Assembly: GCA_031262485.1 (NCBI GenBank) | Contig: JAISHO010000012.1 | Coordinates: 62,001 to 126,000, forward strand | DNA from: Propionibacteriaceae bacterium | GTDB lineage: Bacteria > Actinomycetota > Actinomycetes > Propionibacteriales > Propionibacteriaceae | Direction: 5' to 3' | Length of the DNA stretch: 64,000 bases | In this document: positions 1-64,000 of the stretch, one piece after another | Layout of the letters: each line of letters starts with the position of its first letter | Position numbering within the stretch: the stretch's first letter is position 1 | Program-made: the position numbers and the translations under genes | Notes under the pieces: generated by a model | Databases searched by the model: none | What the model was told of the DNA's origin: nothing | What the model saw: the letters and a program-made list of their open reading frames with translations, nothing else

Positions 1-628
1 GCCCGTCGTCGGCGTCGGCGGCTACCTCGCGTGGCAGTTGTTCAAGCCAGGGCTACGACCGGTTCACCAGCGCCCCGCCATCATGACCGACCTTCTGCGC
101 TCACAGACCGAGGGGTATCGGGTCGTCGACGCGTGGGCCGCGCCGATCAGTCCCCAGGAGAGCGACGACGCTGGCGAGTGGGCCTGGGCCTGCGTCAGCG
201 CGATGCCGGGGCCCGCCATTCTTCTCACCGCTCGGAACACACTTGTTCGCTTGTTCGGCGGCGTCCCCGTGACGGGGCGGAACACCGTCGGCGGGGAGAT
301 TCATCGGGCTTTCGTCAGCCACACGGATCGCAACCCCGAGCCCGGAAACACCTCGCCCGAGGACGAGAGGATGGGTTGGATCTCGCTCCACGGGGACCAC
401 GAGGTCGTCGTCGGCATGGACGACAAACATCTCGACTTCCGCCTCGGGTTGTCCACGTTCGACGGGCAGATCAGCATCACGACCTTGTTCCAACCGCACA
501 ACTGGATCGGGCAGGCGTATTGGTCGATCGTTCGACTATTCCACCGCCATATCGTGCGCGCGATGCTCCGCCAGGCCCGCGTACCCGAGAAGGGAAAATC
601 CAGCCTCCCCGAGGCCGACGTCCATTGA
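1..628 (+). CDS. DUF2867 family protein, 5' end outside the window
   Basis: The reading frame is open to the first base of the window, so the N-terminus is missing. The visible start is hydrophobic (PVVGVGGYLAWQLF), which looks like the end of a transmembrane or signal segment. The body matches the DUF2867 pattern: an early RVVDAWA segment, a central hydrophobic LVRLFGG helix, and a C-terminal NWIGQAYWSIVRLFHRHIVR stretch typical of this family. The biochemical role of DUF2867 proteins is unknown; some are fused to NAD-binding or membrane domains. An internal TTG at 38 or ATG at 83 could be read as starts, but the open upstream frame with hydrophobic coding favours a longer protein. Stop is TGA at 626-628. 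Confidence 0.6.
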   Translation, partial: PVVGVGGYLAWQLFKPGLRPVHQRPAIMTDLLRSQTEGYRVVDAWAAPISPQESDDAGEWAWACVSAMPGPAILLTARNTLVRLFGGVPVTGRNTVGGEIHRAFVSHTDRNPEPGNTSPEDERMGWISLHGDHEVVVGMDDKHLDFRLGLSTFDGQISITTLFQPHNWIGQAYWSIVRLFHRHIVRAMLRQARVPEKGKSSLPEADVH

Positions 629-692
629 TCCCTGCAGGGTGATGCCTGGCACTCGCCTCTGGACAATTAATGGGAAGATGTCTCTCAATAGA

Positions 693-743
693 CCCCGCCA
701 GGGCTAGAGCCACCAGGCTTCCCCAATACCGGCGGGCTTTTTC
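693..743 (+). terminator. possible terminator after the DUF2867 gene
   Basis: CCCGCC at about 694-699 can pair with GGCGGG at 731-736, which is followed by CTTTTTC. The loop is long (about 30 nt) and contains a second small hairpin, so this is a weak intrinsic terminator candidate serving the rightward gene. It overlaps the last bases of the leftward ADP-ribosylglycohydrolase gene. Confidence 0.3.
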
Positions 744-1707
744 ATTCTCGGCCCGAGAACCCGGCGATGGTCACTCCCAATCGCGTGAGATCGGTCGCCG
801 TCATCACGGGCCAGCCATGGACTTGTTCTGCCCAGGTGGTGGGCAACTGGGATGCTCCGTAAGCGGCGCCGAGGAGACCGCCGGCGATGGCGGCGACGGT
901 GTCCGTGTCGGAACCGATCGCGATCGCCCACTGAAGCGCCGCGGCGAACCGATCGGGGCCATCGATATGGCGGGTGGCGTGGATCGACGACCAGGCGGCT
1001 TGGAATGCCGTCACCGTGTAACCGTTCGGCACGAACGTCTCCGGCGGCTCCGCCTCGGCCTCATCGATGAGGCGGCTCCACCACGCCGCCCGAGTGCCTT
1101 CGAGATAAGGCAGACCGCGGCGCGGATCCATCTCCCCGGTGAGCACGGCGTGGCGCACCGCCACCGACCACAGCACCGACGATTCGACGCAGCGTTCTTC
1201 GGCGTGCGTCAACGCGCACACCAAACCCGCCGCCTTGGCCGTTTTCTCCTCAGAATCTATAGAAGACAACCCCACCACCGCAGTGCGCATGAGGCCGCCG
1301 TTGCCAGCGCTCCCCCGCCCCGCCACCTCCTCGGAGATCCGCGTCGCCCGCTCCCATAAGCGGGAATCCTCGTCCTTCGTCGAACGGAAGAGCACCGTGG
1401 CCGTCTGGTTGCCGATATCGGAGGCGCCATATTTCATCCAATCGATGAACGAACGCGTGATCGCGTCGAGCGCGTCCGGCGTCGTCAGATCCGCCCCAGT
1501 TGCCGCGACCTGGGCGATGCACAAGGCCATCTGCGTGTCATCCGACCACTCGCCTGGCTCATATCCTCCCAAGCCACCACCGAGCATCTCGGCATGCCCT
1601 TCGCTGAAACGCATCCCACCCTCGTAGGGCACGCCGAGCGCGTCGCCGATCGCCTGACCGAGCAGCACCCCGGCCGCACGATCCTCCATCGCATCCGACC
1701 ATTCCAT
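742..1707 (-). CDS. ADP-ribosylglycohydrolase family protein
   Basis: This 321-residue protein belongs to the ADP-ribosylglycohydrolase (DraG/ARH) family, which removes ADP-ribose from proteins or small molecules using a binuclear metal site. Visible family motifs are an N-terminal GQAIGDALGVPYEG, the metal-binding WSDDTQ, GNGGLMR in the middle, and the C-terminal SDTDTVAAIAGGLLGA. I chose the ATG at 1707 because GGAAGGAG lies 7 nt upstream; an in-frame start at 1767 lacks such a site. It is cytoplasmic, with no signal peptide. It lies on the same strand as the DGR operon but 412 bp beyond the reverse transcriptase. That gap holds repeats and a hairpin, so I do not treat it as part of that system. 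Substrate is not predictable from sequence. Confidence 0.85.
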   Translation of the reverse strand: MEWSDAMEDRAAGVLLGQAIGDALGVPYEGGMRFSEGHAEMLGGGLGGYEPGEWSDDTQMALCIAQVAATGADLTTPDALDAITRSFIDWMKYGASDIGNQTATVLFRSTKDEDSRLWERATRISEEVAGRGSAGNGGLMRTAVVGLSSIDSEEKTAKAAGLVCALTHAEERCVESSVLWSVAVRHAVLTGEMDPRRGLPYLEGTRAAWWSRLIDEAEAEPPETFVPNGYTVTAFQAAWSSIHATRHIDGPDRFAAALQWAIAIGSDTDTVAAIAGGLLGAAYGASQLPTTWAEQVHGWPVMTATDLTRLGVTIAGFSGRE

Positions 1708-1886
1708 CGTTGTGCTCCTTCCCATTCGCCCGGTCGCAAACACGGTCCGTGCAACGACTCCACCCATCGTAATGAAGAAGCCTCCTCCTGGCGGCCTTCA
1801 TGACACCAGGGCTGGAACGAGACGTCCCGACGACCGCCCCCATGCGCGCGTGGCTCAGCGAGGAACTCGCCTGAGGAAGAGGACGC

Positions 1887-1947
1887 ATCACCAAATAACT
1901 GCCATTTTCGTGTTCAACAGATACCAAAATGGCAGTTATTTGGTGAT
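1887..1947. repeat. 22-bp perfect inverted repeat with 17-nt loop
   Basis: The left arm 1887-1908 (ATCACCAAATAACTGCCATT plus TT) is the exact reverse complement of the right arm 1926-1947. Seventeen bases separate the arms. The arms are AT-rich against a GC-rich background. No T-run follows on either strand in the terminator sense, and no gene starts nearby. It ends 3 bp before a 46-bp direct repeat. It could be an operator, a remnant of a lost gene's promoter, or the end of a small mobile element. Confidence 0.75.
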
Positions 1948-1949
1948 CA

Positions 1950-1995
1950 TGGGACTGTTTTGCCCCATTCATGAATGTGATCGTACGGTCACATC
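1950..1995 (+). repeat. direct repeat, left copy (flanks the DGR cassette)
   Basis: This 46-bp sequence recurs in the same orientation at 8518-8563 with 4 mismatches. It starts TGGGACTGTTTTGC and contains TCATGA and the near-palindrome TGTGATCGTACGGTCACA. The right copy sits immediately upstream of an HTH gene, but no HTH gene follows this copy. The whole DGR operon lies between the two copies. Confidence 0.8.
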
Positions 1996-2021
1996 ACGAA
2001 CTCTCTACCTACTCTCCAACT

Positions 2022-2062
2022 CTCTACTCTTACTCTCTATTTTCATGGAGAGCAGAGTAGAG
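2022..2062. terminator. hairpin downstream of the reverse transcriptase gene
   Basis: CTCTACTCT at 2022-2030 pairs with AGAGTAGAG at 2054-2062. Inside it CTCTC at 2033-2037 pairs with GAGAG at 2048-2052, giving about 14 base pairs with one small internal loop. It lies 58 bp past the stop codon of the leftward DGR operon, a suitable place for a terminator or RNA 3'-end stabiliser. There is no clear T-run, so termination is inferred. Confidence 0.45.
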
Positions 2063-2119
2063 GGTTCGATAAATAACAAGACTTCTTTCACAATGAGGAC
2101 ACGTCTCCACCGCCCCGGA

Positions 2120-3232
2120 TCAACCGAAAGACGACAACGCCGATACCGATGGGCGCAAGCGAATCCACGGATGCTCATGGAGAAGGTCACGACGCAGACC
2201 CCAGGTGTTGCCTCGCTCCAGGTGAGCGCCGATACTGGTCAGGCGCTGCTTCAGCTGATCGACGCTCATCTCACCGGCGGCGTGCTCCTCGTGCATGCGA
2301 CCAAGATGGCGGGCCAGCGTCGCCTTCTTCGCCGAGTCGAGACGACGGACCACCTTGCCGGTGTCCGTCACGTAGAGATGCCACCCGAGGTAGTTGACAC
2401 CGGCCGAGACGGGGAAGATCTGCGTCTTCGCGTTGAACTCCAGACCCAAGCCGGCGACGTGCTCCTCCATCTGGGCGAGGCACCGTCGCAGATATGCCTT
2501 GTCGGGGTGAATCAGCACACCGTCGTCCATATAGCGCGAATACCACGGCACCCGCAGGCGCTCCTTGATGAGACGGTCGAGAGAATCCAAGTAGTAGAGA
2601 GCGAACCACTGGCTGGCCTGGTTGCCCAGCGGCAGGCCCACGCCGTCGGCCGCCTCATACGAGTCGACGATCACCTCCAACAGCCGTCGCTGCTTCGGAT
2701 TCGTGAAGACGCGCCATAGCTTCGCTTTGAGCACGTCGTGGTCGATGCTGACGAAGTAGCGGCGGATGTCGTATTTGAGGATAAAGGCGTCGCGGCCATG
2801 GCGCTGGAAGCAGGCGCGAAGGAAACCCGTCACACGGTCAAGGGCGAAGTCCGTCCCCTTGCCTACCCGACAGGCTGCATTGTCGAAGATGAGGCGTGGT
2901 TCCAGGGTCGGCTTGAGCACATGGTCGGCGAGCGCCTGTTGGACGACGCGGTCCCCATATCGAGGGGCGAAGACCTCCCTGCGCTTCGGTTCGAAGATCG
3001 TGAACCTCGTGTAGGGCTTCGGCCGGTAGACCCCCCGTGACAACTGATCGCTCAGCCGCAGCAGATTCGCACCGAGATCGAGTTCGAAACGGACGACTTC
3101 TCTTCGCTCGCGCTTTCCTCGTCGTGTCTGGCGATGGGCGTCATAGAGCAGAGGGAAGAGATCCACGACGACAGGATAGGGTTCCACGAGCCGTGGACTG
3201 CCATCGATACGACGATCGTGGCTCCCAGCCAA
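2120..3232 (-). CDS. DGR-type reverse transcriptase
   Basis: This 370-residue protein is the reverse transcriptase of a diversity-generating retroelement. It makes error-prone cDNA from the TR RNA, misreading adenines, for transfer to the VR. Visible motifs are EPKRREVFAP at about 81-90, CRVGKGT at 121-127, YDIRRYF at 154-160, GLPLGNQASQ at 199-208 (the DGR form of RT motif 4) and the catalytic YMDD at 234-237. No intron maturase or HNH domain follows, so a group II intron is unlikely. The TTG at 3232 is the first usable start after an in-frame TGA; it has only a weak ribosome-binding site, and a GTG at about 3187 is an alternative. It is the last gene of the DGR operon, downstream of the TR, as in the classical layout. 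Confidence 0.93.
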   Translation of the reverse strand: MAGSHDRRIDGSPRLVEPYPVVVDLFPLLYDAHRQTRRGKRERREVVRFELDLGANLLRLSDQLSRGVYRPKPYTRFTIFEPKRREVFAPRYGDRVVQQALADHVLKPTLEPRLIFDNAACRVGKGTDFALDRVTGFLRACFQRHGRDAFILKYDIRRYFVSIDHDVLKAKLWRVFTNPKQRRLLEVIVDSYEAADGVGLPLGNQASQWFALYYLDSLDRLIKERLRVPWYSRYMDDGVLIHPDKAYLRRCLAQMEEHVAGLGLEFNAKTQIFPVSAGVNYLGWHLYVTDTGKVVRRLDSAKKATLARHLGRMHEEHAAGEMSVDQLKQRLTSIGAHLERGNTWGLRRDLLHEHPWIRLRPSVSALSSFG

Positions 3233-3638
3233 GCGATTGACGTCGCCGTTTCTTGACCTCGCTCACAGCGGACGGCGAGGGGAGCCAGCGCGGATCGCGC
3301 CGCCCCCCGTAGAGCAGAAAACCGGTTTCCACCAGCGTCCCCCTCCCCGCGCGCCATATGTTCTCCCGGCCATGCTCTTCCCGGACATTTCCGGAAGCCT
3401 GGGCGCCTCGATGGCTACCCTGGACGAGAAGGAGACTGGTTCCTCTGTCTACCTGTCACCACTGTCTCCGCCCCACGTGGAACGGAGCCCTCGGATTCCA
3501 CCCTCCCTCAGGGCCGCCTCCCGGCGGGCCGATCTCGCCGTCGCTGGTCAGCCCAGACCGGGCGAGGCCGTGTCATCCGATCCACCCGGAGCGGGCGGAC
3601 GTCGGTCGACTTGAGCGAGAGGGTTTCACATCGACAGT
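3233..3638 (-). other. spacer between template repeat and RT gene
   Basis: No convincing gene is seen in these 406 bases; overlapping open frames are GC-driven. In known DGRs the RNA template for cDNA priming extends from the TR into the spacer before the RT gene, and the spacer is needed for reverse transcription. This segment is therefore probably transcribed as part of the DGR RNA. It is GC-rich with several short self-complementary stretches around 3500-3600. The RNA boundaries cannot be read from sequence. Confidence 0.5.
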
Positions 3639-3775
3639 GCTGGGCGAACCGCGCCCGCCGCTGACGTGACTGTGTTGTCGTTCCAGTTGTCGTCATCGTC
3701 GTTCACGTTGCCGTCGTGGTTGACAATCGCCGAGTTGTTCTGGTTATCACCAGGCGACCGCAGCCACCACCACTT
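3639..3775 (-). repeat. DGR template repeat (TR)
   Basis: This 137-bp segment aligns without gaps to 4361-4497 (offset 722) inside the target gene. Read on the minus strand in the target frame it contains nine AAC codons, typical of TRs tuned for adenine mutagenesis. Of 19 differences from the VR, 18 are at TR adenines (9 A to G, 4 A to C, 5 A to T) and one is G to T. The last 28 bp (plus-strand 3639-3666 side) are identical and GC-rich, matching the initiation-of-homing region. It lies between avd and the RT gene and is not itself within a recognisable protein gene. Confidence 0.95.
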
Positions 3776-3849
3776 CAACCAGTTCCCTAGTCGCACGCCT
3801 TGTGCCGCCCGAATCGGATCGACCGAGGCTGACGCGACCAGGCAGCAGA

Positions 3850-4251
3850 CTACCCCTCCCCCGCCGTGCGGCGCGCGTCAGATTTGATCCAGGCCGCCAA
3901 GAGGTGCTCGCAGGTCCCGGCCAATTCGGCGATGTGCTGGAATTGCTTCTCGAGAATGACTCCCTCCTCATGCGCCATCTGCGCTAGGAAGACGACGAGC
4001 TTGGCGCCAGCCATCGCCTCGTCTTGGCGATCCCGTCGGCGCTCGGCCGCTCCTGGCCGCGCGCCCCGACCGATGAACACCTGGTTGGCTCGGAATAGCT
4101 GCTCAATGATCTCAAGGCTTAGATTCTGCATACGGTAGGCGTACGTCTGCCGATAGTAGGCGGGCGCCTTCTTCGTCACTTTGAAGACGTAGTGACTGAG
4201 ACGTTGAGCATGAGTGACGACGGCCAAGTCAGCCGGGGCACGCACCTGCAT
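3850..4251 (-). CDS. avd: Avd-like accessory protein of the DGR
   Basis: This 133-residue, helix-rich basic protein sits between the target gene and the TR, exactly where avd (accessory variability determinant) is found in classical DGRs. Avd proteins form a four-helix-bundle pentamer that binds the RT and the TR RNA and is needed for mutagenic homing. Segments such as KVTKKAPAYYRQTYAYRMQN, then ANQVFIGRGA, then VVFLAQMAHEE fit the helical pattern. The ATG at 4251 has AGGAAG about 6 nt upstream. The stop is 74 bp before the TR. Assignment rests on position, size and helical character; I could not run a profile search. Confidence 0.85.
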   Translation of the reverse strand: MQVRAPADLAVVTHAQRLSHYVFKVTKKAPAYYRQTYAYRMQNLSLEIIEQLFRANQVFIGRGARPGAAERRRDRQDEAMAGAKLVVFLAQMAHEEGVILEKQFQHIAELAGTCEHLLAAWIKSDARRTAGEG

Positions 4252-4313
4252 AAATACTTCCTGTTTGTTTAAGAAATCTATGTTTACCGTCTCTTGGGTG
4301 GTCCACGAGGCTA

Positions 4314-4332
4314 GGCGGCGCGAAGCGCCGCC
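4314..4332. promoter_or_regulatory. hairpin directly downstream of the VR
   Basis: GGCGGCGC and GCGCCGCC form an 8-bp perfect stem around a 3-nt loop. It begins 4 bases after the target-gene stop codon and 28 bp past the VR end. Known phage DGRs need a short hairpin or cruciform just beyond the VR for efficient target recognition, so this is the probable equivalent. It could also act as a terminator or pausing site between the target gene and avd. Confidence 0.7.
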
Positions 4333-4335
4333 GAT

Positions 4336-7300
4336 TCACGATTCGAGATTCAACGCCAGAGCTGGGCGAACCGCGCCCGCCGCTGACGCGAATGTGTCGT
4401 CGCGCCAGTAGTCGCCATCGTCGTGCACGTTGCCGTCGCGGTCGACAACCGCCGAGTGGAACTGGCGAACACCAGGCGACCGCAGCCACCACCACCAAGC
4501 ATTGCCATCGTTTCGTTTCATTATTCGCTGTTGGTCATCAGCGAAAATTCTGTCAGCTTCGATATTGCTCAAGAGGAAGACGGGATCGTGAGTCTCCTGT
4601 TGATTCCACTTACGATACTGATACTTCTTCTTCGGCTCGTTATCTTGCTGGACTTCAGCGAATCGGGCTTCTCCCATGCGACTCTTCAAGCTATCGAAGA
4701 AGGGCCCCGTCAACCATTGCCTCAAGGAAGAGTCATACCACGATGCGCCGTTCCGATCTTGATGATAGGAACGATAATCGACGGGATGTTCCGCCAAAAA
4801 GAGAGCCGCCCGTTCGGTTCTTCCCACGGTGCGCACATCAAGGTTAATTGCTTTACGCCGAGAGGCAGATACGCTTAACTGACCTTTTCCGTTGAGTACA
4901 CCCAGAAATTGCCAGACTCGTCCTCCGAGGCTCACACGATCACCACTGGTGATTTCTTTTGAACGAATCAGACGCAAGACATCAGCCGGATCTCCTCGAT
5001 CATATTTCTCCACGAGATCCACTGATTCCGTGCAATCCACCGACGAAGCCTGCGGCCAACCCTTCCCTCGCCACGCGGATGCGCGGTAGCCGAGGATCAC
5101 ATCATTGACTGCTTCGATCTTCTCCGTCTGGTTTCGCTCACCAGAGAGCGCCCATTGACCCGAGAACCACTGACCCATCCGATCAGCCAATGCTTGATCA
5201 CCAGATTCCTTCAGCGACTGACCGAAGAAATCCCACGTCTCATCGCTGGGATTGCGCATATCCCAACGCTCCGGCGCATCGTCCCGCAGAGCGCGTAGGA
5301 GATATTCGGAGAGGAAAAATTCATGGAGAGACGTGTGCGAGAACCGAAAATATCCACCATCAGCAGAATCATCACGCCGCTTCAGGAACGTCGCATTCCT
5401 CAAATCTTCCTCAAGAACCTCAAAATCATACTTCTCATATTTTCTCCAGTTCGAACGCTCTGCCCGCCAGGACTCAAACCATTCTTCTAGTTTATCAACG
5501 TGGATTTCTTGCCCAGAGCCACGCCAAACCATCGCCGCCATATCTTCGGCGAGAATGAGCTTGTCAGACCGTTTGACCCTACTCTTCTCGACCTCACGCC
5601 CAAGCCAACGACGAGAAAACTCACGGTAGAGCGTCACGCCATAAATTGGCTTGCCCTCATCTCGTAAACGCTTGATCTCAGGTACTGCCTGAGCGATGAA
5701 AGGAAGCGTCACCGGCCGCTGAGCAAGATCTTCCAAGTCATACACTGAAGCCAACATCTTCCGGACCTGACTGATGTCATGCTCTGGCAATGCCTTTCGT
5801 AAATAGCGCTCGATCTCCTCGTCCCTCAACCCCAGGAGAAGGCGTGCCTCCATCGCGTCGAGCCGAAGATGATCCGTCGCTTGCCCCGTCAAGATCTCCC
5901 GCTGCTCCCGAAGCGTCCTGAAAAACTGAGTCCGCGTGGATATCACCACCTTCGGCGGACGACCATCCACCGGCTTCGCCTGATAAACAACAGAGATGAG
6001 CTGATCAGTGAAGTCTCTCCCTGAACGATCATCGATCCGAGTGAGAACCTCGTCCAACCCATCAAAAATGACGACCGCGCCCTCGCCGATCCACTGCCAC
6101 AATTGCTCTGGGGTGACCTCAGGATTCTGTTCCCATCCTTTACGAGCACACTCGATCATGATCTCAACGACACTCGGGAGGCGTGTATCCGATGATCCCG
6201 TTGGTTCAGTACTCTTCGCCACCAGCCCCTGAACATGCCGGAGATCAAAATAGAGGGCATACCTATTCGCCTCACCACTCTCCCAACGATTCCTCAGGTC
6301 GAGATCAAAAGACTGGCATGCCACCGTCTTTCCCATGCCATACTCTCCCAAGAGGATGAACAGCGACCCTCTTTTATCATCTGCCGCCCACTCAAACAGT
6401 TCGGGCAGGACAGGCCGATCTTTCAATATCCCTTTCTCGTCGCAATCGGCAGTGGCTCGCCGTGCGTTCTTGGGCTCTTCTAACATGTCACTCAAACCCA
6501 CAGGCGCCACTTGAATCTTCAAATATTGAGTGATATCCTCCAATGCCGGCCGCACCGTCTCGCTCGGCATGAAATCACCTAAGGGTTGATCCATTTCTTC
6601 GTCAGTCAATGATCTAGTCATGTCAGAATCTTTCTTCGCTTGCGTGTTTCGAGGAGCGTGAAGTGACGACAGCGTCACAGCTTGATAAACAACTTCCGCC
6701 GCTTGGCGTGCGGCTTTCTGCTGCCGTTGGCTCTTGCCTCGCTTATTGAGGGTGCCATCGGCGAAATCACAGATCCCCTTGACGGTGATCCAATCGACGT
6801 TCTGGCCAGATCGGCGCGACCTTTCCGCAGCCCTGGCGAGCCCCACCGATTCCATCTCCCCGCCGATGATCTGGCCAGAAGGACGCAAAGCGACGAGCGC
6901 ATTGCGAAATTCAGCGTTATCAACGAGTTTATTGCCTGAAAGGATGCCGCCGACATGAATCTTTGGCCATTTCGGATCGGATGCCAGATGATCGACGAGT
7001 TGGAACCGCCTCATCCATGTATCTGAGGCCGGCAATTCCGTGGCCCGCGACGTGATATCCCCCTCTGGCTCGACTCGCGCCATCTCGTATTCGAGCGCCA
7101 TCTTCGACACGAGAACATCACCGATCCGCTGCTCAGCGGGATCCGCTCCAAAGGCGATACCGACACCGATCATCACCTGAGGCTTCCAATCAGCACACGC
7201 GTCTTCAGCGGCATCTTGAGCCCGGGAGACACCCTGGAGACTCGACGCCAGAATCACCATCTGCCGCTTCATTTCCTCGCCGACTCGGTGGACCACCGAC

Positions 7301-7875
7301 CCCAACCAGAGATAAGGCAACCCACTCAGAGTCTGGATGGGAGTCGCCGACCATTCGCCGCTGAATCGGTTGACGACCGCTTGAGTCTCATAATGATTGA
7401 ACGTCATCAGAACAATCGGCCGTTCTACCGGATCAGAGGAAGGTTCAAACAGCTGTTCAGGAGCTACGAAACTAGGCGTCATATCCACCGTCGACTGCTT
7501 CACCACAACGGGAATATTCCTCAAGTCCAAGCCGAGAGTACGAGGAGGCTCCACCACCTCTCGCTCCGGCTCGGTGAAGTGGAGCCAGCGAACAGGATGC
7601 GCCGATGATTTCTTCGTCAAGCCGAACCGGAAGGAAAGCCCCTCCTTCTCCGCCGCCTTATTGACCGCGCCCATGCGGCGGTAGACCTCAGTCTGAGCCG
7701 CCTCGGGCGTCAACTCTGGCAGAAGACGTTCCACGATGTCGTCGTAACTCGCCTTCCCCGAATCATCCGCAAGGGACACTAATTCGAGAGCATGGCCTTT
7801 CCGCGTATCCGTGATCGAGACAAGACCCCGGACGACCTTCTCAGCCTCTGTTCTCGTCAATGTCTTCAATCTCAC
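4336..7875 (-). CDS. DGR target: PNP-NACHT-C-type-lectin STAND receptor
   Basis: This 1,179-residue multidomain protein is the variable protein of the DGR. Residues about 1-130 form an unassigned, possibly winged-helix region. About 154-403 is a purine-nucleoside-phosphorylase/MTA-nucleosidase-like domain (IGVGIAFGADP, IGDVLVSKMA, GGEMESVGLARAA, WITVKGICDFADG). A NACHT-type NTPase follows, with Walker A GEYGMGKT at about 510-517 and Walker B VVIFDGLDE at about 601-609. A helical region then carries a SHTSLHEFFLSEYLLRAL element typical of NACHT proteins. The C-terminus is a formylglycine-enzyme/C-type-lectin-like module ending in the VR (residues 1127-1172) and a short ALALNLES tail. I use GTG at 7875 because AAAGGAGG lies 5 nt upstream; an ATG at 7941 would overlap the preceding gene by 101 bp. 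By eye, its G+C is lower than that of its neighbours. Likely a defence or recognition receptor with an evolvable sensor and a nucleotide-cleaving effector; function is inferred. Confidence 0.93.
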   Translation of the reverse strand: MRLKTLTRTEAEKVVRGLVSITDTRKGHALELVSLADDSGKASYDDIVERLLPELTPEAAQTEVYRRMGAVNKAAEKEGLSFRFGLTKKSSAHPVRWLHFTEPEREVVEPPRTLGLDLRNIPVVVKQSTVDMTPSFVAPEQLFEPSSDPVERPIVLMTFNHYETQAVVNRFSGEWSATPIQTLSGLPYLWLGSVVHRVGEEMKRQMVILASSLQGVSRAQDAAEDACADWKPQVMIGVGIAFGADPAEQRIGDVLVSKMALEYEMARVEPEGDITSRATELPASDTWMRRFQLVDHLASDPKWPKIHVGGILSGNKLVDNAEFRNALVALRPSGQIIGGEMESVGLARAAERSRRSGQNVDWITVKGICDFADGTLNKRGKSQRQQKAARQAAEVVYQAVTLSSLHAPRNTQAKKDSDMTRSLTDEEMDQPLGDFMPSETVRPALEDITQYLKIQVAPVGLSDMLEEPKNARRATADCDEKGILKDRPVLPELFEWAADDKRGSLFILLGEYGMGKTVACQSFDLDLRNRWESGEANRYALYFDLRHVQGLVAKSTEPTGSSDTRLPSVVEIMIECARKGWEQNPEVTPEQLWQWIGEGAVVIFDGLDEVLTRIDDRSGRDFTDQLISVVYQAKPVDGRPPKVVISTRTQFFRTLREQREILTGQATDHLRLDAMEARLLLGLRDEEIERYLRKALPEHDISQVRKMLASVYDLEDLAQRPVTLPFIAQAVPEIKRLRDEGKPIYGVTLYREFSRRWLGREVEKSRVKRSDKLILAEDMAAMVWRGSGQEIHVDKLEEWFESWRAERSNWRKYEKYDFEVLEEDLRNATFLKRRDDSADGGYFRFSHTSLHEFFLSEYLLRALRDDAPERWDMRNPSDETWDFFGQSLKESGDQALADRMGQWFSGQWALSGERNQTEKIEAVNDVILGYRASAWRGKGWPQASSVDCTESVDLVEKYDRGDPADVLRLIRSKEITSGDRVSLGGRVWQFLGVLNGKGQLSVSASRRKAINLDVRTVGRTERAALFLAEHPVDYRSYHQDRNGASWYDSSLRQWLTGPFFDSLKSRMGEARFAEVQQDNEPKKKYQYRKWNQQETHDPVFLLSNIEADRIFADDQQRIMKRNDGNAWWWWLRSPGVRQFHSAVVDRDGNVHDDGDYWRDDTFASAAGAVRPALALNLES
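4361..4497 (-). repeat. DGR variable repeat (VR) in the target gene
   Basis: This is the recipient copy of the TR, encoding residues 1127-1172 of the target protein. It starts at the conserved TGG-rich WWWLRSPG stretch. It ends in the identical GC-rich SAAGAVRPA block. Eight of the nine AAC codons of the TR are changed here (to R, F, H, D, H, Y, R and D), while one AAC in GNV is kept. Non-adenine positions are almost fully conserved, and no stop codon has been created. Confidence 0.95.
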
Positions 7876-8233
7876 GTTGGCCTCCTTTCTGTCGGTCTTG
7901 CCGCTTTCCTCGGCGCACACTCTTGCGACGGCCGCCGTCATCAGACTTCGATTCAGGCGAGTCAGACGAATCCTTGGGTCCGCAAACCCATGTGTTGATG
8001 CTGTCGAGTTCAGACTTCGTCAAGGTCACCCCGTGCTTCTTCGCCCACTTGATCAGCTTCATGCGACGACGGTTATAGTCCCACTCGCCGATGACCCGAA
8101 GAACAGCAGCCCAGGCCCTACCAGCAGCATCCCGGGCCTTACCACTCGCAATACGGATCACGCCGTAAACACCCAGGATGGCAAACGCTCCACCTACGAC
8201 CCCGTAAGGGTTGAGACTCGAAAGAAGCCCCAT
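7841..8233 (-). CDS. small single-span membrane protein heading the DGR operon
   Basis: This 130-residue protein has one predicted membrane helix near residues 10-29 (YGVVGGAFAILGVYGVIRIA), then a basic amphipathic region (WDYNRRRMKLIKWAKKHG) and a very charged, probably disordered tail rich in Lys, Arg, Asp and Ser. ATG 8233 is chosen over the upstream start because GGGAGG lies 5 nt before it. It overlaps the start of the receptor gene by 35 bp, so the two are likely translationally coupled. I recognise no family. Its conserved position with the receptor suggests a membrane anchor, adaptor or membrane-disrupting partner, but this is inference. Confidence 0.75.
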   Translation of the reverse strand: MGLLSSLNPYGVVGGAFAILGVYGVIRIASGKARDAAGRAWAAVLRVIGEWDYNRRRMKLIKWAKKHGVTLTKSELDSINTWVCGPKDSSDSPESKSDDGGRRKSVRRGKRQDRQKGGQREIEDIDENRG

Positions 8234-8265
8234 GTTTGCCTCCCTTCCGAGGGACAACTACTGAT

Positions 8266-8311
8266 ATGATAGCCATGAAATTAGCGCTTGTCTAGCATGC
8301 TTTTCATGCTA
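8266..8311 (-). promoter_or_regulatory. promoter of the DGR operon with adjacent inverted repeat
   Basis: On the minus strand TAGACA (8289-8294) and TATCAT (8266-8271) are separated by 17 nt, a good sigma-70-type promoter 33 bp upstream of the first ATG. TAGCATG and CATGCTA form a 7-bp inverted repeat with 5-nt spacer at 8293-8311, touching the -35 box. It is a possible repressor site. Confidence 0.6.
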
Positions 8312-8517
8312 AGAATAGCCAGACCGTTGGAAACGGAACACTACCACGACGATGAGGTTCTCTTCCGCGATCCTGTGGTTGTTTCCAGGTGTTTCATCAC
8401 GAACCCCCGACGCAGCCGGAACGTCGATTGATCGCCTCGTCCACCCGACGCCAGTAGTGACCACCCAGTGACTTCGGACGATTCCGAGCTCCCGACCCAT
8501 GAAACCCAGGGCAACCC
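8312..8517. other. intergenic region between DGR promoter and HTH gene
   Basis: No convincing gene. The only structure I see is CCCAGGG-CAA-CCCTGGG at 8505-8521, a 7-bp inverted repeat that abuts the right-hand direct repeat. Short minus-strand frames here show no recognisable domain. Confidence 0.4.
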
Positions 8518-8563
8518 TGGGACTGTTTTGCTCCAATCATGAATGGGATCGTACGATCACATC
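8518..8563 (+). repeat. direct repeat, right copy; promoter/operator of the HTH gene
   Basis: This is the second copy of the 46-bp repeat at 1950-1995 (4 mismatches). It carries the perfect palindrome GATCGTACGATC at 8547-8558, which ends 6 bp before the start codon of the HTH gene. That placement suggests an operator for autoregulation. Confidence 0.75.
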
Positions 8564-8564
8564 C

Positions 8565-8792
8565 ATGATTCCCGTAGGCGATATCGCCGAACTCGGCGGA
8601 CTGATCCGCCAGTCGCGTCTCGACGCCGGATTGACGCAAGAACAGCTGGCCACTCACGTCGGCGTCTCGCGGAAATGGCTAGGGAGATTGGAGAACGGAC
8701 GGAACTCAGGGGCCGAGTTCACTCTCATCGCACGCACCCTGCGCGCTCTGGGAATCAGATTCCTCGCCGAGAAAACAGGGGAGCCACGATGA
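8565..8792 (+). CDS. HipB-like HTH (XRE) regulator
   Basis: This 75-residue protein is a Cro/C1-type helix-turn-helix domain. The pattern runs LGGLIRQSRLDAGLTQEQLA, then VGVSRKWLGRLENGR, then LRALGIRF, as in HipB-type antitoxins and phage-like repressors. ATG 8565 is chosen because the promoter/operator palindrome ends just upstream; there is no strong ribosome-binding site. Its stop overlaps the next start (ATGA), so the two genes are coupled. It probably represses its own promoter through the palindrome at 8547-8558. In a typical hipBA locus the next gene would be a kinase toxin of over 400 residues; here only a 75-residue frame follows. Confidence 0.8.
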   Translation: MIPVGDIAELGGLIRQSRLDAGLTQEQLATHVGVSRKWLGRLENGRNSGAEFTLIARTLRALGIRFLAEKTGEPR

Positions 8793-9016
8793 ACGAATTG
8801 GAGGTTCTTCTCAATGGCCGAGTCGTGGGGTCCACGGTTCAGGATCACAGTCAACAGATCATGGTTGTTCCGCGAAAGCTCACCCTGGACGACCTCTACG
8901 GCAGCGCCCCTCCGTCGTCTCTCACTCCGGCTTCCACCAATGAGATGGAGCCAGTCGAACGGGCGCTGGTAGAGGACGACATCAGAATCAAGCGCGAGTA
9001 CAACGAACTTTGGTGA
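8789..9016 (+). CDS. 75-residue protein, possible hipA N-terminal remnant
   Basis: The first 15 or so residues (ELEVLLNGRVVGS) resemble the N-terminal strand of HipA kinases. The rest (MVVPRKLTLDDLYGSAPPSS and an acidic, charged tail) does not match the HipA kinase core, and no kinase motifs follow in any frame before the tRNA gene. It starts by a 4-nt overlap with the HTH gene. It may be a decayed toxin, or a small antitoxin-type partner unrelated to HipA. The frame is intact and co-directional, so it may still be made. Confidence 0.5.
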   Translation: MNELEVLLNGRVVGSTVQDHSQQIMVVPRKLTLDDLYGSAPPSSLTPASTNEMEPVERALVEDDIRIKREYNELW

Positions 9017-9203
9017 GGAAGGCGTCGTCGCTTGGGAATTAATCTTGAGGCGCCATCCTGATTGATGCCTTTATTTGTGGCTGAGAATTGCTTTCATTTG
9101 AGGTTGATCGCGTGCTCCTCGCCGGGACGCTTCGCGTCACGCCGCTTGCGCGGCTTTCAACGGCTTCCGCCGCTGCCCGGCTCGTCAACACTCGTCGCTC
9201 GTC
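9017..9203. other. intergenic region, no gene seen
   Basis: It contains several small GC hairpins such as GCCGC-TTGC-GCGGC near 9140-9155, but no convincing reading frame. Together with the next palindrome it separates the accessory block from the tRNA gene. Confidence 0.4.
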
Positions 9204-9232
9204 GAAAATATTCAAGCTAGCTTGATATTTTC
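9204..9232. terminator. 29-bp palindrome downstream of tRNA-Leu
   Basis: GAAAATAT and ATATTTTC flank the central palindrome CAAGCTAGCTTG, with one unpaired T. It lies 18 bp past the 3' end of the leftward tRNA gene. It ends in TATTTTC on that strand, so it is a candidate tRNA terminator. An attachment or recombination site is an alternative because it lies at the edge of the accessory block. Confidence 0.45.
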
Positions 9233-9249
9233 TCCTCGTCTCCTACGTG

Positions 9250-9331
9250 TGCCGGAGAAGAGACTTGAACTCTCACGCCTTTCGGCACAGGAACCTAAAT
9301 CCTGCGTGTCTGCCAATTCCACCACTCCGGC
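9250..9331 (-). tRNA. tRNA-Leu (anticodon UAG)
   Basis: The minus strand folds as a class II tRNA. The acceptor stem is GCCGGAG/CTCCGGC with discriminator A. The anticodon stem-loop is GCAGGATTTAGGTTCCTG with anticodon TAG. There is a variable arm (GCCGAAAGGC) and a T arm GAGAGTTCAAGTCTCT. CCA is not encoded. It lies 60 bp downstream of dinB and at the right edge of the DGR-bearing accessory block. No duplicate of its 3' end was found at the other side. Confidence 0.95.
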
Positions 9332-9391
9332 CTGCCCTGCCCGCTTCTACGCGGGGGAAGGCAGCCGTTTTAGTGTAACCGAACCGGGCAC

Positions 9392-10906
9392 TCAACGATG
9401 GTCGTCACCAGGCTCCCCAACTGACTCGGAGACGGCCCAGCCGGGGCCGGATTCGACCTCCGCCTCCGCTGGAACCACGACCGGGGCCGGCGAGAGCTCA
9501 GGATCGTCTTCGGCGAAGGTGCGGATCGGGCCTGGAGGAGTCTCGGCCGTCTCGAAGCGGACGGTGACACGGCCCAGACCCGCTCCCCAGACCCAGCCTG
9601 GGCCGTCGGTGCGGTGGACTACGTCGTCGCCCGGGGAGTAACGGTGGCGTCCATGGCGCAGCGAGAGCGGCGGCCCGGCTTCGTCGTGCGATTCGTCAGA
9701 ACCATCCGTTCGCAGCGCTTCCGGGGCGGGCGCCACCTCGCCGTTGTTCGCCCCATCTCTGCGACCATCACCCGAATGATCATGGCCGGTCGCCCCGCCC
9801 GTCACCGAACCGGTCTGGCCGTCGAACCTGGCTTCGAAGAGGGTCTCCTGGGCGACCGTCGTGAAGTTCGAGACGCCGACGCCGGCGAGGCGCACCCCGC
9901 TGGGCAAGAGGATCGCCTGCTCGGCGAGGAGGGAGCGGGCGACCTCCGTCATCGTCTCCTCGCGGTCGGTCGCGCCCAACAGGGTGCGGGAACGGGTGTG
10001 GGTCGTGAAGTCGGCTGATTTCAATTTCAGGGTGATGGTGCGGGCGAACAAACCAGAGCGACGCAGACGTCCTGCGACGATATGGACGTCCCGGACGATG
10101 ACCGGCTCGACCTCCTCGATCGTTGTGAGATCGCGCTCGAAGGTGTCCTCGACGGAGATCGATTTGACGTCGCGCTCCGAGGCGACGGGGCGGTTGTCCT
10201 CGGCGATCGACAAGGCTGTCAACCACGTGGCCGCCGCTTGGCCCAGTTCGTGCCGCAACTCGCCGGGCAGCACCGTGCGGAGATCGGCGACCGTCGCGAC
10301 GCCCAACCGATGGAGACGCTCGGCGGTGGCGGGGCCGACGCCGGGCAGATCGCGCACCGGCAGCGGGGCGATGACGTCGCGCTCCGTGCCGGGAGCGATG
10401 ACGACGACGCCGTTCGGTTTGGCCCGCTCCGAGGCGATCTTGGCCAGAAACTTGCTCGAGGCGATCCCGATCGACGACCTCAACCCCCCGGTCGCCTCGC
10501 GCACCCGGGCCCGCACTGACTCGGCCAACGCGCGCAACTCGTCGACGTCGGTGGTCGTGATCCCCCCGGCGGCGAGATCTACATAAGCCTCGTCGAGGCT
10601 GAGCGGCTCGACCAAGGGCGAGAGCTCCCGCAAGATCGTCATGACCTGCCGCGACGCCACCCGATACGCCCCGAACCGGCCGGAGAGGAACGCCGCCTGC
10701 GGGCACAACCGCCTAGCCTCATGCATCGGCATCGCTGAATGAACCCCGAAAGGTCGCGCCTCATACGACGCTGTCGAGACGACGCCGCGAGCCCCCAAAC
10801 CCCCTACGACGACCGGTTTTCCCCTCAGCGAGGGTTTATCGCGCTGCTCGACGGAAGCGAAGAACGCGTCCAAGTCGAGGTGGAGGATCGACGCGGTCGG
10901 GCGCAT
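9392..10906 (-). CDS. dinB: DNA polymerase IV (Y-family)
   Basis: This 504-residue protein is a Y-family translesion polymerase. The catalytic carboxylates are in HLDLDAFFASVEQ at the N-terminus and SLDEAYVDL at about 103-111; the HhH region LPGVGPATAERLHRLG and a little-finger domain follow. About 130 C-terminal residues are an actinobacterial-style extension, acidic and low-complexity, ending GEPGDDHR; a YSPGDDVVHRTDGPGWVWG segment inside it is a small conserved module. It starts 1 nt after the folA stop (TGACATG), so it is in an operon with thyA and folA. Confidence 0.93.
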   Translation of the reverse strand: MRPTASILHLDLDAFFASVEQRDKPSLRGKPVVVGGLGARGVVSTASYEARPFGVHSAMPMHEARRLCPQAAFLSGRFGAYRVASRQVMTILRELSPLVEPLSLDEAYVDLAAGGITTTDVDELRALAESVRARVREATGGLRSSIGIASSKFLAKIASERAKPNGVVVIAPGTERDVIAPLPVRDLPGVGPATAERLHRLGVATVADLRTVLPGELRHELGQAAATWLTALSIAEDNRPVASERDVKSISVEDTFERDLTTIEEVEPVIVRDVHIVAGRLRRSGLFARTITLKLKSADFTTHTRSRTLLGATDREETMTEVARSLLAEQAILLPSGVRLAGVGVSNFTTVAQETLFEARFDGQTGSVTGGATGHDHSGDGRRDGANNGEVAPAPEALRTDGSDESHDEAGPPLSLRHGRHRYSPGDDVVHRTDGPGWVWGAGLGRVTVRFETAETPPGPIRTFAEDDPELSPAPVVVPAEAEVESGPGWAVSESVGEPGDDHR

Positions 10907-10907
10907 G

Positions 10908-11444
10908 TCACACCCCCGACTCCTTCAGTGAAGCGCGCAACGCCTCTTGAGCGGCGTCATCGCGTCGTGTATATGAGACGAAGTCGAACTCGTCTCCTAC
11001 TTTCCGGCTCACTTCGCTCCACTGCTCTGGATCGATCGGTGGAAAAGTGACCGTGCTCTCAGGGGCTTGATGAACGGCGGTTATGTCAAGATCCGTCGTG
11101 AACGGCCACAAGAGACGGTAAATCTCCCCGCCGCCCACACACCACCAGCGCCGATCGAGGTGTTCGGCCAAGGTGACCATCACGGCGTCTAACCCATGGC
11201 AGACGATCACAGGATCGTTCGAATCGACCTTGAGCGGGCGAGTCGTCACCACCACCGACAAACGCCCCGGAAGGGCCCGGCCGATCGACTCCCACGTGCA
11301 CCGACCCATGATGAGCAATCCGCCCATCGTGACCTCTTTGAACCGACGGAAATCCTCAGGCAGATGCCACAACAATCCCCTGCCATCTCCGATGACGCCG
11401 TTCTCCGCGACAGCTGCGATCGCTGTCAGCTGTGGCCCGTTCAC
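10908..11444 (-). CDS. folA: dihydrofolate reductase
   Basis: This 178-residue enzyme reduces dihydrofolate with NADPH to restore tetrahydrofolate after thymidylate synthesis. Motifs are [20 protein letters not shown] at the N-terminus, [26 protein letters not shown] and [12 protein letters not shown] use the GTG at 11444, which overlaps the thyA stop (GTGA); a start at 11474 would lie inside thyA. Co-transcription with thyA is a common arrangement matching the shared folate cycle. Confidence 0.93.
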
Positions 11445-12235
11445 ACCGCCACCGGCGCCTTGATGTGCGGCCACGGATCGTAGCCCTCCAGGGTGATGTC
11501 GTCGAGGGTGAAAGCGTCGATCTCCCCCACCGCCGGGTTGAGTCGCAGCTGCGGCAGGGCCCGGGGCTCACGGCTGAGCTGCAACCGCGCCTGATCGAGA
11601 TGGTTGAGATAGAGGTGCGCGTCGCCGAGGGTGTGGACGAAATCCCCCACCTTCAGCCCCGTCACCTGGGCGACGAGGTGGGTGAGGAGCGCGTACGAGG
11701 CGATATTGAAGGGAACGCCGAGGAAGACGTCGGCCGACCGCTGATACATCTGGCAGGAGAGCTTGCCGTCGGCGACGTAGAACTGGAACAGGAGATGGCA
11801 CGGCGGCAAGGACATCGTCTCGACCTCGGCGACGTTCCACGCGCTGACGATGTGCCTCCGCGAATCGGGGTTCGCCTTCAGTTGCTCGACGACTTGGGCG
11901 ATCTGATCGATGCTCCCGCCCTCGGGCGTGGGCCACGAGCGCCACTGATGGCCGTAGATCGGCCCGAGATCGCCGTGCTCATCGGCCCACTCGTCCCAGA
12001 TCGTGATGCCATGCTCGTGCAACCAGGCGACGTTCGTGTCGCCGCGCAGGAACCACAACAGTTCACCGAAGACGGAACGGGTGTGGATCTTCTTCGTCGT
12101 CACGAGGGGGAAGCCCTGCGACAGGTCGAAGCGCATCTGATGCCCGAAGACGGATCGCGTGCCGGTGCCGGTGCGGTCACCCTTCTCGACGCCCTCGTCG
12201 AGGATGCGGCTCATGAGATCGAGATACTGCTGCAT
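11441..12235 (-). CDS. thyA: thymidylate synthase (folate-dependent)
   Basis: This 264-residue protein has the standard ThyA length and methylates dUMP with methylene-tetrahydrofolate. Motifs are [32 protein letters not shown], the nucleophile Cys in [12 protein letters not shown], the [18 protein letters not shown] dUMP site and HLYLNH. I start at the ATG at 12235 (MQQYLDL), which gives the usual N-terminus; an ATG at 12259 is in frame. The upstream 233 bp to rdgB contain no gene. Confidence 0.95.
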
Positions 12236-12468
12236 CGCTCCCACTCTCCTTCCTGCCATGCGACGTCGCCCCTGGGCGACAGCCGCGACCCCGCTCCGCC
12301 CACGATGAACGCCCTAGTCTCTCCTCGTGATCAAGCGCGTCCCTCGATTCGCTCCCATCGGGCTGAGTGGCCGCGATGGAGGTGAACCGAACTCACGACC
12401 CCGGGGAACAGCCCTCGGATGACGGTGAGCGACGCCGACTCGTGTGATTCCTACGCTTTCGTGATTCC
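12236..12468. other. intergenic region, no gene seen
   Basis: This region lies between the rdgB stop and the thyA start, both on the minus strand. I see no clear terminator or promoter consensus and no credible small gene. Confidence 0.4.
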
Positions 12469-13083
12469 TCAGCTCTCGACGAGGGCTTCGAGGTTCGGCG
12501 CCATGGCCCGCACCGCTCGGCCGCGATGACTGATGGCGTCCTTCTCCTCCGCCGACATCTCGGCGGTCGTCCGCTCGAAACTGTCGGGGAGGAAGATCGG
12601 GTCGTAGCCGAAACCGTTCTCCCCGCGTGGCTCCGTCGTCAGCACCCCTTCGACGACGCCGCGCGCCACCGTCTCGACGCCATCGGCCACGAGCGCCAGG
12701 GCACAGACGAAACGCCCCGTCCGCCGAGGAGCCTCGACGTCGCTCACCTGGCGGAGTAACAACTGCAAGTTCGCCTCGTCACCCGCGCCGGGACCGGCCC
12801 AGCGAGCCGAGCGCACCCCGGGCATCTCGTTGAGGACGTCGACGGCGATGCCGGAATCGTCCGCCAAGGTTGGCAGGCCGCTTGCCTTGAACCCGGCCCA
12901 GGCTTTGATGAGGGCGTTCTCCTCGAAGGTGCGGCCATCCTCGACCGGCTCCGGATAGGCCGGGACATCGGGCAAACCGACGATCTCCAGCCCGGAATCC
13001 GGCCCGAGTGATTCGGCGATGAGACGACGCATCTCCTCGATCTTGTGCGCGTTGCCGCTGGCGACGAGGACTTTCCGGCTCAC
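12469..13083 (-). CDS. rdgB: non-canonical purine NTP pyrophosphatase (RdgB/HAM1)
   Basis: This 204-residue enzyme hydrolyses ITP, dITP and XTP to monophosphates, keeping damaged purines out of nucleic acids. Motifs are [14 protein letters not shown] at the N-terminus, [30 protein letters not shown] and GFGYDPIF, and [10 protein letters not shown] near the end. The GTG at 13083 overlaps the rph stop (GTGA). The order murI-rph-rdgB on the minus strand is a common actinobacterial arrangement. Confidence 0.94.
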
Positions 13084-13817
13084 GATGAGACCCCCAGAGC
13101 CTCCTGCTGCAACGCCGTCAACCGCTCGATGCCACCGAGGGCGAGATCGAGCATCTCGTCGAGCCGGGCCCGCTCGAAGGGTTCCCCCTCGGCGGTGCCC
13201 TGCACCTCGATGAGGCGACCGTCGCCGGTGGCGACGACGTTGAGATCGACCTGGGCGGTGGAATCCTCGTCGTAAGCCAAATCGAGCATTGGTGTGCCCT
13301 TGACGACGCCGACGCTGACGGCGGCGAGCGAGCCGGTCAGCGGCTCGCGCACCAAGGAGCCGCGCTCGCGCAACCACGACACCGCGTCTGACAAGGCGAC
13401 ATAAGCGCCGGTGATGGACGTCGTGCGGGTGCCGCCGTCGGCCTGGAGGACATCGCAGTCGATACAGATTGTGTTCTCACCCAAAGCCGTGTAGTCGATG
13501 ACGGCGCGCAAGCTGCGCCCGATGAGGCGCGAGATCTCGTGGGTGCGACCACCGACCCGGCCCCGACGCGACTCGCGATCGTTGCGCTCCGAGGTGGCCC
13601 GGGGCAACATCTCGTACTCAGCGGTGACCCAGCCCAAGCCGGAGCCCTTGCGCCACCGCGGCACCCCCTCCGTCACGCTGGCGGCGACGAGCACACGGGT
13701 GCGGCCGCATTCGATGAGGACGGAGCCCTCGGCGTGATCGAGCCAATTCCGCTGGATCGTGATCGGGCGCAGTTGATCGGGGGCTCGGCCATCCGACCGG
13801 AGGGGGGTTTCAGTCAT
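13080..13817 (-). CDS. rph: ribonuclease PH
   Basis: This 245-residue phosphorolytic 3'-to-5' exoribonuclease trims tRNA precursors. Motifs are [15 protein letters not shown] at the N-terminus, [31 protein letters not shown] with the RNA-binding Arg residues, [17 protein letters not shown] and VSVGVVKG. Full length is typical for the family. It overlaps rdgB by 4 nt and follows murI by 62 bp. Confidence 0.95.
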
Positions 13818-13879
13818 AGACGCACCCTATCGGTCCCGTCGGACACCGCGTCTCCCATATATAAGAAAACCTATTGTGT

Positions 13880-14818
13880 TCACCCGACCCCGCGCTCCCC
13901 CAACGTCAACCCCGATAGGTCGACCGACTCGGCCGTGCCGATGAGGTCGCCGATCAAGCGACGGCCCACTGCCGCGAACCGTTCTGGCTCGCCGGTCGTG
14001 AGGAATCGTTTCGTACCACCCTCATGGTCGTGGCGCACGAGGCCCGCCCGCGTCAACGTGGCATACGTCTCGTCGGCGCAGGCGCTGGCCGATGAGACGA
14101 GCGTCACCTCCCCGCCGAGAACATAGGAGATCACCCCACTCAACAAGGGGTAATGGGTGCAGCCAAGGATGACGGTGTCCACGTTCGAGCCGATGAGGGG
14201 GGCGAGATATTCCCGCGCGACGTCGAGCAATTCGGGCCCGCTCGTCACGCCGGCTTCCACGAACTCGACGAAACGCGGGCAGACGATCGTCGTCAACGTT
14301 GCCCCCGGCGCGATCGTCACCGTGTTGTCGTAGGAGCCGGAGGTGGCCGTCGCCTCGGTGCACAGCACGGCGACATGCCCGCTGCGTGAGACCCGCACCG
14401 CCTGCTTCGCGGCCGGCACGACGACGTCGACGACGGGGATGGAATAACGTTCGCGAGCGTCGGCTAGCACCGCCGAGGAGGCCGTGTTGCAGGCGATGAC
14501 TAGGGCTTTGACGCCCATCCCGGCCAGTTCGTCGAGGCAGGCCAACGCGTAACGGCGCACCTCGGCGATGGACCGGGGGCCGTAAGGGGCGTGGGCGGTG
14601 TCGCCGAGATAGATGATGTCCTCATGCGGCAACTGGTCGACGATCGCGCGGGCGACCGTCAACCCGCCGAAACCAGAATCGAAGACCCCGATCGGGGCCG
14701 ACGACGGTTCAGGAACATCCTCCGGAGCGGTCGTGACCGAGGCCGGGGAGCCGAGAAGGTCAGGCACGGCGGCCTCCTCCGAGCCGGTGACGGGGCCGGT
14801 GGCGAGGGAATCGAGCAC
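13880..14818 (-). CDS. murI: glutamate racemase
   Basis: This 312-residue enzyme supplies D-glutamate for peptidoglycan. The catalytic cysteines are in VIACNTASSAV and LGCTHYPLL, and the N-terminal GVFDSGFGGLTVARAI substrate loop is present. It is longer than usual because of a Ser/Pro/Glu-rich extension of about 40 residues before the catalytic domain. The GTG at 14818 opens this frame; TAGGA lies about 8 nt upstream. A shorter start near the catalytic domain cannot be excluded. Confidence 0.93.
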   Translation of the reverse strand: MLDSLATGPVTGSEEAAVPDLLGSPASVTTAPEDVPEPSSAPIGVFDSGFGGLTVARAIVDQLPHEDIIYLGDTAHAPYGPRSIAEVRRYALACLDELAGMGVKALVIACNTASSAVLADARERYSIPVVDVVVPAAKQAVRVSRSGHVAVLCTEATATSGSYDNTVTIAPGATLTTIVCPRFVEFVEAGVTSGPELLDVAREYLAPLIGSNVDTVILGCTHYPLLSGVISYVLGGEVTLVSSASACADETYATLTRAGLVRHDHEGGTKRFLTTGEPERFAAVGRRLIGDLIGTAESVDLSGLTLGERGVG

Positions 14819-14854
14819 GATGACATCCTACGTCCCTAGGGGTTGAGCGCCTCG

Positions 14855-15259
14855 TCAGGCCGCTCGTGGCAAGGCGGAATCCTCCCCAAGCGGGGCGGGA
14901 GCGGGCATGGGGCGGCGAGGAGTGAGGCTGATGACGCGCCCCCGGCCGGGCTGGGCGACCGGGCAACCACCCCGAGAACCGGCGATGGCGCACGATCCGC
15001 AGGCCCCCGACGGGCAGCCCGAGGCGAGGGTCTCGGCGGTGAGCCGGCCGGTGGCGACGAGATGGTCGAGGGCGGCGGAGACGACGTCACGGCTCAACCC
15101 GGTGCGCTCGGCGAGCGCCTCGACCGACCGGGCCGGATGAACAGACCGAGCCGAACGGGCGGACAGCGTCGAGCCGGAGAAATCGGGGTCTTCAGGGCGC
15201 CCCTCATCCCCACCCTCGGTCAGGGCGGCGAGGACGAGGCTGAGCGGACCGGCGCTCAT
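14855..15259 (-). CDS. feoC: FeoC-like iron-transport regulator with cysteine cluster
   Basis: This 134-residue protein follows feoB with an ATGA overlap. About residues 45-80 form a winged-helix (ALAERTGLSRDVVSAALDHL). A cysteine cluster follows with spacing CX4CX2CX8C (CPSGACGSC, then GGCP), as in FeoC proteins that bind an iron-sulphur cluster and affect FeoB. The N- and C-terminal parts are low-complexity. The C-terminal cysteine placement and the feo context make the call; exact function of FeoC is debated. Confidence 0.75.
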   Translation of the reverse strand: MSAGPLSLVLAALTEGGDEGRPEDPDFSGSTLSARSARSVHPARSVEALAERTGLSRDVVSAALDHLVATGRLTAETLASGCPSGACGSCAIAGSRGGCPVAQPGRGRVISLTPRRPMPAPAPLGEDSALPRAA

Positions 15260-17319
15260 ACGATGAGCCGCCCGATCTGGAAGACAACCACCGCCAGCAC
15301 ATAGGCGACGACGAGTTGGAGGACGAAGCCGAAGCCCATCCAGCGCCAGCCGACCTCGCGTTTCTGCGCCGCCAACGTCGCCAAACAGGGTGTATAAGCG
15401 AGGAGGAAGATCATGAAGGCGAGCGCCGCGGCCGTCGGATGCCCGCCGGAGGAGACCTCGAAGGCGGCCCGGATGTGCTCGCCCAAAGTCGTGACGTCCT
15501 CCGGGTCGGCCACCGCGTAGGTCTGACCCCAACTGGAGATGACAGCCTCCTTGGCGACGAAGCCGACGACGAGCGCGGCGACCGTCTGCCACTGCCCGAA
15601 CCCAGCCGGGTCGAAGACCGGGGCGACCTTCTCAGCCAGCCACGCGTAAAGACTGTCGCCGACGGCGACATGGCCGAAGGTCCCGCCGTCGACGGGGATG
15701 GCTTGGAGCAGCCAGACGCCGATGACCGTCAGCACGATGATGCCCGACGCCGTCTGGAGGAACCCTTTGAGGCGAAGCCACGTCACCTGGGCGGTCAACC
15801 GCACCGTCGGGGCTTGATACGGCGGCAGGTCGATGACGAGTGGCTCCGACGGCATCGTGCGCCACAAGGTCTTCCGCAAGGCGAGCCCGGTGAGCACGAC
15901 GATGAGGATCGACGCGGCGTACATAGCGAACACGGCGGTGCCGGCCCAGCGCCCGAAGAAGACGGCGCCGAGCATGACGAAGACGGTCAACCGCGCCGTG
16001 CACGACGTGAAGGGCACGAGCAACACCGTCAAGAGACGTTGCCGTGCGTGGGGCAGGATGCGCGTCCCCGCGATGGCGGGAACGTTGCAACCGAACCCGA
16101 CGACGAGCGGCAAGAAGGCCCGCCCCGGTAGACCGAGGGCGCCCATGACCCGGTCGGTCAACACGGCGGCGCGGGCGAGATAGCCGGAGTCCTCGAGCAG
16201 GGCGAGGAGGATGAACATGAGGATCATGAGCGGCACGAAGGTGAGCAGCATCCCCACCCCGGCGATGAGCCCGTCGACGAGGAGCCCCTCGACCCACGTT
16301 CCCCCTAGCCCGACGCGCTCCAACAGCCAGACGGCGCCAGTGGAGACGGGGCCGGAGAAGAACCCGTCGAGGAAGTCCTGCAGCGGCGCGGCGACCGTCG
16401 TCGTGATCTGGAAGACGAGCCACATGATGGCGAGGAAGACGAGCGGACCGGCCACCGGAGCGAGGGCGACCCGGTCGATCCGATCGGAGACGCGGACCCG
16501 CTCCTCCCCATCGGTCGTCGTGCCCAACTCGGCCACCTCGGCGACCCAGGCGAAGCGCTCGTCGGCGGCCTCAAGGCCCGGATCGCTGCGTTCGATCTCC
16601 TCGATGGCGGAATCCGCCATCACGACCGCGCGACGCGGCGCCGGCGCCGGAGCGGCGAGGGTCTCGCGGACCGCCCGCATGAGATGGTCGAGCCCGACGC
16701 GCCGACGCGGATCGACGATGACGGCGGGCGCACCGACCGCCTCTGACAAGGCATAACTATCAACGGTGACGCCCTGACGGCGGGCGACGTCGTCCATCGT
16801 GACGGCCAGCACGATCCGGCGGGAACGTTCCCGCAACTCGGCGACGAGGTAGAGGGATCGGGCCAAGTGGGCGGCGTCGACGACGGCGAGGACGAGATCG
16901 GGCGCCTCGGCCTCGGGCACGTCGGCCACGAGGGTGCGCGTGAGGTGCTCGTCCGGCGAGGAGGCCTCGAGACTGTAAGCGCCGGGCAGATCGATGAGGG
17001 TGGCCTGGCGGATGTCGGGCTCGCTCGAACAGGTGCAGTGGGAGCACTCGCACGCTTCGGTGCCGCGTTTGTTCCGCCACACCCCGCGCGAGACCTCGAC
17101 GGTGGTGCCAGGCCAGTTGCCCATGGTGACGTGCGCGCCCGTCAAGGCATTGAAGAGAGTCGACTTGCCGACATTGGGGGCGCCGACGAGGGCGATGATG
17201 GGATCGCTCGCCTCGCCGCTCTCCCCCACCGCAGATACGCAGCATTGCTTGACAGTGATCGGGGTTCCGACCAGCGGGAGGAGTTGATGCCGCTTACCGC
17301 TAGGGGCCTCGACGCTCAT
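15256..17319 (-). CDS. feoB: ferrous iron transporter B
   Basis: This 687-residue inner-membrane Fe(II) transporter has an N-terminal GTPase domain. G1 is GAPNVGKSTLFNALTG, the G2 threonine is in NWPGTTVEVS, G3 is DLPGAYSLE and G4-like is VTMDD. A spacer and many membrane helices follow, including LVVGFGCNVPAIAGTRIL and the Cys-containing TSCTARLTVFVML. Between G2 and G3 is a Cys-rich insert (CECSHCTC), a plausible metal or redox site not present in all FeoB proteins. It starts at the ATG overlapping the feoA stop (ATGA) and overlaps feoC in the same way, so feoABC is one translationally coupled operon. Confidence 0.95.
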   Translation of the reverse strand: MSVEAPSGKRHQLLPLVGTPITVKQCCVSAVGESGEASDPIIALVGAPNVGKSTLFNALTGAHVTMGNWPGTTVEVSRGVWRNKRGTEACECSHCTCSSEPDIRQATLIDLPGAYSLEASSPDEHLTRTLVADVPEAEAPDLVLAVVDAAHLARSLYLVAELRERSRRIVLAVTMDDVARRQGVTVDSYALSEAVGAPAVIVDPRRRVGLDHLMRAVRETLAAPAPAPRRAVVMADSAIEEIERSDPGLEAADERFAWVAEVAELGTTTDGEERVRVSDRIDRVALAPVAGPLVFLAIMWLVFQITTTVAAPLQDFLDGFFSGPVSTGAVWLLERVGLGGTWVEGLLVDGLIAGVGMLLTFVPLMILMFILLALLEDSGYLARAAVLTDRVMGALGLPGRAFLPLVVGFGCNVPAIAGTRILPHARQRLLTVLLVPFTSCTARLTVFVMLGAVFFGRWAGTAVFAMYAASILIVVLTGLALRKTLWRTMPSEPLVIDLPPYQAPTVRLTAQVTWLRLKGFLQTASGIIVLTVIGVWLLQAIPVDGGTFGHVAVGDSLYAWLAEKVAPVFDPAGFGQWQTVAALVVGFVAKEAVISSWGQTYAVADPEDVTTLGEHIRAAFEVSSGGHPTAAALAFMIFLLAYTPCLATLAAQKREVGWRWMGFGFVLQLVVAYVLAVVVFQIGRLIV

Positions 17320-17591
17320 GCGGGAACCTCGACGAGCAGCCGGTGAGCCAAGGTGTGCCCGATGGCGACCCGGGCGCCGCCGACGGAGACAACACGGGCC
17401 CCGCCGGCGGTGCGCCGGATGACGGAGACGACGGCGCCAGGACGCCAACCGAGCGTCGCCAAACGGTGCGCGGCCGACGTTCCTTCGGGGGCGGGGACGA
17501 CGACGACGGGCACGTCGACCGGGGCCTCGTCCAAGCTGAGGACGGTCGCGCCCGGGGAGCCCGTAGCCGACGATGTGAGGATGGAATTCAC
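17316..17591 (-). CDS. feoA: ferrous iron transport protein A
   Basis: This small SH3-like protein assists FeoB. The conserved part is RLATLGWRPGAVVSVIRR, then VSVGGARVAIG and a C-terminal beta strand. I use the GTG at 17591 (91 residues) because a TANNNT box (TAACCT) lies 7 nt upstream and an iron-box-like palindrome covers the region before it, implying a leaderless start. An ATG at 17621 would put the operator inside the gene. It is the first gene of feoABC. Confidence 0.8.
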   Translation of the reverse strand: MNSILTSSATGSPGATVLSLDEAPVDVPVVVVPAPEGTSAAHRLATLGWRPGAVVSVIRRTAGGARVVSVGGARVAIGHTLAHRLLVEVPA

Positions 17592-17592
17592 G

Positions 17593-17611
17593 AAGGTGAG
17601 GTTACCCTTAC
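17593..17611 (-). promoter_or_regulatory. IdeR/DtxR-type iron box at the feoA start
   Basis: The minus strand reads TAAGGGTAACCTCACCTT, an imperfect palindrome close to the IdeR/DtxR consensus (TTAGGTTAGSCTAACCTAA). It overlaps the putative -10 box of feoA. Binding of an iron-loaded repressor here would shut the operon off in iron-replete cells. The match was judged by eye, at about two thirds of positions. Confidence 0.5.
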
Positions 17612-17711
17612 TTTCCGCCATCACCAAGATCAAGCAGCGCGGACGACAACGCAGCTGGGGCTCCACCCATCGCCCCGAAGACGACAAGTGAGATGCGATA
17701 AGGCCACTGAC

Positions 17712-18242
17712 TCAGAGACGGTCGAGGATGACTTCGAGAAGATAGCCGAGCCAGTGGTAGGCGGCGACGACCGGCAGGTCGGGATCCTCGGGCCCGACCT
17801 CCTCGAGCCGCTCGGCGGTCTCATCGTCGACGACGCCGAGACGAGCGGCGATCGCCACCCGCAGCGCGTTGAGGGTGCGCAGCCAAGGGTCGATGTGGTC
17901 GTCGGCCAGACGCACCCGCAGCGCGCCGCCGAGCGCCCCGTGGAGGTCGTCGAGGACGAGACGGGCGTCATGATCGCGGCTGAGGCGAGCGTCGGCCTGG
18001 GTGAGACGGCGGTACTCGGCGTCGAGATCCTCGTCAGCGTAAGCGGAGGGGAACAACCGGTTGATGACCGGGTCGTCGCGCCGCAGCGGCCGCAGCGACG
18101 AGGTCGCCTCGAAGGCGGCCAGCGGGTCGTCGTCCGGCAACTCGGGCGCGCCCACCACCTCGATGAGCTCGCTGACGAGACCGGCCAGCACCGTCGCCTC
18201 GTGGATCCGGAAATCGAGCACCACCGGCGCCGTGGACGTCAT
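17712..18242 (-). CDS. DUF2017 family protein
   Basis: This 176-residue acidic protein belongs to DUF2017, which in actinomycetes is almost always found right after clpS, as here (ATGA overlap). Visible features are a RLFPSAYADEDLDAEYRRLT segment and a C-terminal YHWLGYLLEVIL helix. No enzyme motif is present. The conserved neighbourhood suggests a link to ClpS/ClpC-dependent proteolysis, but no function is established from the sequence. Confidence 0.85.
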   Translation of the reverse strand: MTSTAPVVLDFRIHEATVLAGLVSELIEVVGAPELPDDDPLAAFEATSSLRPLRRDDPVINRLFPSAYADEDLDAEYRRLTQADARLSRDHDARLVLDDLHGALGGALRVRLADDHIDPWLRTLNALRVAIAARLGVVDDETAERLEEVGPEDPDLPVVAAYHWLGYLLEVILDRL

Positions 18243-18538
18243 GAATCCTGCTCCAACGTCGACTGCAAGCCGAAATCATGCATCGCCCGCACGTGCGTCT
18301 CCATCTCCTCGCGCGACCCCTCGGCCACGACCGCCTTGCCGAGATTGTGGACCCGCAACATGAGAGTCTCCGCTTTCTGCCGCGAGTAACCGAAATAGCT
18401 TCGGAAAACATAGGAGACGTAGTTCATCGTGTTGACCGGGTCGTTCCACACCAAACAGATCCAGGGGCGCACAGGCTCCTCGACGGTGAGGACCTCGTCG
18501 ACGACGACGGTCGCTTGATCGGGAGCGGCGATGGGCAC
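18239..18538 (-). CDS. clpS: ATP-dependent Clp protease adaptor ClpS
   Basis: This 99-residue N-end-rule adaptor delivers substrates to ClpC/ClpA. The core WICLVWNDPVNTMNYVSYVF contains the conserved NDPVNTM, followed by GYSRQKAETLMLRVHNLGKA with the conserved HNLGKA/VV motif. The GTG at 18538 has GATAAT exactly 6 nt upstream and no spaced ribosome-binding site, fitting a leaderless start. It is divergent from pncB. Confidence 0.93.
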   Translation of the reverse strand: MPIAAPDQATVVVDEVLTVEEPVRPWICLVWNDPVNTMNYVSYVFRSYFGYSRQKAETLMLRVHNLGKAVVAEGSREEMETHVRAMHDFGLQSTLEQDS

Positions 18539-18544
18539 CTCCCC

Positions 18545-18550
18545 ATTATC
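18545..18550 (-). promoter_or_regulatory. -10 box for a leaderless clpS mRNA
   Basis: GATAAT lies 6 nt upstream of the clpS GTG. The same 6-nt spacing occurs at pncB, the DUF3039 gene, manB and pyrC, and this placement puts the transcription start on the start codon. Confidence 0.5.
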
Positions 18551-18682
18551 GCGCGTTTCGCCCCCGGTCCACTCCCCCGCTCCGGGCGAGGCGTGGTCGA
18601 ACCGCTGAGACCCCTCTGGCGTCGTCTCGGCTCGCCCGCCGCTTCGTCCCCGTTCGTGACCCGCGACGAGGCGCGGGGGCAT

Positions 18683-18688
18683 TAGTCT
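18683..18688 (+). promoter_or_regulatory. -10 box for a leaderless pncB mRNA
   Basis: TAGTCT lies 6 nt upstream of the pncB ATG, with no Shine-Dalgarno sequence between. Confidence 0.45.
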
Positions 18689-18694
18689 GAGCCC

Positions 18695-20032
18695 ATGGCA
18701 GACACGACCGCCCTTCTCACCGACGAATACGAGCTGACGATGATCCGGGCCGCGCTCGGCTCCGGCACCGCCCATCGCCCCTCCGTCTTCGAACTGTTCG
18801 CCCGGCGTTTGCCCTCAGGCAGACGTTACGGCGTCGTCGCCGGGGTGGGACGCGCGCTCCAAGCGATCGAGAATTTCCGCTTCGAAGGCCCCGAACTGGC
18901 CTTCCTCCACGAGCGCGGTCTGCTCGACGACGCCACGGCGGCTTTCCTCGAGCACTACCGCTTCACCGGTTCGGTGTGGGGATACGGCGAAGGCGACCTC
19001 TACTTCCCCGGCTCCCCCCTCGTCACCGTCAAGGGAACCTTCGCCGAAGCCGTCGTCCTCGAGACCGTCCTGCTGTCGATCTACAACTATGACTCCGCCG
19101 TCGCCTCGGCCGCCAGCCGGATGACGCTCATGGCCGAGGACCGCCCCTGCATCGAGATGGGCGCCCGGCGCATTCAGGAGCGCGCCGCCGTCGCCGCCGC
19201 CCGCGCCGCTTACATCGCCGGCTTCGCCTCGACCTCCAACCTCGAGGCCGGCCGCAGCTGGGGCATCCCGACGACGGGCACCGCCGCCCACTCCTTCACC
19301 CTCCTCCACGATTCCGAAGAAGACGCCTTCAAAGCTCAGATCGCCACCCTCGGCGAAGGGACCACCCTGCTCGTCGACACCTACGACATCGAGGCGGCGG
19401 TGCGCACCGCCGTCGAGTTGACCGGTGGCAACCTCGGCGCCGTGCGGATCGACTCCGGCGATCTGCGAGCGGTCGCCCGCGACGTCCGTGCCCTGCTCGA
19501 CGAACTCGGAGCGACGAAGACGCGCATCATCGTCACCTCCGACCTCGACGAATGGCAGCTGGCCGCCCTGGCCGGAGCGCCCGTCGACGGCTACGGCGTC
19601 GGCACCTCGCTCGTCACCGGATCCGGCGCGCCGACCTGCTCCTTCGTCTACAAGTTGGTCGCCCGAGCCTCCTCGAACGAGGCGGACGCCCTCCTCGAAC
19701 CGGTCGCGAAGCGCTCGGCCAGCAAAGCCACCGTCGGGGGCCAGAAGTACGCTTTGCGTCGGCGCGACTCGCGGGGCATCGCCGAAGCCGAGCTCATCGG
19801 TGTCGGAGAGTTGCCGACCAGCGATGGCGACGACCGCCCCCTCCTGCGTGAACTCGTGCGTGACGGCGACATCGTCGGCCACGAGCCGCTCAGCGCCGCC
19901 CGCGACCGTCACGCCGCCGCCCGGGCCGAACTGCCCCTCGACGGTTACAAGATGTCACGTGGCGAAGCGGTCATCCCGACGTACTACCTCGATGCCACTG
20001 GCGAGATCATCCCTAGCCCCTACGGCAGCTAA
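18695..20032 (+). CDS. pncB: nicotinate phosphoribosyltransferase
   Basis: This 445-residue enzyme joins nicotinate to PRPP in the NAD salvage pathway. Motifs are ALLTDEYELTMIRAAL at the N-terminus, RPCIEMGARRIQE with the catalytic region, GTAAHSFTLL containing the conserved His, LVDTYDIEAAVRTAV and VRIDSGDLRAVARDVR. It is full length. It runs divergently from clpS and converges on malQ with only 2 nt between stop codons. Confidence 0.95.
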   Translation: MADTTALLTDEYELTMIRAALGSGTAHRPSVFELFARRLPSGRRYGVVAGVGRALQAIENFRFEGPELAFLHERGLLDDATAAFLEHYRFTGSVWGYGEGDLYFPGSPLVTVKGTFAEAVVLETVLLSIYNYDSAVASAASRMTLMAEDRPCIEMGARRIQERAAVAAARAAYIAGFASTSNLEAGRSWGIPTTGTAAHSFTLLHDSEEDAFKAQIATLGEGTTLLVDTYDIEAAVRTAVELTGGNLGAVRIDSGDLRAVARDVRALLDELGATKTRIIVTSDLDEWQLAALAGAPVDGYGVGTSLVTGSGAPTCSFVYKLVARASSNEADALLEPVAKRSASKATVGGQKYALRRRDSRGIAEAELIGVGELPTSDGDDRPLLRELVRDGDIVGHEPLSAARDRHAAARAELPLDGYKMSRGEAVIPTYYLDATGEIIPSPYGS

Positions 20033-20034
20033 CT

Positions 20035-22158
20035 TCAGGCTTTCCCGTTCATGATGTCGGTGAGGTCCTTGACCCGCTCCATCGTGTAGATCTCCTCGAG
20101 CGTGAGCCGTTGGGACTTGTCGTCGTGGAGGGGGACGCGCCAGTTCGGGTACTCGTCGAGGGTGCCGGGCTGGTTCTCCGTCTCCTTCTCCCCCACCGCG
20201 TCGGTCAGCGCGACACAAAGAAGCTTCGAGGGGGCCTTGAGGAGATAACGGTGCAGGGCGAGGAGGCGCTGCTGCGGATCGCGCTCGCCTTGTTCCATGA
20301 GCCCGCGGTCGGCCAGCACGCTCATGATGCCGGCCTGCTCCTGGACGTCCTTGTTGATCTCCTCGTCGAGCGATTCGGTGAGCAGCCCCAACTCGTTGCG
20401 CAGATAGACGTGGGAGTGGGAGAGATACCCGAGGGTGGGCGGGAGGTCGTGCGTGGTGACGGAGGCCATGCAATACTCACGCCACTGCTCGGGGGCCTTG
20501 ATCGAGCCGTCGTCGTTGTACTCGAACCACAGCACCGACGTGCCGAGCAGGCCGCGGCGGCGCAGATAATCGCGCACCCAGGGCTCGACGGTGCCGAGGT
20601 CCTCGCCGATGACGACGGCCCCGGAGCGCAAGGCCTCGAGCGCGAGGATGCCGATGAGGGCCTCGTGGTTGTACCGCACATAGGTGCCCTCTTTGGGGCT
20701 GAAGCCCTCGGGGATCCACCAGAGACGGAACAAACCGATGATGTGATCGACGCGCAGCCCGCCGGAATGGCGCAGCGCGGCTTTGACCATGGCGCGGAAC
20801 GGACGATAGCCGGATTGCTCGAGACGATCGGGCCGCCACGGCGGCTGCGTCCAATCCTGACCGGCCTGGTTGTAGCCATCGGGCGGAGCGCCGACGGTGA
20901 CGCCCTGGGCGAAGGCGCCGCCCATGCTCCAACTCTCCGCCCCTTGGGTGTGGACGCCGACGGCGAGATCGGACATGACGCCGACCGGCATGCCGGCGGC
21001 CAAGGCGGTGCGGTGGGCAGCGATCGCTTGCGACTCGGCGATCCACTGCATCCACATGTAGAACGTGACCGTCTCGGCGTTCTCCTCGGCGAACGCCTGC
21101 ACCTCGGCCGAGTTGGGGCGCTGGAACCCCTCGTCCCACTTCTTCCACCGGGCGGTGCCGAACTTCTCGCACAGCGCGCACCACGTCGCGAAGTCGCGCA
21201 AGGGCTCGGCCTCGGCCGCGAAGAACGCCTCCATCTCCATCTGGCGGACGGGCCGACGCTCGAGGGCGAAGATTCGGCGCAAGGCCTTCTTCTTCTCCGC
21301 CCAGATCGAATCGCGGTCGATCTCTTTCTTGCCCACCATGCGCTTGTCGAGGTTGGTGCGGATCGAGCGGATGGCGCGCTTCTCGCTATCCGGGGCGTTG
21401 AGGTACTCCTCGATCGCCTCTGGGCGGATGTAGAGCGGATTGACGTAACGGCGCGAACACGGCAGATAGGGCGACGGCTCGATGCGGGAGATCGGCTCGG
21501 CGGCGTGGACCGGGTTCGTCAAAACGAAACCGGCGCCGTGCTGGGTCGTCGACCAGACGGCCAAGTCCGTCAGATCGGACATGTCGCCGAAGCACCACGA
21601 GTTCTGCCCCGAGATCGAATACAGCTGGGTCATGAAGCCCCAGACCTTCTCGAAACCCTTCTGAGGGACGCCGACCCACGATGGGGTGACGATGAAGGGC
21701 GATTCGTAGCGCTCCTCCCCCGATTCGAGGATGACGGTGTGGTAGCCCAGTTCGATCCACGTCGGCAGACGGAACGACGCCCTCCCCCGCCACTGGCCGT
21801 CGACCTCGCGATCGGGCCAATCGTTGGCGACCTGCTCGGCGCCGATGCCGCGGCCGTCCTCGCAGCGCACCCAGACGTGCGCCGAAGCCCCGGCCATCAC
21901 CTGGACGTCGATGACGCGATCCTGGTTCTGTTCGACGACGACGCAATCGGGCAGGTGGCGTTTCCACTGCCAGCGCTCATGGGCGTCGAGCGCCTCCCAC
22001 GCTTTCTCCGGGCTCGACGCGTCGACATCGAGGGCGGCGAGGCAAGCGATGATCGTCTCGGCTGAGATCGGCACATAATTGCCCTTCCAATCCCAAAACT
22101 CCGTACTGATGCCATAGCGGGAAGCCAGCTCTGACAAGGTGGAATCGGGAGCGGTCAT
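20035..22158 (-). CDS. malQ: 4-alpha-glucanotransferase (amylomaltase)
   Basis: This 707-residue GH77 enzyme disproportionates maltodextrins. It has the extra N-terminal beta-sandwich of MalQ-type proteins, then the GH77 barrel. The nucleophile Asp is in LRVDHIIGLFRLWW, the acid/base Glu in VIGEDLGTV and the third Asp in TTHDLPPTLGYL. GAGGTGAACT precedes the ATG. It probably serves glycogen or maltose metabolism; no other glycogen gene lies nearby. Confidence 0.94.
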   Translation of the reverse strand: MTAPDSTLSELASRYGISTEFWDWKGNYVPISAETIIACLAALDVDASSPEKAWEALDAHERWQWKRHLPDCVVVEQNQDRVIDVQVMAGASAHVWVRCEDGRGIGAEQVANDWPDREVDGQWRGRASFRLPTWIELGYHTVILESGEERYESPFIVTPSWVGVPQKGFEKVWGFMTQLYSISGQNSWCFGDMSDLTDLAVWSTTQHGAGFVLTNPVHAAEPISRIEPSPYLPCSRRYVNPLYIRPEAIEEYLNAPDSEKRAIRSIRTNLDKRMVGKKEIDRDSIWAEKKKALRRIFALERRPVRQMEMEAFFAAEAEPLRDFATWCALCEKFGTARWKKWDEGFQRPNSAEVQAFAEENAETVTFYMWMQWIAESQAIAAHRTALAAGMPVGVMSDLAVGVHTQGAESWSMGGAFAQGVTVGAPPDGYNQAGQDWTQPPWRPDRLEQSGYRPFRAMVKAALRHSGGLRVDHIIGLFRLWWIPEGFSPKEGTYVRYNHEALIGILALEALRSGAVVIGEDLGTVEPWVRDYLRRRGLLGTSVLWFEYNDDGSIKAPEQWREYCMASVTTHDLPPTLGYLSHSHVYLRNELGLLTESLDEEINKDVQEQAGIMSVLADRGLMEQGERDPQQRLLALHRYLLKAPSKLLCVALTDAVGEKETENQPGTLDEYPNWRVPLHDDKSQRLTLEEIYTMERVKDLTDIMNGKA

Positions 22159-22271
22159 AGTTCACCTCAGCGTTGACGACAACTGGTGAAATCCTACTCA
22201 CAAGGACTGCCGATCACTAGCCGCAGCAAGGTAATTCCACCCTGAGTTAGGCCCTTTCCTCGACCTCAGGT

Positions 22272-23324
22272 TCAGCGTTGTTCGGCTGGGGGCTCCTCAG
22301 GCGTGGTGGCAGGGCCCGGATCATGGATGACGAGCGTTCCGGCGATGATGTCGGTGAGCGATTGACGACGCCGGTGGAACAGCGGCAAGACGAAGTTGAT
22401 GACGGCAGGGATGAGCATGAGAAGGCTGCCTTGAGCGAGGATCGCCCAGCCCAACCCCTTGGAGACAGCCCGTAGCCATCCGACCGGCTCGAGGCTCTCG
22501 ACCCCTGGCAAAGCCCGTGCGGTGTCCGTCAGCCCCGGCACGTCGATCCCCTGGTTCTTGAGGATCTGGGCGACCGGAAGACGCACGACCTTGAGCTTGC
22601 AGAGCCGGTGGCCGACGGTGGCCGACCACGTGCCGAGGAAGATGATCGTGTAGAAGAGCACGACTGCCCCGGAGATGAAGACGATCGTCTGCATGTCTTC
22701 GAGGAGGGGTTCGGGCACCTGCACCGTCGACGGATTGCCCGACTGCGCGACGTCGTTGACGTAGAGAAGGAAGTTGTCGCGCAAACTGGCGACGAGATCG
22801 CGGGCCGCGATCGCGATGATGAGCACGGCGATGACGGCGGTGACGATCTGATCGATGATGCCGGCCAGCACCCGCCAACCCCAACTGGCCAGGGGAATCG
22901 ACGGGTCGAGATCGTTCGCGCGCGGCTGAGGCGAGGGCTTCTCGTTGGCGGAGGGCGCGGCGGCGGGCGGCCACCCACGCTGCTCCCCCGACGCCGGCGG
23001 AGCTGGAGTGAGAGAGGTGGTGGCAGGCGGCCAGGCGGACGACGCGGGGGCGGGAGGTTGAGCGGAGGCCGGTGGCGCCCCGGGAGCGTTCGGGGCGAAC
23101 GGAGAGCTAGGAGCGGGATTCGGCGTGGTTCCAACCGGAGGCGCGAAAGCGGGGGCCGACCCCGTCGCCGTGGATCCGATCCCCGGCTGTGAGGCGGGAG
23201 ATCCTTCGACCGCCCTCACCTGGTGAGTCCAGACTTGGCCATCCCAAAACCGTTGGCGCCGGGCATCGGCCGGATCGGCATACCACCCTGCGGGTGGCTG
23301 CGGGCCCGGATAGGTCGCGCTCAC
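22272..23324 (-). CDS. DUF2510/RDD domain membrane protein
   Basis: This 350-residue protein has an N-terminal DUF2510 motif (PAGWYADPADARRQRFWDG), a long Pro/Ala/Ser-rich linker (about residues 45-140) and a C-terminal RDD domain. RDD starts with ASWGWRVLAGIIDQIVTAVI, and its characteristic Arg/Asp residues sit in membrane helices. RDD proteins are membrane proteins, some implicated in ion or solute exchange, but the role here is unknown. It starts with GTG; GAGGAG lies 10 nt upstream. Confidence 0.85.
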   Translation of the reverse strand: MSATYPGPQPPAGWYADPADARRQRFWDGQVWTHQVRAVEGSPASQPGIGSTATGSAPAFAPPVGTTPNPAPSSPFAPNAPGAPPASAQPPAPASSAWPPATTSLTPAPPASGEQRGWPPAAAPSANEKPSPQPRANDLDPSIPLASWGWRVLAGIIDQIVTAVIAVLIIAIAARDLVASLRDNFLLYVNDVAQSGNPSTVQVPEPLLEDMQTIVFISGAVVLFYTIIFLGTWSATVGHRLCKLKVVRLPVAQILKNQGIDVPGLTDTARALPGVESLEPVGWLRAVSKGLGWAILAQGSLLMLIPAVINFVLPLFHRRRQSLTDIIAGTLVIHDPGPATTPEEPPAEQR

Positions 23325-23493
23325 GTGATCAACACTCCTCGCTGGCGGCGCACCGCCTCGCTCGTCGTTTCCGTCATTCTAGGCCGTGAGCGCCTCTCAC
23401 GGGGGGTGGTTGTGGATAAGTGACCATGCCCGTGAGGTGGCTAACGGTCGACGGTGGCGATGGCGCCCTGCCCGCTCGCCTTCCACGAGACCG

Positions 23494-23499
23494 TAGAAT
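23494..23499 (+). promoter_or_regulatory. -10 box for a leaderless DUF3039 mRNA
   Basis: TAGAAT lies 6 nt upstream of the ATG at 23506, with no Shine-Dalgarno sequence in between. Confidence 0.45.
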
Positions 23500-23505
23500 G
23501 ACCCC

Positions 23506-23766
23506 ATGCCCACCGCGACCCCGACTTTGGCGCCCGGTTCTCAAACCGTCCTCGACCGCACCCCCGTGCTCTCCGACGAGGACGACCACGAGCGCTATTC
23601 CCACTTCGTCAAGCAGAACAAGCTCATGGAGGCCATGGTCATGGGCACCCCCGTCGTCGCTCTGTGCGGCAAGATCTGGGTGCCGAGCCGGGACCCGGAG
23701 AAATTCCCCGTTTGCCCCGAGTGCAAGGAGATCTGGGAGTCGTTCCCGGAGAACCGGAACAAGTGA
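23506..23766 (+). CDS. DUF3039 family protein
   Basis: This 86-residue protein matches the actinobacterial DUF3039 family. The core is YSHFVKQNKLMEAMVMGTPV, then CGKIWVPSRDPEKFPVCPEC, in which three cysteines (CG and CPEC) suggest a zinc-ribbon. The function is unknown. It stands alone on the plus strand between two minus-strand units and converges on the ABC transporter. Confidence 0.88.
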   Translation: MPTATPTLAPGSQTVLDRTPVLSDEDDHERYSHFVKQNKLMEAMVMGTPVVALCGKIWVPSRDPEKFPVCPECKEIWESFPENRNK

Positions 23767-23778
23767 GGTCGTTACCTC

Positions 23779-24552
23779 TCACAGAACCTTCGATAGGAAC
23801 GACTGCGTCCGCGGGTGCTGCGGGTCGCTGAGGACCTCACGCGGATCGCCCTCCTCGACGATGACGCCCTCGTCGATGAAGATGAGCCGAGTGCCGACCT
23901 CGCGGGCGAAACCCATCTCGTGGGTGACGACCATCATCGTCATCCCCTCGTTGGCCAAGCTTTGCATGACGTCGAGGACCTCGCCGACCAGTTCCGGGTC
24001 GAGCGCCGAGGTGGGCTCGTCGAAGAGCATCATGTCGGGGTTCATCGCCAACGACCGGGCGATGGCGACACGTTGCTGCTGGCCGCCGGAGAGCTGGCTC
24101 GGATGGGCGTCGACCTTGTCGGAAAGCCCGACTCGCTCGAGCATGGCCCGCGCGACCTCCTCGGCCTCAGCTTTGGAACGCTGCAACACCTTCTCCTGGG
24201 AGATGGTGATGTTGCGCAACACCGTCATGTGAGGGAAGAGGTTGAACTGCTGGAAGACCATGCCGATCCGCGTGCGAATCTTGTCGAGGTTGACGTCGGG
24301 GTCGGTGATGTCGATCCCCTCGATGACGACCTTGCCCTTCGTCGGCCACTCGAGGAGGTTGACCGACCGCAGCAGCGTCGACTTGCCCGAGCCGGAGGGC
24401 CCGATGACGCAGACGACTTGCCCGCGCTCGATCGTCAGGTCGATCCCCTTGAGGACCTCGTGATCGCCGAAGCTCTTGTGCAACCCGACGACTTGGATCG
24501 GCGGCGCCGAGGGATCCGGAGTGTCGCGGGGGTGGAGGTTACCGCTGCTCAT
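23779..24552 (-). CDS. polar amino-acid ABC transporter ATP-binding protein
   Basis: This 257-residue ATPase of the GlnQ type energises amino-acid uptake. Walker A is GPSGSGKST, the Q-loop FQQFNLFPH, the signature [16 protein letters not shown], Walker [15 protein letters not shown] and the switch His in VVTHEMGFA. It starts at the ATG overlapping the permease stop (ATGA). It is the last gene of a binding protein-permease-ATPase operon. Confidence 0.93.
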
Positions 24553-25346
24553 TTGCGCACCGCCAATTTCTTTTCCAGTTTGCCGATGAGCATGGTCAAC
24601 GGGATCGTGACGATGAGGTAGAGGATGGCGGCCAAGATGAGCGGAGTCGGGCTGCCATAGGTCGAGAGTCCGTCGCGGGCGAAAGCCGTCAGCTCTTTCG
24701 TCGGTGGGGTCAGACCAGCGATGAAGATGAGCGATGAGTCCTTCAGCAACATGACGAACTCGTTCGTCATCGGCGGGATGACGATACGGAAACCCTGGGG
24801 CAGGATGATAAAGAGCGTCGTCTGCACCGGCGACATGCCGAGCGAACGGGCTGCCTCCCGCTGCCCCTTCGGCACCGCCTCGATGCCGGCGCGCATGATC
24901 TCCGCCGTGTAAGCGCTCGTCACAATGACGAGGCCGAGACACGCTGAGCCGACGGCGCCGCCGACGATCTTGACCCCGAAGGCAATCGGGAGGATGAAGG
25001 TCATCGCGAAGATCGTCAAAAGGGCGGGAATGCCTCGGAACAACTCGATATAAGCGGTCGCGAACCAGCTGAAAGGGCCTTTCGACATCTTCATGAGCGC
25101 GAACACCGTGCCCAACGCCGTCCCAACAATGAAACTGATGAAGGTGTAGATGAGTGTGTTCCGCATGCCGACAAGGACGATCTCTGGCCAGAGATCTTTC
25201 ATCACCGCGACATTAAGGAACTGCTTGCGGATGTTCTCCCAGTCGGCCATCAACGCGATGAGGAGAATGACGACGAGCGCACCGATCCATATGAGGGTCT
25301 GCGAGATCCGCCGTCTCACCGTCGGGCGGATGTCAACGAGCGCCAT
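24549..25346 (-). CDS. polar amino-acid ABC transporter permease
   Basis: This 265-residue HisM/GlnP-type permease has about five membrane helices. The family features are [20 protein letters not shown] near the middle, [15 protein letters not shown], and the EAA-like loop [20 protein letters not shown] that contacts the ATPase. It is in an operon with the downstream ATPase (ATGA overlap) and the binding protein 9 bp upstream. A single permease gene implies a homodimer. Confidence 0.93.
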
Positions 25347-25355
25347 GAAGCGTGC

Positions 25356-26150
25356 TCACTTAGCGAAGTAGGAGTCGTAGATCTTCTGATACGTTCCGTC
25401 ATCACGCATCTCTTGGAGCGCGGTGTCGACGCCCTCACGCAGTTCCGGGTTCTTCCCCTTGGCGAAGGCGAAACCGTATTGCTCGTCCGTCTCGTAAGTC
25501 GCGGCAATGACATACTGCGGATCAGCTTCGGTGTGGGCTTGGTTGACGGGGAGATCCTGGAGGATGGCCTGGATCTGATCGGCCTGGATAGCCGGCCACA
25601 GCATGCCGTCGGAGTCGAGTTGAAGAAGAGTAGCGTCAGCCGGTGCGTGCTCCTCGGCGTACGTCTTGCCCGTCGAACCGGTCTGGACACCGATCGTCTT
25701 GCCCGCCATATCGTCCAAGCTCGTGATGCCCGAATCGGCCCGCACGAGGAGAGACTGCAGAGAGTCGTAATACGGCTCGGAGAAGTCGAGGTTGGCCTTG
25801 CGCTCCTCCGTGATCGAGACGGCCGAGGCGGCCATGTCGCACTGGCCGGAGACGAGCGCGGCGCCCGATTGGAGGCCGTCGAAGTCGACGTCGCGGATCG
25901 CCAAGCCGAGGCCGAGGCGGCTGCTGATCTCCTTGACGAGATCAACGTCAAAACCCTTGTAACCGATCTCGGAGCCGGGATCCTCCTCCTCGAACGGAGG
26001 ATACGGGATGTCGGCGCAGACCGTGAGCGTGCCGGCCGTCACCGTCGTGTAACCGGACTCGCTGGTGCCAGCGTCTCCGTCCACACTCGTGCAACCGGTG
26101 GCGACAAGCAGAGAGGCCGCCATGACGGCGAACGCTTTGAGACTCCTCAT
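25356..26150 (-). CDS. amino-acid-binding lipoprotein (SBP family 3)
   Basis: This 264-residue extracellular solute-binding lipoprotein has a signal peptide with lipobox VATGC at about residues 16-20. The mature part follows the family-3 order: LTVCADIPYPPFE, GFDVDLVKEI, DMAASAVSITEERKANLDFS, GKTIGVQTGSTGKTYAEE and a C-terminal GFAFAKGKNPELREGVDTAL. AGAGGATCATC precedes the ATG. Ligand is probably a polar amino acid; the exact one cannot be told. It is the first gene of the importer operon. Confidence 0.92.
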   Translation of the reverse strand: MRSLKAFAVMAASLLVATGCTSVDGDAGTSESGYTTVTAGTLTVCADIPYPPFEEEDPGSEIGYKGFDVDLVKEISSRLGLGLAIRDVDFDGLQSGAALVSGQCDMAASAVSITEERKANLDFSEPYYDSLQSLLVRADSGITSLDDMAGKTIGVQTGSTGKTYAEEHAPADATLLQLDSDGMLWPAIQADQIQAILQDLPVNQAHTEADPQYVIAATYETDEQYGFAFAKGKNPELREGVDTALQEMRDDGTYQKIYDSYFAK

Positions 26151-26390
26151 GATGATCCTCTGGGGGTCGCGATCGAACGATCGATCAGGTGGAATGACGG
26201 ACGATAGTTCAGCCTAATGATGTTTCACCAGCGTTTCAGACCTTCTCCAAGCGGTGAGATCGCGGGGCCCGAACGAGCTCGAGCCTCTTCTTCGCGCAGC
26301 TCGATTCCTCGTGACTTCGACGATGCCCTTTCGCGTGAGTCCCCGGATCGGAGATCCACACGTGGGGCCGAAGCAGAAACGCCAGGATGA

Positions 26391-27830
26391 TCAGTAGCGG
26401 TAACTATCAGGTTTGTATGGACCGGCGACGTCGAGGCCGAGGTAGGCGGCCTGGTGCTCGGTCAACCGGGTGAGACTGACTCCGGCGGAGTCGAGGTGGA
26501 GGCGGGCCACTTCTTCGTCGAGAGTCTTGGGCAGGGTGTAGAGCCCAGCCGGGTAGCGACCGGGGTGGAGGTGGAGCTCGAGTTGGGCGAGCACCTGGTT
26601 GGTGAAGGTGATGCTCATGACGAAGGCGGGATGCCCTGTCGCGTTGCCGAGGTTGAGAAGACGCCCCTCGCTGAGGATGACGACACCGTGGCCGTCGGGG
26701 AAGGTCCACAGATCGACTTGGGGTTTGATGGTCGTACGGACGACGCCAGAGGTTTGGCGCAGACTCGTGACATCGATCTCGTCGTCGAAGTGGCCGATAT
26801 TGCCGAGGACGGCCTGGTGTTTCATCCGGGCCATGTGCTCGACGGTGACGACATTGACACACCCCGTCGCCGTGATGACGACATCGGCCCGCTCCACGAC
26901 ATCGTCGAGGGTGCGAACCTCATACCCATCGATCGCCGCTTCAAGAGCGCAGATCGGATCGATCTCCGTGACGACGACGCGAGCCCCTTGCCCTCGGAGG
27001 GCTTCGGCGCATCCCTTGCCGACATCGCCGTAACCACAGACGACGACGATCTTCCCCCCGAGGAGAATGTCGGTCGCCCGGTTGAGACCGTCGATGACGG
27101 AATGCCGGCAACCATATTCATTGTCGAACTTCGATTTGGTGACGGAATCGTTGACATTGATCGCCGGGAAACGTAATTTCCCTCGTTTGACGAGTGAGGC
27201 GAGGCGGCGCACGCCCGTCGTCGTCTCCTCGGTGACGCCTTCGAGGTCCCGGACGATGGCGGTGTAATCACGTCGTTCAGTGGCCATGGTGTCACGGAGG
27301 CAGGCGATGAGCGCCCGGCGTTCATCGGAGGCGTCGGCCTCCACCTCGGGCAAGCCATCGGTTTGAGCGGCGGCCGCTTCGCTGAGGAAGAGGGTGGCGT
27401 CTCCCCCGTCGTCGAGAATCGCCGTCGGACCCTCGCCGTCGGGCCAGGCGAAAGCCTGACGCATGCACCACCAGTAGTCCTCGAGCGTCTCGCCTTTCCA
27501 GGCGAAGACGGGGACCCCGGCCGGTTTCTCCACGCTGCCCTGGGGACCGACGACGGCGGCGGCCGCGGCGGCGTCTTGAGTCGAGAAAATATTGCAGGAG
27601 GCCCATCGGACTTCGGCTCCGAGGGTGACGAGCGTCTCGATGAGGATCGCCGTCTCGACGGTCATGTGGAGCGAACCGGTGATCCGGGCTCCGGCCAAGG
27701 GACGGGTGTCGGAGAATTTCTTCCGCATCGCCATGAGACCGGGCATCTCATGCTCCGCCAGAGCGATCTCCCGGCGCCCAGCCGCAGCCAGGTTCAGATC
27801 GGCGACACGATAATCGAGCGTGGTCTCCAT
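26391..27830 (-). CDS. ahcY: S-adenosylhomocysteine hydrolase
   Basis: This 479-residue NAD-dependent enzyme splits S-adenosylhomocysteine to adenosine and homocysteine, relieving inhibition of methyltransferases. Motifs are [34 protein letters not shown], the NAD-binding [32 protein letters not shown] and a C-terminal KPDSYRY, the classical tail. A TANNNT box (TAGGCT at 27838-27843) lies 7 nt upstream of the ATG, suggesting a leaderless start. The 142 bp upstream show no SAH-riboswitch core that I can recognise. Confidence 0.95.
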
Positions 27831-27972
27831 AAGTGGCAGCCTAACTCACAAGATCGAAAGTGATCATCACATGAAGAAGTCCCGCGAACCGGCGGCGTGA
27901 CACGAGGAACAACGGCTCGCGTGCCAGAGGTGATCCGCCTCGTCGCCGACCGACGCCTTCGGCACGAAGCGA

Positions 27973-29670
27973 TTACGACGGAACGTAGGAGTTCGACGGG
28001 CCGACGCACGAGGACGTGGCGTATCGGACTTCGAGTTCCTCGCCTTTGACCCAGACGTATTCGTTATAGAACTTCCCGTCGGCGCCCAGTTGGACGGTGT
28101 CGAGCGGAGAGCCGTCATGGAGCAACTCGACGGTGGCATGGGCGACACCGCTAACGTTGATCCTCAAGATGTCGTCAATCATGCCGAAGCCGACGGTGGG
28201 CGGAGTGTCGAGCGTGACACGATCCGCGGCGGAGACTTGCGAGCCTGTCGGATCGAGGACAGTGACATCGGCGCCGCCGGGACGCATCGGCAAGGGGGTT
28301 GTCTGCCAGTGACCGGCGTCATCCGCCGTGACCTGGACATTCGGCCCGGAGAAGACGGAGACGATGAGGTTGCTACCCGGGCGAGCGTTGCCGCTGATCA
28401 CGGGATAGCACATGCCTCCGCCGTTATCGATGCCAGTGATCTCGATGATCGCGGGCGGTTCGGGCTCCGGACTGGGTGTCGGAGTCGGCGTGGCCGACAT
28501 CACCGGCAAGGGTGTGGGCGACTGTGCCGGCGTCGGGGTCGGTGTCGACGGCGTGGGAGTCGGGGTCGGGGTCGGCGTCGCTGTGGGTTCAGGAGTCGGC
28601 GACGTCGAGACGAGAGGCTCCGGCGTCTCTCTGGGGGTGGCGAACGGCGTGCTGGAGATCACTGGAGTCGGGGAAGGAGCCGTCGGCAACGGATCGAGGA
28701 CCATCGCGCCCGTGAACACGCCCATGCCGACGACGACAGCTGAACCGCCCGCGACGAGCGCTTTGCCCGTTCCGACGGCGGCGGCGGTGACGCCGAGAGC
28801 GGTGGCGACGTGGCTGGCGAGGGCATCCGGCACCCCCGGCGGAGCGATGATCTCGGAGACGGCCCCATAGGCTTCAGGAGCCTGGAAATACTGGCTGGCG
28901 CCGACACCGACGACAGCCGGGACGAGGGCAGCGCCGAACATCGTCGCAGCCTTCCGCGCCTCGTTTACCGTCTCGGTGCACGATTCGCACCCCTCAAGGT
29001 GCTCATCGACACGCTTCTGTTGCCGTCCAGACATGGTCTCGCTTATGTACTCCCCTGCATGGTTCAGAACCCATCCATGCTCCCCTTGACAAAGATGGGG
29101 ATCAAATCTTACATGGGCCTGGATCCATAACTTCTGGAAAGATTTCTTGGCCCGAAATAATAATACCGAGGTATGCCTAGGATTCACGCCGATTTTCTCA
29201 GCGATCTCGGCTGGTGACAGCCCTTCGACCTCGGAATACCACAGGACGGCACGGGATCGCTCGTCCATGGCGTAGAAGACTCGGTTGATCGTCTCGGAGT
29301 CGAGCTTGCCCATGACAGCGGCTTCGTCGTTGAGCGTCGGAGCGGCGTCCTCGACCATCTCGCTGTTGACGTACTCCCGCCGGGCCTGCTTCCAGTTCTT
29401 GGCCGTGTTGCGGATCGAGGCATAGAGATAGGGGGCGAAATCCTCATGGGGCCCCTTGCCCCGTTGAATGGCGTCGAAGATGCGGGTGTAGGCCTCGATG
29501 ACGAGCTCTTCCGGCTCCAGGGTGCCGCCCACGCCCCTGGCAGTCGTCATGGCGGCGGCATAGTGGCGCTTCCAGAGCACCGCGTAGGCGCCGTCTTCTC
29601 CTCTACGGGTCCTTTCGACGAGTTCACGGTCAGGCAGGAGCTCGAGATCCTCCTCAGCTCTCTTCGCCAT
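27973..29670 (-). CDS. ECF sigma factor fused to zinc-finger, membrane and extracellular regions
   Basis: This 565-residue protein starts as an ECF sigma factor. Region 2 includes [19 protein letters not shown] and [20 protein letters not shown]; region 4 includes [20 protein letters not shown] and [21 protein letters not shown] zf-HC2-like anti-sigma motif ([12 protein letters not shown]) follows at about residues 219-230. Hydrophobic segments come next, one reading [18 protein letters not shown] Thr/Pro repeat linker of about 90 residues leads to a likely extracellular domain ([16 protein letters not shown] and on). A sigma factor carrying its own anti-sigma/membrane tail is rare but known in some ECF groups. 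It could sense the envelope and be released by proteolysis. The giant surface-protein gene lies upstream on the same strand. Confidence 0.88.
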
Positions 29671-29965
29671 CGCGTTGTACCCCCACAGACTCTTCTACAG
29701 GCTTAGGTCAGCCCCCACACCGTTAGGCAGTCTACCTGCTCAGGGAATGGAAAGACTCTGACGCACGTAATGTTACCCATTCTCACGTCATCATCAACAT
29801 GCCATTCACATGACACCACAACTCCTCATAATTTTGAGGAAATTTCGCATGTGATCAAAGACACCGCCAACAATGTCATCAACGACAAGCTGGAGTCAAC
29901 CACTGCCACCCGCCTCGGCGCTCAGGCGTCTCGGCGTTGACCTCATCTGCCCCCAGACACGCCAA
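29671..29965. other. upstream region of the ECF sigma gene
   Basis: This 295-bp stretch is more AT-rich than its surroundings, particularly 29760-29860, and holds no convincing gene. It probably carries the promoter of the sigma-factor gene; I could not fix a consensus with confidence. Confidence 0.4.
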
Positions 29966-29996
29966 TGGCGGGGTTGGCTTCACGCCAACCCCGCCA
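29966..29996. terminator. strong hairpin terminator after the surface-protein gene
   Basis: TGGCGGGGTTGGC pairs perfectly with GCCAACCCCGCCA over 13 bp around the 5-nt loop TTCAC. It lies about 110 bp past the stop of the leftward giant gene. There is no long T-run, as is common for high-GC terminators. It likely separates that gene from the ECF sigma gene. Confidence 0.7.
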
Positions 29997-30108
29997 AGGC
30001 TTGGTGATAAGGGACCTACCTTCGTGCTGGTTGATGAAGGAGTACGAAGATCTCAATCACCTATCACCCTCTTCCCTCGGGGGCACGGTGAGGGAAAAAG
30101 GCGCTCTT

Positions 30109-33100
30109 TCAGTGGGTCAGTCCCTTCCGGCGACGCGAGGTGGCGACGAAGCCGACACCCAGGCCGATGGTGAGGAGACCGACGAGAGCTGCGACCGTCA
30201 CGACAACCGAATTACCCGTGTTCGGAATAATCGAACCTGGTGTGCCCGGGGTATTCGGGATGTCGGTTTCAACGGTGACATCGTCGGTGGGCTCATCCGG
30301 CGTGGTCCCGCCGGGGGTGGGCCCGTCGCAGTCGGTGACGCAGCCGCCGGTGAAGGCGGAGTTCACGACCTTGCCGAGTTCGATGTCGTCAGCTGTGATG
30401 GTGTAGCTCGCGGTGGCGGTGACGGAATCACCGGGGTTGAGGACGCCCGTGATGCCGGACGGCCAGGCGCCGTACACGATCGGGGAAAGCCCGACCATGT
30501 TGTCCGTGATCGCCACGTTGTTGAGCGTGACGTCACCGGTGTTCGTCACCGTGAAGGTGTAGTCGACACGGTCGCCGACGACAGCCGGAGAGCTGCCGAC
30601 GAAGACGCCGGTCTTCTCCAGATGGATCGACGGATGCATCTCAAGCGGGACGAGAACCGTGAAGCTCGACTCGACCTGGTTGCCGCTGTCATCGGTGCCG
30701 TAGGCCGTCGCCGTGTTGACGACGGAGCCGGCGTCGACATCAGCCTGCGTCAGCGTGTAGGTGGCGTTCGCCTTGACGGAGTCACCCGGCTCAAGAACAC
30801 CATCCTCAGCCGTCGGCCAGACCTCGTAGGTGATCTCAGAGATACCTTCGAGCATGTCGACGATGTGAACGTCATGCAGGACCGTCGGGCCGGTGTTCGT
30901 CACGGTGAAGGTGAACTCCATCGTGTCACCGGCGACGCCAGCGGCGCCGTCAGCGAGCTTCCCGCCCTTGATGAGCTGGATGCTCGACACCGGGGTGGTC
31001 GTGCAGGTCGGGTCGCCAGCCGGGCAATCGTCCGGCACGCGGCCGCCGGGACGGGCCACGTAGTTGACCAACACGTTATTGGCGTTGGCCGCTGCGCGAT
31101 CCTGATCCGACTTGACTTCGGCGGTGTAGGTCACCTCGAGGACGGTCGCGGCTGCGATCGTGCCGGTGAAGTGCATCTCGGCGCCGTTGTTGACCATCTG
31201 GTAGGTGAGACCATCCGGCATGGTGGCCGGCGGCGTCACCACCGCGTCATCGATCACGTCGTCCAGGAAGTCGGTGAAGTCGACCGGGCTGGACACGGAG
31301 CTCTTCGAGTTGTCGAAGCGCAGGGTGTAGCTGACGGTCTCACCGGCGACGACCTCGGCCACACCGGAGGTGACGACCTTGGAGGCCTGGAGAGCGTTGA
31401 CGGGGTTCTCGACGCAGTTCGGATCGACGACGACCGCGCCCGGCCCGGGCTCGGGGCAGTGCTCGACCGGCTGATCGGGCACATCCGGAGTCGGGATGAG
31501 GCGGTTGACGAGCGAGGCGCCCGCGGTCAGCGTGTCAGCGCTGTTGACCACCGCGCTGTACTCGACCGTGATGACCTGACCAGCCGGGACGATGCCCGTG
31601 ATCTGGTAGAGGCCTTCGGCCACCGCCGCCACCGTGAGGTTGGCGTCGGAGGACGTCGGGCCAGCGGTGATGACCGCGTCATCGATCACGCCACGGGCGT
31701 CATCGGTGTAGTCGACGCGAGCGTCGGCGGCGCCGTTCGTGTTGTCGAACGTCAGCGTGTAGCGGACCAGACCATCGGCCGGAACAGCCTGACCAGCGGC
31801 CGGCGAAGCGTCCTTGCGCGTCGTCAGAGCAGCGGTCGGGTTGTCGGTGCAGACTTCCGAGCCTTCCTCGCACGTCGGGTGTTCCGGCGTGCCACAGGTG
31901 GGATCGTCGTCGGCGCACAGCGTCACCTCAGGAGGCGTGTCGCCCGGGACCACGATGTTGACGAGGTGCCCGTTCTGGGACAGCTCGGCGACATTGTTGA
32001 CGAGGACGCTGTACGTCACCGTGTAAACCTGACCGGCCGGAACCGTGCCGTCGATGAGCCAGACGCCCTCCGAGTGACGGGTGATCGTCAGGTTCTCGCT
32101 CGAGGGAACCAGTTCGGCGACGAGCGTCGCATCGTCGAAGACGCCACGAGCGTCGTCGATCTGATTGACAGTCGCGTCGACCTTTCCGGCCGAGTTGTCG
32201 AACGTGAGGGTGTACGTCACCGTCTGCCCCGCCTCGACCGCTGTGCCGGAATCCGGATTAGCCGTCTTCGACACCTTGAGCACCGGGGTCACGACGCAGA
32301 TCTCGAAGTTGGGATCGCACTCGGGAACCACCGGATTAGTCGGCGGGTTAGTGGGTTCAGTCGGGTTCGTCGGCTGGGTCGGTTCAGTCGGGTTCGTCGG
32401 CTGAGTGGGCTCAGTCGGAACCGGCGGCGTCGGCTGCGGCGGCAAGTTCGGCCGCAGGATGTTGATCGCCGTCTGATCACCCAACTGGGAGGCCGCCTTG
32501 ACCATGACCTGGTAGGTCACGGTGTAGGTGGCGCCGGCCGGGATGGAACCGGTGACGAAGAAGTGACCGTTCTCATCGACCGCCGTGGCGGCGATGTGGT
32601 TGTCACTCGCGACGGGCTGGGTCACGACGACAGCGTCGTCGAGGAGCCCTGACATGTCGTCGGTGTAGTTGACTGCGGCGTCCGTCGTTCCGTTGAGGTT
32701 CGAGAAGGTCAGCGTGTAGGTGAGGATCTCACCCGGGGTGACCGTCGTCGACACCGGCGGTTCGACCGTCTTGGTGACGTCGAGACGCGGCGTGTAGGTG
32801 CACAGCGGATCGTCACCGGGGACGCACTCGGTCGGAGGCACCGGCGACGGCGGGGTGTCCCCACCGAGGAGGAGGTTGACCAAGCGGCCGTCTCCACCAG
32901 CGCCGGTGGTCTTGACCTTGACCATGTAGGTCACGGTCGCCGTCTGCCCAGCGGGCACCGAACCGGAGATGTCGAACAAACCACTCTCGATCGAGGAGAT
33001 GGTCAGCATGCTGCTGGTCGGCTGCTGGATGACCACGGCGTCGTCGAGGACGCTACGCATGTCATCGGTGTAGTTGACCGGAGCGGCTTCCGTCCCCAAG

Positions 33101-36100
33101 ACATTGGAGAAGGACAGCGTGTAGGTGATGACCTGACCGGCCTCGACCGTCTGACCCTCAGCCGGGTCAGAGGACTTGAGGACCTCGAGGCGGTAGTTCT
33201 GCGTGCAGTCGGAGTCACCCGGCTCGCACGGCGGAACCGGCAGGTCGCAGGACGGATCCTCGATCGGATCGCACGGCGGCGGGGCCGGGCAATTCGGATC
33301 GGTCGTCGGATCGCAGTCTGTCGGCGGCGTCATGTTGGTGACGACGTTCGTGAGGATCCCATCGCCACCAGCAGCGTTGACCGTGACAGCGTAGGTCACC
33401 GTGTAGGTCGTGGCCGGAGGCACCGTGCCGGTGATTCCGATGAAGCCGTTCTCCGTCACCGGGGTGACCGTGAGACCGTCGCTGGCGGGAGCCTGCGACA
33501 CCGTGGCGTCATCAAGAAGAGCACGCAGATCATCGACGTAGTCGACCGTGGCCGACGTCGCGCTAGAGGTGTTCTGGAACGAGATCGTGTAAACGATCTT
33601 CGATCCGGGCTGGACCGTCTGGCCGGAAGCCGGGTCGGAGCTCTTCGTCACGATGAGAGATTCGACGGGGTTCTCGGTGCAGGTCGGATCATCCGGCGCG
33701 CAATCAGGAGCAACCGGCGTATCCGGGTTATCCGGATTATCCGGGTTCGGCGGGTTATCAGGATAGTTCGGGCTATCCGGATTATCCGGATTATTCGGGT
33801 TCTCACCAGTCTTGAACACAAAGTTCAACACCGACTCGTCACCACGACCCGACTCCTTCACCTTCGCGACATACGTCACCGTCACCGTCTCACCAGCCGG
33901 CACCGAACCAGTCACCTGGAACGAACGACCATCAGCAGCCATCGCCACCGACAAGCCCTCACCAGCCGTCACAGCGCCAACCAAATCAGCATCATCCACC
34001 AGACCCTTCAGATCATCGGTGTAATCAACCGCAGCAGCAGCCGTATCAGACGTATTCACGAACGACAACGTGTACGACAACTCGTCACCCGGCTCAACCG
34101 TCGAACCCTTAGCCGGCGACACCGACTTCGAAACCTGAAGCGGGTTGTCGGTGACATCGGTCGTCGTCGTGCACTCGGGCTCCTCGCCGGTGACACAGTT
34201 CGGGGTCACCGGGGTCGGGGGCGTGTCGGGCGTGTCGGGGTTCGGCGGGGGCGTGGCGCCACTGCCGACGACATGGTTGACGAGTTCGGTGTTCTCCGGG
34301 ACGTTGGCGTTGACGTCGACCGTATAGGTGATCGTCTCGACGCCGCCGACCGGCAGATCGCCCGTCCACGTCAGAGTGGTTCCGCTGACGGTGGCGTTGT
34401 TGGAGGTCACCGTCGGGTTGGAAGCGTTGGCCAGCACGGCGGAGAGATCATCGGTCACGACCGCATCGCTGAGAGCGACATTGCCGGTGTTCGTCACCGT
34501 CACCACATAGGTGAGCGTCTGGCCGGGGGCGACGATCGTGACGTCGCCTTCCGTCTTCTTCTCGATCTTCCAGCTGGCGTCCTGATCCACGACCGTCGTG
34601 GTCGAGCAGGCCGGATCATTCTCAGCGCCGGGCTCGACACAGTTGGAGTCGACCGTGGTCTCGGACTCGTCGGTGTCCGGCGTGGCCGGATCGTCAGGCT
34701 GATGCCCGCCGGTGCCGACGACGACGTTCTTGAGCAAGGCGCCGGCTTGAGCCGACTCGTTGACCGTGACGGAGTAATCGACACGCACGACGGCGCCGAT
34801 CGCCAGATCGCCCGTCCACGTCAAGGTGGCGCCAGTGATCGTGGCGTTGCCGGAGGTCACCCGGGCGTCCTTCGCGTTGGCAAGGACACGGGTGAGATCG
34901 TCGGTCACCGTGGCGCCGGTCAGAGCGACGTTCCCAGTGTTCGTGATGACGAGCTGATAATCAACCTTGTCGCCAGGAGAGACTGGGCTGGCCGTCAGCA
35001 CGGACTTATTGACCGTCCAGGAGGCGTCCTGGAGGACCGGGGTGTCAGTCGAGCACTCGGGCTCTTCACCGGTGACACAGTTCGGCGGCACCGGAGTCTC
35101 GGACTCGTCGACATCCGGGGTATCCGGGTTGTCGGGCTGCTCGGCCGGCGGGCCGGTCACCACATTGTGGAGGATCGTGCCGTAGGCGACATCAGGGTTG
35201 ACCGTCACGACGTAGGCGACCGTCACCTTCTCGCCCTTGGCCAAGGAACCCGTCCAGGTGAGGGTCGTGCCCCCGACCGTGGCCGTTCCGGCGGACGCCG
35301 TCGGGCCCTCGGAGATCGTGGCGTAGGCGAGGACCTGGGAAAGGTCGTCGTTCGCCGTCACCCGGGAGAGATCGACGTCACCGGTGTTCTCGATCACGAC
35401 GTTGTAGGCGACCGTCGCGCCCGGGGAAACCGGACCCTCGGGGCTCAGCGACTTCGTGATCTTCCACGCGGCCACCGGGTTGCTCGTGCAGAGCGGATCG
35501 CCCGGAGGGCAATCATCCGGGTTCGGCGGGGTCGTCGGCTCGGTCGGGTTGGTCGGCTGAGTCGGTTCCGTGGGATTCGTCGGTTCCGTGGGCTCAGTCG
35601 GGTTGGTCGGCTCGGTCGGTTCCGTCGGATTCGTCGGTTCCGTGGGCTCAGTCGGATTCGTCGGCTCGGTCGGTTCCGTCGGCTCTGTGGGATTCGTCGG
35701 CTCGGTCGGGTTGGTCGGCTGAGTCGGCTCAGTCGGGTTGGTCGGCTGAGTCGGTTCCGGCGGGTTGTTGTCCTTGAGACGGTTGACCAGGTTGGGGCCA
35801 GCCGTCAGCTCAGCGACGCTCTTGACGGTGACCTGATAGGTCACGTGGTAGACGGCGCCAGCGGGAACCTCACCAGTGATGGTGAAGGAACCCGAATCGG
35901 AGACCGCGGAGGCCGTCAGAGCGGCATTGTCGGAAACCGGGTTCGAGGTGACCGTCGCGTCGTCGAGAAGACCGGACAGATTGTCGGTGTAATCGACCGA
36001 CGCGGCCGAACCACCATTGGTGTTGTCAAACGTCAGGGTGTACGTCAGGACCTGACCGGGAAGAACCGTCACACCGTTGCCGGCGGAGACGGCCTTGGAG

Positions 36101-37971
36101 ACCTGAAGGTCGGGCAGCGGGGTCTCGACCGGGTGGGTCGTCGTGCAGTACTGCGCGAAGGTCTCGGGGTCGGAAGCTTCCATCTCAGCCGAGCAGATCG
36201 ACGTGGCCGGATAGTCGACGACCTCATTGGTGTCGCCGTCGTATTCGGGGTAGGTGGCCTCGCTGGTGATCTGGTTGCGAATGACCGTGCCGCCGGGGAT
36301 CGTCACGTCGGAGCGGACGTTGACTTCGTAACGAACGGTGACCGTGGCCAGCTGAGCGAGATCCGTACCTGAAATCGTCAGCGTGTCATCGGTGTGCGTC
36401 GTCGTGGCGTTGCCCGTCGTCACAACGACCGAATTCCAGTCGACCGTCGCCCACGGGGTGACGTCGGACAGATCGTCGACGACCGAGAAGGTCGTCAGCG
36501 TGGAGGTGCCGTCGTTGATGAGATCGATCTCGTAAACGATGCGGTCGCCAGCCTTGACGGTGGCGCCGGTGGCGGGGTCGGAGGACTTCGAGACCGCCAT
36601 GTGCGGCTCCGTCGTCGTCGGGTGAGTCACGCCACAGTCGTAAGGGTTGCCCGTTTCAGGATCGACGCCACCGTAGTTGACGCCGTCGTAGCACAGACCG
36701 ATCCACACGGGGGTGGCGGTGAAGCAGCCTTCCTCGGTGCCGTTGAGGCAGTTGGAGAGGACCTGATCGCCGTTTCCATCGACCGCGTACCCGGAGACGG
36801 AGTTGCGCAGCGTCTGGCCGAGGGCGGTGGCGGAGCCATCGATCGGGGTGGCGGCACGCACACGGTAAGTGAAGGAGGCCGAGGCGCCGGGCTCGAGGGT
36901 GCCCGTCCAGCGGAAGACATCCATGTCGGCGGGACGGGTGACCTCACCAGAGGTGGCCGTCGGGCCGGAGTAGATGACGCCACCCATGGCGAGGATGCCG
37001 GAGAGGTAATCCGTCACGCTGTTCTGATCATTGAACGTCAGCGTCTCGTCCGTCGTGTTCGTCACGGTGACGGTGTACTCGACCGTTCCGTTCGGAGCGA
37101 CTGTGCCGGGAGCGGCGAACGGATCGTCGGTGACCTCGTCAAGGACGGTGGCCGTCTTCTCGACCTGGAACTTTTGACCAGAAGCGGGTTCGTTCAGCGG
37201 GATGTCGACCGAGCAGACGGAGGCCTCGGGGGCGCAGCCGTCGATCGGGCCCCGGGGGACCTCCGTCGTCGAGCCGTCGGGGTTGACGACGAGTTCGGGG
37301 GTCGGGGTGGCCGTGGCTGTGACGGTGTTGCGCAGCAGGGGGCCGCCCTCCGTCGTCGCCCGCAGCTGATACGTCTGCGACGACGAGCTCACGACCACCT
37401 GATAGGTGTAGACGACGTGCCCGCCGGGGACGAGGTTGCTGCCGGAGATAGTGAGCCGATTGCCGTTGACCGCGTAACCGCCTTGCGTCGACACTTTCTG
37501 AACCGAGGAGCCGTCCAGAGAGGCGACGAGGCTGGTCGAGCCCACAATCGACGAAGTCATGTCTTCGATCGTGTACGACGACAGCGTCGAGTTGCCGCTG
37601 TTATAGGCGTCGATCGTGTAGGTGACGACGTCTCCGGCCTTGACCTCCGTCTTGTCGGCGGTCTTGTTGACCGTCAACTGAGGTTCGTCGACCGTGACGT
37701 GCGTCGTTCCACACGAGAAGATGCCGTTGTCGTCGTAATAACATTCGATCGGCGAGCCACCATCGCTCGTCGGATCGCCGTTAGCCGCTTGCGCGACCAA
37801 GACGCCGAGACCGGATAACGCCAATGCGACCGCAGAAACCAGCGCTAGCGGTCGAAAGCGTCGGACGGTGCTCGGCGTGCGAGGCGCTGAGGCCTCAGAA
37901 GAGCGTGTGTTAGAGGTCGTGCCGCTACGCGACCGCCCCCCTAACAAACGTTCATCAGCACTGCGTGACAC
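30109..37971 (-). CDS. giant wall-anchored protein with about 16 DUF11 repeats
   Basis: This 2,620-residue surface protein has a signal peptide (RRFRPLALVSAVALALSGLG, then AQAA). About 16 tandem DUF11-type beta-sandwich modules follow, each beginning like LTVNKTADKTEVKAGDVVTY and ending in a DDL/TYTV core. PT-, NPT- or NPD-rich linkers separate some modules. The C-terminus is a sorting signal: IPNTG (an LPXTG variant), a hydrophobic helix and RRRKGLTH. Sortase should therefore attach it to peptidoglycan; no sortase gene is in the window. The GTG at 37971 follows AAGGGGG with 5-nt spacing. It is probably an adhesin or surface stalk. Internal repeats make length variation likely. Confidence 0.9.
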   Translation of the reverse strand: MSRSADERLLGGRSRSGTTSNTRSSEASAPRTPSTVRRFRPLALVSAVALALSGLGVLVAQAANGDPTSDGGSPIECYYDDNGIFSCGTTHVTVDEPQLTVNKTADKTEVKAGDVVTYTIDAYNSGNSTLSSYTIEDMTSSIVGSTSLVASLDGSSVQKVSTQGGYAVNGNRLTISGSNLVPGGHVVYTYQVVVSSSSQTYQLRATTEGGPLLRNTVTATATPTPELVVNPDGSTTEVPRGPIDGCAPEASVCSVDIPLNEPASGQKFQVEKTATVLDEVTDDPFAAPGTVAPNGTVEYTVTVTNTTDETLTFNDQNSVTDYLSGILAMGGVIYSGPTATSGEVTRPADMDVFRWTGTLEPGASASFTYRVRAATPIDGSATALGQTLRNSVSGYAVDGNGDQVLSNCLNGTEEGCFTATPVWIGLCYDGVNYGGVDPETGNPYDCGVTHPTTTEPHMAVSKSSDPATGATVKAGDRIVYEIDLINDGTSTLTTFSVVDDLSDVTPWATVDWNSVVVTTGNATTTHTDDTLTISGTDLAQLATVTVRYEVNVRSDVTIPGGTVIRNQITSEATYPEYDGDTNEVVDYPATSICSAEMEASDPETFAQYCTTTHPVETPLPDLQVSKAVSAGNGVTVLPGQVLTYTLTFDNTNGGSAASVDYTDNLSGLLDDATVTSNPVSDNAALTASAVSDSGSFTITGEVPAGAVYHVTYQVTVKSVAELTAGPNLVNRLKDNNPPEPTQPTNPTEPTQPTNPTEPTNPTEPTEPTEPTNPTEPTEPTNPTEPTEPTNPTEPTEPTNPTEPTQPTNPTEPTTPPNPDDCPPGDPLCTSNPVAAWKITKSLSPEGPVSPGATVAYNVVIENTGDVDLSRVTANDDLSQVLAYATISEGPTASAGTATVGGTTLTWTGSLAKGEKVTVAYVVTVNPDVAYGTILHNVVTGPPAEQPDNPDTPDVDESETPVPPNCVTGEEPECSTDTPVLQDASWTVNKSVLTASPVSPGDKVDYQLVITNTGNVALTGATVTDDLTRVLANAKDARVTSGNATITGATLTWTGDLAIGAVVRVDYSVTVNESAQAGALLKNVVVGTGGHQPDDPATPDTDESETTVDSNCVEPGAENDPACSTTTVVDQDASWKIEKKTEGDVTIVAPGQTLTYVVTVTNTGNVALSDAVVTDDLSAVLANASNPTVTSNNATVSGTTLTWTGDLPVGGVETITYTVDVNANVPENTELVNHVVGSGATPPPNPDTPDTPPTPVTPNCVTGEEPECTTTTDVTDNPLQVSKSVSPAKGSTVEPGDELSYTLSFVNTSDTAAAAVDYTDDLKGLVDDADLVGAVTAGEGLSVAMAADGRSFQVTGSVPAGETVTVTYVAKVKESGRGDESVLNFVFKTGENPNNPDNPDSPNYPDNPPNPDNPDNPDTPVAPDCAPDDPTCTENPVESLIVTKSSDPASGQTVQPGSKIVYTISFQNTSSATSATVDYVDDLRALLDDATVSQAPASDGLTVTPVTENGFIGITGTVPPATTYTVTYAVTVNAAGGDGILTNVVTNMTPPTDCDPTTDPNCPAPPPCDPIEDPSCDLPVPPCEPGDSDCTQNYRLEVLKSSDPAEGQTVEAGQVITYTLSFSNVLGTEAAPVNYTDDMRSVLDDAVVIQQPTSSMLTISSIESGLFDISGSVPAGQTATVTYMVKVKTTGAGGDGRLVNLLLGGDTPPSPVPPTECVPGDDPLCTYTPRLDVTKTVEPPVSTTVTPGEILTYTLTFSNLNGTTDAAVNYTDDMSGLLDDAVVVTQPVASDNHIAATAVDENGHFFVTGSIPAGATYTVTYQVMVKAASQLGDQTAINILRPNLPPQPTPPVPTEPTQPTNPTEPTQPTNPTEPTNPPTNPVVPECDPNFEICVVTPVLKVSKTANPDSGTAVEAGQTVTYTLTFDNSAGKVDATVNQIDDARGVFDDATLVAELVPSSENLTITRHSEGVWLIDGTVPAGQVYTVTYSVLVNNVAELSQNGHLVNIVVPGDTPPEVTLCADDDPTCGTPEHPTCEEGSEVCTDNPTAALTTRKDASPAAGQAVPADGLVRYTLTFDNTNGAADARVDYTDDARGVIDDAVITAGPTSSDANLTVAAVAEGLYQITGIVPAGQVITVEYSAVVNSADTLTAGASLVNRLIPTPDVPDQPVEHCPEPGPGAVVVDPNCVENPVNALQASKVVTSGVAEVVAGETVSYTLRFDNSKSSVSSPVDFTDFLDDVIDDAVVTPPATMPDGLTYQMVNNGAEMHFTGTIAAATVLEVTYTAEVKSDQDRAAANANNVLVNYVARPGGRVPDDCPAGDPTCTTTPVSSIQLIKGGKLADGAAGVAGDTMEFTFTVTNTGPTVLHDVHIVDMLEGISEITYEVWPTAEDGVLEPGDSVKANATYTLTQADVDAGSVVNTATAYGTDDSGNQVESSFTVLVPLEMHPSIHLEKTGVFVGSSPAVVGDRVDYTFTVTNTGDVTLNNVAITDNMVGLSPIVYGAWPSGITGVLNPGDSVTATASYTITADDIELGKVVNSAFTGGCVTDCDGPTPGGTTPDEPTDDVTVETDIPNTPGTPGSIIPNTGNSVVVTVAALVGLLTIGLGVGFVATSRRRKGLTH
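35520..35760 (-). repeat. tandem Pro/Thr linker repeat in the surface-protein gene
   Basis: Short repeats encoding PTEPTNPTEP and related units (GGTTCGGTCGGTTCCGTCGG-like on the plus strand) run for about 240 bp. A shorter array lies at about 32,320-32,440 and an NPDNPD array at about 33,715-33,800. Such arrays act as extended spacers and are prone to slippage. Confidence 0.75.
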
Positions 37972-38214
37972 GTGTGCCCCCTTCTTAAGAGAGGGCCCGG
38001 GAGGACCCTCACATACTTCTGATCGCGTCCCTAGACATTGGGTTGCAGGGGACATAACAGCAATCGCCCAGTAAATTTCACTGGTTGCACGAAGTATGCT
38101 CTTCGGTTCGGGCTTTGGTCACCTTTGACCAGGCGCGTCTAAAACTCTAGCACTAATTCAGATCGTTGTCGCGTTAGGAAGTAAAACGCTACAGCTATAA
38201 CTGAAGTTTTACGA
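37972..38214 (-). promoter_or_regulatory. upstream region of the giant surface-protein gene
   Basis: No gene is seen. Two inverted repeats could be operators: CCAGT-N7-ACTGG at 38068-38084 and TGGTCA-N4-TGACCA at 38116-38131. The region is AT-richer than the flanking genes. It probably contains the promoter of the surface protein; whether the nearby ECF sigma factor uses it is unknown. Confidence 0.4.
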
Positions 38215-38236
38215 GAGGGGGTGCAGGAGCCCCCTC
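38215..38236 (-). terminator. hairpin at the end of aroQ
   Basis: GAGGGGG and CCCCCTC form a 7-bp GC stem with an 8-nt loop that overlaps the aroQ stop codon. It is followed on the minus strand by TCGTAAAA, so it lacks a T-run. It is a possible terminator for the aroQ operon. Confidence 0.4.
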
Positions 38237-38711
38237 AGCGCTCTGCCCCGGCGGCCCTCTCGGATCCTTCGCCGGACAGCTCCGGACAAGCGGAGATATA
38301 ACGCAGCGCGAGCTCGTACCCCATCGTCCCGAGTCCGGCGACGACCCCGCGGACAGCCGGGGAGACGACCGAATGACTCCGGAACTCCTCACGGGCGTGG
38401 ATGTTCGTCAGATGGACCTCGACCACCAGGGGCGCCTGACGGACGGCGTCGGCGATGGCATAGGAATAGTGCGACCACGCCCCCGGGTTGATGACAACCG
38501 GGATCGCGGCGTCGGCCGCCTCGGCCAACCAGCCGACCAGCTCGGATTCGGCGTCGGTCTGACGGACCTCGACCTCAAGGCCGAGATCACGCCCGAGTGC
38601 GACCAAGCTCTGGGCCAGCTCGGCGTGCGTCGTCGATCCGTACAGCTGGGGCTCGCGGCGACCCAAGCGACCGAGATTGACGCCGTTGAGAACGAGGACT
38701 CGACGTGACAT
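38235..38711 (-). CDS. aroQ: type II 3-dehydroquinate dehydratase
   Basis: This 158-residue enzyme dehydrates 3-dehydroquinate in the shikimate pathway. Motifs are VLVLNGVNLGRLGRREPQLYG with the conserved Asn and catalytic Tyr, INPGAWSHYSYAIADAV, VEVHLTNIHAREEFRSHS and SPAVRGVVAGLG. It starts at the ATG sharing one base with the stop of the upstream transporter gene (TGATG), with GGAGG upstream. A Glu/Gly/Ala-rich tail extends the C-terminus slightly. Confidence 0.95.
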   Translation of the reverse strand: MSRRVLVLNGVNLGRLGRREPQLYGSTTHAELAQSLVALGRDLGLEVEVRQTDAESELVGWLAEAADAAIPVVINPGAWSHYSYAIADAVRQAPLVVEVHLTNIHAREEFRSHSVVSPAVRGVVAGLGTMGYELALRYISACPELSGEGSERAAGAER

Positions 38712-39682
38712 CAGGCCTCCTTGGCCACGGCGGCGCCACCGGCGGGGATGACATCCGGTTCGAGATAGATCGGCCCCGCCATCGGTTCGGCCCGACGGAT
38801 CGCCACCTCGGCCGCGTCGACGATCTCGGCGAAGGACTCCGCTCGCTCCGAGGGACGGACCGCGATCTTGGCCGCGACGAGGACTTCCTCGGGGCCGACG
38901 TGGAGCGTCTTCATCTCGATGATCCGCTCGACGCCGGTGGTGGCGGCCAAGGCGCGCTCGATCGCCGTGACCGACCGCGGTTCGGCCGACTCCCCGACGA
39001 GGAGGCTCTTGATCTCGATCGCCAAGACGATGGCGACGGCGATGAGGAGGACGCCGATGAGGCCGGAACCGACGGCGTCCCAGATGGCCGAGCCGGTCAA
39101 CAGGCTGAGCCCGACGCCGCCGAGGGCGAGGATGAGACCGATGAGCGCGGCGAGGTCCTCGAGGAGGATGACGGGCAGTTCGGGGGAACGCGACGTCCTG
39201 ATGAAGCGGTACCAGCTGAGATCGCCCTTGGCCGGGCGGGCCTCCTTGATCGCGGTGCGGAAGGAGAACGACTCGGCGATGATCGCCCCCACGAGCACGG
39301 CGATCGGCACCCACCACCAGCGCGAGGTCAGCAATTCGTTGGGGTGGCCGGCGCGAACCTCTTCGAACTTATGGAAGGCCTCGTAGCAGGCGAACAGGCC
39401 GCACATCGAGAAGAGGATGATGGCGACGAGGAAGGCGGTGATATAGCGATCCCGCCCGTAGCCGAACGGATGCAGCTCAGTGGCCTCGCGTTGGGCCGAT
39501 TTGCCGCCGATGAGGAGGAGGACCTGGTTCGTCGAATCGGCCAGCGAGTGGATCGCCTCGGCCAGCATCGACGCCGCCCCCGTCAACAACCAGGCGATGG
39601 CTTTCATGACTGCGATCGATAAATTGGCCGCCAATGCCGCGACGACAGCTTTAACCCCACTGTGGTGACTCACGCACCCCAT
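38711..39682 (-). CDS. cation diffusion facilitator (CDF) transporter
   Basis: This 323-residue cation-efflux family protein has six predicted membrane helices. The first helix pair contains MLAEAIHSLADSTNQVLLLI, with the conserved metal-site pattern (HSLAD). ATELHPFGYGRDRY carries the HPFGYGRDRY loop, and LEDLAALIGLILALGG is the second metal-binding helix. The soluble C-terminal domain (MKTLHVGPEEVLVAAKIAV) completes it. Likely substrates are Zn, Mn or Fe. I use ATG 39682; a GTG 9 nt downstream is an alternative. It overlaps aroQ, which is probably chance coupling. Confidence 0.9.
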   Translation of the reverse strand: MGCVSHHSGVKAVVAALAANLSIAVMKAIAWLLTGAASMLAEAIHSLADSTNQVLLLIGGKSAQREATELHPFGYGRDRYITAFLVAIILFSMCGLFACYEAFHKFEEVRAGHPNELLTSRWWWVPIAVLVGAIIAESFSFRTAIKEARPAKGDLSWYRFIRTSRSPELPVILLEDLAALIGLILALGGVGLSLLTGSAIWDAVGSGLIGVLLIAVAIVLAIEIKSLLVGESAEPRSVTAIERALAATTGVERIIEMKTLHVGPEEVLVAAKIAVRPSERAESFAEIVDAAEVAIRRAEPMAGPIYLEPDVIPAGGAAVAKEA

Positions 39683-39815
39683 TGTGGCATGAGGAACGTC
39701 GCCGACCGAAGACGAGGCGGGCGGGAACAGAGGAAGACAACCGCTCTGGAGGGGCCGTCTCTCTTGATCGAGCGATGAGGGGCGATGGCGCCCCAGGAAC
39801 CAGGACGACGTGGCC

Positions 39816-40808
39816 TCAGAGCGTGGCGACCTCGAGATAAGCGGCCGCGAAGGCGCCCTCATGGCAGAGCGCGGCGAACCGGCCCAGATCATCGCCCCCC
39901 GCCGTCGTGATCTCCGCCACCCGAACGCCGTGATCGCCCGCCAGATCGACGAGATACTGGCGTTGCCGGCTAGGAGGATCCGCCTCAACGGAATCGCTCA
40001 ACAGGAGCAAGCTGACACCGTTGGACGACGCAGGATCGTCGAAGGGATCGGCGAAAAGATCCTTCCCGCCAGAGCCTTCGATGATGACGACGACCTCGTC
40101 GGTTCCTGCGGCCAACGCCGGGCGACGCAACGATTTCCGCAGTTGGCAGGCGATGCGCGTCGCTGCGCAGACGGTGACCGGGCTCTCCCCCCAGATCAAC
40201 GGGGTCGTCTCCCCCAGCGCGCAGGCCAACCCTTTCGCCCGGTTGACGCCGAGGTGGACGACCGGGCCGCACTCGTCGGCCACGACGTCGAGACGATCAG
40301 CCAAGGCGGCGGGGTCGAAGACAGACGACAACTCCCACCGCCCGAGGACATCGAGAGCGCGGACGGCGATGGTGAACGGATCGTCTTCGGGAACCGTCAC
40401 GAGCGTGGTCGAGGAGCCGACGGCGTAATCGACGAGCGGGGAATCCTCCGTCGCGATGACGAGGACGCAGGCCCCGCGCCGGGAAGCCTCGATGACGGTC
40501 TCCGTCAAGGTCGGGTCACGCCCGGCCAAGACGACGACGAGATCGAGCGTTCCGAGCCACCCGGGCAGACGAGCGGCGTCCCACACGAGGACAGGAGCCG
40601 GGCAGACCGGGCCCGCGACAAAACGGACGAGGTCGGCGCCCGCCCCGACGAGGACGACTGAACGCGGCCGCGGCGGCTTCTCGAAACGTTCGGAGGCGGC
40701 GTGGCCGAAAGCCTGACGGATCCGCGCCCCCGCTAGCGCGATGCGCTCGAGCCGGGGCCGGTGAGCCTCGAGAGCGACGGGGTCGTCGAGTCGGCTGTCG
40801 TCAAACAC
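39816..40808 (-). CDS. TobH-like SIS-domain protein (phosphosugar isomerase relative)
   Basis: This 330-residue protein resembles the actinobacterial TobH family, related to bifunctional phosphoglucose/phosphomannose isomerases of the SIS fold. Visible parts are VVLVGAGADLVRFVAG, LDLVVVLAGRDPTLTETVIE, and a second domain with HLGVNRAKGLACALGETTPL and AATRIACQLRKSL. Start is the GTG at 40808 overlapping the Trm112-like gene. In actinomycetes this gene follows manB and a Trm112-like gene and precedes mannose-6-phosphate isomerase. A role in mannose metabolism is therefore likely, though catalytic activity is unproven. Confidence 0.8.
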   Translation of the reverse strand: MFDDSRLDDPVALEAHRPRLERIALAGARIRQAFGHAASERFEKPPRPRSVVLVGAGADLVRFVAGPVCPAPVLVWDAARLPGWLGTLDLVVVLAGRDPTLTETVIEASRRGACVLVIATEDSPLVDYAVGSSTTLVTVPEDDPFTIAVRALDVLGRWELSSVFDPAALADRLDVVADECGPVVHLGVNRAKGLACALGETTPLIWGESPVTVCAATRIACQLRKSLRRPALAAGTDEVVVIIEGSGGKDLFADPFDDPASSNGVSLLLLSDSVEADPPSRQRQYLVDLAGDHGVRVAEITTAGGDDLGRFAALCHEGAFAAAYLEVATL

Positions 40809-41007
40809 TGGGGGCGTCCTTGACCGGTTTCGTCGACCTCGCCTCATCGACGAGCATGATGGGGATGTCGTCACGGATCGGATAGGCCAGAGCGCATTGA
40901 TCGCTCGTGCACACCAATTCCGCCGCCTCGTAGTCGACCGACAGGTTGGCATGACAGTTGGGACACGCCAAGACGCCGAGGAGAGCGGGGTCGAGGGCGA
41001 CGGTCAT
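40801..41007 (-). CDS. Trm112-like zinc-ribbon protein
   Basis: This 68-residue protein has the UPF0434/Trm112 fold. Key residues are LLGVLACPNCHANLSVDY with the CPNC zinc knuckle, then ELVCTSDQCALAYPIRDDIP and IMLVDEAR. Trm112 proteins activate methyltransferases, but in this actinobacterial locus the partner is not known. ATG 41007 has GGAG 6 nt upstream. It overlaps tobH and follows manB by 59 bp. Confidence 0.88.
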   Translation of the reverse strand: MTVALDPALLGVLACPNCHANLSVDYEAAELVCTSDQCALAYPIRDDIPIMLVDEARSTKPVKDAPSV

Positions 41008-41066
41008 GAGGTTCTCCGATCGCATCGGTGGATCATCACCAGGTGGTGCGGTTGCACATCATCGTC

Positions 41067-42428
41067 TCAAGAACCCCGGACCAAGGCCAGCACCTCGTCG
41101 CGCAAGGCGGCCATCTCTTGAGGACTGGAGGCTTCGACGTTGAGGCGAAGGAGTGGTTCCGTGTTGCTGGGACGAAGATTGACCCACCAGGTCGGCCCGA
41201 CGATCTTGACCCCGTCGCCCCATTGGGCGCTCCCCCGCCCGGCGAAAGCGTCGGCCACCTGGCGCATCGAGGCTTGAGGATCTACGACCGTCGAGTTGAT
41301 CTCCCCGGAGGCGGCGTACCGGGTGAACTGCGCCACCATCTGCGACAACGGTTGGTCGGAACGCCCGGCCTGGGCGAGAACGTGGAGCCCGGCCAACATC
41401 CCGGTGTCGGCGCCCCAGAAATCGCGGAAGTAATAATGGGCCGAGTGCTCACCGCCGAAGATGGCGTGATGCTCGGCCATGAGCGCTTTGACGTAGGTGT
41501 GGCCGACCCGCGACTCGACGACCGTGCCACCATGCTCGGCGACGATCTCACGGACGGCGTTCGACGTGATCGTGTTGACGACGATCGTGCCGTGAGGCTC
41601 CTTCTCCAATTCGCCGACCGCGATCATGGCCGTCACGGCCGACGGGGGAACGACCTCGCCGCGCTCGTCGATGACGAAGCAGCGATCGGCGTCGCCGTCG
41701 AAGACGAGGGCGAGATCGGCGCCATGGCGGCGGACGGCCTCCTGGGCGTCGACGAGATTGGCCGGTTCCAACGGATTGGGCTGATGGTTGGGGAAGGAGC
41801 CGTCGAGATCGAGGTAGAGGCCGATCACCGTGACGCCGAGCGGTTCGAGCACGGCCGGCGCCGTCAACCCAGCCATGCCGTTGCCGGCGTCGACGACGAC
41901 GGTGAGAGGACGCAGCCCCGTCAGATCGACGAGCTTGTGAAGATAGGCGACGTAGTCCGGCATGATGTCGCGCTGGGTGACCGTGCCCGCGACCTCGGCG
42001 CGGGGCGGTTCGGCCTGACCGGCGTCGATCGCCCGCGCGGAGGCGGCCAGATCGGTGAGGAAGGACGGTTCGACCGGCTGAGCCTGGCGGCGGCAGAACT
42101 TGACACCGTTATATGAGGCCGGATTGTGGCTGGCGGTGAACTGAACGCCGGGGCAATCGAGGAAACCGGAGGCGAACCACAATTCGTCCGTCGACGCCAA
42201 GCCGGCTTCGACGACGGAGATCCCCCCTGACGTCACCCCCTCGATGAAAGCGGCCGACAATTCGGGGCCCGAAGCCCGCATGTCATGGGAGACGACGATG
42301 GACGTTTCCTCGATGAGGCCGGCGTAAGCGGCGCCGAGCGCACGGGCCCCGGCGATATCCCATTCCGGGTTCTCCCCTGACACCACACCGCGGATGTCAT
42401 TGGCCTTGAAGATGACTGGTTCTAGCAC
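41067..42428 (-). CDS. manB: phosphomannomutase/phosphoglucomutase
   Basis: This 453-residue alpha-D-phosphohexomutase interconverts mannose 1- and 6-phosphate for GDP-mannose synthesis. The phosphoserine is in VQFTASHNPASYNGVKF, the metal loop is LVFDGDADRCFV, the sugar loop GGEHSAHYYF and the phosphate loop RPSNTEPLLRL. It starts with GTG, with TAAGAT exactly 6 nt upstream, pointing to a leaderless mRNA. manC lies 6.5 kb away on the same strand. Confidence 0.94.
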   Translation of the reverse strand: MLEPVIFKANDIRGVVSGENPEWDIAGARALGAAYAGLIEETSIVVSHDMRASGPELSAAFIEGVTSGGISVVEAGLASTDELWFASGFLDCPGVQFTASHNPASYNGVKFCRRQAQPVEPSFLTDLAASARAIDAGQAEPPRAEVAGTVTQRDIMPDYVAYLHKLVDLTGLRPLTVVVDAGNGMAGLTAPAVLEPLGVTVIGLYLDLDGSFPNHQPNPLEPANLVDAQEAVRRHGADLALVFDGDADRCFVIDERGEVVPPSAVTAMIAVGELEKEPHGTIVVNTITSNAVREIVAEHGGTVVESRVGHTYVKALMAEHHAIFGGEHSAHYYFRDFWGADTGMLAGLHVLAQAGRSDQPLSQMVAQFTRYAASGEINSTVVDPQASMRQVADAFAGRGSAQWGDGVKIVGPTWWVNLRPSNTEPLLRLNVEASSPQEMAALRDEVLALVRGS

Positions 42429-42434
42429 GAGGCA

Positions 42435-42440
42435 ATCTTA
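42435..42440 (-). promoter_or_regulatory. -10 box for a leaderless manB mRNA
   Basis: TAAGAT lies 6 nt upstream of the manB GTG. It overlaps the last codons of the DUF3499 gene, so manB can be transcribed independently of it. Confidence 0.45.
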
Positions 42441-42860
42441 CGCAGTGAGGACCGTCTTCCCGGAATCGCTGGGAGTATTGCCGACATCGGTGACGATCCG
42501 CAGGTGGCCCCGGCGGGCCACCGTCACGACGGATTCGGGCACCGCGTGGGGATTCCTCGCCTCCCCCGACGGCGCGTCGGGATCGAGCCCGCCGGCCACT
42601 CGGATGGCCCGCGCCAAAGCGGCGAGATCGTCATCGGTGTTCGGCGGCGGCGCGGCGGCCCGGCCTCCGCCGACACGGACGAGATCCCACCCGCGCGGCA
42701 CCGTCAAGGTTTCGGCATGGACAACGCACAGATCATGGGCGCCCCGCTCCGGCTCCGGCGAGATCGGACCCAATGCGGCGGTGGTGTCGCCGTAGGAATA
42801 GGTCAGAGTCGCAACAGCCGGTTGAACACACCCCGTGCGGGAACAAATTCGCTCACTCAC
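42438..42860 (-). CDS. DUF3499 family protein
   Basis: This 140-residue protein has the DUF3499 N-terminal pattern: CSRTGCVQPAVATLTYSYGD, then a His/Cys pair (HDLCVVHAE) and LTVPRGWDLVRV. The two Cys and the Cys-His pair probably bind zinc. Function is unknown. It sits between manB and the divergent zincin gene, a conserved actinobacterial order. The GTG at 42860 gives the usual family N-terminus. Confidence 0.85.
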   Translation of the reverse strand: MSERICSRTGCVQPAVATLTYSYGDTTAALGPISPEPERGAHDLCVVHAETLTVPRGWDLVRVGGGRAAAPPPNTDDDLAALARAIRVAGGLDPDAPSGEARNPHAVPESVVTVARRGHLRIVTDVGNTPSDSGKTVLTA

Positions 42861-42964
42861 CCCGCCAGGGTACTCGTCCGTCACCCCGCCCGCACGGCCT
42901 TTCTCCCCACGACGACACTGCCGATCTGACACCGATTTCATCGCCACGCCCTAAAGTGGAGGCC

Positions 42965-43402
42965 ATGGCGAGCCGTGACCGACACCACCGAGGCCGTAAT
43001 CCCATGCTCGCTCCCCCGGGCAGTCCAGCGGGGCAAACGCTTCGTCTCCTGTATCCGGCGACGCCACGCGCCTTCTTCGTGGCCTGTGTGCGCGACGCCA
43101 TCGACGACATCCTCGAGGCCTGCCCGGAAGCGCTGCGCCACTGCGACGTCGCCATCGAGGAGATCCCCGATCCGGAAGAATGTTGGGATGACCGGGTCCC
43201 CCTGACCGGCGAGATCCCCGCCAACGGCGGAAGACCGCCCCGCGTCATCGTCTACCGGCGTCCAGCCGAATTGCGCGCCGCCGGCCGTGACCAATTGCGG
43301 CGACTCGTCTTCACGTTGGTCGTCGAACAAGTCGCGCTCACCACCGGGTTGGACATCGATCTGCTCGACCCGCAGCATCACCGCTTCGACCCCTTCGACT
43401 GA
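42965..43402 (+). CDS. zincin-like metallopeptidase family protein lacking HExxH
   Basis: This 145-residue protein aligns by eye with the small actinobacterial zincin metallopeptidase family (PF06262), which lies next to DUF3499. It shares FFVACVRDAIDDILEACPEA and RPPRVIVYRRPAEL. Where family members carry HExxHxxG, this protein reads VVEQVALTTG: the Glu stays but both His are lost. It is therefore probably not a zinc protease. GTGGAGG lies directly upstream of ATG 42965. The gene is intact. Confidence 0.75.
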   Translation: MASRDRHHRGRNPMLAPPGSPAGQTLRLLYPATPRAFFVACVRDAIDDILEACPEALRHCDVAIEEIPDPEECWDDRVPLTGEIPANGGRPPRVIVYRRPAELRAAGRDQLRRLVFTLVVEQVALTTGLDIDLLDPQHHRFDPFD

Positions 43403-43445
43403 TTCATCGCCCCGCTGACCAGCCGACCAGCTGATCCGTTGCGGA

Positions 43446-44891
43446 TCATCCCAGCGACGGATCATGCTCCATCGTCACCAGCGTCGAGACCGCTCCCCCA
43501 CTGCCCAACGGGACGATCGACAGCCCGCCGTCGGTGAAGAGGAGCGCGGCCCGCAAGGAATCGGCCGACGTCGTGATGAGGATCGAGCCGTCGAACTGTT
43601 CGAGGACGTGCTCGACCGAGCCGCGCGGAACCTCGACGATGACCTCGTCGATCGGCACCCCGGCCGGATCGAGCCGCGTGATGGTGACGGCGGCAGGCTC
43701 CTCATCCGGGTTGGTGAGGGCGAGGATGCCATTAAGCGATGGCAGGACGATGCCCCCGGTGAAGGCCGGTTGTGCGGACACCCCGGCGATGTCGGTGGTG
43801 ACGGAGACGAGCGAGGCGGAGACCGGCTGATCGCTCGTCAGGCGAAGTCCGAGGGCCTCCTGGCGCAACGCCGGGCCCAACTCGAGGCTGATCGTGTCGA
43901 GCGGCCCGACATCGATGGCCGCCGCTCCGACCGGGACGAAATTCTCGAAGGCGCCGAGGGCTTCGACCGCGACCTGAGTTTGGCGTTCGGAGGTGTTGGT
44001 GATCGTCAACACCCGGCTGCCGGCGCCCCCCGGAATCCCGGGAATGACGAGATCGGTGGAAGTCTGCTCGAGCGGCGCCTGCCAATCGGAGCCCTGAGCG
44101 CCATAGGTGCGCAACGTGGCGACGACCCGCCCGACGGTGGCCCGGACTTCGACCGCGATCGGGGTCTCGGAGATGACCCGGTCGTTGAGGGAGAATGAGA
44201 CCGTCGACTGCCCCGAGATCTGGGTGTTGTTCAGCGCGGCGACGGAGATGAGCCCCGTCTCGCCGTAGAGCGAGACGTCGACGGTGGCTTGGGAATCATC
44301 GACGTTGGTGAGGACAAGTGTGGAGAACTGGTCCGCCGTGACCGGCACGCCGTTCCACCATCCAGAGGAGATCGGCGACGAGCACAGGCTCGCCATCGCC
44401 TGGCCGCCCTGGACGGCCTGGACGATGCCGCCGACCGATTGACCGCCGGAGACGACGACGGCGCTGGCCGGATTCGTCACCGAGGCGCGGATGGCCGGCT
44501 CGCTCGGCGGCTGGCCCAGTTGCCAGATCGTCACCGGTTCGATGCCGGTCGCCTGAACCGTGACATCGCCCAAAGTCGGATCGCCGACGACACAGCCGAG
44601 CAGGCGCTCGCCGCTGGCCAGGACGGTGGTGGGCTCGATGACCGGAGCTGGGGTGGAGAGCGCGGCGACGATCCCCCCGGCGGCCAGCAGCGCGATGACC
44701 CCCTGGGCGCCGCGGGCGAGCCAACGGTTGCGGCGTTCCTTGGCGCTCGGCTGATCGAGCCGCGTCGAGGCGTCGTAGGTGTGATGGTCCTCGAGCGGCG
44801 GAACCTCCGAAGCGGCGGCCTCGGAAACCGTGGTGTCCGCGGCTCGGCTGGAATCGACCCAGGGATTGGTCGATGACGGCGTCTGGCTCAT
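43446..44891 (-). CDS. DUF5719 family envelope protein
   Basis: This 481-residue protein has a cytoplasmic N-terminus, one membrane anchor at about residues 62-80 (GAQGVIALLAAGGIVAAL) and a long beta-rich extracellular part (VVVSGGQSVGGIVQAVQGGQ, NDRVISETPIAVEVRATVGR). DUF5719 genes follow GT2 membrane genes in actinomycetes. Its ATG overlaps the stop of the GT2 gene (ATGA). A role in envelope assembly is inferred from context only. Confidence 0.82.
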   Translation of the reverse strand: MSQTPSSTNPWVDSSRAADTTVSEAAASEVPPLEDHHTYDASTRLDQPSAKERRNRWLARGAQGVIALLAAGGIVAALSTPAPVIEPTTVLASGERLLGCVVGDPTLGDVTVQATGIEPVTIWQLGQPPSEPAIRASVTNPASAVVVSGGQSVGGIVQAVQGGQAMASLCSSPISSGWWNGVPVTADQFSTLVLTNVDDSQATVDVSLYGETGLISVAALNNTQISGQSTVSFSLNDRVISETPIAVEVRATVGRVVATLRTYGAQGSDWQAPLEQTSTDLVIPGIPGGAGSRVLTITNTSERQTQVAVEALGAFENFVPVGAAAIDVGPLDTISLELGPALRQEALGLRLTSDQPVSASLVSVTTDIAGVSAQPAFTGGIVLPSLNGILALTNPDEEPAAVTITRLDPAGVPIDEVIVEVPRGSVEHVLEQFDGSILITTSADSLRAALLFTDGGLSIVPLGSGGAVSTLVTMEHDPSLG

Positions 44892-47800
44892 CGGTCTTCC
44901 TCCGCTTCATCCTCGCCCCGCCCCCGTCGCGGCGACAAGACATCCTCGTTGCCCCGGCTCAAGGGCGGGAGGACGAAGATCACGAGCAGCAGCACGATGC
45001 CGCCCTGGACCCAGCACCACCAGCCGTGGTCGAGGTCACGGGTGATGACGACCTCGCCCTGGCGCGAGCCGATCTCGTAAGCCGCCCGCCAATCGGGCGA
45101 CGTCGTCGTGGGCAGTTCGACTCCGCCGACGGTGACATGGAGGCGTTGGTCGGGCGGTTGGGCGAGGAGGAGGATCCCTTGCTCGCCATTGATCCAGGTG
45201 ACGCCGTCGTCCGGGTCGTCGTCCAGCCCGATGAGGTCGGAGTTGCCGAGGAAGGCCGTCGTTCCATCGGGGAGGAGGATCTCACGGCGCGTCGGATCGC
45301 CTTGGATCGTCCAGACGAGGGCGGCGCCCGAGCTGGTGACCCGTCGCATCCCCGCCGCCGAGTCGAGAGCGGCGACCGCGGTGTCCGGCGGATCGATGAC
45401 GACGACGGCTCCGACTCCGAGCGCCTCCAGCTGGGCCGACATCTGTTCGTCCTGACGACCGGCCAAGACGTGGGCCACCGCCTGCTCGGCCCACTGAAGG
45501 GCCTCGTCGGAGACGAGGGCGCCACCCAGGTGGTCGGCGTCGTCCCAGCGGGTTTGGCCATGCCAGCGCAGAGTCCAGGTGTTCGTCTCCCCGGCGTCGA
45601 TGATGAGAGTCGCGGTGCCCCGGACCCGTTCGTTTTGCGCCAGGAACTCCGGCACGTCGGCGCGGGGGCCACGATGGATCCCCGTCATGCCGGCGATCAT
45701 CATCCACACCGTCGAGGCGATGAGGCTGAGGATGAGCAGAAGACCGGTCAAGCCGATGAGAGCTTGGTCGAGCCCGAAATCGTTGGCCGCGACATCGGTC
45801 GACGTGGCGTCCTGCCAAGTGATGGTGGCGTAAAGGAGGGCGGCGAAACCGATGAGGACCCAAGCCGAGGGATCGGCCACCACGGCGCCGTGTTGGAGCG
45901 TGACGACGAGGTGGGTCAGACCAGTTCCGACCGCCAAGGAGACGATCCCGACGAGGACCGGCCACAAGCGCGACAGGGACCGCACGACGGCGATGACGGC
46001 GCCGAGCCAGATCGATCCAAAGGCGAAGACGCTCACCCACAGGGGTGGAAGTCCTCCGGCCATGGGGCGCCCGACGAGGATCTGCCAGGCCTCGGACTGA
46101 TCGACGGCCAGGAGCGCGTCCGGAGCGACGACGAGCGTCCCCCACTGACGGACGATGCCGGGCAACCAGGGCGCCCAGAACCCGATCGCCAATCCGCACC
46201 CGATGACGCCCTGCACAGCCACCGTCACACTGCGGCTCCGCACCGCCGCGACGACGACGGCGAGAAGGAGCGCACCCCACAACGAAGGGCTGACGGCGAA
46301 GGCGATCGCCCCGGCCAAAGCGATGCCCGCGATCGGCTGGAGGGCCCGCACGCCGCTCGCCCGTCCGGCCAAACGCCGTACCCAGGCGGCGGCGAAGGGG
46401 AGGACGAAAGCGACGGCCAACAACCACAACGAGCCCCGGTTGAACCCGCCGAGCAGGACGGGCAGGAGGGCGTAGCCACCGGCGGCGACCCAGCGCAGGC
46501 GTTTGCGCGCGCAGAAGGATTTGAGGAACCAGGCGGCCATGAGCATGATCGCCGGGAGGGCGAGGGCGATCACGGCGACGACGAACCAGTTCGGACGGAT
46601 CGCCAGCACCGAGGCGGCGGCCAGCACGAGGAGCCAGGGATCCGGTTTCCCGAAAGCGCCCGGAGGGGAGGCCAAGGCGATGCTGAAGGCCTCGCTGATC
46701 GTGGTCGGCGCGCCCAGGAGATGGGAGGCCGTCACCAGGCCGGTTCCGACGAGGTGACGGGCGCCGACGAGGACGGCGACGAGGACGGCGAGGGCCCAGA
46801 CCCAGGCCGGCACCCGGGTGGGCTGATCGGCGGCCCGTGAAGTGAACTCGTCGCCGAGAAGGTCGTCAAGCAATACACCTTCATCTTGCGATCCGAACAG
46901 GCCCCTCAGCCCATCGACGACAGCCTCGTAACCATGCTCGATCGTCGATCCGATCGTCGGGCGCAGGGCCCGGATCCGGCGGGCGTCGACATCGTGGCGA
47001 TCGTGGTTGAGGCGACGGCGCAACCGACGGATCTGCGCGCCGCTGGCGAGGAAACCGCCGAGCGCCGCGATCTCGTCGCGGGCCCGGTCAGGAGCCTTGC
47101 CGAGGAGGAAGCCCAAGGTCCGGAAGAGGCAGACGAGAACGAGTTTGATCGCGGTGAGAGGGACGAACCCGCCCCGACTGTGAGCGGCGACCAGCCGTAA
47201 TCCCATGAGACGTTCCCAGGCCGCCTCGGTGCGATGGGCTTGCTCGGCGATGGTGCCACGGCGCACCTCGCTGCGTCCGGCTTGACGATGGCTGAAGATC
47301 GCTGTCGGGCAGGTCATGACCCACCGGTTGGTGTTGTTCGCCCGCCAGCCCAACTCGACACCATCGAAGTAGGAGGGAATTGCAGCGTCAAAACCACCCA
47401 GTTGCTCATAGGCGTTCCAGTTGACGAGCATGCCGCAGGTCGAACCACCCAGCACGGGGCGGGATTCGTATTGGCCTTGCGCCACTTCGCCGGCCTCGAT
47501 GCCGAGATGGCGTCGACCGGTGCCAGAGATCGACGCGCCGACCTCCAAGGTGGTGGCGGCTTGCCCGCGCCTGGCCGGGCGCACCGTCAAGGGCACGCCG
47601 ATCGCCATCCGGGGCGTGCGGGCGGCCAGGGTGAGCAGTTCGGAGAGGGCTTTGGGATCGGGGGTGGCGTCGTCGTGGAGGAACCAGACCCACCGGGTGC
47701 GTCGGGTGGCGGCGGAGAGCGCCTCGTCGATCGCCTGTCCAAACGTCGCGTTGGCCCGTCCGGCGACGAGCCCGTTGATGAGACCTTCGGAGAGGGCGGA

Positions 47801-48019
47801 GCGCAAGAGAGAGGCGGTGTCATCGTCGGATGATTGATCGACGGCGATGATGACCGTGGGACGATACTCGAGACGACGCAAACCCTCCAGCGTGCCATCG
47901 AGCCACTCGGCGCCATTGCGCGCGACGAGCACCGCCGTGACGTCATGGGTGGAGAGATCGACACTGCTGAGTTCAGGGGCGTCGATGAAACTCCACGTCT
48001 TCGCGGCCTCTGACTCCAT
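44888..48019 (-). CDS. large membrane glycosyltransferase, family GT2
   Basis: This 1,043-residue protein has an N-terminal GT-A domain of family 2: TAVLVARNGAEWLDGTLEGL, AVDQSSDDDT, the DxD-like FLHDDATPDPKAL and GGFDAAIPSYFDGVELGWR. It is followed by many membrane helices and a C-terminal extracellular domain (EILLPDGTTAFLGNSDLIG). It probably transfers sugars from lipid donors to wall polymers or glycoproteins. GGAGG precedes ATG 48019; a TTG just upstream is less likely. It lies between whiB and DUF5719. Confidence 0.88.
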   Translation of the reverse strand: MESEAAKTWSFIDAPELSSVDLSTHDVTAVLVARNGAEWLDGTLEGLRRLEYRPTVIIAVDQSSDDDTASLLRSALSEGLINGLVAGRANATFGQAIDEALSAATRRTRWVWFLHDDATPDPKALSELLTLAARTPRMAIGVPLTVRPARRGQAATTLEVGASISGTGRRHLGIEAGEVAQGQYESRPVLGGSTCGMLVNWNAYEQLGGFDAAIPSYFDGVELGWRANNTNRWVMTCPTAIFSHRQAGRSEVRRGTIAEQAHRTEAAWERLMGLRLVAAHSRGGFVPLTAIKLVLVCLFRTLGFLLGKAPDRARDEIAALGGFLASGAQIRRLRRRLNHDRHDVDARRIRALRPTIGSTIEHGYEAVVDGLRGLFGSQDEGVLLDDLLGDEFTSRAADQPTRVPAWVWALAVLVAVLVGARHLVGTGLVTASHLLGAPTTISEAFSIALASPPGAFGKPDPWLLVLAAASVLAIRPNWFVVAVIALALPAIMLMAAWFLKSFCARKRLRWVAAGGYALLPVLLGGFNRGSLWLLAVAFVLPFAAAWVRRLAGRASGVRALQPIAGIALAGAIAFAVSPSLWGALLLAVVVAAVRSRSVTVAVQGVIGCGLAIGFWAPWLPGIVRQWGTLVVAPDALLAVDQSEAWQILVGRPMAGGLPPLWVSVFAFGSIWLGAVIAVVRSLSRLWPVLVGIVSLAVGTGLTHLVVTLQHGAVVADPSAWVLIGFAALLYATITWQDATSTDVAANDFGLDQALIGLTGLLLILSLIASTVWMMIAGMTGIHRGPRADVPEFLAQNERVRGTATLIIDAGETNTWTLRWHGQTRWDDADHLGGALVSDEALQWAEQAVAHVLAGRQDEQMSAQLEALGVGAVVVIDPPDTAVAALDSAAGMRRVTSSGAALVWTIQGDPTRREILLPDGTTAFLGNSDLIGLDDDPDDGVTWINGEQGILLLAQPPDQRLHVTVGGVELPTTTSPDWRAAYEIGSRQGEVVITRDLDHGWWCWVQGGIVLLLVIFVLPPLSRGNEDVLSPRRGRGEDEAEEDR

Positions 48020-48095
48020 CAATCCTCCGGGACGACTCTAACGATGCGGCCCCTCCCCTGCCGCTGCGGTCGCCATGTGGCTAGTTCAGAGGCTG

Positions 48096-48353
48096 TCAGG
48101 CGCCGCGCTTCAGCTTACGGCGTTCCCGTTCACTGAGGCCACCCCAAATGCCGAAGCGTTCATCACGGGCGAGAGCATACTCCAAACACTCTTTTCGCAC
48201 GTCACAGCCCTTGCACACACTCTTCGCCTCGCGCGTCGAGCCACCCTTTTCCGGAAAGAAGGCCTCCGGGTCGGTCTGCGCGCACAGAGCGCTCGCTTGC
48301 CAGGAGAGAGCGTCGTCGTCATCATTCATAACAACACTTAATAAAGAACTCAT
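48096..48353 (-). CDS. WhiB-family iron-sulphur regulator
   Basis: This 85-residue protein has the four WhiB cysteines: ALCAQTDPEAFFPEKGG, then SVCKGCDVRKECLEYALA (CX2CX5C), which hold a 4Fe-4S cluster. The GIWGG turn and the basic ERERRKLKRG tail complete the family pattern. It lies beside the GT2, DUF5719 and mannose genes, the position of WhiB2/WhmD (division and septation) in other actinomycetes, so I favour that subtype. AAAGG is 6 nt upstream of the ATG at 48353. Confidence 0.92.
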   Translation of the reverse strand: MSSLLSVVMNDDDDALSWQASALCAQTDPEAFFPEKGGSTREAKSVCKGCDVRKECLEYALARDERFGIWGGLSERERRKLKRGA

Positions 48354-48474
48354 AAGCTGCCTTTCCCCGTTCCTCGACCACGTGTAATTACATCAGTGTT
48401 ACTTGTTCGCGTCAAGACGGGGCCCCGATCCACAACGGGAAGGAAACGGGAGGAGGGATTGACGCGAGGTTTGT

Positions 48475-48939
48475 TCAGGTTGCCCGGTTCGACCATGTCA
48501 TCTCGCCGTCGGCGACGTCGCTGGCACGGATCCAACCGACCCCGGCCAGAGGGTCGAAGGCAGGCTCATCGGGGGCCGGGGCGGTGGCCCCGGACGAGGA
48601 GTCAGGCGCCTGAGGAGCGGAGGATGCGACCTGATGCGAAACGGGTGCGGTGCTGAGGGCCGGAACGGGCGCGGCGGCCACCGCGGGTTCACGGCACAAC
48701 CAAGCGCCGATGGCGATTCCCAGGCAGCCCCACCCGAGCGCTCCGGCGACGAGGCCGGCGATGGCGAGGAGGGCGGAATCGCTCCCGGTCAGGGTGCGAG
48801 CGATCAATGCGCCGGCGCACAGGACGATGAAGACGACGAGCGCGATCATGGCCCGGGAGGCGACGGTGGACCAGTGCGGTTTGCCCGAGGCGACCGCCCC
48901 GCGGGCGGTGGGCACGGTCGAGACTGCGGGATCAGACAT
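48475..48939 (-). CDS. small two-helix membrane protein, unknown
   Basis: This 154-residue protein has two membrane helices (about residues 31-50 and 58-80: ALVVFIVLCAGALIARTL, then LLAIAGLVAGALGWGCLGI) and a Pro/Ser/Ala-rich tail ending in DPLAGVGWIRASDVADGEMT. No family is recognised. The start overlaps the manC stop, with GGGGAG upstream, so it is translated with manC. Confidence 0.72.
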   Translation of the reverse strand: MSDPAVSTVPTARGAVASGKPHWSTVASRAMIALVVFIVLCAGALIARTLTGSDSALLAIAGLVAGALGWGCLGIAIGAWLCREPAVAAAPVPALSTAPVSHQVASSAPQAPDSSSGATAPAPDEPAFDPLAGVGWIRASDVADGEMTWSNRAT

Positions 48940-50065
48940 AGCGCTCCCCCGCGACGGAACGGACCTGGGCGACGAGCTGTTTGACGTTCTGCGCGGCTGA
49001 CAGCGGGCAGACGAGGGTGACGTCTCCGTCGACGACGACGACGAGATCCTGCACCCCGGTGACAGCCACGAGGTGGCCGTCGGCGCCCCGGTTGATGAGG
49101 AGGTTTCCGCTCGACTGGTCGGCGACGACAAGGCCTTCGATCGCATTGCCGGCGGTGGAGCCCCATTGCTCGGCCAAGGCGGGGAACCCGCCGACGTCAT
49201 GCCAGTCGACCGGCAGTTCGACGGCCCGGACCCGGCGCCCGCCGGCTCCTTGGCTGGTCGGCTCCATGATCGCGTAGTCGACCGAGACGCGGGGCAGTCC
49301 CGGATAGATCATCTCCAACTGTTCGGGGGCGGCGATGATCGCCTGGATCCTCTCGGACACCGCCGGGACGAGTTGGAAGACCTGATCGTTGAGCGTCGCG
49401 GCCCGCCAGCAGAACATCCCCGAGTTCCACCACCAGTCGCCGGCGGCGAGATAGGCCTCCGCCCGGGCCAGATCGGGTTTCTCGGCGAACTCGAGGACCT
49501 CCCAGGTGTGCGCCAGCCCGGCGACCGCCTCACCCCGGTGGAGATAACCGAATCCGGTCTCCGGGGCGCTCGGGACGACGCCGAAGGTCACGAGCGTGCG
49601 ATCATCGGCTGCGGCGGCGATGAAGGCGTCGTCGAGGGCGGCGGCGAAGCGTTCGAGAGGAGTGATGACCTGATCGGCGCTGAGGACGGCGACGACGGCG
49701 TCAGGATCGCGATCGGCCACGACCGCCGTCGACCAGGCGATGGCGGCGAGAGAATCACGGCCGGTCGGCTCGCCGAGGAGGTTGGCCGCCGGAACCTCGG
49801 GCAGTTGAGCGGCGATGACGTCGAGATACGTGGCTGAGGCACAGATGAGGATGTGGTCGGCCGCGACGACCGCCCGGGCCCGCTCGAACGCGAGTTGAAG
49901 CAGAGACGTGCCCTCGAAGAGCGGGAGGATCTGCTTCGGTGTGCCCTGGCGGGAGAGGGGCCACAAACGGGTGCCGGCGCCTCCGGCCAAGATGACGACG
50001 TAGCGTGACGCCTCACCGGCAGGGCCGAGCTCGGATTCCACCTCAGATGACGCTCTACTCAACAC
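48932..50065 (-). CDS. manC: mannose-1-phosphate guanylyltransferase
   Basis: This 377-residue enzyme makes GDP-mannose from mannose 1-phosphate and GTP. Motifs are VVILAGGAGTRLWPLSRQGT, TPKQILPLFEGTSLLQ, the LLGEPTGRDSLAAIAWS segment, FAEKPDLARAEAYL and WNSGMFCWRAATL. It lacks the C-terminal isomerase domain of bifunctional enzymes. GDP-mannose probably feeds mannosylated lipids or the nearby glycosyltransferase. Confidence 0.92.
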   Translation of the reverse strand: MLSRASSEVESELGPAGEASRYVVILAGGAGTRLWPLSRQGTPKQILPLFEGTSLLQLAFERARAVVAADHILICASATYLDVIAAQLPEVPAANLLGEPTGRDSLAAIAWSTAVVADRDPDAVVAVLSADQVITPLERFAAALDDAFIAAAADDRTLVTFGVVPSAPETGFGYLHRGEAVAGLAHTWEVLEFAEKPDLARAEAYLAAGDWWWNSGMFCWRAATLNDQVFQLVPAVSERIQAIIAAPEQLEMIYPGLPRVSVDYAIMEPTSQGAGGRRVRAVELPVDWHDVGGFPALAEQWGSTAGNAIEGLVVADQSSGNLLINRGADGHLVAVTGVQDLVVVVDGDVTLVCPLSAAQNVKQLVAQVRSVAGERYV

Positions 50066-50091
50066 AGCCCTGAGCTTACGGGGTCAACGCA

Positions 50092-50610
50092 TCACGGTCT
50101 AACGCGGAGTTGGGCGCGAAGATTCTCGCCCTTCTCCTCGGAGGCGACCCTCAATTCCGATTGGTAGGTCTCCATCGCCTCGACCAGCGCCGGATCGCCG
50201 GCGGCGAGGATGCGCACGGCGAGCAACCCGGCGTTGCGGGCGTTGCCGACCGCCACCGTCGCGACGGGCACTCCGGCCGGCATCTGCACGATCGACAGGA
50301 GGGAGTCGAGGCCGTCGAGGTGGGCCAGAGGCACCGGCACGCCGATGACGGGCAAGGGGGTGACGGCGGCGAGCATCCCAGGTAGGTGGGCCGCTCCCCC
50401 GGCGCCGGCGATGATGACCTTGAGGCCGCGGCCATGAGCCGAGGCGCCATACTCGATCATGCGCTGGGGAGTCCGGTGGGCGGAGACGACGTCGATCTCG
50501 ACGGGGACGTCGAACTCGCTCAAGGCGTCGGCGGCCGCGCTCATGACCGGCCAATCGGAGTCGGAGCCCATGACGATGCCGACGAGGGGGGATGATTCTG
50601 ACGCGTTCAT
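50092..50610 (-). CDS. purE: N5-carboxyaminoimidazole ribonucleotide mutase
   Basis: This 172-residue enzyme moves the carboxyl group in N5-CAIR to form CAIR in purine synthesis. Motifs are [32 protein letters not shown] and [20 protein letters not shown], and [16 protein letters not shown]. It starts 4 nt after the purK stop, forming the usual purK-purE pair. Confidence 0.95.
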
Positions 50611-50614
50611 GACG

Positions 50615-51862
50615 TCATCTTCGCATGAGGGCGGCGGCTCGCCGGGCCCGCTCCGCCACAGCGTCACGATCGATCTCCTCGGCCCCGCCCCCAGGTTCGG
50701 CGCAGACGGTGACATGGCCGAGTTTGCGGCCAGCTCGAGGCTCTTTGCCGTAGAGATGGACGCGGATCGCCGGATCGTTCTCGACGGCGGCCCGCCAGCC
50801 TTCGACGAGGTCCCCTGCGCCCCCGAAGACATTGCTCATCGCGACGGCCGGGGCGCGCAGACCCGGATCGCCCAACGGCAGCCCGGCGACGGCGCGCAGA
50901 TGATTCTCGAATTGGCTCGTGATCGCCCCGTCGATCGTCCAATGGCCCGTGTTGTGGGGCCGCATCGCCACCTCGTTGACGAGGAGTTCCCCGCCCGGCG
51001 ATTCCATGAGTTCGATGGCGAGCAGGCCGACGACGCCCGCCTCGGCGGCGACGTGCTCGGCGAGGGTCCGGGCGGCCTCGTCGATCTGCGCCGCTGCGAG
51101 GGCGGGGGTGAAGGTCTCCGCGCAGACCCCGCCGGCTTGGACCGTCTCCGTCAACGGATAGCGCACGAGCTGTCCATCCGCTCCCCGGCACACGATGATC
51201 GACAGTTCCCGGGTGAAACGGACGAATTCTTCGACGACGAATCCTCCGTCCGGCGCCGGCGGAAGGAGGGAACGCGCGCCAGCGGGATGGGGAACCTCCC
51301 CTGCCGACGATCCGGGCGCCGACGACGACACGGAAGAGGAGGAGCCGGAAGGGGATGCGCCGACCAGAGCGGCGAGATGGGCGGGATCGTCGATCCTCCA
51401 GACGCCGTGGCCGTCATAGCCGCCGCGGGCCGTTTTGACGATGACCGGCCAGCCGATCGCCTCAGCCGCATCAGCCAGACCCGATTGATCCGCCACTAGG
51501 CGGAACCGCGGCTGGGCCACCCCCCACCGCTCCAGCCGTCGGCGAAGAATCGCCTTGTCCTGGGCCATGAGGAGGGATCGGGCGCCAGGCCTGATCACCA
51601 CCCCCATCTCCTCGAGGCGAGCGAGATGGGCGGGGGGAACCTGCTCGTGGTCGAAGGTGAGGACGTCACAGTGGGCGGCGAACCGCTCCACGGTCTCACG
51701 ATCATCGGGTGAGCCCACCATGACATCGCTGATGAGCGGGACGGCTGAATCCAAGCGGCGCTCGGCCAACAGAGCGAGAGCGATTGGCAGATCGGCGGCG
51801 GCCTGCGCCATCATCCGGGCCAACTGCCCGGCGCCGACGATGCCGATCCGCGGAATCGTCAC
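50615..51862 (-). CDS. purK: N5-carboxyaminoimidazole ribonucleotide synthase
   Basis: This 415-residue ATP-grasp enzyme carboxylates AIR using bicarbonate and ATP. Motifs are [64 protein letters not shown] and [29 protein letters not shown] is the conserved purK signature. An insertion of about 35 residues, rich in Ser, Pro and Gly, lies within the ATP-grasp region (51,255-51,365); the core motifs on both sides are intact. The GTG at 51862 overlaps gtrA (GTGA). Confidence 0.94.
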
Positions 51863-52317
51863 CGGACTGAGACGGGCAGTGGCGCCGGTGCGAAGATGAC
51901 CCACCGCTGGACACAGAAATTGGTGACGGTGGCGACGCCCTGGGCGATGACGAAGGCGAGCACCTGGGACGCCGTCGTGCCAAGCGCGGGGACGAGGAGG
52001 GGGTAGAGGACCGAGAAGATCCCCACCTGGAGGACGAAGGTGATGGCGTACAGCGAGGCGACAGCGGCGAAACGGCGCTTCGACGGGGCGGCCCCGAAAG
52101 TCCAGCGCCGGTTGAGCAGATAGGCGACGATCGTGCCGACGCACCACGAGAGGGCTTTGGCCGAGACGTGGGGCAATCCCGCCGTCATGATGAGGGCGAG
52201 CAGGCCGAAATCACAGATCGCGGCGATGACGCCGACGCCAAGGAAACGAACCGCTTGGACGCTCAGCCCCGGCGTGCTCTCCCTTGCTGTCAGGCCACGG
52301 TTTCGTGCCACTGCCAT
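51859..52317 (-). CDS. GtrA-family membrane protein
   Basis: This 152-residue protein has four membrane helices in the GtrA pattern (VRFLGVGVIAAICDFGLLAL, KALSWCVGTIVAYLLNRRWT, and two C-terminal helices ending NFCVQRWVIF). GtrA proteins are flippase-like partners in cell-surface polysaccharide synthesis. ATG 52317 is chosen because it follows the upstream stop by 4 nt. It overlaps purK by 4 nt. Confidence 0.9.
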   Translation of the reverse strand: MAVARNRGLTARESTPGLSVQAVRFLGVGVIAAICDFGLLALIMTAGLPHVSAKALSWCVGTIVAYLLNRRWTFGAAPSKRRFAAVASLYAITFVLQVGIFSVLYPLLVPALGTTASQVLAFVIAQGVATVTNFCVQRWVIFAPAPLPVSVR

Positions 52318-52321
52318 GTCT

Positions 52322-52828
52322 TCAGTGATCCTCATTCCTCGACTCGTGCGCCTCGTCCTCACCAGGAGTGAAGAGAAGATCGGTGATCATGACGTGAACC
52401 TGTTTCAGGTGAGGCACATCGGAGAGGGTGACCGGATCCTCGGCGGCCGTCGTCAAGACGAGCGTGCCGCAGCCGAGCATGCGATCGATCACCCCCTGGT
52501 GGGTCTCGACATTGTTGACGCGAATCAACGGAAAGTCATGACCTGTCTTCGTCAGGATACCTCGTCTCGACACGATACGCCGATTCGTCACCGTGTACGT
52601 CGTCGTGAACCAGCGCAGGAAAGGAATGAGACAACCGGCGATGAAAACAATGAAGCAGAGCGCTCCGGCGGCGATGAGGGTGCCGGGACGTCCGCGCTCG
52701 GGCAGGAACCCGGCCGCCGCCCCGAAGCCGATGGCGACAAGGAGGAAGAGCAAGGACGGCCCGATGAGGGCTTTGACGTGGGTGCGGGTCCGCCACAGGA
52801 TCCGCTCGCCCGACCCGAGCGCCGTCAT
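52322..52828 (-). CDS. bacterial PH-domain membrane protein
   Basis: This 168-residue protein has two N-terminal membrane helices (LIGPSLLFLLVAIGFGAAAG and LIAAGALCFIVFIAGCLIPF) and a C-terminal bacterial PH (DUF304) domain: TYTVTNRRIVSRRGILTKTG, then DFPLIRVNNVETHQGVIDRM. The function of these proteins is unknown, though they are widespread in actinomycete membranes. ATG 52828 overlaps the galM stop (ATGA). Confidence 0.85.
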   Translation of the reverse strand: MTALGSGERILWRTRTHVKALIGPSLLFLLVAIGFGAAAGFLPERGRPGTLIAAGALCFIVFIAGCLIPFLRWFTTTYTVTNRRIVSRRGILTKTGHDFPLIRVNNVETHQGVIDRMLGCGTLVLTTAAEDPVTLSDVPHLKQVHVMITDLLFTPGEDEAHESRNEDH

Positions 52829-53835
52829 CGGGCGGAGAAAACCCATCGGGTGCGACGTTGATACGTCTGACCGGGGCGGACGAGGACGGAGGGGAAGTCG
52901 GCCCGCCGCGGGGCGTCCGGATAGCCCTCGGCCTCGAGCGCCACCCCGGTGCCAGGCCCGCCCGTCGGGTGGGCGATCGCCGAATCGGCCAGCATGTGGC
53001 CGGTGTACACCTGGAGGGCCGGCTCGTCCGTCTCGATCGTCAAACGGCGTCCGCTGCCCTCATGAGCCAACACTGCGGCCACCGGCAGCCCACCGTCGAC
53101 CGCGGGCTGGGCCGCATCGAGGACGAAGGCGTGGTCGACGCCCCCGACCAGGCGGATCTGCGGATCGTCGGCGGCCATGACCTGGGCCAGCGGCTGGGGC
53201 TGACGCAGATCGAAGGCCGTGTCCGCGACCGGGCTGGGCGCTTCGGGCAGCGGGATCGAGTCATCGTCGATCGGCAGGTAACGCTCCGCGAAGACCTGGA
53301 GCGTGTGGTCGCCGACCGGAGAGAGCGAGCCGGAGAGATTGAAATAGGGGTGGGAGACGACGTTGAGCGGCGCCGCCTGCGGGCAGGCCGCCTGAACGAT
53401 ATGGAGCAAGGAGGAGCCCTCGAGCACGTAGGTGACCTCGGCCCGGATCGGCCCGGGGAAGCCGCCGTCGGGATCGGACCACTCAAGGCGCAAGGTCACT
53501 TCCGTCGGCGAGACGTCCGTCACCTCCCAGACCTGCTCGCTGAAGCCGTGCGGGCCGCCGTGCAAGGTGGCGTGCGGCTCGTTGAGGACGGGCGTGTACG
53601 TCGTCCCGTCGACCTCGTAACCGCCCTCGGCGATCCGGTTGGCGACCGGCCCGACGATCTCGCCGAGATAGCCGCTGCCGGCGCGACGAGCCGCCTCGTC
53701 GGCGTACCCGAGGATGACGGAGGCGAGCACGCCATCGCGATCCGGCGCCTTGAGGTCGTTGACGGCGGCGCCGAGGCTCCAGATCTCCGCCTCGATCTGG
53801 TCATTCGACAATGTGATCTTCTCGTTGCCGCTCAC
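52825..53835 (-). CDS. galM: aldose 1-epimerase
   Basis: This 336-residue enzyme interconverts alpha and beta anomers of aldoses. Motifs are GPVANRIAEGGYEVDG, LHGGPHGFSEQVWEV, NVVSHPYFNLSG (catalytic His), GGVDHAFVLD and YTGHMLAD. AAGGAG lies 4 nt before the GTG start. It is the first gene of the galM-PH-gtrA-purK-purE run with overlapping stops and starts. Confidence 0.93.
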   Translation of the reverse strand: MSGNEKITLSNDQIEAEIWSLGAAVNDLKAPDRDGVLASVILGYADEAARRAGSGYLGEIVGPVANRIAEGGYEVDGTTYTPVLNEPHATLHGGPHGFSEQVWEVTDVSPTEVTLRLEWSDPDGGFPGPIRAEVTYVLEGSSLLHIVQAACPQAAPLNVVSHPYFNLSGSLSPVGDHTLQVFAERYLPIDDDSIPLPEAPSPVADTAFDLRQPQPLAQVMAADDPQIRLVGGVDHAFVLDAAQPAVDGGLPVAAVLAHEGSGRRLTIETDEPALQVYTGHMLADSAIAHPTGGPGTGVALEAEGYPDAPRRADFPSVLVRPGQTYQRRTRWVFSAR

Positions 53836-53937
53836 GGCGCTCCTTCAGTCCGGTGGCTCGACCGGCGCCGGTCGCCCGGGCCATCAATGAGTTTCACCCT
53901 AGACGGTTGATTCCCCGACATCCACCTCTCGGTTCCG

Positions 53938-55008
53938 TCAGTCGCGATCGCCCCGGGGCGGAGAATCCGGCTTGCCTTGACCCCGGCGCGGTTTCGAGGC
54001 TCCACCATGGCCATGGCCCAATTCGAGGCCGCGCCCGTGCGGGATGTCGAGACGGTGCAACTCGGCCGGGTCGAGGTGACCTTGGAGTTGCCGTTCGGTC
54101 TCGTCGTAGTGCCCGGAGACGTTGACCGGCTCGAGCATGTTCTGCACCGCCGAGGAGGTGACGTTGATGGGGATCTCCTCAGCCGCTTCATCGTTGAGAT
54201 CGATGCCGCGGGCCCGCATCTTCCTCGACGACCACTCCCCCAGCTTGCCGAGGCCGAAGTTGATGAGGATGAAGATGACGGAGGCGACGAAGATCGTCTG
54301 AAGGGTGTTGAGCGGCGTGCCGAGCAGGGTGGCCTGACGCAGCAACTCGGCGTAGGCGATGGCCTGGCCGAGGGCGGAGTCTTTGAGGGCGACGACGAGT
54401 TGGGCGACGAGCGCCGGCATCATGGCGAGCAGCGCCTGGGGCACCTCGACGTGGGTGAGCGCCTGGCCGCGGCGCAGCCCGATCGCCATGGCGGCCTCGT
54501 GCTGGCCGTGGGGCAGGTTGATGACGCCGGAGCGGACCAATTCGGCGACAACTGAACCGTTGTAGGCGATGAGCGCGATGACGACGGCCCAGAAGGACGG
54601 GTTCGGCAACGTCGTCTGCCCGAGGAAGGTCCACAGGAAGATCATCATGAGCAGAACGGGCACGGCGCGCAGGAATTCGACGACGACGGAGGCGAACCAA
54701 CGCAAGGGCCGGTGCACCGACAATCGGGCGACGCCGAAGAGGAGGCCGAAGATCATCGCGCCGACGATCGACAGGACCGCCGCAGTGATCGTGTTCCACA
54801 GCCCCGGCAGGAAGTAGGCCGTCCACGAGACCGGCTCGAAGATGATCCGCCACATGTCGGGCGACAGTTGGCCGTAATCCCACAACCGGTAGAGCGCCGC
54901 GCCGAGGAGGACGGCGACGATGGCGACGCCGACGATGTTGCCGTACATGATGCGACGGCGGGTCTTGGGCCCGGGAGCGTCGAAGAGGAGGCTTGGTTGC
55001 GCGCTCAT
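53938..55008 (-). CDS. gluD: glutamate-type ABC transporter permease (second subunit)
   Basis: This 356-residue HisM/GlnP-family permease has membrane helices typical of amino-acid importers: SWTAYFLPGLWNTITAAVLS, VVEFLRAVPVLLMMIFLW and the EAA loop GLRRGQALTHVEVPQAL. It carries an unusually long hydrophilic C-terminal extension of about 70 residues. Its ATG overlaps the first permease stop (ATGA). The order gluA-gluB-gluC-gluD matches the corynebacterial glutamate uptake operon. Confidence 0.9.
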   Translation of the reverse strand: MSAQPSLLFDAPGPKTRRRIMYGNIVGVAIVAVLLGAALYRLWDYGQLSPDMWRIIFEPVSWTAYFLPGLWNTITAAVLSIVGAMIFGLLFGVARLSVHRPLRWFASVVVEFLRAVPVLLMMIFLWTFLGQTTLPNPSFWAVVIALIAYNGSVVAELVRSGVINLPHGQHEAAMAIGLRRGQALTHVEVPQALLAMMPALVAQLVVALKDSALGQAIAYAELLRQATLLGTPLNTLQTIFVASVIFILINFGLGKLGEWSSRKMRARGIDLNDEAAEEIPINVTSSAVQNMLEPVNVSGHYDETERQLQGHLDPAELHRLDIPHGRGLELGHGHGGASKPRRGQGKPDSPPRGDRD

Positions 55009-55688
55009 CGCTTCACCGCCAATCGCTGGGAGAGATGGGTGATGAGCACCCCGACGGGCACGACGATGATGACGTAGCCGATGGCGAAGGTGAGGAAGAT
55101 GAGGATGACGTGGTCGGGACGGTTCTCGATCATCGCCGCCATGACGCCGGAGGTCTCCGTCGCGACGGCGGTGGCCGAGGCAACCGTCGTGTTCTTGATC
55201 AACGCGATGAGCGTGTTGCCCAGAGGGGCGACGGCGCCGCGGAAGGCCTGCGGCAGGATGATGATCCGGGCCGACTGGATGAAGGTGAGCCCGATCGCCC
55301 GGGCCGCTTCCGCCTGCCCCAAGGGCACCGTGTTGACGCCCGAGCGGAGGGCCTCCGCCACGAAGGATCCGTGGTAGAGGCCCAGCCCGATGACGGCGAG
55401 GATGTAGAAGTTCGTCGTGAAGGTGTCGGAGAACTCGATGCCGAGCGAGACCCACACGACCGAATACATCGCCACCATGACGATCGTCAGGGGGATGTCA
55501 CGGAAGACGTTGACGTAGAACGTCGCCGCCAACCGCAACGAGGCGATCGGACTGATCCGCATCGCGACAGCCACCGTTCCGAGAACGAGCGAGAGCAGGC
55601 CCGACCAGAAGGTGAGCGTGATATTGACCCAGAAGGCGTGCAGAACGGGATATTCCCGCAACACCTCCCAGTAACCGGTGAGATCCAT
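55005..55688 (-). CDS. gluC: glutamate-type ABC transporter permease (first subunit)
   Basis: This 227-residue amino-acid permease has helices including NITLTFWSGLLSLVLGTVAV, YVNVFRDIPLTIVMVAMYSV and the EAA loop ARAIGLTFIQSARIIILPQAF that meets the ATPase. It is adjacent to gluD (ATGA overlap) and follows the binding-protein gene by 25 bp, so the operon makes a heteromeric channel. Confidence 0.93.
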   Translation of the reverse strand: MDLTGYWEVLREYPVLHAFWVNITLTFWSGLLSLVLGTVAVAMRISPIASLRLAATFYVNVFRDIPLTIVMVAMYSVVWVSLGIEFSDTFTTNFYILAVIGLGLYHGSFVAEALRSGVNTVPLGQAEAARAIGLTFIQSARIIILPQAFRGAVAPLGNTLIALIKNTTVASATAVATETSGVMAAMIENRPDHVILIFLTFAIGYVIIVVPVGVLITHLSQRLAVKR

Positions 55689-55713
55689 GATCGATCCGCT
55701 GCCGGAGGGGGCC

Positions 55714-56592
55714 TCAGCCCTGGGAGGCCTGGGCCGCCAAGCCGGCGAGGATGATGTCGTCGGTCGTCACGGCGTCGATCTGGCCGGCGATGAGCGTCTG
55801 GACACACTCGGAATAGGTCCGCTGCTCGATCAGCTGAACATCAGAGGCGTAGTTGTCCTTGATGTTCTGGGCCGGGGTCGAGCCGGAGACCGAGCAGAGA
55901 CGCTTGCCGCCGTTGAGGGACTCGGGGCCGGTGATCGAGGTGTCGTCGGCGCGCACGAGAAGATCCTGGCCGGCGATGAAGTAGGGGCCGGCGAACTGGA
56001 CCTTCTCGGCCCGGGCCGGGGTGATCGAGTAGGTCGCGAAGATCATGTCGACCTGGTGGTTCTGCAGGAGGGTCTCACGCTGGGAGGAAACGGCTTCCGT
56101 CCAGACGATCTGATCCGGGCTGAAGCCGAGCTCGCCGGCGACATAGGTGGCGACGTCGACGTCGAAGCCGGTGTACTCGTTGCCTTCCTTGAAGCCGAGC
56201 TTGGGCTGATCGAACTTGATGCCGATCGTCAACTTGTCCGGAGTGACGAGGCCGGCGTTGCCCGCAGCGGCGCAGGTCTCGAAGTCGGTCGGCGGGTTCG
56301 TCTCGGCGTTGGGCGTGTATTCGACGCCCTCCATCTCGGCGTCGAGCTTCTCTTGCCACACGCCCTCGTCGATCATCTTCTGGATGGCGGCGTTGACCTG
56401 CTCGCAGTAGGGGGTGTCTTGAGGCAGACCGACGCCGTAGCGCTCGGTCGTGAAGGGCTGGCCGACGACGCGCAGTTCGGCGGTCGCCCCGGAGCGGGAG
56501 GGTGAGTCCCCACCGTCGGAGGAGCAGCCGGTCAGGACGAGACCGGTGGCGGCGACGGCGGTGACGAGGATCGTGAGAGATTTGGTGCGCAT
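55714..56592 (-). CDS. gluB: glutamate-binding lipoprotein with circularly permuted order
   Basis: This 292-residue binding protein has a lipobox (LVLTGC) at about residues 18-23. In normal GluB the order is TIGIKFDQPxLG, ILAG near the end, then a C-terminal LRVVGQPFTTERYGVGL and NAETNPPT. Here LRVVGQPFTTERYGVGLPQD and PNAETNPPT come first (about residues 40-100). Then come LTIGIKFDQPKLGFKEGNEY, QVDMIFATYSITPARAEKVQ and AVTTDDIILAGLAAQ, and the protein ends there. The gene has no stop or frameshift. It thus appears to be a natural circular permutation of a family-3 binding protein. Genes on both sides belong to the same importer. Confidence 0.85.
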   Translation of the reverse strand: MRTKSLTILVTAVAATGLVLTGCSSDGGDSPSRSGATAELRVVGQPFTTERYGVGLPQDTPYCEQVNAAIQKMIDEGVWQEKLDAEMEGVEYTPNAETNPPTDFETCAAAGNAGLVTPDKLTIGIKFDQPKLGFKEGNEYTGFDVDVATYVAGELGFSPDQIVWTEAVSSQRETLLQNHQVDMIFATYSITPARAEKVQFAGPYFIAGQDLLVRADDTSITGPESLNGGKRLCSVSGSTPAQNIKDNYASDVQLIEQRTYSECVQTLIAGQIDAVTTDDIILAGLAAQASQG

Positions 56593-56666
56593 GGGGGTTC
56601 TCCTTCGGAAATGAGGGCGGGCGGCGACTCGGGACGCGACCGCTCGCCTAGCGGGAGGTCGTGGGG

Positions 56667-57485
<819 letters not shown>

Positions 57486-57821
57486 GGCCGGTCCTCCTTT
57501 CACACGGCGAGGCGACGGCGGCGATAGCCACCCTCACCCCGGAGTTTCCAGGACGCGTGGACGAACGAAAGAAACCGGCCCCCGTGGGCCAGCTGATTCG
57601 TCGACACGCCTTCCGCCCCAGAGTGCCCTGTGGATGTTTCATCCAGATGAACAATAAGCACGACGCCGATCACCATGGGGCGGAGATTCACCTTGCCGAT
57701 CCATACTATCAGAGGCCGACCTCAACGAATGAGAAGATCGTCCACGCGGTATCGCCATCTGAGATATCACCGTTGACGACCCTTTTCCCGGCCCACGCCG
57801 TCCTCGGCCTTGAGGACCACT
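57486..57821. other. intergenic region between gluA and pyrC
   Basis: No convincing gene. It must contain the promoter of the leftward gluA operon; 57,650-57,790 is more AT-rich. No known amino-acid or purine riboswitch was recognised. Confidence 0.4.
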
Positions 57822-57827
57822 TACGAT
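57822..57827 (+). promoter_or_regulatory. -10 box for a leaderless pyrC mRNA
   Basis: TACGAT lies 6 nt upstream of the GTG at 57834, the same spacing as at four other genes in the window. Confidence 0.45.
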
Positions 57828-57833
57828 GCAAGG

Positions 57834-59141
57834 GTGACCGACTTGCTCTTCCGTTCCGTCCTCCTGCCCGACGGCCGAACGACCGACCTGGCCGTCCGCG
57901 ACGGCCGCCTCATCGACCCCGCCGACGTCTCAGCCCCCCGCGTCGTCGACGTGGCGGGATCACGTGTCCTGCCCGGCCTCGTCGACCTCCACACCCACCT
58001 GCGCGAGCCCGGCGGCGAGGCGGCCGAAACGATCGCCAGTGGGACGGCGGCGGCGGCGCGGGGCGGCTACACCGCCGTCTTCGCCATGGCGAACACGACG
58101 CCGGTGGCCGACAGCCCGGCCGCCATCGCCGACGTCGCCGAGCGCGCCCTCGGAGCCTCGGCTGAGGTCGTGCCGATCGGCGCCGTCACCCGGGAGTTGG
58201 GCGGATCGCAGATCGCCCCGCTCGAGGAGATGCACGCCCTCGGGGTGACGGTCTATTCCGACGACGGCCACTGTGTGGCCAACACCGACGTCATGCGGGA
58301 GGTCTTCGAGCGGATCCGCTGTTTCGGAGGGGTCGTCGCCCAACACAGCCAAGACCCGGTGCTGGCGCCGGCGGCGGCCTGCTGCCATGATCCCAGCGTC
58401 GCCCTCGACTACGGGCTCGTCGAGTGGCCCCCGACGGCGGAATCGGTCATCGTCGCCCGCGACGTCCAATTGGCTCAGGAGACCGGCGCCCGTCTCCACG
58501 TCTGCCATGTCTCCTCGGCCGAATCGGTCGAGATCATCCGGTGGGCCAAGCAGCGCGGCGTGGCCGTCACCGCCGAGGCGACCCCCCACCACCTCCTCCT
58601 CGGCTCAGGCGAGGTGCCCGCCTCGGCCCCCGATCGAGCGAGCGGCCCCGACCCGCTCTACAAGGTCAATCCTCCCCTGACCGACAACGAGCACATCGCT
58701 GCGCTACGGCAGGGAGTGGCCGACGGGACGATCGACGTCATCGCCACCGACCACGCGCCCCATCCGGCCGACGCCAAGCGGCGACCCTTCGCCACCGCCA
58801 AACCCGGCATGCTCGGTCTCGAGCAAAGCCTCGCCGTCGTCATCGCAACCCTCGTCGAGCCCGGCTTGCTCGACTGGGTCGGCGTGGCCGACCGGATGTC
58901 GCTGGCTCCGGCCCGGATCGGCTCCATCCCTGATCGACAAGGGCGTCCGCTCACCGTGGGCGAACCGGCCACCTTCGTCCTCATCGACCCCACCCGTCGC
59001 GGCGTCGTCCCCACCACCGGGCGCTCGATCGCCCACAACAATCCATATGCCCATCGGGAGCTTCCCGACCCCGTCTTGGCGACCCTGTGGAACGGGCGGG
59101 TGACGTGGGCCGATCCGGCGCTCGGCCTCGTTCCCGCCTGA
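57834..59141 (+). CDS. pyrC: dihydroorotase
   Basis: This 435-residue zinc enzyme closes carbamoyl aspartate to dihydroorotate in pyrimidine synthesis. Motifs are VLPGLVDLHTHLREPGGEAA (metal-binding HTH), GYTAVFAMANTTPVAD, VYSDDGHCV, HVCHVSSAES, AEATPHHLLL and VIATDHAPHP. I use GTG 57834 because of the TACGAT box 6 nt upstream; a TTG at 57810 is in frame but less likely. No other pyrimidine genes lie in the window. Confidence 0.93.
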   Translation: MTDLLFRSVLLPDGRTTDLAVRDGRLIDPADVSAPRVVDVAGSRVLPGLVDLHTHLREPGGEAAETIASGTAAAARGGYTAVFAMANTTPVADSPAAIADVAERALGASAEVVPIGAVTRELGGSQIAPLEEMHALGVTVYSDDGHCVANTDVMREVFERIRCFGGVVAQHSQDPVLAPAAACCHDPSVALDYGLVEWPPTAESVIVARDVQLAQETGARLHVCHVSSAESVEIIRWAKQRGVAVTAEATPHHLLLGSGEVPASAPDRASGPDPLYKVNPPLTDNEHIAALRQGVADGTIDVIATDHAPHPADAKRRPFATAKPGMLGLEQSLAVVIATLVEPGLLDWVGVADRMSLAPARIGSIPDRQGRPLTVGEPATFVLIDPTRRGVVPTTGRSIAHNNPYAHRELPDPVLATLWNGRVTWADPALGLVPA

Positions 59142-59243
59142 CCTGGCAGACGGCTCGGATTCGACCACATCGGCTGTTCTTGATCGCCCGCCTCGATTAA
59201 TCGGGACGAGGGAGCCCTCAGCTACGGCGCCCAGGGCACGCCA

Positions 59244-59275
59244 AGGGCCGGCCCGCAGTACGCGCGACCGGCCCT
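59244..59275. terminator. bidirectional terminator between pyrC and osmC
   Basis: AGGGCCGG and CCGGCCCT form an 8-bp GC stem around a 16-nt loop between the two convergent genes. It has no T-run on either side. The location between two stop codons supports a shared terminator. Confidence 0.5.
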
Positions 59276-59291
59276 CGTGAGATCGATGCGA

Positions 59292-59714
59292 TCAGGCGGG
59301 ATTGACCTCCAAGGTGATCGGAATCCCGGCCAGAGCCTGGGAGACGGGGCAACCCTTCTTCGCCTCCTCGGCGATGGCGGCGAACTGGTCGTCGCTCAGC
59401 CCCGGCACGACGCCGGTGAGGGTGAGCTTCGAGCCGGTGATGCCGACGCCGGGCTTGAAGCCGACCTCGGCGGTGATGTCGAGCTTCTCCGCCGGCGTCT
59501 TATTCTCGGCCAGAGCGTTCGACAGAGCCATCGCGAAGCAAGCCGAGTGGGCGGCGGCGATGAGCTCCTCCGGATTGGTCGTGCCCTGGCCGGCGTCGGC
59601 GCGCTTGGCCCAGCTGACGGGGAAGGTGGCGACGCCGCTCGTCGTCAGATCGACGGTGCCGGCTCCTTCCATGAGGGTGCCTTCCCAATGGGCGTGCGCG
59701 GTGCTAGCGGTCAC
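59292..59714 (-). CDS. OsmC/Ohr-family peroxiredoxin-like protein
   Basis: This 140-residue protein has the OsmC fold, with reactive cysteines in AAHSACFAMALSNAL and EEAKKGCPVSQAL and the conserved TNPEELIAAAHSACF helix. Such proteins reduce organic hydroperoxides with thiol cofactors. The GTG at 59714 follows GAAGGAG with 6-nt spacing. It stands alone between pyrC and the uronate genes. Confidence 0.92.
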   Translation of the reverse strand: MTASTAHAHWEGTLMEGAGTVDLTTSGVATFPVSWAKRADAGQGTTNPEELIAAAHSACFAMALSNALAENKTPAEKLDITAEVGFKPGVGITGSKLTLTGVVPGLSDDQFAAIAEEAKKGCPVSQALAGIPITLEVNPA

Positions 59715-59868
59715 AGGATTCTCCTTCGTCTACGTTTACGCGGCGGCTCTCCCTAGGAACCACCGTTCGTGTCAGCTTAAGGCACATGGTCCTCTCAGGC
59801 CGGCGCGACCACCCCTCGGCGAGCGCCCAGGAGAGGGCTCGTCTCACTGGGCGGGGAAGCCGACGGCG

Positions 59869-61302
59869 TCAGGCGGCTACAAGCTCTCGTGCAGCCTCGA
59901 CGGCCACCTCGGCCGCTTCGGCGTCGAGGACTCCGAGCCAGGCCAGCACCCGGCCGACGTCTTGATCGAGATCGCCTCCGACCAGGGCGCGGACCTCGTC
60001 GGCACGCACATCGCTCATCGTGTCGTCGGCGCCCCGGAGGTAGACGACCCACCCGGCCACGGCCCGCAACGCCCCGGTGGGCATGCGCCCCGCCTTGCGC
60101 TCGGCAAGGATCGTCGGCACGAAACGCATCGGCACCTTCTGGGAGCCATCGGCTTGGATCTGGCTGAGGAGATGCTTGATGGCGGGGTTGCGGAAGCGTG
60201 CGACGAGGGCACGGCGGTAGGCCATGATCTCGTCGGCCTCGATCGGGATGTGGCGACAAGCCTCGTCCCACCACTGATCGACCCACCCGGCGATGACCGG
60301 ATCGCTGATCGCCTCGCCGACGGTGGCGTGCCCGCGCAACGGCCCGATATAGGCCATGAGCGAGTGGGAGCCGTTGAGGAGCCACAGTTTGCGATGCTCG
60401 AAGGGTTCAATATCGTCGGTGAAGCGGGCCCCGGCCTGTTCCCAGGCGGGCCGTCCCCCGGCGAAGGCGCCGGAGAGGACCCATTCGCTGAAGGGTTCCG
60501 TCATGACGTAGGCCGGATCGTGGTAGCCGGTCAAGCGGGCCACGGCGATGGCGTCGTCGTCGGTCTGGTGCGGCGTGATGCGGTCGACCATGGTCGCGAC
60601 GAAGGCGACATTGTCGCTGATCCATGAGGTCAGTGTGGGATCGACCGCCTCGGCCATCTGGGTGACGACGGTGCGCACCATCGTCCCTGAATCGACGACG
60701 TTGTCGCACGGCACGAGGGTGATCGGCCCGGCGGCGGCGTCCCGGCGGGCCAGGAGGGCGGCGACGAACTTGCCCGGGGCGGTCGTGACGACCCCCTGGA
60801 GCGGATCGGCGGCCAAGGCGGCGACATCGGCGGCGACGTCGGGGTGGGCCAGATCGAGGTCGCCGGAAGCGTCACGGCGATACCCGCCCTCGGTGACCGT
60901 CGCGGTGACGATCTCGACTTCCGGGCGCCGGGCGTAATCGCGCCAGGCCGCGAGATCGTCGCCCCGGTGGGCGGCCGAGAGCGAGGCGACGACGCGGGTG
61001 GTGATCTCCTCGCCCTGCTCGACGAGCGTGTAGAGGCAGTCCTGGCCCCGCAGATCGTCGATATGGGTGGCGGAGCGCCCGGCGAAGGCGGCGATCCCCC
61101 ACTGCTCGGCGCCGGGGACCCGGTCGGAGTACCAGGCGGTGTGGGCGCGGAAGAAGTGGCCCAGCCCAAGGTGGAGATGACGCACCGGCGCCAGAGGGCG
61201 GCCGTCGCCAGGGCGGGACAACCGGCGCAGCGCGTTCGGATCACTGGCCTGCTCCAGGGAGGCTTTCACCTCGGTGACGGTCGATTCGGTCGATTCAGTC
61301 AA
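59869..61302 (-). CDS. uxuB: mannitol/fructuronate reductase family dehydrogenase
   Basis: This 477-residue NAD-dependent polyol/uronate dehydrogenase of the long-chain mannitol family has LGLGHFFRAHTAWY near the N-terminus, VTATVTEGGY, VPCDNVVDSGTMVRTVV, FVATMVDRITPHQTDD and the catalytic region WLLNGSHSLMAYIG. Pairing with uxaC supports fructuronate reductase (D-mannonate oxidoreductase) rather than mannitol dehydrogenase. The start is a TTG at 61302 that overlaps the uxaC stop; no other in-frame start matches better, and GAAGGTG is upstream. Confidence 0.88.
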   Translation of the reverse strand: MTESTESTVTEVKASLEQASDPNALRRLSRPGDGRPLAPVRHLHLGLGHFFRAHTAWYSDRVPGAEQWGIAAFAGRSATHIDDLRGQDCLYTLVEQGEEITTRVVASLSAAHRGDDLAAWRDYARRPEVEIVTATVTEGGYRRDASGDLDLAHPDVAADVAALAADPLQGVVTTAPGKFVAALLARRDAAAGPITLVPCDNVVDSGTMVRTVVTQMAEAVDPTLTSWISDNVAFVATMVDRITPHQTDDDAIAVARLTGYHDPAYVMTEPFSEWVLSGAFAGGRPAWEQAGARFTDDIEPFEHRKLWLLNGSHSLMAYIGPLRGHATVGEAISDPVIAGWVDQWWDEACRHIPIEADEIMAYRRALVARFRNPAIKHLLSQIQADGSQKVPMRFVPTILAERKAGRMPTGALRAVAGWVVYLRGADDTMSDVRADEVRALVGGDLDQDVGRVLAWLGVLDAEAAEVAVEAARELVAA

Positions 61303-62716
61303 GGTGGAACACCTTCCGCGGGTTGACGGCGACGAGGTCATGGATCGTCTCGGCCGCCTCGTCCTCGTCGAGCCGGTGCTCGGCGACGAGTTCGGCCAGA
61401 TGGACGGCGTCGAGCCGACGCGACATGTCATGGCGGGCCGGGATCGACAGGAAGGCCCGGGTGTCGTCGATGAACCCGCTCGTGCGGCTGAACCCGGCCG
61501 TCTCCGAGACGGCTTTGCGGAATCGACGGATGGCGTCGGGGGCGTCGATGAACCACCAGGGCACACCGACGTAGACGCTGGGATAGAACCCGGCCAGGGG
61601 GGCCAACTCACGCGAGTAGACCGTCTCGTCCATCGTGAAGACGACGAGGGTGAAATTGGGGTTGGTTCCAAACGCGTTGAGGAGCGGGTGGAGCGCCCGG
61701 GTGAACTCGACCGAGATCGGGATGTCGCAACCGACGTCGGGCCCGAAGGCGCGGAACGTCGGGGTGTGGTGGTTGCGGTACGTGGCCGGATGCAAGGTCA
61801 TCGTCAGACCGTCGTCGGCGGCCATACGGGCCTGTTCGAAGAGCATCGTCTGCTGGAGCGCCTTGCACTCGCTCTCCGTCGCCTCCCCGGCCAGCGCCTT
61901 GAGGTAGACGCGAGAGGCGTTGGCGTAGGTGAGGGGCTTCGTCTCGGCGTCGAGGTGGGCGTGGTCGCTCGAGACGGCGCCGTGCTCCTTGAAATAGGCG
62001 CGCCGGTTCTCCATCGCCTGGATCCACCCAGCCCAGGTGTCGGTGTCGATGCCGGAGGCTCTGCCCAGCTTCGTCATGAGGGCACGCCATTCCGGGCGAG
62101 CCGGCTCGAGATAACGGTCGGGGCGGAAGGTCGGCACGACCCGGCGGGTGAAGCTGGGATCTACGGCCAGCTTCTCGTGGTGCTCGAGATCGTCGCAGGG
62201 ATCGTCCGTCGTCGCCATGAATGCGATGTCGAAGCGCTCCATGAGCGCCCGGGGGCGGAAACTGGGATCGTCCAGAGCCGCCGCGATCCCGTCGTAGATC
62301 GCATCGGCCGTCTCCGCGCTCGGGCGCATCCGCAAGCCGAAGACGTCGACGAGGACGGCCGACATCCAATAGCGCATCGGCGTGCCGCGGAACAAGGGCC
62401 AACGGACGCAGAACTCGCGCCAAGCCGCACGGGCCTCGGCGTCGCTGAGGACGCGCGAACCCGGTGGCACCCCGAGACGTTCGAGCGGGACGCCGTCGGC
62501 GTGCAGCATGCGGTTGATGTAGTGGTCGGGGGTCAACAACAGGCTCACCGGATCGGTGAACGGCACGTCGTCGGCGATCCACTGCGGCGGCACATGGCCA
62601 TGGGGGGAGATGATCGGCAGATCCCGCACGCCTTCGTAGAGACGACGGGCGACATCGCGCACCGTCGGTTCCGACGGGAAGAGACGGTCCGGATGCCATG
62701 AGAGCTCTGGAGACAT
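61295..62716 (-). CDS. uxaC: glucuronate isomerase
   Basis: This 473-residue enzyme isomerises D-glucuronate to fructuronate (and galacturonate to tagaturonate). Motifs are IISPHGHVPPQWIADD with the metal-binding HGH, TPDHYINRMLHADG, FMATTDDPCDDLEHH, LHPATYRNHHTP and a C-terminal GFIDDTRAFLSIPARHD. It overlaps uxuB. The pair handles hexuronate catabolism; mannonate dehydratase is not in the window. Confidence 0.93.
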   Translation of the reverse strand: MSPELSWHPDRLFPSEPTVRDVARRLYEGVRDLPIISPHGHVPPQWIADDVPFTDPVSLLLTPDHYINRMLHADGVPLERLGVPPGSRVLSDAEARAAWREFCVRWPLFRGTPMRYWMSAVLVDVFGLRMRPSAETADAIYDGIAAALDDPSFRPRALMERFDIAFMATTDDPCDDLEHHEKLAVDPSFTRRVVPTFRPDRYLEPARPEWRALMTKLGRASGIDTDTWAGWIQAMENRRAYFKEHGAVSSDHAHLDAETKPLTYANASRVYLKALAGEATESECKALQQTMLFEQARMAADDGLTMTLHPATYRNHHTPTFRAFGPDVGCDIPISVEFTRALHPLLNAFGTNPNFTLVVFTMDETVYSRELAPLAGFYPSVYVGVPWWFIDAPDAIRRFRKAVSETAGFSRTSGFIDDTRAFLSIPARHDMSRRLDAVHLAELVAEHRLDEDEAAETIHDLVAVNPRKVFHLD

Positions 62717-62785
62717 GACTCAAATCCAAGTCCTTGAGGCCGTCCGGCGCATCATTTGGCAACAGTTTCCGCACCTTGGACGACC

Positions 62786-62809
62786 TCGTCACAATAATAT
62801 GGGTGACGA
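62786..62809. promoter_or_regulatory. inverted repeat in the uxaC-larA divergent promoter
   Basis: TCGTCAC and GTGACGA form a 7-bp inverted repeat around the AT-rich spacer AATAATATGG. It sits centrally between the two divergent genes and would suit a regulator controlling both directions. No regulator gene is in the window. Confidence 0.45.
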
Positions 62810-62876
62810 TACCGGCGCGCCCTAGGGGTCTGGAATCGCCTGAAGCCACCTGTTCCCCACTTCGTCGAGGAGTCCG

Positions 62877-64000
62877 ATGACCACCGCCGTTTCAGCCTCG
62901 TCCCCCTCGGCGACGACGGCGCCCGAACTCATCGGCGGCGCCCACCGCCATGTCGCCGACGACGATCTGACGTCCTTCATCGAACGTCACCTGGCCGCAT
63001 CGCCGGTCGACGGGTCGGACGTCGTCCTCGTCATCCCCGACGCCACCCGCTCGATGCCGCTCCCGCTCGTCATGCGGGTCGTCCATCGTTCGCTCATCGA
63101 CCGGGTCGCCAGCCTCACCGCCGTCATCGCGCTCGGCACCCACGCTTACATGGAACAATCCGCCATCGAGGCGATGTTCGGGGTCGAGCCGGGGGGGTTG
63201 GCCGAGGCCTATCCGGGGCTGACGGTCGTCAACCACGAGTGGGCCGATCCGTCGATGATCGTTTCGGTCGGCCGCCTCTCCGCCAACCAGATCGACCAGC
63301 TCTCACAAGGAAGAATGCGTGAAGAGGTGGAGGTCGAGATCAACCGGCGCGTGGCTGAGGCGGGCCATGTCATCGTCATCGGGCCGGTCTTCCCGCACGA
63401 GGTCGTCGGCATCTCCGGAGGGAACAAATACTTCGTGCCAGGTGTGGCGACGCACGAGATCATCGATCTCACCCACTGGGTCGGGGCGCTCATCGGAATC
63501 GATGGGACGATCGGACGACGTGGCACGACCGCGGTGCGCGCCATCATCGACGCCGCCGCCGCGCTCATCCCCGCCCCGCGCTCGGCGTTGTGCCTCGTCG
63601 TCGAATCCGGTTCCGGGGCGGTCGAAGCGGCCGCCTTCGGCACGCCTGAGGAGGCGTGGGCGCTGGCCAGCGAGGTCGCGGCCGATTCCCACATCGTCTA
63701 CCTCGACGCCCCGGTGAACCGGATGCTCGCGATCATGCCGCGGCGCTACGACGACATCTGGACCGCCGCCAAGGGCTGCTACAAGGCCCAACCCGTCATG
63801 GCCGAGGGGGGCGAGGTCGTCATCTACGCGCCCCACATCACCGAGTTGTCGCAGACCCACCCCGAGATCGAAAAGATCGGCTACCACTGCATGGAGTTCT
63901 TCCTCAAGCAATGGGATGTCTACGGCGACGCGCCGAAATCAGTCCTGGCCCACTCGACCCATGTGCGCGGAGCGGGGACCTACGATCCCGCCACCGGAGT
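62877..64000 (+). CDS. LarA-family (nickel-pincer) racemase, 3' end outside the window
   Basis: At least 374 residues are visible; the frame runs off the window. The family pattern is present: VLVIPDATRSMPLPLVMRVV (DxTR motif), ALGTHAYMEQSAIEAMFG with the GTH histidine, VVNHEWADP, and ISGGNKYFVPGVATHEIIDL with the Lys and His expected of the nickel-pincer site. LarA racemises lactate, but homologues act on other 2-hydroxyacids. Divergence from uxaC-uxuB suggests a sugar-acid substrate. GAGGAG lies 4 nt before ATG 62877. Confidence 0.85.
   Translation, partial: MTTAVSASSPSATTAPELIGGAHRHVADDDLTSFIERHLAASPVDGSDVVLVIPDATRSMPLPLVMRVVHRSLIDRVASLTAVIALGTHAYMEQSAIEAMFGVEPGGLAEAYPGLTVVNHEWADPSMIVSVGRLSANQIDQLSQGRMREEVEVEINRRVAEAGHVIVIGPVFPHEVVGISGGNKYFVPGVATHEIIDLTHWVGALIGIDGTIGRRGTTAVRAIIDAAAALIPAPRSALCLVVESGSGAVEAAAFGTPEEAWALASEVAADSHIVYLDAPVNRMLAIMPRRYDDIWTAAKGCYKAQPVMAEGGEVVIYAPHITELSQTHPEIEKIGYHCMEFFLKQWDVYGDAPKSVLAHSTHVRGAGTYDPATG

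Follow-up and report, generated by a model that had tools for sequence, protein, structure and literature searches.

Evidence for a single-origin natural circular permutation of the amino-acid-binding lipoprotein GluB in Propionibacteriaceae

The window, by which we mean the whole 64,000-nucleotide stretch of Propionibacteriaceae DNA that was analyzed, carries on its reverse strand a gluABCD operon for an amino-acid ABC importer, in which the gene for the substrate-binding lipoprotein has its two main segments in the opposite order to that of canonical gluB. The initial annotation had proposed a circular permutation of GluB among importer genes, and gluA was indeed found upstream, and gluC and gluD downstream, of the permuted gene in the window. 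The product of the gene is referred to here as cpGluB, and the features of the locus are as follows:

56667..57503, (-) strand: gluA, ATPase, upstream in the operon
55714..56592, (-) strand: permuted gluB (cpGluB), 292 aa plus stop, frame intact
56524..56592, (-) strand: cpGluB signal peptide with lipobox LTGC, residues 1-23, sequence read directly; lipobox in 12 of 12 permuted proteins
56479..56523, (-) strand: variable Ser/Gly/Thr-rich tether linker, residues 24-38; dN/dS ~1.4, no purifying selection
56272..56478, (-) strand: residues 39-107, the canonical GluB end, starting with crossover strand 2 (LRVVG); dN/dS 0.26
56236..56271, (-) strand: junction of old C-terminus to old N-terminus, residues 108-119; G.A.LVT.G in 12 of 12; dN/dS 0.30 (junction region)
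55729..56235, (-) strand: residues 120-288, the canonical GluB beginning, ending after the last helix of lobe 2; dN/dS 0.13
55714..55728, (-) strand: new C-terminal tail (ASQG) and stop codon; a short variable tail in 12 of 12
55005..55688, (-) strand: gluC, permease
53938..55008, (-) strand: gluD, permease, read as 356 aa; alignments with relatives cover residues 1-309 only

The C-terminal extension of GluD (53938-55008) past residue 309 could be real or could result from a frameshift. A second amino-acid binding-protein gene lies elsewhere in the window (25554-25976), and its product has 32% identity to the N segment of cpGluB.

The initial annotation had read the C-terminal segment of GluB as standing directly after the lipobox and as followed by the usual beginning of the protein, all within an intact frame, and these points were borne out. 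After the lipobox (residues 20-23, with the cysteine at position 23) and the linker, residues 39-107 (ELRVVGQPF...NPPTDFETC) match the C-terminal stretch of GluB-type proteins and residues 120-288 (KLTIGIKFDQP...ILAGLAAQ) match the N-terminal stretch, with the ILAGLAAQ motif followed by four residues and the stop. In a phmmer comparison with PDB 5eyf, query residues 120-288 aligned to chain residues 16-184 and query residues 39-80 to chain residues 187-229; the two pieces match in swapped order, and the ends of cpGluB therefore correspond to neighboring positions in the ordinary chain. Alignment with GluB homologues, which the initial annotation had named as a check, gave an order that is not collinear with standard GluB, the two halves standing in the opposite order in canonical relatives. 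The junction itself was found at about 56236-56271, just beside the interval of 56280-56300 where it had first been placed.

Sequence matches to Pfam, NCBIfam and the PDB identify cpGluB as a family 3 amino-acid binding protein. The PF00497 profile scored 78.5 bits against a cut-off of 26.4, but its match covers residues 121-220 only, so that the permuted protein would pass as an ordinary one in annotation. When the permuted proteins were re-ordered they were 242-247 residues long, compared with 236-245 in canonical relatives, and the re-ordered protein of the window had 68.5% identity, along its length, to the nearest canonical protein (locus L071), which indicates that no part of GluB is missing from it. 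The N segment has 60-77% identity to near canonical proteins. cpGluB resembles GluB and the type II (cluster F) SBP_bac_3 family (PF00497) in its re-ordered homology, operon, signal peptide, lipobox and motifs, but differs from them in its swapped segments and new 12-residue junction, and in its predicted termini at the hinge, contiguous lobe 1 and single crossover in place of two. The canonical succession of lobe 1, lobe 2 and lobe 1 is replaced by the end of lobe 1, the start of lobe 1 and lobe 2. Since the protein descends from GluB and lacks the segment order that defines it, we name it a permuted GluB derivative and not a canonical member of the family.

The permuted order was present from end to end in 12 distinct genomes from two genera of Propionibacteriaceae: in the window's genus 7 of 19 genomes carry it, the window's own among them, and in a second genus 5 of 7. 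The searches took in related genomes and one genome per species, and the 11 further genomes provide the permuted relatives in the same bacterial family that the initial annotation had suggested looking for. All 12 proteins have the lipobox, the C-derived segment, the G.A.LVT.G junction, the N-derived segment and a stop shortly past ILAGLAA in the same order, and in all 12 loci gluA precedes and gluC follows the permuted gene, with gluD next wherever the locus reaches far enough. The relatives have 65-77% protein identity to the window protein and come from different samples with different assembly naming styles. Given the same order in 11 further genomes, chance and local misassembly both fail as explanations. 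An assembly or binning artefact, in which the halves of a canonical gene would have been joined in the wrong order and which the initial annotation had raised as an error at 56280-56300, is rejected as having a negligible probability: the draft genome behind the window is indeed in 49 contigs, and most of the relatives are metagenome bins, but the same junctions are shared by 12 distinct genomes of diverged protein sequence and varied provenance, and the intact frame continues through the junction with low dN/dS.

Several of the bacteria that carry the permuted gene come from termite guts, as the sample codes Lab288, Emb289 and Nc150 denote gut compartments of Labiotermes labralis, Embiratermes neotenicus and Nasutitermes corniger, respectively (PMC7024585). 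The permuted gene was not detected in the other 12 genomes of the window's genus, which means that it is dispensable there, or was lost, or is missing from incomplete bins. In a separate observation, canonical gluB was found at E 1e-40 in none of the 19 genomes of this genus, although several are >95% complete. Outside the two genera, no permuted forms were found at the thresholds used in 395 genomes of the class, 392 of the order and 198 of the family, and no matches spanning the cpGluB junction were found in 396 genomes of the phylum; the samples share genomes with one another, and a permutation that is distant or arose independently could escape them. The full matches in a scan of genome contigs were all either permuted proteins from Propionibacteriaceae bins or canonical proteins. 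Neither Foldseek nor VIA-align listed a solved structure with both segments in the permuted order, but both programs align sequentially and could have missed one.

The permuted genes are under purifying selection. Across the 12 genes the median dN/dS of the core was 0.16 (0.03-0.16 for close pairs), with the moved segment at 0.26 and the other segment at 0.13, while the tether linker and the tail showed no constraint by this measure. Among the residues that are invariant in both permuted and canonical proteins are R172, R194, S238-T239 and T276-T277-D278, which by their position we take to be the ligand-holding motifs of the GluB-type family. The patchy presence of the gene in the window's genus might be read as that of a non-functional relic which, expressed or not, no longer serves uptake, but we consider this very improbable given that both halves are under purifying selection, the binding motifs are invariant and the operon has been kept.

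When the re-ordered proteins were placed in a tree, the permuted sequences, 12 in all, formed one clade (SH-aLRT 99), which adjoins GluB of a Micrococcales type and does not fall among the canonical GluB proteins of its own family. The N half and the C half each gave a single permuted clade, and for all 12 proteins both halves scored best to the same Micrococcales-type canonical group, from which it follows that one gene was permuted, and permuted once. These results bear directly on whether the gene could instead be a chimera of two different binding-protein genes, its swapped segments having come from two paralogues. Although the C-half tree has few columns and recombination between close relatives could still have occurred, a two-gene chimera is not supported by the half-by-half scores and trees, and we judge it highly unlikely.

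The operons with permuted gluB also form one clade each in the GluA and GluC trees. Median identities of GluC and GluD were 60 and 52% to Micrococcales-type operons versus 49 and 46% to operons of their own family, whereas GluA identities do not separate the two. Within the window operon (53938-57503), GluB, GluC and GluD are nearer to those of Micrococcales-type operons (Cellulomonadaceae and others) than to those of canonical operons of the family. Vertical descent from the canonical GluB of Propionibacteriaceae was considered and is not supported, as GluB, GluC and GluD are all closer to Micrococcales-type operons. The likeness suggests that operon transfer may lie behind it, and in the simplest history a Micrococcales-type operon would have been gained or retained, with its gluB becoming permuted along the path to the two genera. 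Circular permutations usually arise when a gene is duplicated in tandem and the outer portions are then lost. For cpGluB, the most likely route would be a tandem in-frame duplication of gluB that fused the C-terminal end of the first copy with the N-terminal end of the second, after which the first copy would have lost its initial half, past the lipobox linker, and the second copy its final portion. A tandem-duplicated gluB intermediate was not found among the genomes examined.

In type II binding proteins the two lobes are joined by two strands that serve as a hinge. AlphaFold2 predicted a two-lobed fold for cpGluB with high confidence (pLDDT 94.7, pTM 0.89) from the 12 permuted sequences together with canonical fragments, a confidence that may partly reflect memorized SBP folds, and nearly identical elements were obtained from the 12 permuted sequences alone (pLDDT 78.2, pTM 0.75). 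Mature residues 88-268 of the model superposed on 5eyf, the closest solved relative (glutamate-bound, with 36% identity over the aligned part), with Z 17.1 and an rmsd of 2.0 over 179 residues, the moved segment before residue 86 being barely covered by the sequential structural alignment. In the model, the chain opens with the strand that forms the second crossover in canonical GluB (LRVV, residues 40-43), contains the first crossover in the long strand 199-214, and closes with the helix that ends lobe 2 (279-291). This places the predicted cut after that helix and before crossover strand 2, at the inter-lobe hinge, and a cut at this position leaves lobe 1 contiguous, makes lobe 2 the C-terminal stretch and removes one of the two crossovers. 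From topology, alignment and what is known of the family, the lipid anchor would lead into the second hinge strand instead of, as is usual, the strand with which lobe 1 begins. The initial annotation had argued that a permuted fold is feasible with termini lying close together; the confident two-lobed prediction agrees on feasibility, but the closeness of the termini appears less important than the placement of the cut at the hinge.

Taken together, the sequence, the independent assemblies, the phylogeny, the selection analysis and the structure prediction support the circular permutation first proposed for this gene, and we hold with high confidence that the permutation is genuine, that it arose once, and that it affects the substrate-binding lipoprotein of an amino-acid importer of the GluABCD type. 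The protein is expected to adopt the type II clamp of two lobes that is usual in the family, with a single covalent crossover. Tethered outside the membrane, it would bind its ligand, probably glutamate or a similar amino acid, in the cleft between the lobes, close, dock on GluC/GluD and hand the amino acid over. A single covalent hinge may allow freer opening, and hinge stiffness, affinity or kinetics may be changed.

An engineered counterpart bears on this point. In the LAO-BP of lysine FRET sensors one inter-domain linker was deleted and the old termini were joined, and lysine was still bound, with a Kd of 107 uM in the permuted sensor compared with a reported 3 uM for native LAO-BP (PMC5087393). 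This construct is like cpGluB in being a type II cluster F protein with one of two inter-domain linkers removed and new termini on different lobes, but unlike it in being man-made, in its (GGS)4 joint and in having fluorescent proteins on both sides (PMC5087393). The lowered affinity that followed the same kind of cut raises the alternative that cpGluB is functional but differs from ordinary GluB in role or ligand, for example as a lower-affinity or faster binder or one for a different amino acid. A further point in its favor concerns position 131, in the FDQPGLG motif (about 56200-56202): the Gly that all 54 near canonical proteins have there is replaced by His or Lys in each of the 12 permuted ones, a replacement that is possibly linked to the permutation. 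However, cpGluB otherwise has the motifs and the operon of GluB, and the support for a change of ligand is not direct; we regard this alternative of a different role or ligand as unlikely, albeit as the most probable of the alternatives considered. Selection may have restored or exploited the altered affinity seen in the engineered protein. We tentatively put forward, as a possibility at somewhat less than even weight, that a type II binding protein works here with a single covalent hinge and its tether at that hinge, and that this form was selected because the change tunes opening, affinity or docking on the importer.

The initial annotation knew of no such case in this family, and our search of the literature, mainly open-access, did not turn up any naturally permuted member of the type II amino-acid binding proteins. 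Nonetheless, a natural permuted ABC binding protein is known from an unrelated type I family. TpMglB-2 (Tp0684) is a solved natural permuted ABC binding lipoprotein, proposed as Type Ic / Cluster Bc, whose permutation adds a fourth crossover, whose relatives occur in treponemes and Gram-positive bacteria, and for which ligand binding and closure have been measured (PMC4990184). Both proteins are natural permutations of a tethered ABC binding lipoprotein that have been kept across a lineage; however, TpMglB-2 is a type I (cluster B) sugar-binding protein that gains a crossover, whereas cpGluB belongs to an unrelated type II amino-acid family and loses one of two. What appears to be new is a natural permutation in the type II amino-acid family; a natural type I permutation and an engineered type II cut were already known.

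Profile searches report permuted proteins such as cpGluB as ordinary or truncated, which is a warning for annotation. For designers of sensors, cpGluB offers a naturally optimized form of a permutation that has so far been made by hand. Comparison of the permuted protein with a close canonical relative would be a direct test of how many covalent links such a Venus-flytrap protein needs, and of whether the position of its tether matters. In this lineage of Propionibacteriaceae, nature appears to have dropped one of the two hinge strands of a type II binding protein and moved its lipid tether to the hinge, and the protein has been kept under selection.
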